64,000 bases of DNA from Manis javanica. Its lineage: Eukaryota; Chordata; Mammalia; Pholidota; Manidae. Both the position numbers and the translations under genes were made by a program. The stretch covers positions 162,165,401 to 162,229,400 of the forward strand of contig NC_133158.1 of NCBI RefSeq assembly GCF_040802235.1, read 5' to 3'. The notes below the pieces were generated by a model. It was not told the origin of the DNA. It made no database searches and saw only the letters and a list, made by a program, of their open reading frames with translations. Shown piece by piece: positions 1-64,000 of this stretch. Numbering within the stretch: position 1 is the stretch's first letter; each line of letters opens with the position of its first letter.

Positions 1-1526
1 TGATTCTTCCAGGCCTTACACAAGTAGTGGCTAATGAAAACTACAAACACTTAGATGTTAAAGAAGCTAAGCAGAAGGCAGGCCACTTGGACCTGGTGAT
101 CAGGGATGGGTCCATGGAGGCACAGGCCTTGTGTTGGGGCTAGTAGCCTTTGGAGAGGGGAAGAGAGGGTATTTCCATCAGGCAGAACCGAGTGAGTAAA
201 GGTACTTTGGGAATGTTGGAGGTACTTCAGAGGCCCAGAATGAGGTGGCCAGTCTGCCTGAAGCATAGGGCCCAGTGGGTAATGGTGGGAATTAAGGTTA
301 CTAGGGAGGGGGTAAAAGATTGTGAAGGGCCTTCAATCCCAAGCTTTACTTTTTCTGCAGGTAGCAGGCACCACCTTAGCTCTTTGAACTAATGCACACT
401 AATAACATTTGTATTCCAAAAGATCTATTGAATCCATGAATGGGAAAAACTGGCATTTCCTCCCTTTCCTGTGCCCATAGCAGACATTGCTAATCAATCT
501 CAGCCTGGAAGCCAGGAGACAATTTGGAAGCTGTTACAATATTCTGTTCAGGGGATGAAAGTACACCCTAGGTGGGTTTGTTCAGTTTTTTGAAAGCATG
601 CATCACTATTTTTTATTTCAAGGAAGATGGGGTAAAAGACTCACTGTGAATGTACAGTGACCTTCATGTTCGCTGCTCCTGTGACCAGATTCTGGAACTG
701 GAACCTTCTCATTCATTTCCTGGCTGCTCTGTGTTTGCCATCCTGAGCAGTCTCTGGTGCCCCCTATTGGATTCCAGAGCAGAGTCTGACAACTGCAGAT
801 GCGGTCCAGCCTCGAGCCCTGCAGGGAGAGGCCTGGGCTGGCAGGCCGGCCCAAGGAACCCCACGTCTGAGGTTCAGCAGTAAGCAGTGAGTTGTGGTTT
901 CCGATCTGCTCCCTCTTTGGCAACAATGCACATCTGAAATGTCTGACTGTTTGGGCAGGAGCTTGGGAGGGTTGGCCTCACTCGGGAAGCTGGGGTAGGG
1001 GGCCAGGGGGTGGAAATTTCCCAAAATGACAAACCATTTAAATCTTCCAGGACTTTCTAAAGTGACTGAGGTGCCAGAAATAGAAGGCAAGTCTGTTTCA
1101 CATTGTTGTGATTTCCTTCTTGATTTGCATGTAGAGCCAATTTTGATCCACAGAGATGGCAGCAATCAGAGCCGAGTCCTGCCTCTGCAGAAAAGGCCGA
1201 AGTGTGGAGGCCAGTGGAGAGCTGAGGCCATCCTTCAGCTGGCCAGGGCTCCACTCCACCTGGCCCCTTCAGAAGGGAAGGGCAGCTTCATTCTGCCTAC
1301 CTAGAGAAAGCACAAGCAGTCTGGGGAGTGTGAACGACCCGTTTCACTCCTCCCTGGTAGCTGCCTCCAGCCATACTCCAGCCACGCCTCTGCCTCCTCA
1401 CCTAGGTCTCCTCCGGGAGGACCTCAGCAGCCTCCTCCCTTGGCTCCCTCCTCACCTCCCTCATTCTATGCAGCAGCCAGGGCATCTCTTTGAAGGACAA
1501 TACTAGTGATAGTGGAGACTGATTTG
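1..1526. other. GC-rich sequence without recognised gene or repeat
   Basis: About 1.5 kb of apparently single-copy mammalian sequence. Short open frames exist on both strands, but none shows recognisable domains, plausible splice-bounded exons or protein-like composition. I read it as intergenic or intronic. Confidence 0.5.
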
Positions 1527-1735
1527 GATGCCCTTCTAGGCATTTTGCACACAACAACCCAGAGGAGGTGGCCTTATTTTCATGCCCATTTTATAGATGA
1601 GGAAACTCATTTTATAGAGGAGGCACAGAATATTTAATAGCTTACTGGAGACTACATAGCTACCAGTGGCAGAGGCAGGTCCAGAACCAGCTCCTCTGGG
1701 TCCCGTGTCCATGCAGTTGGGCACGCTGACCTACT
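1527..1735 (+). repeat. MIR SINE, plus orientation
   Basis: The MIR core is visible as CCCATTTTATAGATGAGGAAAC, followed by degraded gene-internal-like MIR 3' sequence ending near the LINE-like tail. A second partial ATTTTATAGA motif just downstream suggests a small internal duplication. Strong divergence fits an old, inactive tRNA-derived SINE. Confidence 0.75.
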
Positions 1736-1901
1736 GGCTCTGTTGATGCCAGAGCTCTGCTTACAGCAGATCTCTGGCTCCTCATTTGCTTAGGGTAACA
1801 TCCAGAGCTTGCCAGGCCCTGCAGGGTCTGCCCGGGGGCCCACCTCTGCGCTCTCTCAGGCCTCTTCCCTCTTGCGTACTCTGCTCTAGTCAGTTGGGAC
1901 T

Positions 1902-2036
1902 AGGGTGCTGGATAAAACACGGACTGCCCAGTTAAATCTGGACTTCAGAGAAGCCACGAGTACTTTCTTGGTATAAGTATATCCCATGCGATGTTGAGGA
2001 CATACTTATACTAGAGTATCTGTTCTCTGAAATTCA

Positions 2037-2040
<4 letters not shown>
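1902..2040 (+). mobile_element. Palindromic MITE-like element, copy 1 (3' end lost)
   Basis: Starts AGGGTGCTGG and contains CCCAGTTAAATCTGGACTTCAGA. Its middle folds as an inverted repeat: TATAAGTATATCC near 1971 and GGACATACTTATA near 2000. Copy 2 at 27716-27901 shares the same layout. The right terminal inverted repeat is missing and is replaced by a TG microsatellite. The structure indicates a non-autonomous DNA transposon. I do not assign a family name. Confidence 0.6.
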
Positions 2041-2090
<50 letters not shown>

Positions 2091-2106
2091 GCACGTGCAC
2101 GCGTGC
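2040..2106. repeat. (TG)n then alternating CG/CA microsatellite
   Basis: About 38 bases of uninterrupted TG repeat run into alternating purine-pyrimidine CG/CA sequence. The composition can adopt Z-DNA. It starts exactly where the MITE-like copy is truncated. Confidence 0.9.
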
Positions 2107-2235
2107 CCGGGCCACTAAATCTGGAGCTCTAACTTGGCCTCTCTTGTTCCTCCAGCTGCGGAGTGCCTGTGCCCTTGGGGCCTTAGCTGTGCCTTTCCCT
2201 CTTCCTGCAGTGGTCTCCCCACTCTTCCTGGCCGC

Positions 2236-2272
2236 CTCCTCCTCTTCCTCCTCCTCCTCCTCCTTCTCCTTC
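2236..2272. repeat. (TCC)n simple repeat
   Basis: A pyrimidine-only run of TCC and TTCC triplets inside the L2 fragment. It generates the spurious poly-Ser and poly-Glu stretches seen in overlapping open frames. Confidence 0.9.
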
Positions 2273-2430
2273 ATGTCTTGACTTAGATGTCACCTCCTAA
2301 GGGAGGCCTTTCCTGATCATCAGTTTTAAAGCAGGCTCCCTGTTGTCCTGCCTCAGACCATCCTCTTCTTTTCCCTGTGATTTGGAAGTGTGCGCATAGC
2401 CTTCTTTAAGCCTGAGCTCCCCAGCGAATG

Positions 2431-3285
2431 GGCCAACGTCCAGGGGCAGCAGTGGCCAGGCCCACAGCACTGGTTGGTCTGCATCCCCACTTCTATTGGC
2501 AGTAGCCCTCCTCTGGGAGACCCTCTGGCCCCTCACCCCATTCTCCCCTGTCCTTACTGTCCTGTGGCTGGGTTGCCTCAGTATATCGAGCTGGACCCGG
2601 TGGGTTCTCAGGAGCTTGGTTCTTGCCCTGGAGATGCGCCCAAGAGTGGAGGAGACACATGGGAACAGTATCTCTGTGCGTTGTGCCAAGTGCATGATGA
2701 TGGCCTGGGTGGCTTGTGGTGGGGAGAGTGCCCCCTCCGAAGACTCCTGCCCCAACCACCTCATACTCACCTGCGGGAGAGCCAGTTTTCCTGTCTGTGG
2801 TCCGAGAGAGCTTTGTACAGAGCTCGGCCACAGAGTGTCCACGTGCTCCCCTGCCCCATGATTCCTCCCCTGTTGGCTCCTCTCCAGCTCCCCAAAAATT
2901 CCTAACCCAGAATCACAGCAAGTTCGTTTATAACCTAGAAGGCTTTGGGCTGCCACTAGCAGAATCCTTGTATCAAACTACATTAGTCAATAAGGAAATG
3001 TCTTGTTTCACACTGCAAGGAAGGCTGGAGGCAGGCTGGACAGATCTAGCAGCTCAGCGATGGTGCTGGGGACCTGGGCCTCCCTGCCCCTCCGCTCTGC
3101 TGTCCCCAGCATGTGTGCCATGTAAAGGCGGTCCCTTGAGGTCTCAAGACAGCCACCAGTGGCACCTGGGTCTATGTACCACTCTCACCCAACCATGGCA
3201 CGTGTGTCCCTATCCTCAATCTGATAGGGACAGTGGCCCACTCTGACCCAGGGGTGGGTGCCAGGGAGATGCCTCATTCCTATTA
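2431..3285. other. GC-rich sequence, no recognised gene
   Basis: Overlapping open frames up to 219 codons exist on both strands. They overlap one another, run into L2 sequence and show no domain. I see no supported exon and no young repeat. Confidence 0.45.
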
Positions 3286-3289
3286 GCTT

Positions 3290-3830
3290 AGGGCAGGGGT
3301 TTCCAGACTTTCTTGGCCATGGCAAGCTTGGTGCCTCAGTAATTTTTCAAGGTATCCTAGACCAAAATAAATAACTAACAGTTCTCCTTATTAATTAGTT
3401 AGATACAAACAATTTAATAAGTATTTATGGCCTAATAACTTAGTAGCCATTTGAGAAAAATGACACACATAAATTGAAAAAGTACCCTTTTTATGTCATG
3501 CTTAACTGCGGTTATTTACTAATGGGATGTGTGGGTCTGCTGGGGACAGAACAGCTTCTCAAACCTTGGAGTTAGACTGGATGCCACCATCTTTTTTTCT
3601 GCTAACATTTGGTTTTGGTGCAGCACTTGAGTTTTATGATAGCAGCCACCAAAAACCTGGCTTTACAAACATATGAGGCTGTTAGTGTTAACACTGTGAA
3701 GGACTTTGAGTTTGTAGTTCTCATGATTCTGACATACATCACTGTGTTTCTCTCAGAAAATTAAAACGTCACTTGGTGCTGCCGTGAATTCACTGCAGCT
3801 TCTTAGGGTGCCGTGGTGTGTGGTGTGGGA
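3290..3830 (+). repeat. Probable old hAT-type DNA transposon remnant
   Basis: Begins with a GGGGTTTCCAGACTTTC-like terminus, followed by AT-rich sequence such as AATTTAATAAGTATTTATGG. This resembles the ends of old mammalian hAT elements whose termini read like GGTTCTCAAACTTT. No transposase frame survives and the right end is not clear. Family assignment is uncertain. Confidence 0.35.
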
Positions 3831-5128
3831 ACCGTGGCCTTAGGATAATCATTGTGCCTCTGTGGAACTGGGCACAAGGGAGAGAAACAACTGCACAAAA
3901 TTAGGTTCTGTTTGGAAAGGGAAGGGTGGAGTGGATGTCGGCGAGGCGACAGGATCCACTGAAGTGCACCTTCATGACTGTTGGCCTGAATGTTGGGTTT
4001 CAAGCCTTCAAGAAAGGAGAAATACCTTCTAGCAGCTACTTTCTGATGCTCCCCACTAGGAAGCACAGAGTCTGCTGCAGACACTGAATTCCTATCACAA
4101 AGGATCATTCACTAGGTTTCTGTAGTTGACTCTCTTCAACACCTCAGTCACTGGTTAGGGGTTATAACCAGTGCTTATAATGGGCTGGTGAATCCTCTGA
4201 GCCCTTCCAGAAAAATGAGACATAGGAGGCTTCTGTTCCCATGCTGCTGGGCTGCTCACTCACTTTGCCATCTTAGGCACATTTTCTCACTGCTCTCAAC
4301 TCTGGCTCCTGGTTGTGATCTGTAAAGTGCCAGTAGACTCCCACCCAGACTTCCCCATGGGGTCATTCTGTTCTGGAATCAGAGGTTCCTGCCACTGCTG
4401 GGCACACTCACTGGGATGCTAAGGACATGCATTGAGTGGAGCTGTGACCCCTTCCTCACGAGAGCCTCGCAGCTCCTGAGCCAGGTCCCCGCTCCTCCTG
4501 GGAGGGCCTGGCTTCACCTGGTGGCTGGGTGCTGGGTTCGGGACTGGTCCCCGACCGCAAGGCGCGTTTCTGGTCATGGCTTTTCTCTCATCCTCGGCCC
4601 AGAGAGAGGGTTCTACCCTGGCCTCCCTGTCACCTCCTCCGCCTAGAGCTTGGATCTGGCGTCTGGCTCACAGAAGTCCAAGGAGGTGTCTGGAGGCTGA
4701 GTCAGCGAGGCCCTCCCAGAGCCCTCAGGTACCGTTTCTGTTGGCTGCTGCACAAGCTTATCACGGCGCGGTGTCCTTGTTCCCCAGCAAGTGAGTTCAC
4801 ACAATCTCTTTCTGGAGATTATGTTCCCAAGCCTCCGTGGCAGCCTGGGGCTTTGATAACCACCTGGTGTAGTGGCCTTCAACTCCGCTCCCGGGAAGCA
4901 TCCCGTTTCAGAGTGCCCTGCCAGCACGCCACTGCACGGCCAGACCTCTGGTCACACGAGAAGTGCTGGCCGCCGCCTGGGCCAGACGGTGATGGGGGAA
5001 GGCAGCTGCCAGGTAACTCGTGCCACTGCGGGCCCGAGTGTTTTCTGTCTCCTGACTGTATCAACCTTGGAGGACCCCCTTCCGTTGTACTGATGTTTGC
5101 AGTCCACAGCAAGCACACATGATTGCAT
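3831..5128. other. GC-rich sequence, no recognised gene
   Basis: Contains a short CpG-enriched patch around 4440-4600, but no convincing promoter, splice-bounded exon or recognisable protein. The overlapping open frames of 70-200 codons reflect GC-rich composition. Confidence 0.45.
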
Positions 5129-5129
5129 C

Positions 5130-5345
5130 AGCCCTCTTATGTAGCATTTACTTTGTGCCAGGCACCATTAAAAAATTTTTCAATATATAATTATATTCCA
5201 TCCTCATGATAACATGATAGTTAATTTAATTTCCTAAATTCCCACTAATTAGGCCAGTTAAGTTAATTGCTCAAGATCATGCTGCTGGAGTGGCAAAGCT
5301 GGGTCTGAGCTAAGTCCAGACCTCTATCCTCTACAATGCCAGCCT
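5130..5345 (+). repeat. MIR SINE, plus orientation
   Basis: Shows the MIR landmarks in order: GCATTTACTTTGTGCCAGGCAC, an AT-rich centre with TCCTCATGATAAC, then GCTCAAGATCATGCTGCT and the GGGTCTGAGCT region. Confidence 0.75.
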
Positions 5346-5734
5346 GTGCCACAGGCTGGGGGTCCTTGGGGACCACCCAGTTCAAGCACTGCTTAGTCAG
5401 TGAAGACCCTCAGGCCTGAGTCCATCTAGCTCTCTGGTGACAGATTCTGGAACCTGTTCTTCTAATTTCCTGGGCTCAGAACTCTTTCTCAAAGTGTTAA
5501 AACTTTTCAATTTTGTGGGCAAGCTGGCCTTTGGGGGTAGATGAGAAAGGGGACTCTTTCATGCCTGGAAACTTCAGAACTGATAGTGGTAACAAGATAA
5601 CTGGATTCAGAACAGCAAGGTCTGTGGCTGAGGGATCCTCTGTCACTATCACTGAGCACAATGAATGGAATTCTCTGTTTACCACGTATAAACTGGTTCA
5701 GGCCTCCCAGGGACCATTGGGTAACAGAGACCAA

Positions 5735-6150
5735 GAACCCAAAAAGTGTTTCTACACTTTACCTAACAGTGCCACTTCCAGGAATCTCTCCCAAAGAAAT
5801 ATTTTGAAATGCAGGCAAAGCTTTTCATGTCATTGCTTTTGCAATACCACAAAGCAAGCAAGGCTTTCACGAGTGGAATGCTCTTATAAGCTTTGGCTCA
5901 GCCCAGTGAAGGAAGACTCGGCAGCCTTAAAAATGGTGTGCACCAAAAGAATTTGATGAAATAAGGGAGATCCTGCTGATAAAAGGTTAAGCCAAAGGTG
6001 GTGGAGGAATTGGACATAGAAGACGGATAAGTACTTCTGTGTGTCAGTTATTTTTAAAAAATGATGAATGGGGGGGAAAAGACTGGAAGGGAAAATTCTG
6101 TAATGTTGATTGCCCCTCTCTGCAATTTTCTCTCTGTCCAATTTTCTATA
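5735..6150 (+). repeat. Ancient LINE 3' region (L1/HAL1-like)
   Basis: Contains the LINE tail pattern of a CACTTCCAGGAATCT-like block, a GCAGCCTTAAAAATGG block and later a TGGAAGGGAAAATTCTGTAATGTT block. This order is seen at the 3' ends of old L1 and HAL1 copies. No coding frame survives. Subfamily is not assigned. Confidence 0.45.
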
Positions 6151-7660
6151 GATTCACCTCTACTTTCGTAGTTGAGAAAATACAAACAACGGGGTAGCCA
6201 TAACAGTAAATAGAAGTGGACATTCGAGAAGCAGGGGCAGGCCCGGCCTCCTCTGCTCCCTCAGGGCCCAGGGGAAGGGAGGGCTCAGGGACTGTCAGGG
6301 GCATCCCAGTGCTGAACTGACCTGGAAAACCCACTGTCCTGGTGTGAGGCAGTGCTCCAGCTCACCTCACTGGAGGGAGGCCGGGTGCATGGGCTGGGAA
6401 CACACACGCTACTTCCTCACATAGCCTGCTAGGCTGACTCCGCCCATTGCCTGGGGAGGGCCCAGCCCCTCCAAGCCTCATAGCTGAGACCGGAGGAAAG
6501 AGCAGGCTCACTGAGAGGGTGACCCAGCTGGCCAAGAGTCAATGCGTAGTCAGGCTTCCTTTCATCCCCTCTGCAAAGCCAAGCCAATCTGTGTTGCTGT
6601 GGAAGGTGCTCTCCTGTGAGTGGTAGGAAGAAACAGATCCTCCAGGCTGGAAATGGTGTGAATTCAGCTCTGGTTTGAGGTCTAGAGGGATGGCTGGAGG
6701 GTTGGAAGAAACCTCTTGTATGGTCCAGGATGCCTGGAAGGTCCAGCGTGCTGGACTTTGGTGGGCCCACCAGATCCAGACCACAACTCCCTCTGCATGT
6801 CCATCTTGTATAGAATTGAGGCTCCTGATGGCTTGTACCCCAGGCAGACCACTGGCTTGGGGAATGAGTGGACAGAGCCTACACAAGGGAGACTGTGGCC
6901 CCAGGAGGCTTGGCTGCATAAACAATAACAGTATCTTCTACCTACTGAGCGTCTGCTGCCAGATGTGTACACAGAGACCAATAGCATGAACAGCTGGAGC
7001 AGCCTGGGACCCTGCCCAGCCCAGCCCTTGCCCTGCTGCCTGGGATTGTCAGCATGAAGAGTGGGGCAGCGGGGAGGAGGAGCTGGCCCCAGGGAAAGCC
7101 CCGGGATGAGAGGAAGGCCCCCGGGAGCCAGCAGAGTGACTGCCTCCACGTGGTAGGGCTGATTGACAGTGAGGTTCCACGGGGGGAAACCTGAGTGCCC
7201 TGCGGCCCCCCTCTGGTGCTGTGATCCCCTGTTGTGCTCACACCTGAGCTGCCTCGCCACCCCACCACAGACTCATGGGCCAGCATGGTGTCCTCAGCAC
7301 CAGAGCTGGACAGATGTACACTGGGCCCCGCTCTGGCCGCGCGCTCACCCTGCTGCCTTGGTCTCCACGCTGGAGTCTAACTTACCCCCAGGAGCGGTTT
7401 CAGGTTTCCTTTGCTGCATCTCATCAGGACTTCTCTCCCTCCGTGGTGGCTGGACTGGCCTGCTAAATTATGTTCGGCATGTGTGTGGTCACAGGGGATG
7501 GTTATGGAGGTACTTGGTGCTGGTTATTTTGGTTTTGTGTTTTGTTACTGTTTCTTAATAATGCTTACATCAGACAGAGATGTCATTAAGCAAAAAAACT
7601 AAGGAATTTGGCTATGAGTGGCAAGACACTCTCGGTGCAATGTTTTGGTCCTTGCACCTA
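6151..7660. other. GC-rich sequence, no recognised gene
   Basis: Mixed sequence with several overlapping open frames on both strands, the longest 192 codons on the minus strand. None has a recognisable domain or consistent splice sites. A weak MIR-like patch lies near 6920-6980. Confidence 0.4.
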
Positions 7661-7664
7661 TTTT

Positions 7665-7960
7665 ATAATAGTAGCTGCTATTCACTGAGTGCTCACTGTG
7701 TACTCCGCCCCTTCCTCACTGTATTTCAAAACAGCCCTATGAAGTAGATATTTTTAATCATTCATTCATTCTACAACTCTTGAACAAGTGGTTACTTGTT
7801 CATGAGGCATTCTTATCACCCCTGTTCTTAGTTGTGGTGACCTAGACTCAGAAAGGTTAAGTGACTTGCCTAAGGACTCAAAGCAGGGAATGAGGCGAGG
7901 AGAGAGAGGGCTGGTGGCTGTGGATCCAGACCTAGGGAGGCTGTGTGTGTCAGGCAAGTG
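7665..7960 (+). repeat. MIR SINE with internal insertion
   Basis: The left half has CTATTCACTGAGTGCTCACTGTG and ACAGCCCTATGAAGTAG. The right half has AGACTCAGAAAGGTTAAGTG and ACTTGCCTAAGGACTCA. The middle (about 7757-7825) is extra sequence containing a CATTCATTCATT run. An insertion or local expansion split the element. Confidence 0.7.
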
Positions 7961-8660
7961 AGTCTGGGGATTACTATTGAGAATGGGACCCTGAGGAACA
8001 TGACTTAGAACAAGTGGTATGTGTGTGTATGTGAGATGGTTTGTTGACAGGGGATCTGGGGCTGGAAGAAGGCAGGACCACTGAGTGATGAGCTCAGGAT
8101 CTGCCAGAGATGATCCCAGTTCATTTCACAGATTCCCCAGACTTTGATTCTCAATGGAATGAAAAGAAGAGCTGAGAACATAGGAGCAACTGAGACAGAA
8201 TTTGGAATCATGACATTTGTTTAATTAGATTGGACTTTCTAAAAACTCCCAGTAAGACTCAGATTATACCCCTCCCATCTCCATATTTCAGTCCAAAGTT
8301 CTCTGTGGACACTTACCACGTGCTTGGGCCTGGACCAGCTGCTAGAGGAAGTAGGAGAGAAAGAGAGAGCGAGCGACCAGCTAAGGTGTCTGCATGCAGG
8401 GTCACAGCCCAGGAAGAGGCGACAAGGCCAACCACATGTTTCCATGGGCTTTGGGATGGAGAGCTCACAGATGGCTTCAGGGTGGTTGCACCTGGGTTGG
8501 GCCTTAAAAGTAGGTAGGAACTGGGATGGTGATGAGACAGAGGAAGGGACATCTGGGCAGAGGCATGGCGTGACCAATGGAGAAGACAGTGATGAGCTTG
8601 GTCGTTACTGGCCAGGGCCTGGATGAGTGGAGTGGAGGAGCCCGCTGTTCTTTTCCTTGG
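7961..8660. other. Unassigned sequence between MIR and L1
   Basis: Purine-rich, with short open frames only. Around 8440-8600 the sequence resembles fragments seen in several old mammalian repeats, but I cannot place it. No gene evidence. Confidence 0.35.
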
Positions 8661-8664
8661 TTCT

Positions 8665-9745
8665 AATTCTATTAGATATAATTGACATACAGCATGGTAT
8701 AAGTTTAAGGCCCCCAGCATAATGACTTGAATTACATATATTGTGAAATGATTATCATGATAAATGTAGTTAACATTCATGCTCTCATACTGATGCAAAA
8801 AAAAGTAAAAGGAAGATGTTTTTTTCCTTGTAATGAGAACCCTTTTAAGATCTACTTTTAACCTTCATGTATACCATACAGCAGTGTTAACTACAGTCAT
8901 CCGGTACCTTATTTCCCTAGTACTTCTTTCTTACAACTGGACATCTGTACCTTTTGACCACCTTCATCCAGTTCCTCCTCCCCTCACCATCTGCCTCTGG
9001 TAACTACAAATCTCATTTCTTTTTTTATGAGTTTGTTTTTTCTTCTTCTTCTTTTTTAGATTCGACATAAAAGTGAGATCACACAGTATTTGTCTTCCTC
9101 TGACTTATTTCACTCAGCATAATGTTCTCAAGGTCCATCCATGTTGTCACAAATAGCAGAATTTCCTTCTTTTTTATAGTGAAATAGTATTCCATTGGAT
9201 GTATGTAAGTATATGTATGTGTGTATACACATGTACACCACAGTTTCATTATCCATTCATCTGCTGATGGACACATGGGTTGTTTCCATGTCTTGGCTAT
9301 TGTAAATAAGTCTGCCATGAACATGGAGATGCAAATATCTCTTTGACATAGTGATCTCATTACATTTGGATAAATTCCCAGAAGTGGAATTGCTGGATTG
9401 TATGGTGGTTCTATTTATAATTTTTTAAAGAACTTGCATACTGATTTCCATAGTGACTGGCATCAGTTTACATTCCACCAACAGTGCACATTCCCTTTTC
9501 TCTACCTCCAGGCCAGCATTTATCTCTTGTCTTTTTGAGGATGGCCATTCTAACAGGTGTGAGGTGATAGCTCACTGTGGTTTTGATTTGCATTTCCCTA
9601 ATGGTTAGTGATGTTTCCCTAACTACTAGTGATGTACCTTTTCATGTGCCCACTGGCCATTCCTGTATAGTCTTTGGAAAAATGTCTATTCAAGTCCTTT
9701 GCTCATTTTTAAATTAGGTTATTTGGGGTGCATATTCTTTGAAAG
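8665..9745 (-). mobile_element. 5'-truncated L1, minus strand
   Basis: The plus strand reads as an inverted L1 3' end. TTAGATATAATTGACATACAGC at the left is the reverse complement of a typical L1MA-type 3'UTR. It is followed by inverted ORF2 C-terminal sequence. On the minus strand 9360-9079 still encodes part of the ORF2 tail, including FTIAKTWKQP and [15 protein letters not shown]. The copy is old: the frame is broken on both sides. The right end is the 5' truncation point. Confidence 0.85.
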
Positions 9746-9924
9746 TTTTAACTAATCTAAGAGGCTCCTGCTGATTAGGAAAGGCAGAGTCCCAGGCCCC
9801 ATCTGGAGACTGGAAACTGCCTGTCTCGGATTTCTTGCCCACTCACTCCCACCTGGGAAATCATACCTGCCATCCCTTTCTGCTGAGATGCCTGTTTTCT
9901 TCCAATTAGCTACAAAGATTAAGA

Positions 9925-10125
9925 GGTAGTATGACATAGTAGCTAAGAGATCTGCCTCCAGATCAGAGAGACTTGGGTTCTAGTCTTGTCTCAGCCATTT
10001 CTCAGCACTGTGACCTTAGGATGCTGCTTAGACTCTCTGCATCTTATTTTTATCAGCTATTTAAAGGATGAGAATATCTATTTCGTCTAATTGTTGTGAG
10101 GATCAAGTGAGACCCTTATAAGTTC
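9925..10125 (-). repeat. MIR SINE, minus orientation
   Basis: Reads as inverted MIR: GACATAGTAGCTAAGAG, CAGAGAGACTTGGGTTCTAG, CTGTGACCTTAGG and GTTGTGAGGATCAAGTGAGA in order. A further MIR-like end fragment (CTTATAAAGCACTCAGCACAG) lies at about 10448-10490. Confidence 0.75.
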
Positions 10126-11050
10126 CTGTGTCCCTGTGGCTGAGGTTCTGTGCAGTCACATTTAAGGAAGCTAAGTCCAAGAGCCAATAGTAGCTTAAAA
10201 AGTATTTCAGTCTCCACTGCATCTCTTGAAGATTGCAGGAGATCTGTAACTTACCAGAGTGATCTCAAGGGCACTCTCCCTTCCCCCTCAGTTCCCCTGT
10301 AATCTGCCCCTGCTCCGGACATCCTCACTCACCAAGGGGTTTTTCTGTTCCCTCCCCATTCAGTAGCTTAATTGCATCATAATGTGGCAAGTGGAGGAGG
10401 TCTCTGAATTCTCATCTATTAATCATTTTTTCCCTGTTAAAGAAATAGTGCTTATAAAGCACTCAGCACAGAGCCTGGCCCTTTAAGATCTCAAGGCACA
10501 CTGTTATTAATAAGAAACACTGTGAAAGCACATAGTAATTATTCAAAAATGGAGCTCAAAAATGTGATCAGCTAGTACAAATGGCACTTTCTCTCCTAAA
10601 GATATTAAGTAAATGAAAACAGTTATTTAAATCTTGAAAACCTTCTCTTACTAGAAAACCTTCTCTAGAAAATTTAGGCTTTCTTTTAATGTTTTAGTTC
10701 CACAGAGCTGCTCCTGAAACAGTGTCTGTGAATTAGCAGAGGCAGTTGCCTCCCCTGGTCTGCTCTGGCAGTCTCTCATTCCCTTCACCGCTCCCTTGCT
10801 CCCCAAAACCATAGGGAGCACCACGGAAACCCAGGGTCAGTTCTGAGAGCTCTGAAGCTGGAAGGGGGCTCATGGCCCCTTCATCTCCAGAATAGAGGAG
10901 GGGTTGCGACCTGCCACTTGGGTTGTTGGACTTGGATGGGGCTTAACTGAGAAGAATTGTGTGAGGACAGAGGAGACATGGACAGTACAGAGCAAGAGCA
11001 TTCATTCAATTCATTCACTTACTCACTCACTCACCAGCCCTTCATTAAGT
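10126..11050. other. Mostly unassigned sequence with a short MIR tail
   Basis: No gene. Apart from the MIR tail near 10448-10490 and a TCACTCAC simple stretch near 11007-11035, I see no supported feature. Confidence 0.4.
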
Positions 11051-11059
11051 GCCTGCTGG

Positions 11060-11590
11060 TAACTGATTATGGAAGATTGTATTTTCCAAAACTACACTTT
11101 ATCTGTCCCCCCTCCAACATGTTTTTCTTACAGTATGACTGTCAGTCCTTCCACTGAGAAGTGGGGACCTACATTTATTCCCCTTCAATTTAGACAGGTG
11201 TGTGTGGCTACATTGATCAGTGGAGTATGACAGAAGTGATGTTGTATGACTTCTGGTTTTAGGTCATAAAAATGATACAGATTGCTTTCATCTGTCTCTG
11301 TCTCTCTCTCCTGGAATGCTTGCCCTTGGCACCCAGCCACCATGCTGAGAGAGAGCCCGGGCCATATGGAGAGTCCCAGCTAGTTCCCAGGCAATAGGCA
11401 GAATCAACCACCGGCCACTGTGAATCATCTTTCAGAGGTTCTGCTTCTGAGCTGAGGCCCCAGAAGCTGTAGGCAAGATTTCCCTGCTTTGCTAAATTCC
11501 TGTCCTCTGGAAATGGAGGTAATAAATTACTGTTTTAAGTCACTAAGATTTGGGATAGTTTGTTATGTAGCAATAGCTAGCTGATACATA
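11060..11590 (+). mobile_element. MLT1-type (MaLR) LTR, plus orientation
   Basis: Ends with the MLT1 signature AATAAATTACTGTTTTAAG, then TCACTAAGATTTGGGATAGTTTGTTATG and GCTGATACAT. The upstream block carries GTGTGGCTACATTGATCAGTGG, AGAAGTGATG and GGCCATATGGAGAG-like elements, in the order seen in MLT1 LTRs. Divergence is high, so it is old. Confidence 0.75.
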
Positions 11591-14300
11591 GGCCCTATGG
11601 GGAAGCTGAGCCCACAGAGGGGAAGAGCTCTCAGGGTCTCTGGGGAGATCACTAAGTAAACAGGCAACCATTCTTCCGTTGATTAGGCCAGTATACAGGG
11701 AAGCACTGAGGAAGTATGTCTAACTCCTCTGGGGTGGTGCGGGGTGAGGAGTCAGAAAGGGTTCTCTGGAAGAGGAGACACTTCCCTTTGGTCTGGAAGG
11801 GCAAGTAAGAGTTAGGGGGGATGGAAAGTGGGGATGAGCTTAGGGCAAGGGCACTCCAGGGAAGGTCAGGACTAGGGGCCAAATTCCCGCGAAATGGCTG
11901 TCAGAGAGTCATCTGGCTTTCCCTGCCTGTCATGTGAGAGGTCTCTCTGAGGACTGACCATTGTCCAGGGCTCACAGCTGGCTCAGCTGCTTGCATCTGC
12001 CCAGGGCAAACGAAATCAAGACTGCAGCTCCATGGCCCAGTGCCCAGCCAGGCTGTGAGCACCCCTCCCAGAACGCACCCTTGCTATTTGGGGCGGCCTC
12101 TGAAGCGACTGGGAGCAGCGGGGGTGGGGGGGTTCAACAGCCCTGGCCAGGGCCACTGGCCGGCGTTAGGGGGTTCCTCAAGTGGTGCCCACTGAGAAGG
12201 GAAAGGGTCTGTACATAGTGCGAATCCCAGCAGCTTATGTGTGAACTGAGGCGGACTTGCTGTGGCCAGGCCCCGACTTCCAGCCACACTGCCTGGACCG
12301 CCCTTCTCCAGGCATAGCCACTCCCAGGTCCTGGTCTGGGCCTGGGTTCTTCCTTACGCCAGGAATGTCCTTTCTGCCATTTTCACCTAATCCTTCCCCT
12401 CTGGCATCCCTCCTCCAGGCAGACCTCCCGGAGGTGTGGTAATGCTCTGGCCTGTTTATCTGTGTGCCTCTCTGACTAGGCTTAGGATGGGGGGTATTAG
12501 GATAGGTGGCTTTGTGTGTCTGTGCCGGTGTACATCTGCATATACTATGTGGTTTGTGTGTATGTGTCGTATCTTGGTAGGATGTGTGCTTGTGTGTGTC
12601 TGTGAAGTCTGTGACTGCGTGCCTGCATGTGTTGCATGTCTGTGTGGGCAGGCTCCTTCTGGGCCCAGCGAGAGCGGGGGAGGGGAGAGGCAGTCATCAC
12701 CCATCCAGGAGCCAGCCCGCTATGTCTTCATGGAGTTTCTTGCCTGCCAGCCTCCCAGGACAGCCAGCCCAGCCCAGCATGACACTCTGTCCTCGCTTCC
12801 AAGTTCTGATTTGTGGCACAGGCGCAGCCCCGCCCCCCCCCGCCCGGCCCCCTCCCTCCCTGGGTGGTGTGCGAGTAGACATGGCCAGCATCTCTCTGCT
12901 CAGTAAGGAATGGATTATAATTCCTGGGCAGGCTGCATCTGCAACCAACTTGAGGGAAATAATTGTTGAGTGAGTTGAAAGAAAAAAATTGTAGCAAGGA
13001 ACTTCAATCCAGCCAGCCATCCGTATCATTAAATTAAGCTAATCTAAATCCTCAGAGCCTAATTTAGCAGCCTCCAAGGCCAACTGAAGCCTTACCGTAC
13101 ACGGCTCCCTGGAGCTTCCACTGAAAAGTTCCCAGCAGAGGTGAGCTTTGGGGGACACAGCGGCCTGTGACAGACACCGGCCGCTCCCCAGGGACTTGGC
13201 TGTGCAGGACGAAGCCTGAGCTGAGAGGCAGGCCCAGTTCTCCTAGGGCCTCTGTCTCTGCCTAAATCGCCTAGCCGCCCCAGGCCTCATCTGCCCTCAC
13301 CCAGCTCACAGGGTCTTTTAGAAACATTGACTGGGAGAAGCTGGGTGGTGGTGAGGCCTCAATTCCTCCAAAGTTACCTTAGTGTTTTGATACCAAGTAA
13401 TGGGTGAATGGAAGAAAAAATAAGAGGTGAGTGTGTACTATAGAGTTTTGTCAAGACAGCCATGAATCATTCATTCCTTCACCATTCAGACGCTTGGTGA
13501 CTTTTTAATCCAACCATGCCTCTCCTCCTTTGTTCATTCTGTTCTCAGGCCCTTGACGCTCTCCTGCTGTCTGACTTACTCCACTCATGGCCCCTTCCTA
13601 GTCCCTCCCTCCCTCCCTTCCTTCTATCCCATGCTTTGGGGAATTGCCAGGTGGCTGCTCATCCCAGTGGCTGCCCAGAAATGAAAAGCCTCAGGGCCAG
13701 TTGCCCAAAGGACCAGTGCCTAGGGCGGACTCCCTAACCTGACCCCTTTCCTCTCCGTCTGCCTCTGGCTCTGCACTGGCTCCTCCTTGGGGGACAGGGG
13801 CTGAGGGTGGGTGGGTGGGTATGCCCTTGCCAGGGGCACTCAGGAGTAGAGGTGGCCCACTGGCCTGATAAATGAACCAATAGGGATGTGCGGCCTGGCT
13901 CCCCTCCCCCTTTGCTCAAAAGCCCCCGAAGCCCCGGGGACATCCCACGGCATATTCCTTTATTAATCAGAAAAGCCTTGGCAGATGTAAGCAATTTGTC
14001 TTTGGAGAGGACTGGAGGGGGGCCAGGGGAGGGAGTGCACTGCAGCCCCATCAGCGTGGAGAAGATGCTGAGGGTAGGTCTTGAAATGGGGGCTGAATTC
14101 ATGCATACTAAGAAGGCAGAAGAGCTGAGAGCCAGGCAGATCAGACAGAGAAGCGTTTTCATTTCAAAGCATATTTCTTCCTTGATTGAATAGGGCCCCC
14201 CCCAACGATCACCACCAAACCACGGATGCCAGAATGGGGCTAGGATCCCGGAGTTAATCCCACCCAGACCCCTCCAGGGCTTAGATGCTTGAAGCAGCAG
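11591..14300. other. Mostly single-copy sequence, no recognised gene
   Basis: Holds a degenerate TG-rich patch (about 12505-12650), a C-run (about 12828-12845) and an AT-rich, homeodomain-site-like block (about 12895-13075). Local open frames reach 156 codons but lack domains. I see no exon I can defend. Confidence 0.4.
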
Positions 14301-14444
14301 GGCCTCAACAGGTGGGGTTCAGGTGCAGACGCTGTGCCCTGTGGCGCTTCAGTTCCCAAGTGCTGATAATGGTGAAGCTCAGCTTAAACACAACAGCAAA
14401 CGCCTTCAGAACCTGATATGCAGCAGGTCCAGAGCTGGCACCAG

Positions 14445-14595
14445 AGAGCTGGAAGGCGGACTGGTACCAGAGTTGTGGTTGCTGACAACTATTGTTGAGC
14501 ACCTGCTGTTTGCCATCATGTAAAGGAGGTGGATTGCCTTGTCTGAGGTCATGTGACCAGTCATGTGGCGCTGGGGTCAAAGCTGGGTTTGTTGG
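14445..14595 (+). repeat. 151-bp direct repeat, copy 1
   Basis: Matches 15707-15857 with only two mismatches that I can see by eye (T/C in the CTATTG region and G/A in the GCCTTG region). Part of the unit is MIR-like (TTGAGCACCTGCTGTTTGCC). Flanks on both sides differ from those of copy 2, so the duplication endpoints are sharp. Confidence 0.9.
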
Positions 14596-14839
14596 CAGAG
14601 AGGCAGAGAGGAAATGATGTCTACTCTCCAGGACACCCAGCCTAGACCACTGGGTGGATAAATAACCTGGGAAATAACTTTTGCCATCAGTGTGGGCAAG
14701 GGAGGGAATGTACTAAGTGCAGTGTGGACACAGAGAGGAGTCACCAACTCAACAACAGGGGATTCTTCCCAGAACAGGAAACCTAAGCTTCTTCAAGGAA
14801 GAGTGGACATGCTCACATAAGAAGGGCCTTCCTTTCTTT

Positions 14840-15020
14840 GGCAGTTTGGAGAACCTCTACCAATTCTTCAAGACCCAGCTTGGGCTTCCTCCTCTATTTG
14901 CTCCTTTTCCTCACTAATTCTTGAGGTGAGAAACTGTCTAATTCATCTCTGTGTCCCAGTGTCCAGCCCAGGGGCTGGTACAGAGTCACAAAAAACGCTC
15001 TCTGAAGTGAGTGGAATGGA
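14840..15020 (+). repeat. L2 LINE 3' end
   Basis: Shows CAATTCTTCAAGACCCAGCTT and, further on, CTAATTCATCTCTGTGTCCC, AGTGTCCAGCCCAGGGGCTGG and ACAGAGTCACAAAAAACG. This is the order of the L2 3' end. Confidence 0.7.
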
Positions 15021-15706
15021 GTTGCAGTGGGAGCGGCATGTGCGAAGGCATAGAGGCAGGCATGAATCAGTACGGGGGTTACAGAGGACTACAGTCTGTG
15101 TTTGTTTCAGTGGGGATGTGTCTAAACAAGTCTCTGTATCAATAGGTAAACTGAAAACTGAATTGCATTTCTCAGTTTTCATGTAAATATCTGGCACCAT
15201 ACAAAGACTGCCCAAAGAACTGACTATAACTGAGGAGTATATACAATCTTATTCTCCTTGTGGTTTAAAAAGAAAAAAAATGTGTTCCGTGAATCTCTTT
15301 GGATGCTTCAAACATAGATTTTAAAACTTGCTCTTGCAAATTTCAGAGACTAGAGCCACAGCCAATGTTTTGATCATTTGCCTCCTTCCTCTTCCAATAA
15401 ACACCTAACATACTTTGCCAAGCTTTCTGTGGTTGGGATTTACAGATCTTTGACTCACCCAAGTGAGCCAGGGAACATGAAAAGATGTCGCTGGGGGGAA
15501 ATATGCAGAGAAGGATGGGAGAGGTCAGCACATCCCCCAAGCAGGACAGACTCCCACAGATTTTCCTAATAAACAAGTTTCCAGGGCTCTTTGAATCCTT
15601 CCGGAGAGGAGGAGCATTCATATTCACAAGTTGGGGAGGAACCTCAGGGACAGTGACCACGTGGACCCGGATCCTCTGAGAGGGATTAAAGGCTCGGGCA
15701 GGAAGA
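15021..15706. other. Unassigned AT-rich sequence
   Basis: Lies between the L2 end and the second copy of the 151-bp repeat. Short frames only; no repeat or gene recognised. Confidence 0.4.
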
Positions 15707-15857
15707 AGAGCTGGAAGGCGGACTGGTACCAGAGTTGTGGTTGCTGACAACTATTGCTGAGCACCTGCTGTTTGCCATCATGTAAAGGAGGTGGATTGCC
15801 TTATCTGAGGTCATGTGACCAGTCATGTGGCGCTGGGGTCAAAGCTGGGTTTGTTGG
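15707..15857 (+). repeat. 151-bp direct repeat, copy 2
   Basis: Near-identical to 14445-14595, offset by 1,262 bp in the same orientation. The sequence downstream of GGGTTTGTTGG diverges at once (TTCCAGAGAGCC here, CAGAGAGGCAG in copy 1). Confidence 0.9.
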
Positions 15858-16239
15858 TTCCAGAGAGCCTGTTCTTCTGGATTCCACTGTTTTGGGCAGT
15901 ATTGGGTCTTTTAATAGGGCTGTGACCTTGGACCTGGGCCTGAGCTGCCTCACCATGCAGATTGCTGCTCGTAACATATCCAAGGTTGCTCACTGATAAC
16001 GAGGGCCTTAGACTAGTTTCAAAGAAGTTTGGGTAACAGGATTTTAAATAGGATTCACTCCAGCTTGGAGTGTCCTCTGAATGCCCTGCAAACTCTTTGC
16101 CAACCAGGACTCTGCATATATAAACTCCATTTCTTATGCCCACATTGTTTCCTCCAAATTCCTGACCCCTTGACAAGGCCTGTTCAGTGTCCACCCCATT
16201 CCATGAGGCACTTATTTATTTCCTAGCCTCTAAGTGCCT

Positions 16240-16240
16240 G

Positions 16241-16280
<40 letters not shown>
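16240..16280. repeat. (TAA)n microsatellite
   Basis: Thirteen or so uninterrupted ATA/TAA units directly left of a MIR element. Confidence 0.95.
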
Positions 16281-16530
16281 GCTGTTTTGTTTATTCTGTG
16301 CTTGCCACATGCTTGCTCTGTGCTCAGCATTTTATGTATGTTGTTGGGATTAATGCTCCCAGGGGAGACTCAGAAGTGGGTCCAGTTGTCTTACTGCATG
16401 CTAATTATGTTACATGCATGGACATATATACTCTTCAGGCCCTTGTGAGGACACATTATGAATGAAGAGACTGGCTCAGAGAGGTTAGGAGGCTTTTCAA
16501 GGCCACATAGCAGACTAATGAATGTGAAAA
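16281..16530 (+). repeat. MIR SINE, plus orientation
   Basis: Carries CTGTGCTTGCCACATGCT, CTGTGCTCAGCATTTTATG, GAAGAGACTGGCTCAGAGAGG and TTCAAGGCCACATAGCAG, in MIR order, with an extra stretch in the middle. Confidence 0.65.
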
Positions 16531-16879
16531 CATGAATCAGGACAAGGATGGGTCTGCCTTTGGTGACTGGCACTGAGAGCCCTTCTGGGGGGTGCAAGGC
16601 CAACCAGTCTGAGGCCCAAGAGACAGGGTGAGAGGGCCACAGAGAGGTCTTCCTCCCTTAGGACTAAGGGACACTCTAGGGCATTACGGCAACTGTCGAG
16701 TGGACCTGGGGGCTGCCAGGTCTAAGCTGATAGAGCTTAGACCTGGTGCCTCTGAGCAAGGAGAGTCCATGTTTTCCCGCTGTTGGAGCAGAGTGCTCGT
16801 CAGCAGTCTTTATGAAACTTTGAAGAACTTTGGATCTGAGTCCTGAAGGTCAAGTAGGGCTTCACCAGGGAGACTTCAG

Positions 16880-17045
16880 GATAAGACATGTTCTCACCAA
16901 GCTCATCCTGCCCAAGTCATTGACCAGCCATCCCCGTAATCTCCTCAGTCTAATTCTTATCCACCCATGCAGGCTGAGTTCTAGGCCCACCTCCTCCAGG
17001 AAGCCTTTCTTGTTTAGTCCAGCCTTGTTGACCATACCCTGAGCG
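16880..17045 (+). repeat. L2 LINE fragment
   Basis: CCACCTCCTCCAGGAAGCC followed by TTTCTTGTTTAGTCC is the conserved L2 stretch that normally reads CCTCCTCAGGGAAGCCTTCC. Confidence 0.55.
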
Positions 17046-19320
17046 TGGCCAGCCCCAGACAGTGTGAAGCATGACTGTGACCCAAACCTAGGTGCTCCAT
17101 GTGGTGGAAACACCACAGCCTGGGGACTGGCTGAAACAGAGAGAGAAGGGATGGAAGGGAGGGAAAGAGCTATTGTCATCTGCTGAACAAACTCAAGCAG
17201 GAGGGAGCTATGGACGGCTTTTTATTTGGAAATACATTCTAGTCAAAGAGCTGCAACTAAGCAGGTCCTTGAAAAGTGTGCAGATGTGAGTGAGTATGAA
17301 CAGGATACTATTTTTAAAACGACTCTTAACATATATTCTAAAATGGGTAAGTTGACTTTTTTCTCTGAAATCCTGCCTACCCACTGAGGCATAGTGACCT
17401 TGGAGTAGAGACCAGGCAGAGGAGACCAGGAGGGGGCTGGTGGTGCACGAGGCTGTGCCCCAGGGCATGCAGCGTGGGGTTTGTGCTCCAGGGAGGAGGG
17501 CAAGGGTAGCCTAGAAGATGGCGATCCCTAGGGCAGGGGAGGAGGCATCGGGCAGTGTGTGTGTGTGTTTCGGGGGCAGATAGGGGGTGACTGGTGAGGA
17601 AGACCTTTTCCACTACAGGGAGGAGGAAGGCAGGGAAGGTGTCATCCAGCTTCCCCACAAGCCCTTCCCCTTGAAACCCAAGAGGAATGTGTAAGAAGAC
17701 ACAAATAAGTTTGAGGGTATTTCTGATTTCAGGGCTTATTTATAGTTTCTATGGAGGTAGACTGGGGAAATTTTGACCTCTCTTTGTGAAGAGCTGCATC
17801 CAGCATGGTGCCACTGCCCGGAAGACGGTCATCAGGGGCAGGATGGGAGTGACACAGATGGTGGATGGTCTACTGTGGCTCCTCTAGTGGACTCTTGAGT
17901 TGTCTAGGCTCCCAATAAGAGATGTGGGAAGCAGGGAGCGCAAGAGCCAGGGGGCTGTGGTGGTGCACATGGCTGCGTCCCAGCGTCACTGCAGGGTCAC
18001 TGCAGCACGGGACCAGGGCTGAGGTGGGGCCCAGCAGGCACTGACATGCTGAAGGCAAGACCATGTGTTGTCAGTCCCGAGCTCCAGCAGCGGTGCCCAG
18101 GAGTGGGGCAAGAGAACAGCTCTAGGGCTTTATATCTCAATTTCCTGAAGCCTCTCCCTCCAGCACAGAAGGACATGGTGCTTCTTCCTACTCTTCAAAG
18201 CTGTTTTGGGAAGTACAAGAGGAAAGAGGGAATAAGATCAAGTATTGACCTGAAAGACACTGGGATTCCTTTCCTTGTTAAACTCAATGGCCCCCTGCTT
18301 CCCTCTACTATGCTGATAGAGGAGATACAGTACAGAAACTAAAGCCTCACCTTGGGGCCTAGTCCAGTGTGTAACGTACTGAATTACTGACCATGTAACA
18401 AGATTAATCTCAGGTCTGGCCATTAATTTATGCTGAGGGTACAGTATCTCGCATGTAAGATCTCTCAGATAATTTGCCATTTATCATTTTAAATAATTTT
18501 ACCATTCATTATTTTAAGTACCTAGAAACAGAGGCTTTTGAAAACAATTATATTCCACTCCTGCCTCCTTTCAAGTTCAAGGGAAATTCTCATTGTGCTC
18601 CATTACTCTTGCATTCTAATTCCTGTGTTTTCTCTAGTGTGCTTCCTTCTGCGGGAGGGAGGGGGATGGGCTCTCCAGCGGCCCCAGGTGTCCTATAGGG
18701 AGGACACCTGGAAAACAGACTGCTGCAAGGAGTGCTAGATCACAGTTTGTGGACAGCCTGAAACCACATTTGCTATCTTAGCTTTTGGCTGCAAGTAACA
18801 ACTTAATAAGGGTGACTTAGAAAATATAGGAAGACTGAAGAAAGGTGGTGCCAAAGGTAGTTCAGTGGCTTAAGGATGTAAAAATGTACCAAGGCTTTTT
18901 TCCAGTTATGTTCCTATCCTTAGCATGTTAGCATTTTTGTTTCCATGCATGTTGCCTCACAGTCACAGTATGGTTGCCACAACTCCAGACATCACATTCT
19001 CGTACAACTGTATTCAAGTTTGGCTTGTGTGCCTCTTTTTTCTGGTAGGAAAACGCCCAGAAGCTTGACCAGAGAGGGCTCATGTGCCTACTCCCCAGAC
19101 CAAGTTCTGCACCCATCTTCCCTAAGATAAAGACATCTATTCTCAAACAAGCAGGATTCTATTAGCAGGAAGAGAGGTTGGGATGACTTTGGGCCAGGAA
19201 GCCAACAGCGTTTGCTTCAAGTGAGGCCAGGCAAGGAGAGGGACCCAGGGAAGGAAGCTAAAAGGAGACAAAAAAGAGGATTTAAAAGTGGTTCATTGCC
19301 CAACTGCAGTGTAGATAATG
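17046..19320. other. Mostly unassigned; old repeat near 18780-19020
   Basis: No exon recognised. Around 18780-18900 the sequence GGCTGCAAGTAACAACTTAA with later AGGAAGACTGAAG resembles a widespread old mammalian repeat whose diverged relative appears at about 58965-59240. I cannot name the family. The rest has only composition-driven open frames. Confidence 0.35.
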
Positions 19321-19324
19321 ATGA

Positions 19325-19520
19325 TAATGGTAGTGGTAATGGGAGGGATGAAGCTGCAAGTAATGGAGCGTTTACCCTGTGTTGTACTTGGCCCTCCCCA
19401 TGCAGTCTCCACTTATTCTGCACAGAAATCCTATTATTTTACTTACAAAGGAACTAAAGCTTATTCTCATGTGCCAGCAGGTGGTGGAACTGAGGTCATT
19501 GTCGTTCCACCCTGGCTGCT
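19325..19520 (+). repeat. MIR SINE, plus orientation
   Basis: AGTAATGGAGCGTTTACCCTG, TACTTGGCCCTCC, TTACTTACAAAGGAACTAAAGC and GTGGTGGAACTGAGGTCATTG follow the MIR layout with heavy divergence. Confidence 0.55.
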
Positions 19521-19649
19521 GGTGTGGGCTTCTGGGAGCATTTCAAAGCAGCTGCTGTGTAGATTCCTTCTTCCCAATTCCACCATGTATTCAAAAACCC
19601 ATAATGAGTCTCCTCTGTTAGAGGCATCAAGCATCCTCATATTCTAGGT

Positions 19650-20000
19650 TGCAGCAGAGAGCATGGCTGACCAGGTCCCTGCTCTCACGGAGCTACATTC
19701 TCGTGGGAAGCAAGGCAGATTGTCAGTCAGTCAGCAGGAATGAGACCATGGTCAGGGCTAAGCAGGACATTGTGCCAAATAAGGCCTGTCTGAGCAGGTG
19801 GCATTTGGGCTAAAACTTCAGTGGTTGAGACAGTGCAGCCCGTGTGACCATGCGGTGTCGGGGAGGGGAATTCCAGGCAAAAGAGCAGCAAGGACTCAGG
19901 CTTGGGGAGCTTTGGAAGCATTTGAAGAAAACAAGAAAGCCACCCTGGTTGGAGCCTGGCTGGGCAGAGACTAGAGTGTCTTGATGAGAAGAGTGGACTT
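19650..20000 (+). repeat. Unnamed old interspersed repeat, copy A
   Basis: CAGGTCCCTGCTCTCACGGAG, AAGGCCTGTCTGAGCAGGTGG and CATTTGGGCTAAAACTTCAGT follow the layout of a common mammalian repeat. Related pieces are at 33650-33870, 60240-60540 and 61165-61660. No coding remains are visible and I do not assign a family. Confidence 0.45.
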
Positions 20001-22510
20001 TTTTTCAAAGGATATGGGACAGGGGAGATTATCTTTAGCAGGGGGATGCATAATCTGATTCACGCTTTTACACATGGACTTGCGTGCACAGAGCTCCCCC
20101 TTTTGCACCGGGCACACTGACACTCCTTGTTCGTGGGTATCCATCATGACCCCCCCAGGAGGGCTGTAAATTCTTGGAGGGGAGACCTGAGCACACCTCC
20201 TCTTGCACCTCTCTGCAGCCATCAGCAGTGAACCAGTGACACAGAAGCCAAATGTCCTGCATAGATGTTGAAAGTTCCTGTCTTTACCTGGAGGCACCTG
20301 AGAAGCAGCTGTCCCAGGTGGCAAGTGGAGCGTGAAGGCATCTGCTTCTCTGAAGAGCTGGGGTCCACATTTCACACAGCAAAGCAGGCTTGGAAGAGCA
20401 CATCTTTCTTTCCTTGGAGATGTTTCTCTAGGGTGGTGGGGGTTCCTTTCCGTCCAGCCTCTCACACAAGCTTGGGCGCGGTCCTGGGTCTCATTAGGAG
20501 GAGGCTGTCAGATGATCTCAGCATCCGGCGGATCATTCCCCCAATGAGATCTGATAGGCAGCAGACATGTGTGCTGGGGGTGACCTGGTGAGCAGCTACC
20601 CCTCTGACCCCACCCGCCAGCCAGGGAGCTTCCCCCAACCCCTGAAGTTGCTCTTAGAACTCAGCTCTGAATACACAAAACATGAGGCCGTCCCCCTTAA
20701 TCAGAGCTGACTTATGGGAAAATTAAACACAGAAGGACAGGCCAACTTGAGGGAAGGCTCCTCCTCTGCCTTCCTGGAGGCCCAGTCTGGCTCGGAGCAC
20801 CTTCAGGGAGAAGGGCTGACCCTGCCATCAGCCAGAGAGCTGTGACCCCAGGGTGGCAATTGCATCTGGACAAGATGTTCAGATCGACTGCAATGGGGGT
20901 CTAATAACTAAGAAGGAATAAAAGGGTAAAATCTGTTTGGAGTGTTCCGTCGACTGCTAAGCCTTTGTGGCTGGATATCACTGATTTTTCAGAAGTACTG
21001 AGTTGAAATCTCATTAAGTTTTTCCAGGTGCGTCAGTGATAGATTATTTAACTCTTGTTGAAGCCATTAGAAGGAATGTGGGTTCTGCTTAAGGCAGTTT
21101 ATGTGGGGAGCCCAGAAGGACCAGGTCAGAGGGCCTATTGGGAGGCGGGGCACGGGCGACCTGGAAACAGGGTTCAGGAGGTCGGACCTTGTGGAGGGGA
21201 GACTGAGCTCTGCTGTCACCACCTGGACTGGAGGACAGGCCAGGAGTCTTCTCTCTCGAGCTGCATTGAACTTGGTACACAGCGAAGCAGGTGATACAGA
21301 GCCAGGGGTCTTCTTAACGCACCCATATTTGTCCAGAGAGGCCTTTGAAGGCTGCTGTGGGCTTCCACTCCACTTAAAAAGACCGTTTTTCACAATGATT
21401 TAAAGCAAGGCTGTCAAAATGCCTCATAGAAATGGTCCCAAATGGCCCGCTGAGCACCCCCCTGTCCTGATCAAAGTGGAGGCAGCCATCTCACTGCTCA
21501 TGGATGCTGGAGGGAACGTGGGGAGAGTCAGCTGGGACATCTCAGGCACAGCTGTTTAGGGCTCACAGGTACAGAGCCCAGAGCCAGGACATTAGGTCTC
21601 TCTGGCTGCCATTGCATCTTACTTGGACTGGAATGGGGGCCCAGCTCGGGATCATGTACCATGTCTCCCAGATGCCCCAGCCCCACAGCTGAGCTCCAGC
21701 TTGGCTTCACCAGTAGCCCTGGCTCTGGGTCTCAGAACCCTTGGCAGGTGCCTGGTACCTCCTGGGAGCTCTGTGGTGCTGCCTGCCCAGAGTTCTGCCC
21801 CTGCCCCAGTGCCCAGCACATCACACTTTTCAGGCTCCCGGGGCCGGGACTCACCAGGTGTTTCCTCTCAACCCCCCAGCTGGGCACTGGCCTCAGAGCC
21901 AGATGCCCCTGCATTGGAACTCCATCACTTACCAGCTGTATCACTGGGTGAGTGACTTGACTCTGGTTTTCTGCTCATTAAGCTGTTGCCTCTCGGCTCC
22001 CAACCGGCTCTCCTGTACTGTTCTGTGGTGCTCTGAGACTCTACCTATCAGGTGTATGCCTTGCCATGGGTTCCGTGGCAGGCTGGCCAAGAGGGGACTC
22101 CAGAGGGAGCCTGCCTGGCAGGAGGGAGAAGGGACCCACTTCTTTGCAGCTCCGCGTGCCCTGTCCCCACCCGTGATGCTCCAGTGCTGGCCCTGCGCGT
22201 GGGCTGGTTCCAGTTGTCTTTGTCCCCTCAGGGATGCCCCCTTGGAGGTCTGGGTCCCAGCCCTGCAGGCCGCCTCCCAGTGCCTCAGCTTTGTTCTCTG
22301 AGCCCCAAGGGTTGTTACTGATGCAGTTTTCATGTGCTGTCTGCTGTTCCTGTGTTGCCTTCGGAGTAGCTGTTGAAGTCACGTGCCCTTTTACAAAATT
22401 GGTTGGCCTTCTTATCGAGTTGTTCTTTCTGCACTCCTGCCATTACCGCCTTCGTGGTGCCTCAACGTGCTTCCTTCTGCCTTCTCAGTTCTGCAGTTCC
22501 CGGTCAACAG
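20001..22510. other. Mostly single-copy sequence, no recognised gene
   Basis: Overlapping open frames up to 186 codons (plus strand, 21741-22301) and 164 codons (minus, 19971-20465) show no domains and overlap one another. A non-repeat block at about 20865-21065 is a candidate conserved element judged only by its appearance. Confidence 0.35.
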
Positions 22511-22515
22511 TGCTT

Positions 22516-22630
22516 GCCTGAAGTGAGCTCTGCCAAACAGACGCCTTCCATCTCCTGGTGGACACACGTTCCTGCCTGAAGTGAGCTCTGCCAAACAGAC
22601 GCCTTCCATCTCCTGGTGGACACACGTTCC
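22516..22630 (+). repeat. 58-bp perfect tandem duplication
   Basis: Two head-to-tail units, 22516-22573 and 22574-22630, each starting GCCTGAAGTGAGCTCTGCC. The 57 comparable bases are identical, so the duplication is recent. Confidence 0.95.
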
Positions 22631-22994
22631 CACCTGACTCTCATCCGTCCCATGGGGACAGTGATGTTGTGCAGGTGGTCATAGGACTCAGTGAGGAGAT
22701 GCTGTGAGGGGCACTGTGGCCCGAGGCCTGGTGTCCAGGGAGGACTCGGACAGGGTGGCTGAAGATTCAGCAGCTTCAACAGGGCCCTGGCTGTGAGCCC
22801 CTGTGCCACCCCTTGTGTCTGTTTTAAGCTAAGGGAAGAAGCAAAGTGCCCTCCTGGGCTCCTCTCATCTGACCTGGGCAGTTTTTCCAGCCAGGCTGTC
22901 CTGTGAGAATGCATGGGACGACAGCAGGCTCTGGGCCTGCACATCTCTCTGCCTTGGAGTGGGAAGTGGTGGGCGTTATTTGCCTTTACACAGC
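22631..22994. other. Unassigned sequence
   Basis: No repeat or gene recognised between the tandem duplication and the L1 remnant. Confidence 0.4.
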
Positions 22995-23967
22995 CTCCTG
23001 GTTGAGTTTAGGAAGGACCTTCACGAGAAGTCAAAAACCTCGAACCTTTCAAAATGCACAGTTAAGAAACAAGAAGGCAAACTATAGACTGGCAGACACT
23101 AATTCAATAAGCATACATGCAACTAAAAAAAAATGGGCAAAAGATTTGAATAGATACCTCACAAAAGAAGGTATCTGATTGGCCAGTAGCACATGAAGAG
23201 ATGCTGCATGTTGTTAGGCATACAGAAATTCAAATTAAACCACACCGAGGTGTCACTACACCCCACAGAATGGCTGAGGGTATCAAGTTAAAAAGACTGA
23301 TGGTACCAAGTGTTGATGAAGATGTGGAGCAACTGGAATTCTCCTACTTTGCTGGTGGGTTGCACAAAGATACAGCCACTTTAGAAAACAGTTTGGCAGT
23401 TTCTTGTAAGTAACACTTACAAAATGACCCATCAAGCCTATCTTACCCACAGGTATTTACTTGAGTGAAATGGAAACATGTCTGTACGAAGTCTTATATA
23501 CATATGTTCATAGAAGCTTTGTTCATAATAGCAAAACCTAAAAGTGACCCAAATGTACATCAACAAGTAAAGGAATAAATAAATTGTGACATATTCGTGC
23601 AGTGGAACACTAGCTTAGCAACGAACTCACTGAACAACCGGCATACACAGTAGCAGGGATAAATCTCAAAATCACGCAGAGGGAAAGAAATCAGACACAA
23701 AAGAGTATATACTATATTATTCCACCTACATGAAGCTCTAGAAAAGACAAATGGAATTTATAATGATAGAGAGCAGACAGTGGTGGCCGAGAGCCAAAGC
23801 CGGAAGGGATCCTGGCTGGGAGGTGGCAGCAAGTCCTTTCCAGATGAGCATGTTCTGTGTGTTGATTGTAGCGATGGTTACACAGGTGTGTATACTAAAA
23901 TGTACACTTAACATGGAAGCATTCTACCGAGTGACAGTTACACCTCAGTAAAGTTGATTTTAAAGGT
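22995..23967 (+). mobile_element. Old L1 3' fragment, plus strand
   Basis: ORF2 C-terminal remains are visible: ATGGGCAAAAGATTTGAATAG, ATTCAAATTAAACCACACCG, and CTTTGCTGGTGGGTTGC where modern L1 copies encode the zinc-finger region. It ends with TACACCTCAGTAAAGTTG and TTTTAAA. All frames are broken; it is an ancient, 5'-truncated copy. Confidence 0.8.
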
Positions 23968-24829
23968 AACACTCAGACATAAAGACTGACAGGTGAGACA
24001 GAGAGCCATCCCCAGAGAGAGCGCCCAGATGGAGCCCCTTCAGGTTAGCCCCCATCACGTACCCCTGTGCTGGGCATCCCTGCACCCCTCCCTTCTCAAA
24101 GCTGCCCTGTGTCCAGGAGGATGACCAGAGGGACTGCATGGACAGCCCCTTGCCCACTGTCTTGCTGGATGCAGCCAAGGCCAGGCCCAGGAGATCCACG
24201 GGAGGATGCCTTCCTTGCAGGCTCTGCATAGCTGCTGTAGGCCGCCATGACCCTGAACTGAAGGTCACAGCCCCCTCAGGGCAGCCCCATGTGGAGCACT
24301 CTCCCAGGTTCTGGTAACCCTTCTGTCATTCACCCTTCCAGTCTGCGCTGCCCCTGGGGGGCCTCACACCCATCCACACCGACTAGTCCACTGGCTAAGC
24401 CTCCTCGGTGTGCCCTCTCTTGTCCGCTGGCGTCCCGACTGATGAAACACACAATCACTTTCGTGAAACAGAGGCTCCGGCCCTGGCAAGAGAATCGGGG
24501 TGCAGGTGAGGTGGTGGAGGGGCTGAAGGTCCCTCCATTTCCTGTGGGTCTTGAGCTTTCACTCCATGGAGCTGGGCCAGTGCCGTGAGTCCTGTTCCAA
24601 TGCCTCGGCCCAGGCCTGCACCCAAATGCCTTTCCTTGGTTCCCTAAACGGGCTAATAGGTTTTTAAATGAGTCAGTGCCAAGGGACATTAGCAGGGAAA
24701 TAGGACTTGAGGTCTGACCCACCACCGATGACACAGGGCAGGTTGGTGTGCCCATGGGAGCCCTCATTTCTGCACTGCTTGAATGAGGCTGCCACTGAAT
24801 AGCCGCTGTCTGTGCTGCCGGCCCTCTTA
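23968..24829. other. GC-rich sequence, no recognised gene
   Basis: Short overlapping open frames only. Confidence 0.4.
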
Positions 24830-24990
24830 CCAACATGGTCTCTGGCACCGTGAGACACCACTATTTCCATTCCTTACATACAGTGAAGCTGAGGCTCAGC
24901 AAGGTCAGGTAACTTTCTTCTAACTGCAAAGTTCAAGTTTGAGCCCAGGCCTGCAGCTGGGTCCCAGTGCACCTCGCTGCTGCCCTTCCT
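24830..24990 (+). repeat. MIR SINE fragment
   Basis: ACAGTGAAGCTGAGGCTCAGC, AAGGTCAGGTAAC and TTTGAGCCCAGGCCTGCAGC match the 3' half of MIR. Confidence 0.65.
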
Positions 24991-25730
24991 TACTCCTTGG
25001 GGGACGTAAAGCTCAGAGCCTGTCTGGGGGGCACCCCCATTGGAGCCCAAGGGCCAAAAGGACCTATTTCCTGGCACACTCCAAAATGCTGCCATGAACT
25101 CCTGGACTCCCAGGCCCTCCTGGGCAGAGAGGAGGGAAGGCAGCTGCCAGGCTCGCTCTCCGCCTGGCCCCTTGGGACCCCACCATGCCTACAGCAGAAT
25201 AGAGCCCAGAGAACCCACCTCCCTGGGTAGGGCACTTGTCCTTGGCGTGGGGAACCCCTCCACATTCCAGAGTCATGGAGGGGTGTTGAGGGCAGATGCC
25301 AGCCTGCCCAGGTCTCAAACGCCTTGTGAGGTGTCCCAGCTATTGCTCCCCTTGCAGTGGGAGGCCAAGGCTGACCTCGCAGCTGATCCCCCAAACGCCC
25401 AGCTGCACCCTCTAGTTATACTTGAGGTGTATAAAGTATTTATGCAGAGTTTACAGGATGTCTATAAAATGACCACCCTTACACATGGCCAGGATCTGAG
25501 AGGCCCCATGTGGGCTGGCCCTTGTGCCCTGGACGGGCCGTCCAGAGAGCAACAACGTGGCACTGGGGGCAGGATAATCCCTTGGGCCTGTGTCAGGGCT
25601 GTCCTGTACACTGTAGGTTGTTGAGCACACCTGGCCAGTAGTACACTCGTACCCCCACGGTTGTGAGGATCAAATATCCCCTGGGGAGTGGGGAAGAAAG
25701 TCACTCCAGGGGAGAAACTGTACTGGGGAG
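24991..25730. other. GC-rich sequence, no recognised gene
   Basis: The 194-codon plus-strand frame at 25040-25624 has no recognisable domain and overlaps antisense frames. No supported feature. Confidence 0.4.
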
Positions 25731-25734
25731 GAAA

Positions 25735-26275
25735 CACATTCTGACTTGGTGACGGTCCTGGCTTTGATTTTTAGAGTTGTAACACCCATGTGTGTGCCCT
25801 TAAAGCAACATAGTTTTGTTTTCCCTGTTCTAAAACTTGGTAAAAATGGAATCACACAGTGTGTCCTCCTTTGTGTCTGTGTGAGGCCCATCCCACCTTC
25901 TGCACGCAGTGGCCTCCTGGGCGTTTACTTGGCTGTCTGGCGTTCTGTCGGTGGAGCCCTGCCTGCCTCTCTTCACTGGCTCTCAGCCACCCTGACAGCC
26001 TGGGGCTGTTGCAGTCCATGAGCCTGCTGCTGGCAGAGTTCTCAGGCGGCTCTCCTGTGCGCCGTGCATGGGTTCTGTCCAGGGCATGGACCTGGGAGTG
26101 GAGCTTCTCTAAAGGGCCACAGGGAACAGGTATTGCTTTTTGAGTTGTACTAAATGAGCCTCCCACTAGCATGGTGTGAACATTCCTGTTGTTCCACATC
26201 TTTGCCCACATTTGAGGTGGGTGATACCTAAACTTTTGTCAACCGATGCATATGTGTATTTTATTCTATTCTCAC
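25735..26275 (-). mobile_element. Highly diverged L1 3' fragment, minus strand
   Basis: The plus strand reads as inverted L1 tail: AAAAATGGAATCACACAGTGTG, a stretch like TGGACCTGGGAGTGGAGC, then GTTCCACATCTTTGCCCACAT. It has gained GC and lost all frames, so it is older than the other L1 copies here. Confidence 0.6.
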
Positions 26276-27130
26276 ACCCCGTTTGTCTGTACACCCTTGG
26301 AAGCCTGCCCGCCATGCTGTCCTAAGTGACCCTGTTGCCTTTGCTCTATCTACCTGCATTGTTTCTGCCTCATTTCTGTCCCTCTCTTTGGGCCTTGGGT
26401 CCCCACAATAGCACAGGTGTGCCTGTGTTCTGTAATCCCACCAGAAGACTGTGTTGGATGAATGAATGAATAATTCTGGGGGATAGTCCCTGGCATGTGT
26501 CAGGCTCTCCTTCTGTCAAGAGGAGAAATTGCAGCCCAGTGGGGACAGCACGAGCCCAGGGCTTTGTGGGGAGGCAGGCAGAGGCTCCTGATTCAGCCCC
26601 GTCCTTCCTGGTGGGATACTCAGCCCCAGCTGCTCCTCGGGCTTAAAGAATAAAAGCAAAAGACACCCCCAAGTTCTCCTCCTTCTCATTGTTCTCTATC
26701 CTCCCCCATTCCCAGGTATACTTTACCCTGAAAGCCACTTGGGGTGCCAGGAGAGAGGCAGCAGAGAGCCCCACCTCAGCACCAGCCCTCCTTCCCTGAG
26801 GTGGCTAGATTTCTGGAAGGCCTTGGCTGGGGAGGGCTGGTGGTGGGACTGAGGTGGTGCAAGCTGAGTGTGTTTCTGTGCTGCGTTTGGGGAGCAATGA
26901 TAGTGATCATCATTTCCCATCATAGAGAATATCTTGGTTTGGGGAGCGGCAGACGGAGATGGGCATTGGGGAAGCAGAAGCAGGCAAGGCCAGTAGCCTG
27001 GAATCCTGAAAGCACAGAAATATATGGGGTGAGTCAATGGTGAAGGAAAACTTTCCCCTCAGAGCACATTGGTGACTGCCAGCAGGCCAGCCAGGCACAG
27101 TGGACAGGGGTGACCAGATGGCCGTGGGAG
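26276..27130. other. Unassigned sequence with a TGAA repeat
   Basis: Contains a short (TGAA)n run at about 26455-26471. No exon or repeat family recognised in the remainder. Confidence 0.4.
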
Positions 27131-27134
27131 CTAA

Positions 27135-27330
27135 CAGGCACACTGACTCAGTGCCCACTGTGCCTGGCACCATATTAGGTGTTTTACGGGCATCATCTTA
27201 CTTGGCTGTCTTAAAGATGAGCTGGGGTTAGCATCGTTCCCATTGTCCAGCTGAGGACTCTGAGGCTCAGAGATGAGAAGGAGCTTGTCTTAAGCCTCTG
27301 CTTCCGTGGCAGAGCACACAGTCTAGCCAG
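27135..27330 (+). repeat. MIR SINE, plus orientation
   Basis: GTGCCCACTGTGCCTGGCACC, ATATTAGGTGTTTTACGGGC, CCATTGTCCAGCTGAGGACTC and GAGGCTCAGAGATGAGAAGG are in MIR order. Confidence 0.75.
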
Positions 27331-27715
27331 GGCTGTTGAATGGACCTGGGAGCCTCCCACAGCATCACATGCTCTGTGAAGGCAAAAGCCGCAATCCAGC
27401 ATGGTGGGCAAGGCCCAGAGCTGAGTCACTTAAGCAGCCTCCAGAAGCCTAACTGTGCCTCTCCAGGGCCCTGGGGAAGGGGGGGTGCGGTGTGAGAACC
27501 AGAGGGGAGCTGGGGTTGGAAGAGCAGGGAAGCCCTTTAGAGATGAAAAGATTCCACTGGAGTGGAGGGGGGATTTGGAGATTCAAAATGAAAGACCGTT
27601 TTGGCTGCTATGATGACTGTCCACCATCCCTCCAGAAACTGTCCCACTTTCAAAGCATTTACAGCTTTGAAGCCCTTTCACCCAGATGACCCCTCATAAA
27701 GCCTCCTGGGGGAGT
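27331..27715. other. Unassigned sequence
   Basis: Purine-rich; no repeat or gene recognised. Confidence 0.4.
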
Positions 27716-27901
27716 AGGGTTGCCAGATAGAATATAAGACTCCTAGTTAAATTTGAATTTCAGATAAAATAATTTTTAGTGTTTAAGTATGTTCTGAGTA
27801 TTGCCTAGGATACACTTTAGGAAAAGATTATTTGTTGATTATCTGAAATGAAAATTGATCTGGGTATCTCATATTTTCAGTTTGCTAAATTTGGCAACCC
27901 T
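27716..27901 (+). mobile_element. Palindromic MITE-like element, copy 2 (complete)
   Basis: It has terminal inverted repeats AGGGTTGCCAGAT (left) and ATTTGGCAACCCT (right) with one mismatch in 13. Inner arms are TTAAATTTGAATTTCAGATAAA and TATCTGAAATGAAAATTGATC. It is 186 bp, non-coding and nearly palindromic along its whole length. It shares layout with copy 1 at 1902-2040. This is the structure of a non-autonomous DNA transposon. Confidence 0.75.
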
Positions 27902-28324
27902 GGGAAGGTCTGTCCTGGCCTCACCCCCACTTAGCCACAAAGGAATGGAGGCACAGATAAGTTGTATGGCGTGGCTGGCACTGGCACCACTCATCCTGAT
28001 TCCAAGCCCAAGCCCTTTCCCCTTGGCACAACTGCCACCTCTGAGAGTTAATTGCCGAATGGAGTTGCAACCTGACATCTGGGGCATGTGTCAAACCACA
28101 ACAGAGCCTGTCTTTCCTTTCATCAGACTCGGCCTGGGGGAGCTGCTGGAGCCCTTGGAGGGAGGGAGAGCCCTCACTTCAAAGGCCTCATCGCTGAGAA
28201 TTCCAGCCACAGCCTTCCAGGTTTGCATTTGGCTTAATTTCTTGGACTTGCTTGGCTCTGAGGACTGAGGTTTTCCATGTATGTAGTGAGATGGTATCGC
28301 TGGGGGGAAAATCCCACCTTCACT

Positions 28325-28490
28325 AAATAGTGCAGGCCCTTTTCCAAATTCCTTTACGTCCATCCATTTATCCTCATGGCAGCCCTGTGAGGTGCCTTCC
28401 TGTACTGTTGTCCCCATATTATAGATGGACAAGTTGGACACCACACACTTTAAAGGCTGACCAGGGCACACAGAAGGGGATTGGCTTCTC
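28325..28490 (+). repeat. MIR SINE, plus orientation
   Basis: TTATCCTCATGGCAGCCCTG, TGAGGTGCCTTCCTG, CCCATATTATAGATGGAC and GACCAGGGCACACAGAAGG are in MIR order. Confidence 0.7.
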
Positions 28491-29555
28491 AGCCTGTTTT
28501 CTGGCTTAAAAGTCTTCCAGGCTGCCATGGGGAGGGGACCGTCCATGGCACGGTGAGCTGCTCCTGCCCTCCGAACATACATCTCATTAAGCTTAAACCC
28601 ATCAACCCAAGGTCCCATCATCCCAGAGCCTGCCATCCTCCTCTGCCTCCCCTGGCACTGGGGCAGGCTCTGGGGGCATAGAGGTGAACTGAGAGTTTAA
28701 CTTTCCTCCAAAGAGGTAGTAGTCCCCACACACGTTTAGACCAGCCCAACACCCCCAATGCCTCGCCCTTCTCCTTCTGTGGCCTGTTGCTGAGGGTCAG
28801 GGTTAACATTCCAGGAACTTTTGTCCAAAGCCACCAACAGTGATGGGAACTGTGAACTCTGGTATTTCAGAAAGATGATCAACCACAGGCAGCAAAGGGA
28901 AATGACTTCTGGTACTTTCTTCGCTTCCCTGCAGAAGAACCCACTGCCCAGCCCACTGGCCAGCCAAGGTCTCCCGGCTGACAGATCCGAGGTTTGGTGG
29001 CATGGTTGTGGAGCAAGACGCTAAGGAAGCAGGTCCCGCCACACTGCAGGAGGGCTGGGCCGGGCTGCGGCACCTTCTCTCCTGGTGTGTGGCTGAGGAG
29101 ATAAAGCCCATTGTGTCAGAGCTCCATGTGCCCCTTGCAGTTTGCATGGCTTTCTTCAGAGCAGAGATGGCCCCGCCTTCCATGCATTTCATTCCCCAGG
29201 TGTGTCTGGGCGTGGGTCGGGTGGTGCCATGGTACATAACCAGATTCTCTCCCTGAGAGCTGGGACAGGCCTCAGCTGGGTAGTGGGAGGTGACACTCTT
29301 TGTGGTGTCACTGCAGATGGGGACATGTATAAACCGCACTGCATCATCAATTAAGGGCTGGCTGCTGCAGCCTGGCCAGTCCCGTCCTGAGATGGAAAGG
29401 ACGAGTCAGCCTCCACTCGCAAGCCCATTTCTATGGTCAGGAAAAGTTAGAGGAGGAGCAGCTCTTTCAAAATCACGATTAAGAACAGGGTGGACGACCA
29501 CAATGGCAAGGCTGTGTGTAGGTGAAGCAATGAACTGTCCAGCCCAGCTGCCCAG
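28491..29555. other. GC-rich sequence, no recognised gene
   Basis: The longest frame is 178 codons on the minus strand (28803-29339). It has no recognisable domain. No supported exon. Confidence 0.35.
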
Positions 29556-29559
29556 CCAG

Positions 29560-29745
29560 CCCTCCAGCGGCCAGTATGTGAGAGCTGTCATGTTGGGTCC
29601 ACCACACCCAGTGCGGCACCAGCTAAATACCACAAGGGAGCTCGGTGGATGCCATGTAGAATAGAAGGGTCACCCATCTGGGCCCTACTTGAATCCCTAA
29701 CCCACAAAATTGTGAGAAATAATAAAGTAGTTGCTGTTTTAACTT
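29560..29745 (+). mobile_element. MLT1-type LTR end fragment
   Basis: GATGCCATGTAGAATAGAAGG, CCCACAAAATTGTGAGAAAT and AATAAAGTAGTTGCTGTTTTA match the 3' part of MLT1 LTRs, including the AATAAA signal. Confidence 0.55.
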
Positions 29746-29779
29746 CTAAAAAGAAAGGCAGGGTGAAATGCACACTGAA

Positions 29780-30075
29780 TACGATAGCCTCTAGACTGGC
29801 TTCCTACCTTTCCCTTCTTGCTGCTGCCAGAGGGATCTTTCTAAGGGCAGCCCCTCTTTGGTGGACCTTCCCTGAAGGCTGGGGTACTGGCTCAGATTCA
29901 GCAGCCAGGCACTCAGGTCCCCCGTCTGGCTCTGTCCTTTCCTTCCAGCCTGTGGACTGCTCCCTCCACAATCCCTGTGCTCCTGTGAATCTGTGCCCCC
30001 TCCACCCTTAAACCCAATGGCCTGGCTCAAGGTCCATCTCCCACCGAACTCTGGCCTCCCTGGCCCTCGCTGCCT
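29780..30075 (+). repeat. L2 LINE fragment
   Basis: AGAGGGATCTTTCTAAGGGC and, near the end, GGCTCAAGGTCCATCTCCC-like sequence are in L2 order. Confidence 0.45.
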
Positions 30076-30129
30076 GCACCAGTCATTTTGTACATGTCCC
30101 AAGACTGTCCAAGTTTGTTATCTTCTGTG

Positions 30130-30300
30130 ATAGTTACATCTCACAGGTGCCTAGAGTTTTCCAACAGACGAAGCACCTCCACACAACATGCTCGTTTATG
30201 CCTTACTGCAACCCTCCAAAGCAGGGATGACTCTCTCCACTTTGCAGGTGAGCCTCGGAGACGTTGCTGTGCCCACTCAGAGACTAAATCACTAAGTTTG
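30130..30300 (+). repeat. MIR SINE, plus orientation
   Basis: GCTCGTTTATGCCTTACTGC, AACCCTCCAAAGCAGGGATG and CACTTTGCAGGTGAGCCTCGG follow MIR order. Confidence 0.6.
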
Positions 30301-31695
30301 AGGAGGCTGAGCTTGCCTTTCTTTCCTGTCTGAAGTTTTTGGACTCTACCCCACATTAAATAATCCACAGCAAAGACCTGCAGGCACAAGTGGGGTTCCT
30401 ATGTGCCAGATAGCAGAGGGAGAGCTGAAAAGAGGGGTTTGCCTGCCTGGATTGGGCTTTTGGCTTTTAGGAGGTGGATGAGGTCTTTGCAGCAAGGTCG
30501 CTCTCACTCCAAGAATGGGTACTGCTGTCTGCTCCACACCGCCCCCTGCAGGCTGCGAGAGCCCATGCCTCTGTGGCGGGGAGGTGAGGGTGGGGAACTT
30601 CTCTCTGTCCACAAGGCCAGTAGGGAAGGAAGCAAAAGGCTGACTGAAGGGGGAGGACACACTGTTTTTTGGAGAGTTGCCAAACAGAGGAGGGAGGTGG
30701 GAAGGGCTTACCTAGGCCCGAGCCTTCTGGGAGGACCAAGTGTGTGCGTCTGGGTCTCAACAGTGGTCCCACAGCGTCACCTAGCGCCGCCTCAGGAGAA
30801 CGTGCAGAGCAGGGCTCTGGGCAGGAACCCCGAGTACCTCCTAAAGGCCAGGACCTGGGCCAGGGCTTTTGCACATTAAGTGGCTGAATCACCTTGTTAA
30901 TCCTCCCACCAACTGTGCCTAGCGGCACAGAGGGTCAGGGCTCAGAGAGTAAGCCGCTGTGCAAGGGCTTGGTTCCTTGCTGGGCCAAGTCCGACTGCTG
31001 ATCCCCCAGTGCCCTTGGCCCGCACCCGCCTGCGTGCCCTGCCCCTGCTCCTCACTAGCACCCTGGATGATCATCTCTGCCTTTCCTCTCCCATTCCTCT
31101 CCATCAGTCATTTCGGAAGACAAGTGAAAAGGCCATAATGTAAATTGCCACTCCCGGAGCATCTGCTCTTGGCCTGAGGCTGCTCATGATTTCCTGAGTA
31201 TTATCACTAAGCCCCACAGTGCCACTGAAAGGCAGGTGTTATCAGCTCTGTTTCTCAGAAAAGAGAGCGAGTCTGGGAGAGTAACATACAGATTCACCTT
31301 GCTGGCCTAAGACAGGGTTGAGATGCACCCTGACCCCAGAGCCCTTGCATCCCTGGCTCCCTGGGAGGAATTCTTGCTGTCATCACCACTGTCTCGGAGC
31401 AGCCTCTGCTGTGGTGTGAGAATGCAGGCCCTCCCATCAGGTGGGCATGAGCTCAACGCCAGCCCTGCTTTCCAGCAGCTGTTTGGGTCTGGACACCACG
31501 TCCATCCCTCACAGCCCTCCCCAGTGTGCCATCCCCTCCTGCCTCAGCTCAAGTCCCTCTAGCAAGGGCCTCCCCTGATGCCCTCCAGCCAGGCGTGGGG
31601 CCTCAAACCATGCTGTCCCCACCCTACCCCACTGCTGTGTCGGCATCTCCACTCAGCCAGGCTAGAGGCTCTGCCAGCACACAGCACCACACAAG
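30301..31695. other. GC-rich sequence with weak MIR and L2 traces
   Basis: Weak MIR-like patches at about 30880-30960 and 31150-31320, and an L2-like patch near 31540-31600. Open frames up to 158 codons are composition-driven. No gene recognised. Confidence 0.35.
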
Positions 31696-31699
31696 GACT

Positions 31700-32180
31700 G
31701 TGCGTGGTGGATGGTAAACGTGTCCACACATTCTTTGACACTCTCCCTTCAAAAGGTAGGCTAATTGACTTCTTGAGTATGGGCTGGGCTTAGCAATTTG
31801 CTTCTAATTATAAAATAGATGCAAGTGATGCCTGTGTGATTGCCAAGTCTAGGTTGTAAAAGGTAATACAGCTTTGACCTGACTCTCTCCCAGGATGCTC
31901 ACCCTTGAAAGTGAGGCCACCTGGAGAGCTTATGTGGAGGTGTTTCGGTTGACATCTGCTGCAGTCCCAGTCAGCAGGTGGCATCAACAGGCAGACATGT
32001 GAAGAATGAGCCTTCAGTTGATCCCAGCCTACAGCCTTTGAGCCACCCCAGCTGGTGCAAGGTACAGCAGAGAGGAGCTGTTCCCGCCAAAACCCTGCCC
32101 AAATTGCAGATGCGTGAGCAAAATAAACGGTGTAACTGAGATTTGGGAGTTGGTGACGTTGCAGTAGATAACAAGAGCAT
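31700..32180 (+). mobile_element. MLT1-type (MaLR) LTR, plus orientation
   Basis: Shows ACACATTCTTTGACACTCTCC, GAGTATGGGCTGGGCTTAGC, CCCAAATTGCAGATGCGTGAG, AGCAAAATAAACGG and GCAGTAGATAACAAGAGC. This is the full order of an MLT1 LTR, including the AATAAA-like signal. Confidence 0.75.
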
Positions 32181-32640
32181 TCTATCAACTTGCATGAAAA
32201 ATGTTGAACACCCAATATTGAGTACTCCAAAGGGTAAAAGGGCTATAGAGACATCAGACTGTTTTACCAGTGAGGCCATGCAACCAAAGACAGACAGACA
32301 TGAAGGGACGGAAATTTTTTAAATGCCACTGGAGAGTTGTATTGATCTCATGTATCACTGACATTCTGGACTTGGACCTGACATTTCAGGACTGTGTTCA
32401 CTGACTTCCCTTCATCTCTTCAGGTGTGTGTGTGTCGGGGGGGTGGGGTATGTGTGAGTGATACCATCATTTTATCCATTCTCAACAGAGAATACTGCTT
32501 TGCTAAGTGAGCAGCATTTGCTGGTCCAGGTACCTGGTTGCAAGTCATCTGCTCCTGCAGGATCCTTAGATTGACAGCTCCCAGCTCACCCATTTGCAGA
32601 CCCCCAGATCAGTCTCTCTCAAAGTGGTCATTTCCCATCA
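32181..32640. other. Unassigned sequence
   Basis: Contains a short TG and G run near 32424-32452. No gene or repeat recognised. Confidence 0.4.
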
Positions 32641-32644
32641 AGTA

Positions 32645-32830
32645 ATGAAAATAACACCTACCATTTATTGGATGTCTGTTATGAATCATCATCTCAGTCC
32701 TCATACCCCCACACAGCAGGCAATATCACCTCCATTTCCTAGGAAGCTGAATTAAATTTGCCAGTAGATACATGGCTGAGATTTGACCCCACATTTGTGT
32801 AATATCCCAACCCTTTGTCTTGCCACTAAC
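32645..32830 (+). repeat. MIR SINE, plus orientation
   Basis: CACCTACCATTTATTGGATG, TCAGTCCTCATACCCCCAC, CATTTCCTAGGAAGCTG and TGAGATTTGACCCCACATTT are in MIR order. Confidence 0.7.
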
Positions 32831-32885
32831 TCCCCTCCACTACCTTCCTGAGGACATGAAAGACTCAGGCAGATCTCTGACAGAT

Positions 32886-33218
32886 CTTAAGTAGGTACTT
32901 TGTTTTTTAACTGAAATACAGTTGATATACAATATTATATTGATTTCAGATGTGCAACATAGTGATTCAACAATTATATATATTACTAAATGTTCACAAT
33001 AAATATAGTTACCATATGTTAACATACAAGGATATTACAATATTATTGGCTATATTCCCTATGTTGTTCTTCCATCCCTGTGACTAATTTATTTTATAAT
33101 TTGAAGTTTGTACCTCCTTATCCCCTTAATCTATTTCATCTAACCCTTTACCCCCTCCACTATGATAACCAACCATGTGTTATCTCTGTTATGAACCTAC
33201 TTAGGTAGGTACTTTGTT
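32886..33218 (-). mobile_element. Short L1 3'UTR insertion with 19-bp TSD
   Basis: Target-site duplications CTTAAGTAGGTACTTTGTT (32886-32904) and CTTAGGTAGGTACTTTGTT (33200-33218) differ at one base. Between them is about 295 bp of inverted L1 3'UTR (CAGTTGATATACAATATTAT, GATTTCAGATGTGCAACATAG), preceded by a T-run that is the inverted poly(A). A severely 5'-truncated copy with clean boundaries. Confidence 0.9.
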
Positions 33219-33649
33219 AACTCGTATAAGCAGTTCTTACTAATAGAGATATTTTTGACAAAAAACTCATTAAAAATCCAATCCTTCAACAAATATTTGT
33301 TAAGGCAGACCATATATGCCAGAAGCTAAGCTAACACTTTTTTTTTTATAACAAGGGGAAATATAAGAAAACAGTGGCGTTAAGCTTTCTGACCACATTC
33401 AGATCCCTTCTCTCTTCATGGCTTAAGTAAAAATGGACGTCATTATTGTCACCATCATCATCAACATCATGTATCCCACAGACATGTAATGAAGCCCCTC
33501 CTGTCACCATAGGAGGTGAGGGTCACTTGTACCGCCTGTCTGCCCTGAAGGTCGCCGTCACTGCCACTTTGGCTTCCTAGAAGGACGGGCTCTTCTCATC
33601 CTTGCCTGGAGGCCTGTATCCTTCTCTTCTAATTCTGCTTATCCTTATT
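33219..33649. other. Unassigned sequence
   Basis: Contains a short ATCATCAACATCATC simple stretch near 33452-33470. No gene recognised. Confidence 0.4.
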
Positions 33650-33870
33650 CATGTGTTTGTTCATTCATATATTTAATGGATATTTATTGAGGCCTTATTA
33701 TGTATGTGCCACTGTGTTAGTATTGAAGACAGCACCGAAGGGCTCTACCCTCATAAAGCCTACAGTCTGGAAAGCAAAATAGGTAATAGACAAGTAAACT
33801 AACAGTTTTTTAACTACAGTCTTCATAAATGCTGTGAAGACAGGGCTGGGGTACTAGGACAGCATGTAAC
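33650..33870 (+). repeat. Unnamed old interspersed repeat, copy B
   Basis: TTCATTCATATATTTAATGG, GGGCTCTACCCTCATAAAGCC, TACAGTCTGGAAAGC and AATGCTGTGAAGACAGGG match the start of the family noted at 19650-20000. Confidence 0.45.
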
Positions 33871-34169
33871 CTGCCTCGGGGTGGGAGCTCCCCCCTCCAC
33901 AGCCTACATCACAGCCTTTGGCGCACATTCTCGGAGATCCTTCAGCCACAGGGCCTACCAGCCTAGATACTCAGTGACAATCCCAATTACTGGAATTTCA
34001 TTCCTTTCTTACAGTTGCCTCATAGTTTGCATTACTTTGTGAATCTTCACGAATTATAATTTTAAATAAAAAGAAAAATATCCTTTAACAGTCTGGATTT
34101 AGAAAGTTCATTTTCTACAATCTTGATTTATGCCCTAATGGTATCACATAGGTGTTATGTCCTTCAAAC

Positions 34170-35711
34170 TCCATTGAGGAGGACTTCTAGTTCCACCCAA
34201 GATAGGAACAGGGACTAGATTTACCTGAAAGAAATAAACAAAAAATAGACAAAATATATGAAACGATGTTCTTTAAAACAGTGGACACCAGGCAATGAAG
34301 GACAGTGATCCCCGAGAGATAGGAAACAAATGAGGTGAGTCCTACAATTTTCACAGCTCACTGCTTCAAGAGTTTTTTCAAGCTACAGTGCAGATGGGAA
34401 CCCAGGCAGATCCCAGAAAATTCCCCGGGTTCAGGAGATGGAGCTGAGAGTTCACAGAAACCAAGGTGGCTAGAGTTCACCAAATTATTCTGAAGAAGCA
34501 GAGAGCTGCAGATAGAACTCTGAAGATCCACAGAGGGTCCCCTTCAAGTAATCAGCAGAACACTGATCAGAGTATGTGTATGAAGAATGTACCTGAGCCG
34601 AGGGTGGGAGGAACATCTGAAAGGATCAGAGAACAGTGGACAGCACACACAAAGGCCTGGAAATAGTGACTGTTCCCACATTAAGAACAAAAAAACTCAT
34701 AATTATTGGGCAATGGGGAGAGTATTTGGAAAGGTCTTGTTGAGTAACATGATATATTAGCTCTAGATAGAGCATGTGCTCCAGACTCAGCCAACAAATC
34801 ATAAAAGAATACCCCAAAAGATGTTTCCAATCCACCTGCATCTCAGACCAAGGCACAAGACTATGTATAGGAATGCCAAAATATCTAGCACCCAACAAAG
34901 AAAATGCATAAAGTGTTGCAACCAAACAAAAATTAACAGATACACAAAGAAGCAGGAAAACATAACTGATACAAATAATCAATCTAAAGTCACTGAGAAC
35001 TGATACAAATGTTAGAATTAGCATAAAAGGACATTAATAGTGATGATACTCATATTCCATCTACTCTAAAGTTAAATAGAGACAAAAGATAGGAAAAGCT
35101 TAAGTCAAACATAGAGATGAGATGGAGACTGCAGTGTCTAAGACTGAAAAAACACTGGGATTAACATCAGATTAGACACAGCAGAAAAAAAGATTAGTGA
35201 ATGTGAAGCCACAGCAATAGAACCATTCAGAATGAAGCATACATAGGGAATAGAAGTTTTTAAGAAAAAAGGATCAGTAAACTGAGGGACCACTTCAAGT
35301 AGCCTTATATATATATAATTGGAGTCCGTGTAAGAGAGCAGGGAAGGAGGAGTGGACAGAAAAATATTTGTAAAAGTAATAGAAAAAGATTTTCCACATT
35401 CCTTGAAAACTATACAACTACTGATCCAAGAAGCTCAACAAATCCAAAGCAAAAGAAACATGAAGAAAATGACGCCAAGGCATATCATAATGAAATTACT
35501 CAAAACCTAAGATATTGAGAGACAGTTAGCTGCCAGAGAAAAAAGAAACACGAAGAGGAACAAAAATAAGTACAGCAGGTTTCCCATCAGAAAAATGTAA
35601 GCAAAAATACACTGGAGGATTCAGAGTAGAGCACATTTGAATCTACCTTCTCTCACATGATGAACCTAAACCTACACACAAAATATTTCATCTTGAAGAA
35701 TGGAGACTGAA
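34170..35711 (+). mobile_element. Old L1 5' part (5'UTR and ORF1 remnant)
   Basis: Starts near GAGGAGGACTTCTAGTTCC and runs through a 5'UTR-like stretch to ORF1-like sequence (AGAAGCTCAACAAATCCAAAGC, CATATCATAATGAAATTACTC, AGCTGCCAGAGAAAAAAG). No ORF1 reading frame survives. The 3' part is missing here. Sequence resembling the end of the same ORF1 resumes at 41816, so the next L1 may have inserted into it. I could not find a clear target-site duplication to prove that. Confidence 0.65.
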
Positions 35712-38700
35712 GCAAACACCTTTATACAATGAGAGACAGAATGATCCTACAAAAAAGTCCCCAAATGATGGGAGAGACAGAGACACAGTAAAGCAGGAAT
35801 GCCATCCCCAGCACAGTGACCTCCAGATGGAAGAGAGCAGGGTATCTCTGAGAGAGCCAGGTGTGGGCTCTCTTCCCTGAGGTGCAGGAGAAAGACTTGT
35901 GATTTACAGTGCAACTAGACCATATGTGAAAGAACTTAAGTTTCAGAAGTAAACGCCTGCCACATGGCAAGGAAACCATTGGAGGCAATTCAGGATTGGA
36001 GGAGCCAGCCAGTACCATTGTTTGAACTTCTTCCACACATCTTAGTGCAACTGAGAGCAGTATCCAGGCTCCATCTAGCAGTCCTGCCTTGTTGCCTGCT
36101 GTTATCCATGACCCAACCCCCATCAGCAGGACTGGAATGTTCTCTGGCTCAAAAGGAGGGTGCACAATTCTGCGGGCTGGTACCACCAAGGCAACTCCCC
36201 AGAGCACAGCGGGGAATGCCTGAGCCAGGCCTGACCCCAGGTCATGAGTGGATCCCCCCGAGCAGTCCTCAGCAGCCAGAGTATGCACAGGCATACAGGT
36301 GAGGAGGCAAAGTGGGCTCAGATGGTGCCGATCTGGGAGTTACCTGGAGTGTGCCCCTGAACTACTGTTGGCCCACCACTCTCCACCTGCCAGCAGAGAA
36401 GCCATGGGGGTCCAACCAGGAGCCCCTCCAAAGAGTCCCCAAGGCTGCAACCCAGGACCACACACTGAGAACCCCAGCACCAGGAAAACTGCATCTCACA
36501 CTTAGATGGCCAGCTTGCCAAAAACATGAGGTGCATGCAATCCACATAGGGGACTCTCCTACACAAGGCCAATCCTTCAAGACTTGGAGAGTGAGCCCTT
36601 TCAACTAATTCATAGAACCGAGCACAGAAAGTCATACAAAATGAGGAGACAGAAGAATACACTCCAAATGACAGAACAAGAAAAAAAAAACCAGAAAGAA
36701 AAGTAAATGAAACAAGAGTTAGCCAATGTATCTGATAAAGAGTTTAAAGCAATGGTTATAAAGATACACATTGGATTTGAGAAAACAATAGCACAACTCA
36801 AGGCAGACCTCAACAAAGAGAAAGTGTAAAAAAGAACCAATCAGAAACAAAGAATTCAAGAGATGAAATAAAAAATACTATAGAGGGAATGAACAGCAGA
36901 CTAGAGGATGCAGAAATTGTATCATTGACTTGGAAAGGAGAGTAATGGAAAGCACTCTAGCTGAATAGCAGAAGGAAGAAAGGATTAAAACAAATGAGAA
37001 CAGGGTAAGAGAGCTCTGGGATCATGTCAAACATCCTAACATCCACATTATAGGAGTCCCAGAAGAAAAGAGAGAGAGAGAAAGGAATAGAAAATTTACT
37101 TGAAGAGAGAATAGCTGAAAACTTATCTAACCTGGGGAAGGAAACAGTCTACCAGGTCCAGGAAGCACACAGCAGCTCCAAACAAGATGAGCCCAAGGAG
37201 GTCCACACCAATACACAGCATAATCAAAATGTCAAAAATCAAAGACAAAGAGAGAATCTTGAAAGCATCAAGAGAAAAGCAATGAATTATGTATAAGGGA
37301 AACCCTGTGAGTTATCTGCTGAATTTTCTGCAGAAACTCTATAAGCCAGAAGGGAATGGCATGATATATTCAAAGTGCTGTATGGAAAAAAACCTCCAAC
37401 CAGGAATATTCTACTTGGCAAGATTATAATTCAGAATTGAAGGAGAGAGAAAGAGCTTCACAGACAAACTTCACAGTTCACCACTACTAAACCAGCCTTA
37501 TAAGAAATGTTAAAGGGGAAGGAGGGGGAGTAAGAAATGTAATGCTATTAGAATGTGTTTGAACTTAAGTGACCATCAGCTTATTATAGATTGTTATATT
37601 CATAGGATGCCATATAAGACCCTATGGTAACCACAAACCAAAAATGTATTATAGATACAGAAAAAAGAAAGAGAGGGGAACCCAACCATAACGTTAAAGA
37701 AAGTCATAAACAACGAGAGAAGAGAGCAGAAGAGGAAGAAAGGATCAGAGAAGAATAACAAAAACAGGAAACATTTAACAAAATGGCAATAAGTACTATA
37801 TATTGAAAATTACTTTATATGTAAATGACCTAAATGCTCCCATCAAAAGACAGGGTGACTGAATGGATAAAAACACAAGCTCATCTATTGGCTGCCTAAT
37901 GGGGACTCACTTCAGACATAAAGACATATAAAGACTGAAACTGAAGTGATGGAAAAGATACAATGCAAATAGAGGTGAAAAAAGCTAGAGTTGTCATACT
38001 TAGATCAGACAAAATAGACTTCAAAACAAAGTAACAAGAGACAAAGAAGGACATTACATGATGATAAAGGGATCAGTTCAAAAAGAGAATATAACAATCA
38101 TAAACATCTATACACCCATATAGGAATACCTAATATATAAACCAAATACAAACAGACCTAAAGGGAGACTTGACAGCAACAGAATAATAGTAGGGGACTT
38201 TAATACCCCACTTACATCAATGGATAGATCATCCAGACAGAAAATAAAGAGACAGACATCGAATGACACATTAGACCAGGTGGACTAAACAGATATTTAC
38301 TGAACATTCTACCCAAAAGCAACATAATAAACATTTTTCTCAAGTACACATGGAACATTCTCCAAAATAGATCATATATTAGGACACAGAGCAAGTCTCA
38401 ACAAATTTAAGATTGAATTGTATCAAGCATCTTCTCAGACCACAATGGTATAAAACTAGAAATCAATTACAGGAAAAAAAGTGGAAAAAACAAACACTTG
38501 GAGGCTAAACAAAATGCTTCTAAATAATGGATCAAGGAACAGATCAAAGAGGAAATCAATACATGGCGACAAACGTAAACAAACAATGATTCAAAATGTG
38601 TGATGCAGCAAAAGCAGTTCTAAGGGAAATGTATAGCAATATAGGTTTACCTCAAGAAACAAGAACAATTTCAAACAGTCTACACCTACACCTAAAGGAA

Positions 38701-41700
38701 CTAGAAAAAGAACCAAGATCAAACTTAGTAGAAGGAGGAACATAATAAAGATCAGAGTGGAGATAAATAAAATAGGGACTAGGAAAACAATAGAAAAAAT
38801 CAATGAAACCAAGAGCTGGTTCTTTGAAAAAATAAGCAAAATAGACAAACTCTTAACCAGACCTACCAAGAAAAAAAAGGACACAAACAAAAACATGAAA
38901 TGAAACAGGAAAAGTTATAACTGACACCAAAGAAATTCAAAGAATTAAAAATGAACTGTATAAAAAATTATATGCCAATAAATTGAAGAAGAAATGTGTA
39001 AATTCCTAGAAACATGCAGTTTTCCGGGATTGACCCAAGGAAGAAAGAGAAAGTCTCGACAGACAGTTACTAATAATGAAATTGATCTGGTAGCCTAAAA
39101 GCTCCAACAAACAAAAATCCGGGACCAGATGGCTTCATGGATGAATTCTACCAAACATTTAAAGATGAGCTAATACCTATTCTTAAAATATCCCAAAAAA
39201 TAGAAGAGGAGGAAATACTTCCAAACTCATTCTAATAGTCCAGTAGTACTCTAATACCAAAACCAGACAAAGACACTACCAACAGTGAAAATTACAGACC
39301 AATAGCCCTGATGAATATAGATGCAAAATTCCTCAAAAAATATTAACAAACTGAATTCAAATATATATTGAGAGAATCACTTATCATGACCAAGTGGGAT
39401 TTATTCCAGGGATGCAAAGATGGTACAATATTTGTAAATCAATCAATGTGATATACCACATTAAAAAAAAGGAACCATATAATCATCTTAATAGATGCTG
39501 AAAAAGCATTTGACAGAATACAAAATCCATTCATGATAAGAACTCTCACCAAAGTGAGTATAGAGAGAACATACCTCCACATAATAAAGGCTGTATGTCA
39601 CAAACCCACAGTCATCATCATACTCAATGGTGAAGAGCTTAAAGCTTTTCCTCTATGATCAGGAACAAGACAAGGATGCCACCTCTCAACACTTTTATTC
39701 AATATCATCCTGGAAGTCCTAGCCATGGCATTCAGACTAGGAAAAGCAATAAAAGGCATCTAAATTGGTAAGGAAGAAGTAAAACTGTTATGATTTGCAG
39801 ATGATGTAATGCTATATATAGAAAACCCAAAAACTCCACCCAAAAACTATTAGAGCTAATAAATGGATTCAACAACATTGCAGGGTACAAAAATTAATAT
39901 ACAAAATCTGTTGCATTCCTATATACTAACAATAAACTAGAAGAAAGAGAAATCCAGACAATTCCATTTACAATTGCATCAAAAAGAATAAAATGCCTAG
40001 GAATAAACCTACCCAAAGAGGTAGAAGACTCTAAAATCCATACTCTAAAAACTGTAAGACACTGATGAAAGAATTGAAGAAGACATAAACCAGTGGAAAT
40101 CTATTCCATGTTCATGTAGGAAGAATTGATATTGTCAAAATGGCCATCTTGCTCAAAGAAATTTACATATTCAGTGAAATCCCAATCAAAATACCAATGG
40201 CATTTTTCAATGAAGTAGAGCAAAAAATCCTAAAATTTATAAACTATGAAAGACTCTGAATAGCTAAAGCAATCTTGGGAAAGAAAAACAAACCCGGGGG
40301 TATCATGCTGTCTGATTGCAAGCTATACAACAAGCTACAGTGATTAAAACAATGTAGTCCTGGCACAAGTACAGACCCATAGATCAATGGAACAGTATAG
40401 AGACTAGAATAAACCCCTGCATATATGGTCAGTTAATATGTGACAAAGGAACCAGGAATATACAATGGGGAAAAGACAGTCTCTTCAATAAATGCTGTTG
40501 GGAAAACTGGACAGCTACATGTAAGAGAATGAAACTAGATTACTGTCTTGCACCATACACAAAAGTAAACTATAAATGGATTAAAGACCTAAATGTAAGA
40601 CATAAGACATAAAATTCTTATAAGAAAACATAGGCAAGAATCTCATGAGAAGTTTCTTTTTGGATATGTCTCCCCAGGCGAGGGAAACAAAAATGAAAGT
40701 GAGCAAGTGGGACTATATCAAACTAAAACCTTCTGCACAGCAAAGTAGGCCTTCAACAAAACAAAAGGCAACCTACCATATGAGAGAATATATTTTACAA
40801 ATGAGAGATCCAATGAGAGGCTAACATTCAAAATATATAAAGAACTCATACAACCTAACACCAAAAAACCAAACAATCCAGTTAAAAAATGGGCAGAGGA
40901 CCTAAACAGATATTTTTCCAAAGAAGACATCCAGATGGCCAACAGATACATGAAAAGATATTCAACATCACTAATCATTAGGGAAACGCAAATCAAAACC
41001 ACAATGAGGCATCACCTCACACCAGTCAGAATGTCCACTATCCAAAAGACAAGAAATAACAAGTTTAGTGAGGATGTAGAGCAAAGGGGACCTTCCTATA
41101 CTGTTGGTGGTAATGTAAATTGGTCCAGCCACTGTGGAAAACAATATGGATGTTCCTCAAAAAACTAAAAATAGAAATACTATACAACTCAGCAATTCCA
41201 TTTCTGGGGATTTACTGGAAGAAAACAAAATCACTAATATGAAAATATATATGTGCACATTATGTTCACTGCAGCAATATTTATAATAGCCAATATATGG
41301 AAGCCACCCAAGTGCCCATTGATAGACGAATGAAGAAGATATGGTACATATGCACACTGAAATACTACCCAGCCATAAGAAAGAAGGAAATCCCACCATT
41401 TGTGACAACATGGATGGACCTCGAGGGTATCATGCTAAGTGAATAAGCCAGGCAGAGAAAGACAAATACCATAAGCTCTCACTTACATGTGGAGTCCAAA
41501 AATAAAACAAAAAATGAATAGTCCCCAAATATAGACAACAGACTGTTGGTTACCATAGGGAAGACAGTTTGGGGATGAGTGAAACAGGTGAAAGGGATAA
41601 AGAGGTACAAACTGAAAATTATAAAACAAATTAGACATAAAAATAGATGTACAACATAGAGTATATAACCAATAATATTGTAATATCTTGGTGTAATAAT

Positions 41701-41815
41701 GGGGTAAATACACTTACTGTGGCAAGCATCTAGGAATGTATATAATTATTGAGTCATTACATTGTATTTCTGAAACCAATATACTGTATATCAACTTTAT
41801 TCCAATAAAAAGAAG
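35712..41815 (+). mobile_element. Near full-length, degraded L1, plus strand
   Basis: The layout is 5'UTR-like sequence (about 35712-36600), an ORF1 remnant (about 36620-37540) and an ORF2 remnant (about 37780-41470). A 3'UTR follows, ending CTGTATATCAACTTTATTCCAATAAAAA at about 41815. ORF2 blocks are easily aligned to the younger L1 at 42460: ATAGATGCTGAAAAAGCATTTG near 39492, the GCAGATGATGTAATGC catalytic block near 39798, and ACAAGGATGCCACC. Every frame is broken by many indels and stops. A typical mid-age L1MA-like copy. Confidence 0.85.
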
Positions 41816-42444
41816 AATTCATTGGGCCCACATATTCAAAATACTGAAAGAAAAAACTGACAATCTTGGATTTTATATCTAGCAAAAACAGGTTTTAAAA
41901 AATGAATGTGAAATCATTTTTGAGACAGGATGAAAAATTTTGACATCAGCAGAAATAAGAATTCTTTTGATGGGATCATTATCATACTGGAGATGGCTGA
42001 GGAAAGAATATCTGAGCATGAGGCTATATCAATAGAAACTTCCAGAACTGAAAGTCGAAGAGAAAAGAAAGACTGAAAACAAAACAGAACATCCAAGAAC
42101 TGTGGATGCCTACACAAGATTGTGTAACATGCATGTAATGGGAATACTAGAAGGGGAAGGAAAGAGGAACACAGGAAATATTTGATTCAGTAATTACTGA
42201 GAATTTCCCCAAATTAATGCCAGACACCAAATCACAGATCCAGGAAGCTCATAGAACACTAGGCAGGATCAATGTTCAGAAACCCACACGTAGGCATGTC
42301 ATATTCAAACTGCAGAAGACAAAAGATAAAAAATATTGAAAGAAGTCAGAGGGAAATCACCTTACCAATAAAGAAGCAAAGTGAAGAATTACAAGTGAAT
42401 AAATTTCTATCCATACTTCACACTATATAATAAAAAATTCACTC
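41816..42444 (+). mobile_element. Old L1 remnant, left of the young insertion
   Basis: Reads as late ORF1-like sequence (ATACTGAAAGAAAAAACTGAC, GATCCAGGAAGCTCATAG). It ends in ORF2-like sequence (AAAAAATTCACTCAAAATGG) that continues on the far side of the young L1 at 49968. An internal deletion must have removed the middle. This is the host element into which the composite L1 inserted. Confidence 0.7.
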
Positions 42445-42459
42445 AAAATGGACCATAGA
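42445..42459 (+). repeat. 15-bp target-site duplication, left copy
   Basis: AAAATGGACCATAGA, identical to 49953-49967. The minus strand reads TTTT followed by GAGT at the nick site, a common L1 endonuclease target variant. Joining the flanks gives continuous old L1 sequence, which confirms the empty site. Confidence 0.93.
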
Positions 42460-42854
42460 GGCGGAGCGAAGATGGCGGCGTGAGTAGAGCAGTGGAAATC
42501 TCCTCCCAAAAACACATAGAGCTATGAAAATATAACAAAGAAAAATCTTCCTAAAATAGAGACCACAGGACACAGGACAACATCCAGACCACATCCACAC
42601 CTGCAAGAACCCAGCGCCTTGTGAAGGGGGGCTCCACCATTTTGGAGGAACAGCCCCAGCCAGGCCAAGCCCACAGCAACAGCGGAGATAAACCCCAAAG
42701 CAACTGGGCAGGAAGCAGAAGCCCTGTCTGCGCACAGCTGCCCAGCACAAGCCACTAGAGGTCGCTATTCTCCCAGGAAAAGGCTACAAACCAACAAGAA
42801 GGGAAGCTCTTCCAGCGGTCACTTGTACCAGCTCTGCAAACTATCTCTATCACC
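42460..42854 (+). promoter_or_regulatory. L1 5'UTR and internal promoter
   Basis: Begins GGCGGAGCGAAGATGGCGGC directly after the target-site duplication. AAGATGGCGG at 42469-42478 matches the YY1 site that positions the transcription start in L1 5'UTRs. The presence of this 5' end means the copy is not 5'-truncated. At about 395 bp the 5'UTR is short compared with the roughly 900-bp human L1 5'UTR. Confidence 0.8.
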
Positions 42855-43745
42855 ATGAAAAGGCAAAACTACAGGCAGACAAAGATCACAGAGACAACAC
42901 CTGAGAAGGAGACAGACCTAACTAGTCTTCCTGAAAAAGAATTCAAAATAAAAATCATGAACATGCTGACAGAGATGCAGAAAAAAATGCAAGAGCAATG
43001 GGATGAGATGCAGAGAAAAATGCAAGAGCAGTGGGATGAAGTCCGGAAGGAGATCACAGATGTCAGGAAAGAGATCACAGAATTGAAACAATCCCTGGAA
43101 GGATTTATAAGCAGAATGGATAAGATGCAAGAGGCCATTGAAGGAATAGAAGCCAGAGAACAGGAACGTATAGAAGCTGACATAGAGAGAGATAAAAGGA
43201 TCTCCAGGAATGAAACAACACTGAGAGAAATATGTGACCAATACAAAAGGAAAAACATTCGTATTATAGGGATACCAGAAGAGGAAGAAAGAGGAAAAGG
43301 GATAGAAAGTGTCTTTGAAGAAATAATTGCTGAAAACTTCCCCAAACTGGGGGAGGAAATAATCGAACAGACCATGGAATTATATAGAACCCCCAACAGA
43401 AAGGATCCAAGGAGGACAACACCAAGACACATAATAATTAAAATGGCAAGGATCAAGGACAAGGAAAGAGTTTTAAAGGCAGCTAGAGAGAAAAAGGTCA
43501 CCTATAAAGGAAAACCAATCAGGCTAACATCAGACTTCTCAACAGAAACCCTACAGGCCAGAAGAGAATGGCATGATATACTTAATGCAATGAAACAGAA
43601 GGGCCTTGAACCAAGGATACTGTATCCAGCACGACTATCATTTAAATATGATGGTGGGATCAAACAATTCCCAGACAAGCAAAAGCTGAGGGAATTTGCT
43701 TCCCACAAACCACCTCTACAGGGCATCCTACAGGGACTGCTCTAG
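42855..43745 (+). CDS. L1 ORF1 protein (RNA-binding chaperone), intact
   Basis: This is an intact 296-codon frame with start context ACCATGA and stop TAG. In the L1 family, ORF1p trimerises through a coiled coil, coats L1 RNA and assists target-primed reverse transcription. The N-terminal third is charged and rich in Glu, Lys and Gln. A coiled coil spans about residues 35-95 and includes a tandem QKKMQEQWDEM / QRKMQEQWDEV repeat followed by two RKEIT heptads. The RRM-like domain contains NIRIIGIPEEEERGKG (about residues 134-150). The C-terminal domain includes TPRHIIIKMARIKDKERVL and ends near LQGILQGLL. The protein is somewhat shorter than human ORF1p (338 residues). No internal stop or frameshift is seen, so this copy could still encode ORF1p. 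Confidence 0.93.
   Translation: MKRQNYRQTKITETTPEKETDLTSLPEKEFKIKIMNMLTEMQKKMQEQWDEMQRKMQEQWDEVRKEITDVRKEITELKQSLEGFISRMDKMQEAIEGIEAREQERIEADIERDKRISRNETTLREICDQYKRKNIRIIGIPEEEERGKGIESVFEEIIAENFPKLGEEIIEQTMELYRTPNRKDPRRTTPRHIIIKMARIKDKERVLKAAREKKVTYKGKPIRLTSDFSTETLQARREWHDILNAMKQKGLEPRILYPARLSFKYDGGIKQFPDKQKLREFASHKPPLQGILQGLL
42978..43085 (+). repeat. Tandem repeats inside the ORF1 coiled coil
   Basis: Two 33-bp units (42978-43010, 43011-43043) encode 11-residue repeats. Two 21-bp units (43044-43064, 43065-43085) encode 7-residue repeats. All keep frame. The switch from an 11-residue to a 7-residue period changes the predicted coiled-coil geometry. Confidence 0.85.
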
Positions 43746-43940
43746 ATGGGAGCACCCCTAAAAAGAGCACAGAACAAAACACACAACATATGAAGAATGG
43801 AGGAGGAGGAATAAGAAGGGAGAGAAGAAAAGACTCTCCAGACAGTGTATATAACAGCTCAATAAGCGAGCTAAGTTAGGCAGTAAGATACTAAAGAAGC
43901 TAACCTTGAACCTTTGGTAACCACGAATCTAAAGCCTGCA

Positions 43941-46900
43941 ATGGCAATAAGTACATATCTTTCAATAGTCACCCTAAATGTAAATGGACTTAATGCACCA
44001 ATCAAAAGACATAGAGTAATAGAATGGATAAAAAAGCAAGACCCATCTATATGCTGCTTACAAGAAACTCACCTTAAACCCAAAGATAAGCATAGACTAA
44101 AAGTCAAGGGATGGAAAAACATATCTCAGGCAAACAACAGTGAGAAGAAAGCAGGGGTTGCAGTACTAATATCAGACAAAATAGACTTCAAAACAAAGAA
44201 AGTAACAAGAGATAAAGAAGGCCACTACATAATGATAAAGGGCTTAGTCCAACAAGAGGATATAACCATTCTAAATATATATGCACCCAATACAGGAGCA
44301 CCAGCATATGTGAAGCAAATACTAACAGAACTAAAGAGGGAAATAGACTGCAATGCATTCATTGTAGGAGACTTCAACACACCACTCACCCCAAAGGATA
44401 GATCCACCGGGCAGAAAATAAGTAAAGACACACAGGCACTGAACAACACACTAGAACAGATGGACCTAATAGACATCTATAGAACTTTACATCCAAAAGC
44501 AACAGGATATACATTCTTCTCAAGTGCACATGGAACATTCTCCAGAATAGACCACATACTAGCTCACAAAAAGAGCCTCAGTAAATTCCACAATATTGAA
44601 ATTCTACCAACCAATTTTTCAGACCACAAAGGTATGAAAGTAGAAATAAATTCTACAAAGAAAACAAAAAGGCTCACAAACACATGGAGGCTTAACAACA
44701 TGCTACTAAATAATCAATGGATCAATGAACAAATCAAAATAGAGATCAAGGAATATATAGAAACAAATGACAACAACAACACTAAGCCCCAACTTCTGTG
44801 GGATGCAGCGAAAGCAGTCTTAAGAGGAAAGTATATAGCAATCCAGGCACACTTGAAGAAGGAAGAACAATCCCAAATGAATAGTCTAACATCACAATTA
44901 TTAAAACTGGAAAAAGAAGAACAAATGAGGCCTAAAGTCAGCAGAAGGAGGGACATAATAAAGATCAGAGAAGAAATAAACAAAATTGAGAAGAATAAAA
45001 CAATAGCAAAAATCAACGAAACCAAGAGCTGGTTCTTTGAGAAAATAAACAAAATAGATAAGCCTCTAGCCCAACTTATTAAGAGAAAAAGAGAGTCAAC
45101 ACAAATCAACATAATCAGAAATGAGAATGGAAAAATCACGACAGACTCCACAGAAATACAAAGAATTATTAAAGACTACTATGAAAACCTATATGCCAAC
45201 AAGCTGGAAAACCTAGAAGAAATGGACAACTTCCTAGAAAAATACAACCTCCCAAGACTGACCAAGGAAGAAACACAAAAGTTAAACAAACCAATTACAA
45301 GCAAAGAAATTGAAACAGTAATCAAAAAACTACCCAAGAACAAAACCCCGGGGCCGGACGGATTTACCTCGGAATTTTATCAGACACACAGAGAAGACAT
45401 AATACCCATTCTCCTTAAAGTGTTCCACAAAATAGAAGAAGAGGGAATACTCCCAAACTCATTCTATGAAGCCAACATCACCCTAATACCAAAACCAGGA
45501 AAAGACCCCACCAAAAAAGAAAATTACAGACCAATATCCCTGATGAACGTAGATGCAAAAATACTCAATAAAATATTAGCAAACAGAATTCAACAGTATA
45601 TCAAAAGGATCATACACCATAACCAAGTGGGGTTCATCCCAGGGATGCAAGGATGGTACAACATTCGAAAATCCATCAACATCATCCACCACATCAACAA
45701 AAAGAAAGACAAAAACCACATGATCATCTCCATAGATGCTGAAAAAGCATTTGACAAAATTCAACATCCATTCATGATAAAAACTCTCAGCAAAATGGGA
45801 ATAGAGGGCAAGTACCTCAACATAATAAAGGCCATATATGATAAACCCACAGCCAGCATTATACTGAACAGCGAGAAGCTGAAAGCATTTCCACTGAGAT
45901 CGGGAACCAGACAGGGATGCCCACTCTCCCCACTGTTATTTAACATAGTACTGGAGGTCCTAGCCACGGCAATCAGACAAAACAAAGAAATACAAGGAAT
46001 CCAGATTGGTAAAGAAGAAGTTAAACTGTCACTATTTGCAGATGATATGATACTGTACATAAAAAACCCTAAAGACTCCACTCCAAAACTACTAGAACTG
46101 ATATCGGAATACAGCAAAGTTGCAGGATACAAAATCAACACACAGAAATCTGTAGCTTTCCTATACACTAACAACGAATCAATAGAAAGAGAAATCAGGA
46201 AAACAATTCCATTCACCATTGCATCAAAAAGAATAAAATACCTAGGAATAAACCTAACCAAGGAAGTGAAAGACTTATACTCTGAAAACTACAAGTCACT
46301 CTTAAGAGAAATTAAAGGGGACACTAATAAATGGAAACTCATCCCATGCTCATGGCTAGGAAGAATTAATATCGTCAAAATGGCCATCCTGCCGAAAGCA
46401 ATATACAAATTTGATGCAATCCCTCTCAAATTACCAGCAACATTCTTCAATGAATTGGAACAAATAATTCAAAAATTCATATGGAAACACCAAAGACCCC
46501 GAATAGCCAAAGCAATCCTGAAAAAGAAGAATAAAGTAGGGGGGATCTCACTCCCCAACTTCAAGCTCTACTACAAAGCCATAGTAATCAAGACAATTTG
46601 GTACTGGCACAAGAACAGAGCCACAGACCAGTGGAACAGATTAGAGACCCCAGAAATTAACCCAAACATATATGGTCAATTAATATTTGATAAAGGAGCC
46701 ATGGACATACAATGGCAAAATGACAGTCTCTTCAACAGATGGTGCTGGCAAAACTGGACAGCTACATGTAGGAGAATGAAACTGGACCATTGTCTAACCC
46801 CATATACAAAGGTAAACTCAAAATGGATCAAAGACCTGAATGTAAGTCACGAAACCATTAAACTCTTGGAAAAAAACATAGGCAAAAACCTCTTAGATAT

Positions 46901-47189
46901 AAACATGAGTGATCTCTTCTTGAACATATCTCCCCGGGCAAGGAAAACAACAGCAAAAATGAGCAAGTGGGACTACATTAAGCTGAAAAGCTTCTGTACA
47001 GCGAAAGACACCATCAATAGAACAAAAAGGAACCCTACAGTATGGGAGAATATATTTGAAAATGACAGATCTGATAAAGGCTTGACGTCCAGAATATATA
47101 AAGAGCTCACACGCCTCAACAAACAAAAAACAAATAACCCAATTAAAAAATGGGCAGAGGAACTGAACAGACAGTTCTCCAAAAAATAA
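43941..47189 (+). CDS. L1 ORF2 endonuclease-reverse transcriptase, C-terminally truncated by a nonsense codon
   Basis: The ATG at 43941 is preferred over an upstream non-ATG extension because the product then starts [18 protein letters not shown], like other L1 ORF2 proteins. The apurinic-type endonuclease is present: [23 protein letters not shown] with its catalytic Glu, GDFNTPL, and [10 protein letters not shown] with SDHKGM for the catalytic Asp and His. Reverse transcriptase motifs follow: [63 protein letters not shown] and the catalytic FADDMILYI. The frame stops at TAA 47187-47189 after 1,082 codons. It stays open in the same frame to 47756, where a complete protein of 1,271 residues would end. 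A related copy at 54286-55421 has Glu at this site, so GAA to TAA is the likely change. Confidence 0.93.
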
Positions 47190-47756
47190 ATACAGATGGC
47201 CAAGAGACACATGAAAAGATGCTCCACATCGCTAATTATCAGAGAAATGCAAATTAAAACTACAATGAGGTATCACCTCACACCAGTAAGGATAGCTGCC
47301 ATCCAAAAGACAAACAACAACAAATGTTGGCGAGGCTGTGGAGAAAGGGGAACCCTCCTACACTGCTGGTGGGAATGTAAATTAGTTCAACCATTGTGGA
47401 AAGCAGTATGGAGGTGCATCAAAATGCTCAAAACAGACCTACCATTTGACCCAGGAATTCCACTCCTAGGAATTTACCCTAAGAACGCAGCAATCAAGTT
47501 TGAGAAAGACAGATGCACTCCTATGTTTATCGCAGCACTATTTACAATAGCCAAGAATTGGAAGCAACCTAAATGTCCATCTGTAGATGAATGGATAAAG
47601 AAGATGTGGTACATATACACAATGGAATACTACTCAGCCATAAGAAGTGGAAAAATCCAACCATTTGCAGCAACATGGATGGAGCTGGAGAGTATTATGC
47701 TCAGTGAAATAAGCCAAGCGGAGAAAGAGAAATACCAAATGATTTCACTCATCTGA
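47190..47756 (+). pseudogene. Disconnected C-terminal segment of L1 ORF2
   Basis: 188 codons in frame with ORF2 but beyond its premature stop. It encodes the cysteine-rich segment [18 protein letters not shown], the CCHC-type zinc-finger region of ORF2p, and the tail [19 protein letters not shown]. In studied L1 elements this C-terminal region is needed for efficient retrotransposition. Without readthrough, this copy would probably not jump by itself. Confidence 0.9.
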
Positions 47757-48130
47757 GGAGTATAGGAACAAAGGAAAAACTGAAGGAACAAAACAGCAGC
47801 AGAATTACAGAACCCAAAAATGGACTAACAGGTACCAAAGGGAAAGGAACTGGGGAGGATGGGTGGGCAGGGAGGGATAAGGGGGGGGAAGAAGAAGGGG
47901 GGTATTAAGATTAGCATGCATGGGGGGGAGGGAGAAAGGGGAGGGTGGGCTGCACAACACAGAGAGGACAAGTAGTGACTCTACAACATTTTGCTAAGCT
48001 GATGGACAGTAACCGTAATGTGGTTGTTAGGGGGGACCTGATATAGGGGAGAGCATAGTAAACATAGTATTCTTCAGGTAAGTGTAGATTAAAAATTTAA
48101 AAAAAAAAAAAAAGAAAGAAAGAAAGAAAA
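47757..48130 (+). mobile_element. L1 3'UTR with G-tracts and first A-tract
   Basis: Guanine runs of three to eight bases cluster at 47852-47950 and can form G-quadruplexes, a conserved feature of mammalian L1 3'UTRs. The body ends GTAGATTAAAAATTT and runs into an A-tract with AAAG units (48099-48130). I see no AATAAA in the last 50 bases, so the L1 polyadenylation signal is weak. Confidence 0.85.
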
Positions 48131-48296
48131 GGGGGATTACTCCTTAACAGGATAAAACTATTGGTAAATCAAAGATCAACGCATGCTTTAAATATCCTTA
48201 ATGTTGATCACTTAAAGGGTGTCAGATGATCAGCTATGGAGGTACTCTTTTCTGATAATATTCCTTTCTCTTAATTAAAAAAAAAAAAAAAAAAAA
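48131..48296 (+). mobile_element. Transduced segment 1 with second A-tract
   Basis: 146 bp of sequence unrelated to L1 (starts GGGGGATTACTCCTTAACAGG), ending in 20 A residues (48277-48296). The A-tract indicates that this junction was once the end of a polyadenylated transcript, or that the next segment was already a retroposon with its own neighbour. Confidence 0.75.
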
Positions 48297-48534
48297 GCAG
48301 TTACTGTGTGCTGACCTCCAATGAGTTCTGCACAGTGGTATAGAGGGCATGTCAAAGTGTGGGCAAAGGGTCTGTTTGTTTCTACGCAGAAGATCAAGGC
48401 CTAGCTTGGATACCCAGAAAATGAACTAAGATACGATATGAGGAGGAGCTTCCGGCATCAGCACTCTCTGGAGGACTCGTGCCGGGGGATGATCATCAAA
48501 AAGCCTCCACAGGGATCCGGACGATGCTGCGGTT

Positions 48535-48976
48535 GTGGCTGCATCCAGCCCACCATCTCCTGGACTTGCCATGAGAAGGAGGAGGGAGATGTCTAGGCTG
48601 GCATGTGCATACAGTGAGACAACGAATTTGACTGGATCTGTACTGTTGGAACTCAACCAGGAGTTGGGAGGGGTGCAAGTTGTAGCACCCCAAAATCTCA
48701 TGACTATAGACTATCTATGGTTAAAAGAACATATGGGATGTGAACAGATCCCAGAAATGGGCTGCTTTAATTTGTCTGATGGTTCAAGTACAGTTCGAAA
48801 ATATCCATCATATCATAGATAAATTTTCACAAATGCCTAGGGTGCCTAAATGGTTTTCTTGGCTTCACTGGAGATGGCTGGTGATTATAGATTTGCTTTG
48901 TTTATGTCACCGTATTCCTATTATGTCAATATGTGTGTGCAAATTAGTTAGTAGTTTAAAACCTATACATACTTAA
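48535..48976 (+). pseudogene. Broken retroviral env transmembrane (TM) subunit remnant
   Basis: Two overlapping frames carry it: 48535-48822, then 48740-48976 in another frame. A frameshift at about 48790 therefore separates them. The first part has a helical, leucine-rich segment followed by a cysteine pair resembling the loop between the two TM helices of gamma-type envelopes. The second part has a Trp-rich membrane-proximal stretch (about 48838-48880) and a hydrophobic transmembrane segment with cysteines (about 48885-48950). The surface subunit is absent or unrecognisable. The piece is short and non-functional. Assignment as env rests on motif order only. Confidence 0.6.
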
Positions 48977-49613
48977 GGTACTATACAAGAAGATATGTCA
49001 AAGAAATAATCAATCCTCCCAAGTTTCCTTCATATGCTACATCTATAGCTTTTCTTCTTCCTTCCTAATTACAAACTTTAAATAGAATTCGTGCCTCATA
49101 TCGAATTTACCGAGTATCATAATTCCTCCAGGTGGTAAAGATACCTCGAGACAAGTGCTGGGCATAGAAGCCACAGGGCATAAATCTGCAAAGAAGTAAA
49201 AAGCTAACCTTTGCAAACAATATGGCTTCTCTCTCACTTACCAACTTTACATTTCCCTGTATGGCCCCGGAAGATGACTGGTTAGCCAGAGACGGGTAAG
49301 ATTCCTCAAGGGAGGAACAACCTAAGACAGGCACAGTCGCAGGGGGGCCATCAGGTGAGAATTTGGGGATCAACAGAGGTGAGGCTCAGAACCTCACCCC
49401 CCCTGCTTTGAGAGAAATCTTCTGCATCCGTGGATGTCTTGCTGCCCTTGTCTAGCCTGGATTAATACTTAGTCCATAGGCACACACCTGATCATCTGAT
49501 CATCTACATTTGCCTTCTTACAGCACTAAACTATGTTTTCTACCTTTATCTTGCATCTACCTACCACTTCAGCATTTTATTAAAAATAAAAATAATAATA
49601 ATAATAGGAGAAA

Positions 49614-49936
49614 TGTGGGATCAACATATAAATCAAGTACAAAAATCAAATGAATATTCATATTTGACCTGATGGTTTATAGGTCATATTGCATGATCAA
49701 AACCGAAAGTTTCTGTGATGACTGCCCTTGTACTGTTCACCATGTAAGAATTTATTCACTCTGTAAGAATTCGTTCACCATGTAAGAACTTGTTCGTTAT
49801 GCTTCAGAAGATTGGAGACTGACGAGAATTAGGCTTGAGATGGATTAATGATTGTACATTGAGCATTGACCCCCCTATACTGAATTTTATTGTTGTTAAC
49901 AACCATTTGATCAATAAATATGAGAGATGCCCTCTC
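49614..49936 (+). mobile_element. ERV LTR (U3-R part) of the transduced tail
   Basis: Starts TGTGGGATCAAC after a purine-rich tract and ends at the A-tract, 18 bases after AATAAA (49913-49918). It contains three 19-bp tandem units and a GTTGTTAACAAC palindrome (49892-49903). The absence of U5 matches a transcript end. It provides the poly(A) site that the L1 body lacks. Confidence 0.65.
49738..49794 (+). repeat. Three 19-bp tandem repeats in the LTR
   Basis: Units at 49738, 49757 and 49776 each follow CACCATGTAAGAATTTATT with one to four changes. Short tandem repeats in U3 often act as enhancer elements in retroviral LTRs. Whether these do is not shown. Confidence 0.85.
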
Positions 49937-49952
49937 AAAAAAAAAAAAAAAA

Positions 49953-49967
49953 AAAATGGACCATAGA
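49953..49967 (+). repeat. 15-bp target-site duplication, right copy
   Basis: AAAATGGACCATAGA, identical to 42445-42459. Its first four A residues overlap the third A-tract. Confidence 0.93.
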
Positions 49968-50990
49968 CCTAAATGTGAAATGTGTTAACTATGAACCTTC
50001 CAAAAGAAAACAGGAAAAAGACACATTTATAAATTGAACCTCATCAAAATTTAAAACTCTCTAAGAGATATTAAGAGAATGCAAAGACAAGCTACAGACT
50101 GGGAACAAATATTTGCAAACATATTTTCAATATAGGACTTGTATCCAGAATATATAAGAATTCCTTAAATTCAGTTATAAATTAAACAACCCAACTTGAA
50201 GAATAGGCAAAAGATTTGAGCAGACAACTCACTGAAGAACATACATGAATGCCAAATAACTGCATGAAAAGATGTTCAACATCATCAGTCGTTGCAATTT
50301 AAAAACCACAATGAGACACAACACAAATATTAGAATGGTTAAAATTAAAAAGACTGACCATATATAATGTTCGTGAGGATGTTGAGGAAACAAAATTCTC
50401 ATACACAGCTGGTGGAGATGTAAAATACAATTACTTTAGAAAACAGTTTGGAAGTTTCTAAAAAAAAATTGAATATACAACTATCTTATGATTCAACCGT
50501 CCCATTCCTAGATACTTTATCAAGAGACGTGAAAAAGTATGTCCAAAAACTTGTACACAGATGTTCATAGGAGTTTTATTTGTGATTACCAAAGACTGGA
50601 AACAGCCCTAAGTCCCTCAACAGGTGAATGGATAACGAATTCCATATAATGGAATCAGCAACAAAAAGAAACTATCACTACACATGACAACATGGGTCAA
50701 TATTAAAATACTTGTGCTGGCAAAAGAAACCAGACAAAAAAAAGAATGTATACTTAAAATGCCATTTTTATAAACTCTAGAAAATACAAACTAATTTGTA
50801 GGGAAAGGAAGCAGTGGTTGCCTGGGGGAAGGATGTTGTGTGGGAAGAGTGGGAGAAAGGGATTACCAAGGGGCACACAGATACTTTTGGGGTGATGGAC
50901 ATGTTTGTTACCTTGATTGTGGTGATGGTTATATGGTGTGTACATAGGTTAGAACTTTTTAAGCTATATGCTTTAAATATGTGCCATTTA
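49968..50990 (+). mobile_element. Old L1 remnant, right of the young insertion
   Basis: Continues the host L1 from 42444: ORF2 C-terminal remains (AGAATAGGCAAAAGATTTGAG, GCATGAAAAGATGTTCAAC, ACACAGCTGGTGGAGATG), then a 3'UTR with ATTGTGGTGATGGTTATATGG. It ends near GTGCCAATTAGACCTG. All frames are broken. Confidence 0.8.
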
Positions 50991-51047
50991 TTGTGTGCCA
51001 ATTAGACCTGAATTAGCCTATTTGTTTACTTATTTATCTAAAAGAAA

Positions 51048-51072
51048 AACGATTTCCCATTGGGAAATCGTT
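51048..51072. repeat. Perfect 12-bp inverted repeat with 1-base centre
   Basis: Left arm AACGATTTCCCA and right arm TGGGAAATCGTT are separated by a single T. It lies about 60 bp right of the old L1 end. Confidence 0.9.
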
Positions 51073-51419
51073 GAGGTCATGGATATTATTCTCTTCTCAT
51101 TTTCCATACAGCCTATCCCAGTTCTGGGGATGCAGAAGGTGGCCAACAATCATTTGATTACTTTCATCTGTACAAGACATACCAACACAAAAAGAAAACT
51201 CCTGAGCAAGGGTGTTTCCTGGTGCCATTTTGCTGATGGGGAAATTTTTATTTACTGATGTAGCTAAAATCACAGGTGGTGAGAGGAATCTTTCTGGTCA
51301 CTCATTTTTCTGGACTACCAGTTCAACTCAATTCACTTCCATCTGAAATGTTTGCAGCCCTGGATGGGTTTTAAAGGAGGCAGAAGGATTGCTGCACAGC
51401 CAGGGAACAACATGAGATG

Positions 51420-51690
51420 AGACGAGGATGATGATGATGACGATGATGATGATAGTAGTGGTAATACTACTGTCTACCACTTATGGGTACTGACTGTGCA
51501 CCAGAATGCTTTCTGCTCATGTCTGTTAACCCTCACGGTCCTGTGTGGAAGCTGTTATCATCCTGTCTTAGAAAGGAGGAAGTAAAGATGGTGAGCAGCA
51601 GGGGTTCTTCACAGAGCTAATAAATTGTGGAGCTAGAATTTGAAACCACATCAGTCTGATCCCAAAACTTTTACCATTAAACTGCCTCCA
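51420..51690 (+). repeat. (GAT)n microsatellite joined to MIR
   Basis: A GAT/GAC trinucleotide run at about 51423-51455 is followed by a MIR element (CTACCACTTATGGGTACTGAC, CAGAGCTAATAAATTGTGG, ACCACATCAGTCTGATCCC). Confidence 0.7.
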
Positions 51691-51699
51691 TTTCTGGCC

Positions 51700-51960
51700 A
51701 GTTATCCACATGTGAACACGTGCATGTCTACCAGTACACAAACAAGACTACATAAAACACACATGCATGCACACCTCTGCTCACCACACAAACATGCATG
51801 CATGCACACGTGGACACACACCAATACACATGTGAACATACATGCACATTCACATGCATAAAAGTGGCTATTCACACACACATACCCACCTGCAAAGACA
51901 CACACATATGCACACACACATTTTCATGTGCATAACACAGGCACACAAACTTAGGGCACC
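51700..51960. repeat. Degenerate CA-rich low-complexity tract
   Basis: Imperfect CACA, CATG and ACAC units over about 260 bp. It produces cysteine-rich spurious frames on the minus strand. It looks like a decayed CA microsatellite. Confidence 0.85.
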
Positions 51961-53638
51961 CTAAGAACATACATTCTGCCTTTTCAGTTCTGGCTTCCTA
52001 TCAGCGGCAACCAGTGCATCACCCTGCCAGCCTCTCCCAGTCCAGGTCCCAGGAATCTTCAAACACTGCAGTCCTGAATCTAAAGTGAAATGCTTAGGCC
52101 CCGATCTGGGATTGCATGCAACTCAGGGCAATCAGATGCATCATATTTTCTCATGAAAGAAATTTCTGACAGGCTTATTAAACTTTGAAAATACCAGCTC
52201 TCCGTCCAAAGGACTTCCTGAGTCCAGATTAAATTGAAAAGTAATCTTGGGACAGACCACCCAGTTCTGAGCTGATGGGAATTAACTTTCAACCCAAGCC
52301 AGCACGTCCCTCAGACAAAATGTTCCACATACCAAACCTGACAGCAGCCAGCTCTCGGGAGCAGGGGAGCCAAGTGTCAGCTATTATAGATCATATCTGC
52401 AGTGGCTGTGACATGGGGTGATTGCTCTGAGCCTCCATCATTATAGGGGCATCTGGACTGTCAGGAAGGAGCCAGCCTAAGTGCCTTTGACATTTGTGTC
52501 CCTGTGCTATAGGAGAAGGAGTCTGCCTGTCATCACAGGCATATGTAGCCTTGGCCTCCAGCAGGCATTTTCTGTTTCGAGTGTTCAGTTGGGTTAGAAT
52601 TAAAGTTCAGTGGATGCTGTCAGAAGACAAAAGGGTGACATGTCGAAAATTGGAGGTAAACTGATAACTCCAGTGTTGGAGGAACTGACTCATTCACCCC
52701 CACTGTCTTGTGGTGAAGGACACTCTCCCTGCTTGCTCTCTTTGGGGCCACATTCTGGGCTCAGAAGACATTTCTGGGAGTCTCAATGTTTTCCCTTACC
52801 CCACGAAGTGCATGTGAAACAGCTTTTCCACCATATTGGGGGTTAGGGACCCCAGAATTATGCTTTGACTTTGCATTGAAGAAACTGGATGGCCTTGGGC
52901 AAGATCCGTAACTTCAGAGGGTCAGCTCACATGTAACAGAAGATGAGAATGTTGGTGCCTGCCCGTCTACCTCACTGATTTGCCATGAAGACCAACAGAA
53001 CTGATGAGAAGACAGTACGCTCCACGTGAAAGGGAAGGTGGCTCTGCTTTGTCACGTCTTTCAACATCTTCACCATTGCTCAAGATAGAGCCTGCACAGG
53101 CTTCCAGGCACATCTTCAAATGTTTTCTGTCTTCCTCCAAAACTATCAGAAATAGTTTCCCAGCTTGCAGCTCCTGCTTCCTCCTCTGCATTTCTGCAGG
53201 CTGTCCCACTGCTCAGTGGGCTGGTGTTGCTTCAAGTTCTAGCATCACAGCCAAGTGCACAGCCCGCAGCAGCTACTTCAGACTTCTTGCTCTGGCAGCT
53301 CCCAAAACAGCCATGCCTTTTCTCAGCCAATGACTATGCTTTCCATTACTTAGGGAAAAGAGGCAGAGAGGCAGGAAGGCCCTCTTTTTCCTTCCTCAAA
53401 ACCTGTCCACACTCTACAATGACCTCTTCCCATTAATAGCCAGTGTTCTCACTTAGGGCGCCATCCCCTGAAACCTTCTTAGGAACATTCTATCATCACT
53501 TACCCCTTCTCATTTTACTCTTTTCCTTGCTACCAGTCCCTTCCAGCACACAAAGGGGCTTTGGCCATGGAATTTGTCCGTAGGACCACATTGGGCATTT
53601 GGATTCTGAACTGGGCACTCTGAGTGAGGACAAAAGTG
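51961..53638. other. Single-copy-looking sequence, no recognised gene
   Basis: No repeat recognised. AT-rich blocks with TTAAT and ATTA motifs at about 52080-52320 look like non-coding regulatory sequence, judged by composition alone. The 109-codon frame at 53004-53333 has no domain. Confidence 0.35.
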
Positions 53639-53768
53639 GAGGTGTTGGGGGAGCGTTGTGTATTTCCTCGGTCCTTGTCCCCGCCGCAACAAAGAATTGA
53701 AGGGCAGACACAGTAGTGAAGCAGAGTAAAAGTTTTATTTAAAGTTACTTAAAGAGAGAAGTGCAGCA

Positions 53769-54052
53769 GGCAACCTCAGCAAGGAGAGGCGCCCTGAAAG
53801 GTTGGAGAGAGAAAGTTTAAGATTAAAAGGTTACACACTTAGAAAATGTGGGCAACCTCAGAGAGAGGAGCGCCCCCTGAAAGGGTGAAAAGTAAGAGTT
53901 TAAAGTTAAAAGGTTACATCCTTAGAAAGTGCGGGTGACCTCAAAGAAAGGGGCGCCCCCTGAAAGGTTGAAAAGAGTTCAAAGTTAAAAGGTTACATAT
54001 TTAGAAAGTGCAGGCGACCTCAGAGAGAGGAGTGCCCCGAAAAGCTGGAGGT
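53769..54052 (-). repeat. 82-bp tandem array inside the solo LTR
   Basis: Three full units (53769-53850, 53851-53933, 53934-54012) and a partial fourth (54013 to about 54052). Each carries a GGCAACCTC-like start, a GCGCCCCCTGAAAGG-like core and AAAGGTTACA. Unit lengths are 82, 83 and 79 bp, with moderate divergence between units. Confidence 0.9.
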
Positions 54053-54285
54053 TCCCCCTTTTAAGGATTCTTTAGGAATGTGACTAAGGGCTAGGGGTGC
54101 AGACTTGTTAAATGGTCTTTGAATACTTAGAATTAACTTAACACAAGGAACTTCCTGCTCTGATTTCTCCCAGGGATGCCGGCGTCCTGGTCTGGGAGCA
54201 TATCAAACAGGCTGCCTGCCCAGCCCCCAAGGTGGGCTGAGTTACTGTCTGTTTGCTAGAGAGTAAGTTAAGAATCTTACATTTT

Positions 54286-55421
54286 CTAAAAATAATTAAT
54301 TACTTTATTATTATTTTTTGAAGAACATTATGTTTACTAGGCTCTCCCCTACCCCACGTCCCCCCCACAAACCCCATTACAGTCACTGTCCATCAGCATA
54401 GTAAGATGTTGTAGAATCAGTACTTGTCTTCTGTGTTGCAAAGCCCTTCCCTTTCCCCCACCCCCCACATTATACATGCCAATAATAATACCTTCTTTCT
54501 TCTTCCCTGCCCCTATCCCTCCCTACCCTCCCATTCTCCCCAGTCTCTTTCCCTTTGGTAACTGTTAGTCCATTCTTGGGTTCTGTGATTCTGCTGCTGT
54601 TTTGTTCCTTCAATTTTTCTTTTGTTCTTATACTCCACAGATGAGTGAAATCATTCGGTATTTGTTTTTCTCCGCTTGGCTTATTTCACTAAGCATAATA
54701 CCCTCTAGCTCCATCCATGTTGTTGCAAATGGTAGGATTTGTTTTCTTCTTATGGCTGAATAATATTCCACTGTGTATATGTACCACATCTTCTTTATCC
54801 ACTCATCTACTGATGGACACTTAGGTTGCTTCCATTTCTTGGCTATTGTAAATAGTTCTGTGATAAACATAGGCGTGCATCTGTCTTTTTCAAACTGGAG
54901 TGCTGCATCCTTAGGGTAAATTCCTAGAAGTGGAATCCCTGGGTCAAATGGTAAGTCTATTTTGTGCATTTTGAGGAACCTCCATACTGCTTTCCACAAT
55001 GGTTGAACTAATTTACATTCCCACCAACAGTGTAGGAGGGTTCCCCTTTCTCCGCAACCTCGCCAACATTTGTTGTTGTTTGTCTTTTGGATGGTGGCCA
55101 TCCTTACTGGTGTGAGGTGATATCTCATTGTGGTTTTAATTTGCATTTCTCTGATAATTAGCGATGTGGAGCATCTTTTCATGTGTCTGTTGGCCATCTG
55201 AATTTCTTCTTTGGAGAACTTTCTGTTCAGCTCCTCTGCCCATTTTTTAATTGGATTATTTGCTTTTTGTTTGTTGAGGAGCGTGAGCTCTTTATATATT
55301 TTGGATGTCAAGCCTTTATCGGATCTGTCATTTATGAAAATATTCTCCCATACTGTAGGGTACCTTTTTGTTCTATTGATGGTGTCCTTTGCTGTACAGA
55401 AGCTTTTCAGCTTGATATATG
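54286..55421 (-). mobile_element. 5'-truncated young L1 nested in the solo LTR
   Basis: Target-site duplications GAATCTTACATTTT (54272-54285) and GAATCTTACGTTTT (55422-55435) flank it, with one mismatch. Inside is inverted L1: a 3'UTR with C-tracts (the complement of the G-tracts at 47852-47950), then ORF2 C-terminal sequence. It belongs to the same L1 family as the element at 42460. It ends at the L1 body without the ERV tail. Confidence 0.92.
54628..55311 (-). pseudogene. L1 ORF2 C-terminal fragment
   Basis: A 227-codon open frame on the minus strand covering the end of ORF2: [20 protein letters not shown], the [18 protein letters not shown] zinc-finger segment, then [18 protein letters not shown]. 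It lacks endonuclease and reverse transcriptase domains, so it is a dead fragment. It preserves Glu at the position where the full-length copy has its premature stop, which makes it a useful internal reference. Confidence 0.9.
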
Positions 55422-55804
55422 GAATCTTACGTTTTTAACTTCCTGGGTATTAAAGTACAATCTTTAAGATGGAATCCTTCTTACCTTTCACTATGTTTTT
55501 TATGCCTGGGCCTGCATGCTAGATTAGTTGCGTAGGTTACAAACTACTTGATTAGGGGCGGGAGGAGTAAAAAAACAGCATATAGGTAAAGGTAAAAAAA
55601 TAAGCTGGCCCTGCATGATTAACACAATAAGGACATGGGCTGTGCTGAGGTACCCTCCTTTATCTGGGGCATATTCAAACATTCCAGGCCAAGTTGCTCC
55701 TGGCTTTTTGAGCTTTAATTGATTAATTGTGGGTCTTTTTAGTGGACTTTCTGGCCTTTTTCTCTTTCCACCCTGCTCATATCTATTTTCCTGCCTAACA
55801 GAGG

Positions 55805-56637
55805 TAGATGTGGTCTCTGGGGAAGGCTTCAAAGATAGAGTTTTGAAGACTACATAGAATTTGCAAGGGTGTTGCTAGAGTTTGCAAGGAGTTTTGGATT
55901 GCTCAGATTGTCACTCTTCTTCCTTAGCTCCTTCCTTCCCTCTCCATCCCTCTCCTTGACTTCTACTCCCACATCCTCATCTTGAAGAATTCTAAAAGCC
56001 CAGGGCAAAATCCCAGTCCCTTTAGGAAAACAATGAAAAGTTAAGACCCTGTAAAATCACTGACATTTCAGCTATACTGAAATGTCACTATACTTTTGTT
56101 GTACAAATAATAAGACTCATTCTTTCTCCTTAGAGCTGGTGATTTCTCTCCCAGATTTGACCCTATGAATCCTACCACTACAGGTAGAAAGGGTGTCTTG
56201 GGACTGTCAGACAGAAGGCCAGTTCTCCCCATTACCCAGGGCTGAATAGGACCCCATCCAGGCTTATCAGCTTCTCTCACCAGGAACTTGAATTTGATGG
56301 AAATCATATAGTTGAACCAAGCCATTCTGATAGCATCTCCCTGGAGAGATTTTTCTTGAGTCCCTGCCATTGGGGATTCCAGAGTTTCAGTCTTTCAAGC
56401 CCTTTCTGAGGCTTGTCTATTCAGCTTTCCCTTTAACTCTGAGATACTCAACATCCTTGCCATTACTTCCATCTGTTTTTAGTCAGGAAATATTTCTGCA
56501 GCATGCAATCAAGAGAATCTTAACTGATAAACATATGTTTCTAAGTCCTTCTGAAGATCTTAAGAAAGCCACTGACTTGCTACCACATGACCTTCTTGCA
56601 CCCCCTTTACAAAACACCAGGTGTCAATTCCTAAAAG
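55805..56637. other. Unresolved sequence between two LTR elements
   Basis: A 100-codon minus-strand frame (56068-56370) has no recognisable domain and spans sequence that looks repeat-derived. A perfect 11-bp inverted repeat lies at 56061-56087. I cannot assign it to a family. Confidence 0.35.
56061..56087. repeat. Perfect 11-bp inverted repeat, 5-base loop
   Basis: TGACATTTCAG and CTGAAATGTCA separated by CTATA. Confidence 0.9.
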
Positions 56638-56642
56638 AACTT

Positions 56643-57007
56643 TGTGGGGAAAGTGAAGGTTCCTATGGCTAGGATTCTCACCTGGCCCTGGTCGGCTTGC
56701 TCATTACACATGTGTGGGCAATATGTTGTTATTGACTCTACATAAAGGCTGCAGGAGAGCAGAGATGAGTGGCACCAGTGCTGAGGACAGAGACTGAGAT
56801 GGCTGCGGGGGCAGAGAGGCATGAGGCAGAAATTAGCTTGCTACATGCAGGCTTGTTCTGAGTGGATGGGATATCAGTGATTGACCTGCCACTGTGGGAA
56901 TAAAGTTGGGTATAAACAGTTTCACTCCACGAATGTTGCATTGTCATTTTTTGGTCTCACTGAATCCATAGTGAACTTGCCCGGGGCTGAAACCCATTGG
57001 CAAGACA
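56643..57007 (+). mobile_element. 5' LTR with promoter deletion
   Basis: 365 bp. Compared with the 3' LTR it lacks about 46 bp just downstream of the TATA region, and TATATAAAG reads TACATAAAG here. AATAAA is at 56899-56904. The primer-binding region should start at 57008 (GTTGGCAATGTTGGCAGG), but I could not match it confidently to a tRNA. Confidence 0.85.
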
Positions 57008-57187
57008 GTTGGCAATGTTGGCAGGATACATTGTTGACCAAGGACCAGAACAGTTGCCCTCATGGGAGGGGTACTTCAGCAGGCTGCACCTGTGGATGGT
57101 GAGACATTCGAGTGTCCCCCAGTGGACGTATGATCTACCACGGCTTGCCTCCTAGAGGACTGCGCCCCACCCCAGGACTGGGAAGGG

Positions 57188-57823
57188 ATGGAGGCAACAC
57201 CTGAGGCAGTAAAGTCGGCCCTCAGCAAAATAGGGAATTCCTTAGAGAAACAGAGTGCCCATGAGGCCACGGGAATGGTGGGGAATTTTATTCTCACAAT
57301 ACTGAGAAAGGCCATAAAGGAGAAAGACATCCTCCTGCAGGAAGCACAAGAAGAGGCAGCATGAGAACACAAGCTGTGAGGTGCCGTTGAGGAGGTAAAA
57401 AATTTGTTGTTGACTGAAATGGCATCACTATGAGGTGCGGTGGAAATGGTAAAGGATGTCATGGTAACCTCAGAAATGGCCGCTGGAGAAGAAGTAGCCG
57501 AAGAAGCAGCAGCCCAAGAGTGCAGACTGCCAGGTGCCCTGGGGCAGGTGAAGGGTGCAGTGGAGCCTTCAGCCCCAGAAATGGAGGAGCGGAGGTTTGA
57601 CAAACAGGTGGGGGTGAAGGCTCTGCCAGTGCGGGAGGCAGCTTCTCCTCCTTGGTTGAAACCCCACCTGGCTGAATGTTGGTGGAAAGCCCAAAAGGAA
57701 ATAAAGACCCAGCAACCACAGGTTCCTCTAGTAGGGGTGCAGCCCCCTCCCCAGGTTCTGGAGCACTCTATGCTCTGCTCCTATCCTCAGGCTCAGGCAA
57801 TGAAAGCACAAAAGGAAATATAG
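57188..57823 (+). pseudogene. Broken gag-like frame of the compact LTR element
   Basis: One reading frame runs from an ATG at 57188 to a TAG near 57823, interrupted by three TGA codons at 57362, 57377 and about 57431. The predicted product is rich in Glu, Ala and Lys, with a coiled-coil-like segment around the first stop, followed by a Pro and Gln-rich tail. Position directly after the 5' LTR suggests gag or a gag-like accessory protein. No zinc knuckle or capsid motif is recognised. All three stops are TGA, the codon expected from CpG decay of CGA. The antisense 175-codon frame at 57076-57603 is a shadow. Confidence 0.55.
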
Positions 57824-58338
57824 TCTGCTTCTCAAAGGAAGAATTTAAAGGGCCCTGTGAAGGTCACAAGGACCCAGGTGTGGGTTGATTTGCTAAAGGC
57901 AGGAGCAGACAGACAGAAATTGGATGGAAAGTCAAATAGACTCTTACTGGAGCTGTGGCAACAATTGAAACTGGAGCAGCGGGTCCAGCCGCTGAGGACA
58001 AAGCAGAAGCCAGAGACAAAGCAGCAAGATCGGCCTGTGTGTCTGCAGGACTTTCTGCTGGAGAGGCTGGAGAAGGTGGGTATTGTAAGGCCCACCCATG
58101 GTCCTTTTGGCTAACTCATTTAAGAAGAACTGGTTTGAATACAGCCAGATGACCACTCCATGACCTTCTCAGGCTTGGGAGTTGATATAATTTATTGTAA
58201 TTTTTGTTATTTATATATTGCCATAGCTTCTGTTGTTATTATGGAATTTGGTTACAATGTTTCACGTTCCTTGTACAGGGACCATTGCAGAAGATGAGGG
58301 CACATAGACTGAGAGGCAGGAATCCTAGAGGGGTGGAG

Positions 58339-58753
58339 TGTGGAGAAAATGAAGGTTCCTATGGCCAGGTTTCTCACCTGGCCCTGGTTGGCTTGCTCAC
58401 TTACACACGTGTGGGCAATATGTTGTTCTTGACCCTATATAAAGAGCTCTGCCCAGTGTTCTGGGCTTCTGCACAGCTACAGGTTTGAAAGGCTGCAGGA
58501 GAGCAGAGACTGGAGTGATGGCAGCCCTGAGGACAGAGACTGAGATGCTGTGGGGGCAGAGAGGCCCCGAGGCAGAGATCAGTTTGCTACATGCAGACTT
58601 GCTCTGAATGGAGGGGGTTCTAGTGCTTGACCTGCCACCATGGGAATAAAGTTGGATATGAACACTTCCACCCCAAGAACGTTCCACTGTCATTTTTCAG
58701 TCTCATTGAATCCATAGTCAACTTTCCTGGGGCTGAAATCCATTGGCAAGACA
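58339..58753 (+). mobile_element. 3' LTR
   Basis: 415 bp, with TATATAAAG at 58436-58444 and AATAAA at 58645-58650. It retains the promoter segment that the 5' LTR has lost. Confidence 0.85.
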
Positions 58754-58830
58754 TGCTTTAACCTCAAAGTCTTGAAGATGAAACCAATTGGCAAGACAAA
58801 CTTTAACCTCAAAATCTTGAAGATGAGTAT
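58738..58830 (+). repeat. 45-bp tandem duplication across the LTR-flank junction
   Basis: The LTR end and adjacent flank occur twice: CCATTGGCAAGACA with TGCTTTAACCTC at 58740, and CCAATTGGCAAGACA with AACTTTAACCTC at 58784. Because the unit includes both LTR end and flanking DNA, it arose after insertion. Confidence 0.85.
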
Positions 58831-58950
58831 TATTGCTATACCCATTTTTCAGGTGAAGAACTGAGGCTCTGAAATATGTGGGTATTTGCCTAAGGTTACA
58901 GTTGAAACTAGGAATCTTGGTTAGTTGGTTATGATGTAGTAATACTTAGA
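58804..58950 (+). repeat. MIR SINE fragment (host of the LTR element)
   Basis: CTATACCCATTTTTCAGGTG, AAGAACTGAGGCTCTGAAAT and TTTGCCTAAGGTTACAG match the 3' half of MIR. Confidence 0.65.
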
Positions 58951-59245
58951 GTAGCCCAAGTAAAGGAGTTTAATGAAAGGAAAGTGGGAAGGTCTCTAGG
59001 CAAGATAGCACCTGTCTCCATTTCTCTCTTTCTGAAACCACATAGTCTGCTCCATTTTCCTGTCTTTCTCTGTGGACTGGCTTTCTCTGCTCACTCATCA
59101 ATGAGCATATTGTTGGAAAAGTCTGCTTCAAACTTATAAATAGTTATTTATTTCAAACTTCAACTATCAATTATATTTTCCACATGTCTGAATTTGGAAT
59201 ATTGAGAAAATCTGGTGGCTGGACCAAGCTTTTCAGCTGGGGTTG
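58951..59245. repeat. Unnamed old interspersed repeat
   Basis: AAGTAAAGGAGTTTAATGAAAGG and the following CT-rich stretch resemble a common old repeat that may also be present at about 18780-19020. Family not assigned. Confidence 0.35.
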
Positions 59246-59248
59246 GCT

Positions 59249-59725
59249 GAAAAATGTCCATGCTCCTCCAAAGATATCTACCCCCTAATCCCTGGAACCT
59301 GTGAGTGGATCCTTATATGGAAACAGGATCTTTGCAGAAGTGATTAAGTTAAGGAGTTTAAGATGGGGAGATTACCCTGAATTATCAGGGCAGGTGCTAA
59401 ATGCAATCATATATATCCTTATTATAGTGAGGCAAAGGCAGATTGGGCACAGATAGAAGACAAGGTTATGTGAAGATGGGAGGCAGAAATTGGAAGGATG
59501 CAACCATAAGCCAGGGAATGCTTGCAGTCACCAGGAGCTGGAAGAAACAAGGAGCAGATTATTCTCTAGAGCTTCTGACAGGGGAGTACAGCTCTGCTGA
59601 TAACTTTGATTTCAGCCCAGTGACACTGATTTCAAATTACTAGCATCGAGAACTGTGAGAGAATAAATTGCCATTGTTTTAAGCCACCAAATTTGCTGTA
59701 ATTTGGGAACTAATAACAGCAGACA
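59249..59725 (+). mobile_element. MLT1-type (MaLR) LTR, plus orientation
   Basis: A near-complete LTR: AAAATGTCCATGCTCCTCC, CCTAATCCCTGGAACCTGTG, CTTTGCAGAAGTGATTAAG, AGCCAGGGAATGCTTGCAG, TTTCAGCCCAGTGACACTG, then AATAAATTGCCATTGTTTTAAG and GGGAACTAATAACAGC. Better preserved than the other MLT1-type copies in this window. Confidence 0.85.
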
Positions 59726-60235
59726 ATGGATTCTTTCTTTCTGCATTAGGCACATCCACTTACTGTTCCATCACTTTTGTCCAGGAGGGGTGTTAATAAG
59801 AAAAACACAGCCATTGAGGCCTAGTCCCTCAACAGTGGCTATGGGAAAGAAGTAGGCCATGGATTCTCAGAGAAAGGGCACAGGCTGGGAGACACTTGCA
59901 TGCAAACCACACCCACTCCCTGTCACCTGTTATCATGTAGGTGTGAGAGGAAGTACTAGGAAGCACAGGGCAGCAGTAATGCCTGAGTGCAGCACCAAGC
60001 CTTGGTGGGGCTCTCTCCTTCCCCACCCAAATAGAGAATGAGTCTGTAAACAGAGCTCCTAATGGGCAGTGGGGGAAAAGAAGGAGGTTAGATGAGTCCA
60101 GCTAATTAAAACAAGTATTTACTTCACACCCTTCTTTAGTCAGGCCTTGGGATAAGTTAGTAGCACAAGCACCAACTTATAGTCTAGGGAAGAATGAAAC
60201 CTGCACATCCTGGACAGCTGGGGAAAAAAATAACA
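59726..60235. other. Unassigned sequence
   Basis: No repeat or gene recognised. Short frames only. Confidence 0.4.
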
Positions 60236-60239
60236 GGAT

Positions 60240-60540
60240 CACTCAATCATTTATTTAATAAATATTTGCTGTGCAGGAAGATGTGCCAGGCTAAATATTG
60301 TTATATATAAAGTCATTGTCTTTATGGGGTGAGAAAAAGTTTTAAGTAGATAATGAACAAAATAATCACAAATTGAGAGAAGGGCCATGAAGAAAAGGCG
60401 TGTAAGTTGATGGGGGATGACAGTGGTGGTGGCGATCAGGCCTGGAACCAGGAGGTACACTTGGGGCGGGGGTGGGAGGATGAAGGAGGTGAGTCTGAAA
60501 GCTTTCAATGGGGAAGTTGACGGGAAGTTGGATTTAAACC
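60240..60540 (+). repeat. Unnamed old interspersed repeat, copy C
   Basis: AATCATTTATTTAATAAATA, TTGTCTTTATGGGGTGAG and GGCCATGAAGAAAAGG follow the layout of copies at 19650, 33650 and 61165. Confidence 0.4.
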
Positions 60541-60699
60541 CTGAGCTGGGTGAAGGGGTTCTGGCAGGAAATAGAAATTTGTTATTTAGAAACATGGAAA
60601 TGAAGGAAAGTTCCAGGAAAACGAGCATATAGGGACCATAGCGTAAGTTTCACCGTTAGTTTTAAGCACTGGTGAACAGTTTGCAAGGAAATAATCAAT

Positions 60700-60829
60700 G
60701 ACTCGGAGGTTGCGGCGCTTCCGGCTCCCTGCCTCAGACTACATTTCCCAGAATGCTGCGTGAACCGCGGTAGACCCAGAATCGCTTCCGGCGCGTGACC
60801 CCCCCACAAGCCCCACCCCCTGGGTAATC
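60700..60829 (+). promoter_or_regulatory. CpG-rich promoter with ETS and ZNF143-like motifs
   Basis: Two ETS-type CTTCCGGC motifs (60718-60725 and 60785-60792) flank ACTACATTTCCCAGAATGC (60738-60756), which closely matches the ZNF143/STAF motif found in many housekeeping promoters. CpG density rises sharply here and stays high through the first exon to about 61130. There is no TATA box. The combination is typical of a constitutive, often bidirectional, CpG-island promoter. Confidence 0.8.
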
Positions 60830-61001
60830 ATGGCGACCCTCAGAGTATCTGTGTCGCTGTGGAGCCTCCTGCCAGGCTGTCGGGGCACGGAGCGGGCATG
60901 TTTCCAGGCCCGAACTCAGCCCCAGCCCGGCGCCCTGCTCCAGCCGTTGCCCAGGCCCTGCGGGGTGGGGCTGCCATGCCGTCGGCTCGGCTCCGAGGCC
61001 G
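60830..61001 (+). CDS. First coding exon of an unidentified gene, possible mitochondrial presequence
   Basis: ATG at 60830 has a strong Kozak context (A at -3, G at +4). The frame runs 57 codons plus one base to a splice donor, G then GTGAGT at 61002, giving a phase 1 intron. The peptide starts MATLRVSVSLWSLLPGC. It is rich in Arg, Leu, Pro, Gln and Ala with very few acidic residues, as in cleavable mitochondrial targeting sequences. The CpG island and housekeeping-type promoter upstream support a real gene. I could not recognise which one: first exons encoding presequences evolve fast and no domain is included. The next exon was not found before the window ends, so the first intron is likely longer than 3 kb. 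Confidence 0.7.
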
Positions 61002-61164
61002 GTGAGTGACCTACCTGCCCGGGCATTCCTCCGGGGCGGCCTCCTGGGAGACCTGGAGCCTGTTCTGATAGGCGAGAACCAGGCGGACCACGTACCTCTC
61101 AAGCCTGTGGCTCTTCCCACAGCGCGCCCTTAGACCCAACTGGCTCCTTTCAGCACCTGTGGAG

Positions 61165-61660
61165 TCTGTCATCACTTGCGTTGTTCATTAGTTCACTCAA
61201 CCAACCGTGCTTGAGCTCCGCTCCTTGCAAAGCACCGTTTCAGGTTTAGGGTACAAGGCATACTAAGACTGACATGTTTTTATCCCTGAGGGAACTCATG
61301 GCCCAGGGCGCAAGCGGCATTGCAGTGTGACTTGGGATTTGAGTGGGAAACATACCTAAGAGTGGCATTTACGCTGGGTTGGAAGGGCGGGGAGGGTTCT
61401 TGGAAACTACGACCAAAGCTGGTACCTGATTAACCACGCTAGGGAGGAAACAAAGCATTTCAAGTAGAGGAAACAGCATAAGTGAAAGTCCAAAAATGGA
61501 CCGACCACAGGTAGTTTAGAAACCCATTTTGGAGGTAGGAGTGATAAGACTTGGTTATGGCTTTGTATATAGGAGTAAAAGGAGAAATAGTGTTGCTTCT
61601 CAGGTTTATGATTTGAGCAATTGAGTGGATTGTATTCCCATTTTTACCAAGACAGAGAAG
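61165..61660 (+). repeat. Unnamed old interspersed repeat, copy D
   Basis: TTGTTCATTAGTTCACTCAACC, GAGGGAACTCATGGCCC and AAACAGCATAAGTGAAAGTCC follow the same layout as copies A to C. It lies in the inferred first intron. Confidence 0.4.
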
Positions 61661-61796
61661 AATTGTAGTAACAGTCTAGTGGGGAAACACAGAGAAGTAA
61701 GCAAACCACCTTCATTTTTTCTCTAAATGATGTTGGAAGTCATTCGTGAGTTTTAAGCATGGCACGAAACTGATTACAATTTTCAAAAATTAGGAA

Positions 61797-64000
61797 CAAA
61801 TTTTTACAGTTTTATTGAGATATAATTGACATACAGCAGTGTATAAGTTTAAAGTGTACAACATAATGATTTGACATACATCATGAAATTATTGCCACAA
61901 TAAGTTTGGTTTACATCCTCTCATATAGATACAAAAAATAATTTTTTTTCCTTGTGAGAACTCTTATGTTTTACTCTATTAATCGCATATATTCCATAAT
62001 GTATAACTGTAATGTTAATATATAATCTCATATACAGTAATGTTAACTACGGTCATCATGTTGTACATTACATCCCTAGTACTTATTTTTCTTATAACTG
62101 GAAGTTTGTACCTTTTGACCACCTTTATTCAGTTTCTCCTGTCCCTCTACCCACTTCTTCTGATAATGAAAATCTCTCTTTTTCAGTGAATTTTTTTTTC
62201 CTACCTGTAAGTGAGATCATTCAATATTTGCCTTTCTAGCATAATGCCCTTAAGGCCCAGCCATTTTGTCATAAATGCAGGATGTCCTCCTTTTTATGGC
62301 TAATATTCCATTGTACACATATAACACATCTTCTTTATCCATTCATCTGTCAATGGACACTTAGTTGTTTTCATGTCTTGGCTATTGTAAATAATGCTAA
62401 CATGAACATGGGGGTGCAGTTATCGAATTGACATAGTGGTTTCATTTCCTTCAGATACAGTCACAGAAGTAGAATTACTGGATTGTATGGTAGTTATATT
62501 TTTAATTTTTGAGGAAGCTCCATACTGTTTTCTGTAGTGGCTGTACCAGTTCACAATCCCAACAACAGTGCACAAGTGATACCTTTCTTCACTTCCTTAT
62601 CAGCATTTATTATCCCTTGTCTTTTTGATGATAGCCATTCTAACAAATATGAGGTGATATCTCATTGTGGTTTTGATTTGCATTTCTCTAATGATTAATG
62701 ATGTTAATTACCTTTTCATGTACCTATTGGCCATACATATATAGTCTGGAAAAATGTGTATTTAAGTACTCTGCCCATTTTTAAATTGAGTTTTTTTTTT
62801 TTTTGCTGTTAGTTGTATGAGTTCTTTATTTATTTTGGATATTTGTCCCTTAACAGTTATATAGTTTGCAAATGTTTTTTCTCATAGTATATAGGTTGTC
62901 CTTTTGGGGGGGGGGGTGCGGGTGGTGGTGCTTGTTTCTTTTGCTTTACAGCAGCTTTTTAGTTTGATGTAGTCCCGCTTGTTTATTTTTGCTTTTGTTG
63001 CTAGTGCTTTAAGTGCCATATCCAAAATATCATTGCCAAGACCCATTTAAAGGAGATTTTTTCCTATGTTTTCTTCTAGTTTTATTGCTTCTGGTTTTAA
63101 ATTTAAGTCTTAACTCCATTTCAAGTTTATTTTTGAGAGTGCTGTATTTTTGTGAGGGGTCTACTTTTATTCTTTTACATGTGAATATCCAATTTTCCTG
63201 GCACTGTTTAATGAAGATACTATCTTTTCTCTATTGAGTATTCTTGGCTCCCTTGTCAAATATTAGCTGTGTTTGCATGGATTTATTTCTGGGCTCTCAA
63301 TTCTGTCCCATCGGTCTATGTGTCTCTTTTTATGCCTGTACCATACCATTTTTATGACTGTAGTTTCATAAATTATAGCTTGAAATCAAGAACTGTGAGG
63401 ACTCCCAGTTTGTTCTTTGTCAGGATTGCCTTGTCTATTCAGGGTGTGTAATAATTCTATATAAATTGTAAGATTTTTTTTCTGTTTCTGAAAAAAATGC
63501 TATTGAAATCTTGATAGGAATTGCATTGAACCTATAGATGGCTTTGGATATTATGAACATTTGGACAATATTAGTTCTTTCAGTCCTTTCTGATAAAGAA
63601 GGATAAGAAAAGATCCAATAATGGTTACCTTTCCATTTATTTGTGTCTTCTTCAGATTCCTTTCATCAGTGTCTTGTAGTTTTTGTATAGAGATCTTTCA
63701 TCTCCTAAGTTAAATTTATTCCTAAGTATATTTTATTGTTTTTGATGCTGTTGTAAGATAATTTCTTGTTAGTGTATAGAAATGTTAGTGATTTTTGCAT
63801 GTTAATTTTACAGCATCTGAATTTGTGGATTAGATCTAATGGTTTTTTTTGGATGGAGTTTTTAGGATTTTTAGGTATAAATATTCAAATAGAGGCAATT
63901 TTACTTCTTCTTTTTCAGGTCTGATACCTTTCATTTTTTTCTTGCCTGATTGCTCTGACTAGTACTTCCAGAATTATGTTGAATAGGAGTGGTGAGAGTG
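61797..64000 (-). mobile_element. L1, minus strand, running off the window
   Basis: Starts with inverted L1 3'UTR (TTTTATTGAGATATAATTGAC, GTATAAGTTTAAAGTGTACAAC) and continues into inverted ORF2. This includes the AATGGACACTTAGTTGTTTTC block, the CATTTTTAAATTGAGTT block and TTTGGATATTATGAACATTTGG near 63543. The reading frame is broken throughout. At least 2.2 kb long. The 5' end lies beyond the window. A G-run (62907-62918) and T-runs interrupt it. Confidence 0.85.

What the first reader, a model, noticed from the sequence alone, without database searches (positions are those of the whole stretch)
42445..49967. An L1 and a retroviral tail inserted as one chimeric retroposon
Identical 15-bp target-site duplications (AAAATGGACCATAGA) lie at 42445 and 49953, outside both the full-length L1 and about 1.8 kb of non-L1 sequence. 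Joining the flanks restores continuous old L1 sequence. Therefore L1 and tail came from one RNA. Known L1 3' transductions usually carry anonymous flanking DNA; here the cargo is an ERV env-LTR piece with its own strong poly(A) site. If the same tail recurs elsewhere in the genome, this would be a lineage of L1 that has adopted a retroviral 3' end as a stable part.
Basis: partly seen in the sequence, partly recalled or inferred. Interest (0 to 1): 0.88.

Follow-up and report, generated by a model that had tools for sequence, protein, structure and literature searches.

The report
Pangolin L1 with retroviral 3' end
In what appears to be a pangolin genome, a young family of LINE-1 jumping genes carries a piece of an old retrovirus permanently attached to its end, probably supplying the signal that ends its RNA, so the chimera seen here is one copy of a whole lineage.

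Summary
In detail: a 15-bp duplication brackets an L1 plus about 1.8 kb of other sequence, with an env-TM remnant and a putative LTR (AATAAA 23 nt before the poly(A)).

The lineage idea holds in both samples. Selected by the tail, 40 of 40 scored matches (of 811 first-look candidates; the window's own copy included) join the same L1 3' end. Selected by L1 5'UTR alone, 40 of 40 scored (of 1531) carry the tail; four loci are in both sets, so 76 distinct loci. Target-site duplications lie outside the whole unit in 6 of 6 further copies with both ends read; 4 of these 6 carry still more 3' cargo. Seven of ten fully read copies have both ORFs open; L1 bodies differ by 0.19% on average. Three older L1s read to their 3' end lack the tail; a fourth, ending early, also lacks it.

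So an ERV fragment became the 3' end of a recent L1 lineage, probably by serial 3' transduction (inferred). The host is a pangolin, by ORF1 similarity. Not found or not tested: donor provirus, intermediates, LTR function, copy number, other species. The window copy itself has a broken ORF2 and a shortened 5'UTR.

The parts
42445..42459 (+). 5' target-site duplication
   Evidence: exact 15-mer
42460..42854 (+). L1 5'UTR, shortened: lacks about 1.2 kb present in 6 of 7 relatives extended upstream; junction in the G-run near 42626-42631
42855..43745 (+). L1 ORF1, 296 aa (307 aa in 10 of 10 other copies read in full)
   Evidence: PF02994 and PF17490
43941..47189 (+). L1 ORF2 from its ATG, endonuclease and RT domains; frame ends early here (1271 aa in 7 of 10 other copies)
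   Evidence: for domains
47757..48098 (+). L1 3'UTR; of the two hexamers sought (AATAAA, ATTAAA) only ATTAAA, at 48088
48099..48130 (+). A-run and (GAAA)n at the L1-tail junction, read as the former L1 3' end
48131..48276 (+). tail segment A, unidentified
48277..48296 (+). second internal A-run, read as an earlier 3' end
48297..49613 (+). tail segment B with env remnant; stretch matching ASLV TM is 48610-48801
49614..49936 (+). putative ERV LTR up to the poly(A) site; AATAAA at 49913
   Evidence: LTR identity inferred from TG start after a purine-rich stretch, env upstream and poly(A) site; no paired LTR seen
49937..49956 (+). poly(A) of the insertion, overlapping the first A's of the 3' TSD
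49953..49967 (+). 3' target-site duplication
   Evidence: exact 15-mer

Best explanation
A recent L1 lineage in this pangolin genome has an endogenous-retrovirus env-LTR fragment as its 3' end. Shown: L1 and tail recur joined through one junction at 76 loci, and entered as one unit at the seven sites where both ends were read (window included). Inferred: the tail was gained by serial 3' transduction. An L1 read through its A-rich end into segment A and was polyadenylated after it; a daughter copy later read through into ERV 3' sequence and used the LTR's AATAAA and poly(A) site. ORF2p then primed on that poly(A), so descendants keep the LTR as 3' end.
For: Tail search: 40 scored of 811 candidates, each 1-1191 of 1191; 30 of 30 fetched (L001 being the window itself) have L1 directly upstream and the same junction, as do the other 10. 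5'UTR search: 40 scored of 1531; 36 of 36 newly read junctions align without break from L1 3'UTR into the tail (the exact probe hit 32, the other 4 aligned but did not match it letter for letter); the other 4 are L002, L008, L012, L027, already known to carry it. TSDs of 14-19 bp outside the unit in 6 of 6 further copies. ORF1 and ORF2 both open in 7 of 10 copies read in full. Mean pairwise difference 0.19% over 5.3 kb of L1 body, 11 copies with the window. Older L1s lack the tail: 3 of 3 read to their 3' end. Two internal A-runs. Ongoing transduction: a 21-nt piece in 4 of 29 loci whose 3' flank was printed; L002 has the 3' flank of the L012 locus inside its own TSD.
Against: Donor ERV and intermediates were not found; those searches did not complete. 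Internal A-runs could also come from nested insertion or template switching in the founder. Both samples are the best matches, so old or tail-less relatives are under-sampled. The older truncated copy next to L017 has the tail but showed no TSD beyond A's. LTR function is inferred; another AATAAA at 49585 lies ahead of the LTR and is not the 3' end in the copies read. TSD matching had no shuffle control.
Confidence: 0.87

Rival explanations
1. Same lineage, other founder route: an ERV-derived retrocopy inserted into the poly(A) of an L1, hiding its TSD, and that compound locus was then transcribed and amplified as one RNA. (This and the next rival concern only the founder and do not exclude the lineage claim.)
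For: An A-run precedes each tail segment; a TSD within A's would be invisible.
Against: Segment A has its own A-run before the env-LTR segment, so two ordered events would be needed. Other copies show 3' cargo with TSDs beyond it.
Confidence: 0.25
2. Same lineage, other founder route: the L1 RT switched from an ERV transcript to L1 RNA during one insertion.
For: Junctions lie in A-rich sequence. Chimeric retrocopies made by switching are known (recalled).
Against: In the known chimeras L1 is the 3' part (recalled); here it is the 5' part, and two events are again needed. Not tested.
Confidence: 0.1
3. Independent insertions abut in this window only; the chimera is a one-off.
For: Only the hidden-TSD argument.
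Against: The same join at 76 distinct loci from two selections.
Confidence: 0.01
4. The tail is an SVA-like non-autonomous retroposon that multiplies by itself and is only sometimes next to L1.
For: An env-LTR piece ending at a poly(A) site resembles SINE-R (recalled). The LTR query found 0 candidates, not even the window, which suggests that its words are too common; LTR-only copies are likely, though 5' truncation would give these too.
Against: 40 of 40 scored full tails have L1 upstream, but 771 of 811 candidates were not scored.
Confidence: 0.05

Closest known systems
L1 3' transduction lineages (recalled from human L1)
   Same: Downstream sequence is carried by read-through and inherited; TSDs lie beyond the cargo (L002, L012, L015, L016).
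   Different: The cargo is an ERV env-LTR end and is present in each of the 76 loci read, as the 3' end of a lineage rather than a tag on a few offspring.
SVA (SINE-R-VNTR-Alu)
   Same: 3' domain from an ERV env-LTR region, moved by L1 (recalled).
   Different: SVA is non-autonomous; here the ERV end is attached to an L1 with its own ORF1 and ORF2.
Manis javanica L1 (ORF1 protein P0001)
   Same: ORF1 95% identical to the window copy.
   Different: Only the protein was seen; whether its L1 has the tail is unknown.
ERV-Gamma.b9-Mpen (Manis pentadactyla), PMC12584738
   Same: An almost complete LINE-1 between ENV and 3' LTR, which could let L1 read into an ERV 3' end (section 6 read).
SpIREs (spliced L1 copies), PMC5860796 (abstract seen)
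   Same: The window copy lacks about 1.2 kb inside the 5'UTR, from a G-run with a GTAAG donor-like site.
   Different: No AG at the other boundary; a deletion or RT jump across shared G's fits equally.

Membership tests
LINE-1 | ORF1 with L1 RBD, ORF2 with endonuclease and RT | tested here: met
   both frames open in 7 of 10 other copies
LINE-1 | TPRT hallmarks: poly(A) end and TSD of varying length beginning with A's | tested here: met
   7 of 7 copies with both ends read, window included; L005, the seventh copy extended upstream, was left out because older L1 sequence lies upstream
L1 3' transduction | non-L1 sequence between L1 3' end and distal poly(A), inside the TSD | tested here: met
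L1 3' transduction | cargo matches the flank of a source L1 locus | tested here: inconclusive
   met for the later cargo of L002 (flank of the L012 locus); source of the main tail not found
ERV provirus | paired LTRs with gag-pol-env | tested here: not met
   only an env remnant and one LTR-like end inside the window unit
SVA-like non-autonomous retroposon | no own RT; spreads independently of L1 | tested here: not met
   40 of 40 scored full tails are joined to L1; the other 771 candidates not scored
SpIRE | GT-AG intron missing from the L1 5'UTR | tested here: inconclusive
   GT donor-like start, no AG at the other side

The most novel reading that the evidence does not exclude
The LTR poly(A) site gave this L1 a more efficient 3' end, and the lineage that captured it displaced the other L1s, so that essentially every active L1 of this pangolin now ends in a retroviral LTR.
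Probability: 0.4. Interest if true: 0.85.

Novelty: new variant of a known kind. Interest (0 to 1): 0.74.

Why it matters
L1 lineages replace one another, and why one wins is unclear. Here a young lineage is marked by a discrete, datable gain of a foreign 3' end with a canonical poly(A) signal, so the effect of 3'-end quality on L1 success becomes testable. It also shows an autonomous LINE using a viral part as its terminus, and later transductions let parent and offspring loci be traced.

Tried and rejected
Chance or abutting insertions: rejected by recurrence. DNA searches with the LTR (49614-49936) and with 48118-48420 gave 0 candidates, not even the window itself; the tool skips very common words, so this is not read as absence. 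LTR strings in viral contigs and genome contigs: 0 matches. Never answered: donor ERV (PF00429), copy counts by pattern, LTR-plus-U5 pattern, older tails (L078), window 48840-49240. Ten paper searches: no listed title or abstract start describes this element; the lists were capped in 40, 61 and 71, and 70, 98 and 120 found no paper. Papers seen: PMC12584738, passages and section 6; PMC4643047, abstract, outline and passages; PMC5860796, abstract and outline; others as listings only. Canonical splicing of the window 5'UTR was considered and left open.

Full report
Observation. A 15-bp target-site duplication encloses an L1 and about 1.8 kb of other sequence. The L1 has ORF1 and ORF2 domains; here ORF1 is 296 aa and the ORF2 frame is cut short. 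The tail reads: A-run with GAAA repeats, segment A (146 bp), second A-run, segment B with a TM-like env remnant (PDB ASLV TM, E = 4e-7; no Pfam family), putative LTR with AATAAA at 49913, poly(A) from 49937.

A TSD outside both parts does not prove one RNA: a second insertion into the L1 poly(A) would hide its duplication in A's. So I asked whether the join recurs.

Selected by the tail. The window lies in a 2.56-Gb genome. Searching 48420-49610 gave 811 first-look candidates; 40 were scored, all matching over 1191 of 1191 bases, one being the window itself. In 30 of 30 fetched loci (L001 = window) L1 lies directly upstream through the same A/GAAA junction, at 99.4-100% over 3 kb, and the match ends within 4 bases of window 49936. 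In 27 of 30 the exact end string was printed with A's after it; L009 and L011 end one base earlier; L025 aligns to 49932 and its flank was not printed. The other 10 of 40 show the junction.

Selected without the tail. With 702 bp of L1 5'UTR as query: 1531 first-look candidates, 40 scored. Four (L002, L008, L012, L027) were already known to carry the tail. For the other 36, 601 bp at the expected place align without break from L1 3'UTR into the tail, 36 of 36, at 97.0-99.5% (the exact 15-mer probe hit 32). Distinct loci in both selections: 76. Both are best-match samples and favour young copies.

One unit. Seven copies were extended upstream; L005 was set aside because older L1 sequence lies there. 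In the other six a duplication of 14-19 bp lies outside L1 plus tail: right after the poly(A) in L003 and L004, beyond further cargo in L012, L015, L016 and L002 (at 66, 247, 215 and 496 nt). The match was sought in 1100 nt without a shuffle control. L002 carries the 3' flank of the L012 locus, on another contig, before its own duplication, and their L1 bodies show no difference, so L012 or a close sister is its likely parent. A 21-nt extra piece occurs in 4 of 29 loci with printed flank (L002, L005, L009, L012). L006 and L013 share a second LTR-like piece (96.9% to the window LTR, measured in L006) with poly(A).

Age and activity. Of ten copies read in full beside the window, chosen from those with the long 5'UTR, ten have ORF1 of 307 aa and seven ORF2 of 1271 aa open. 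Mean pairwise difference is 0.19% in L1 bodies and 0.05% in tails of 11 copies; in all 30 loci 0.33% (maximum 1.5%) for the fetched 3' L1 part. At 2.2e-9 per site and year (rate used for pangolin in PMC4643047, passage) 0.19% is roughly half a million years, for a sample chosen for likeness. A truncated copy beside L017 (the middle was not fetched; continuity inferred from spacing) has the tail at 98.3-98.5%, but no TSD beyond A's was found. Older L1s met as neighbours: the window's 54319-55419 element (89%), L117 (84.6%) and L115 (81.8%) reach the L1 3' end without tail; L116 (80%) stops earlier, also without.

5' end. 17 of 20 examined tail copies have a long 5'UTR; L005, L010 and L011 do not. 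In the one measured it contains 3.7 copies of a 209-bp repeat. The window copy lacks about 1.2 kb here, by deletion, RT jump or non-canonical splicing.

Host. ORF1 is 95% identical to a Manis javanica ORF1; 10 of the top 12 hits are named Manis and the other two unnamed (120 of 2338 listed). No tool named the genome.

Mechanism. Of the two hexamers sought, the L1 3'UTR has only ATTAAA, while the LTR has AATAAA 23 nt before its end; another AATAAA at 49585 lies ahead of the LTR. The internal A-runs are best read as former 3' ends, so serial 3' transduction is favoured (inferred). PMC12584738 reports a near-complete LINE-1 between env and 3' LTR of a Chinese pangolin ERV, which could start such a lineage, but no link is shown. 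Donor, intermediates, copy number and other species stay open; most genome searches did not complete.

Noticed in passing
L002 (C19) and L012 (C5): L002 carries the 3' flank of the L012 locus inside its TSD and has an L1 body without difference: a traceable recent parent-offspring pair.
   Followed up: partly
L006 and L013, 3' end: Two loci share a second, 5'-truncated LTR piece after the first poly(A), followed by another poly(A).
   Followed up: partly
L053 with L033; window 42626-42631: The long 5'UTR holds a 209-bp tandem repeat (3.7 units in the copy measured), like monomer-type L1 promoters; the window copy lacks about 1.2 kb of this region.
   Followed up: partly
L005 (C16): A tail copy lies inside an older L1 whose 3' end (L115) has no tail.
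   Followed up: partly
window 42855-43745: ORF1 of the window copy is 11 aa shorter than in the 10 other copies read in full.
   Followed up: no
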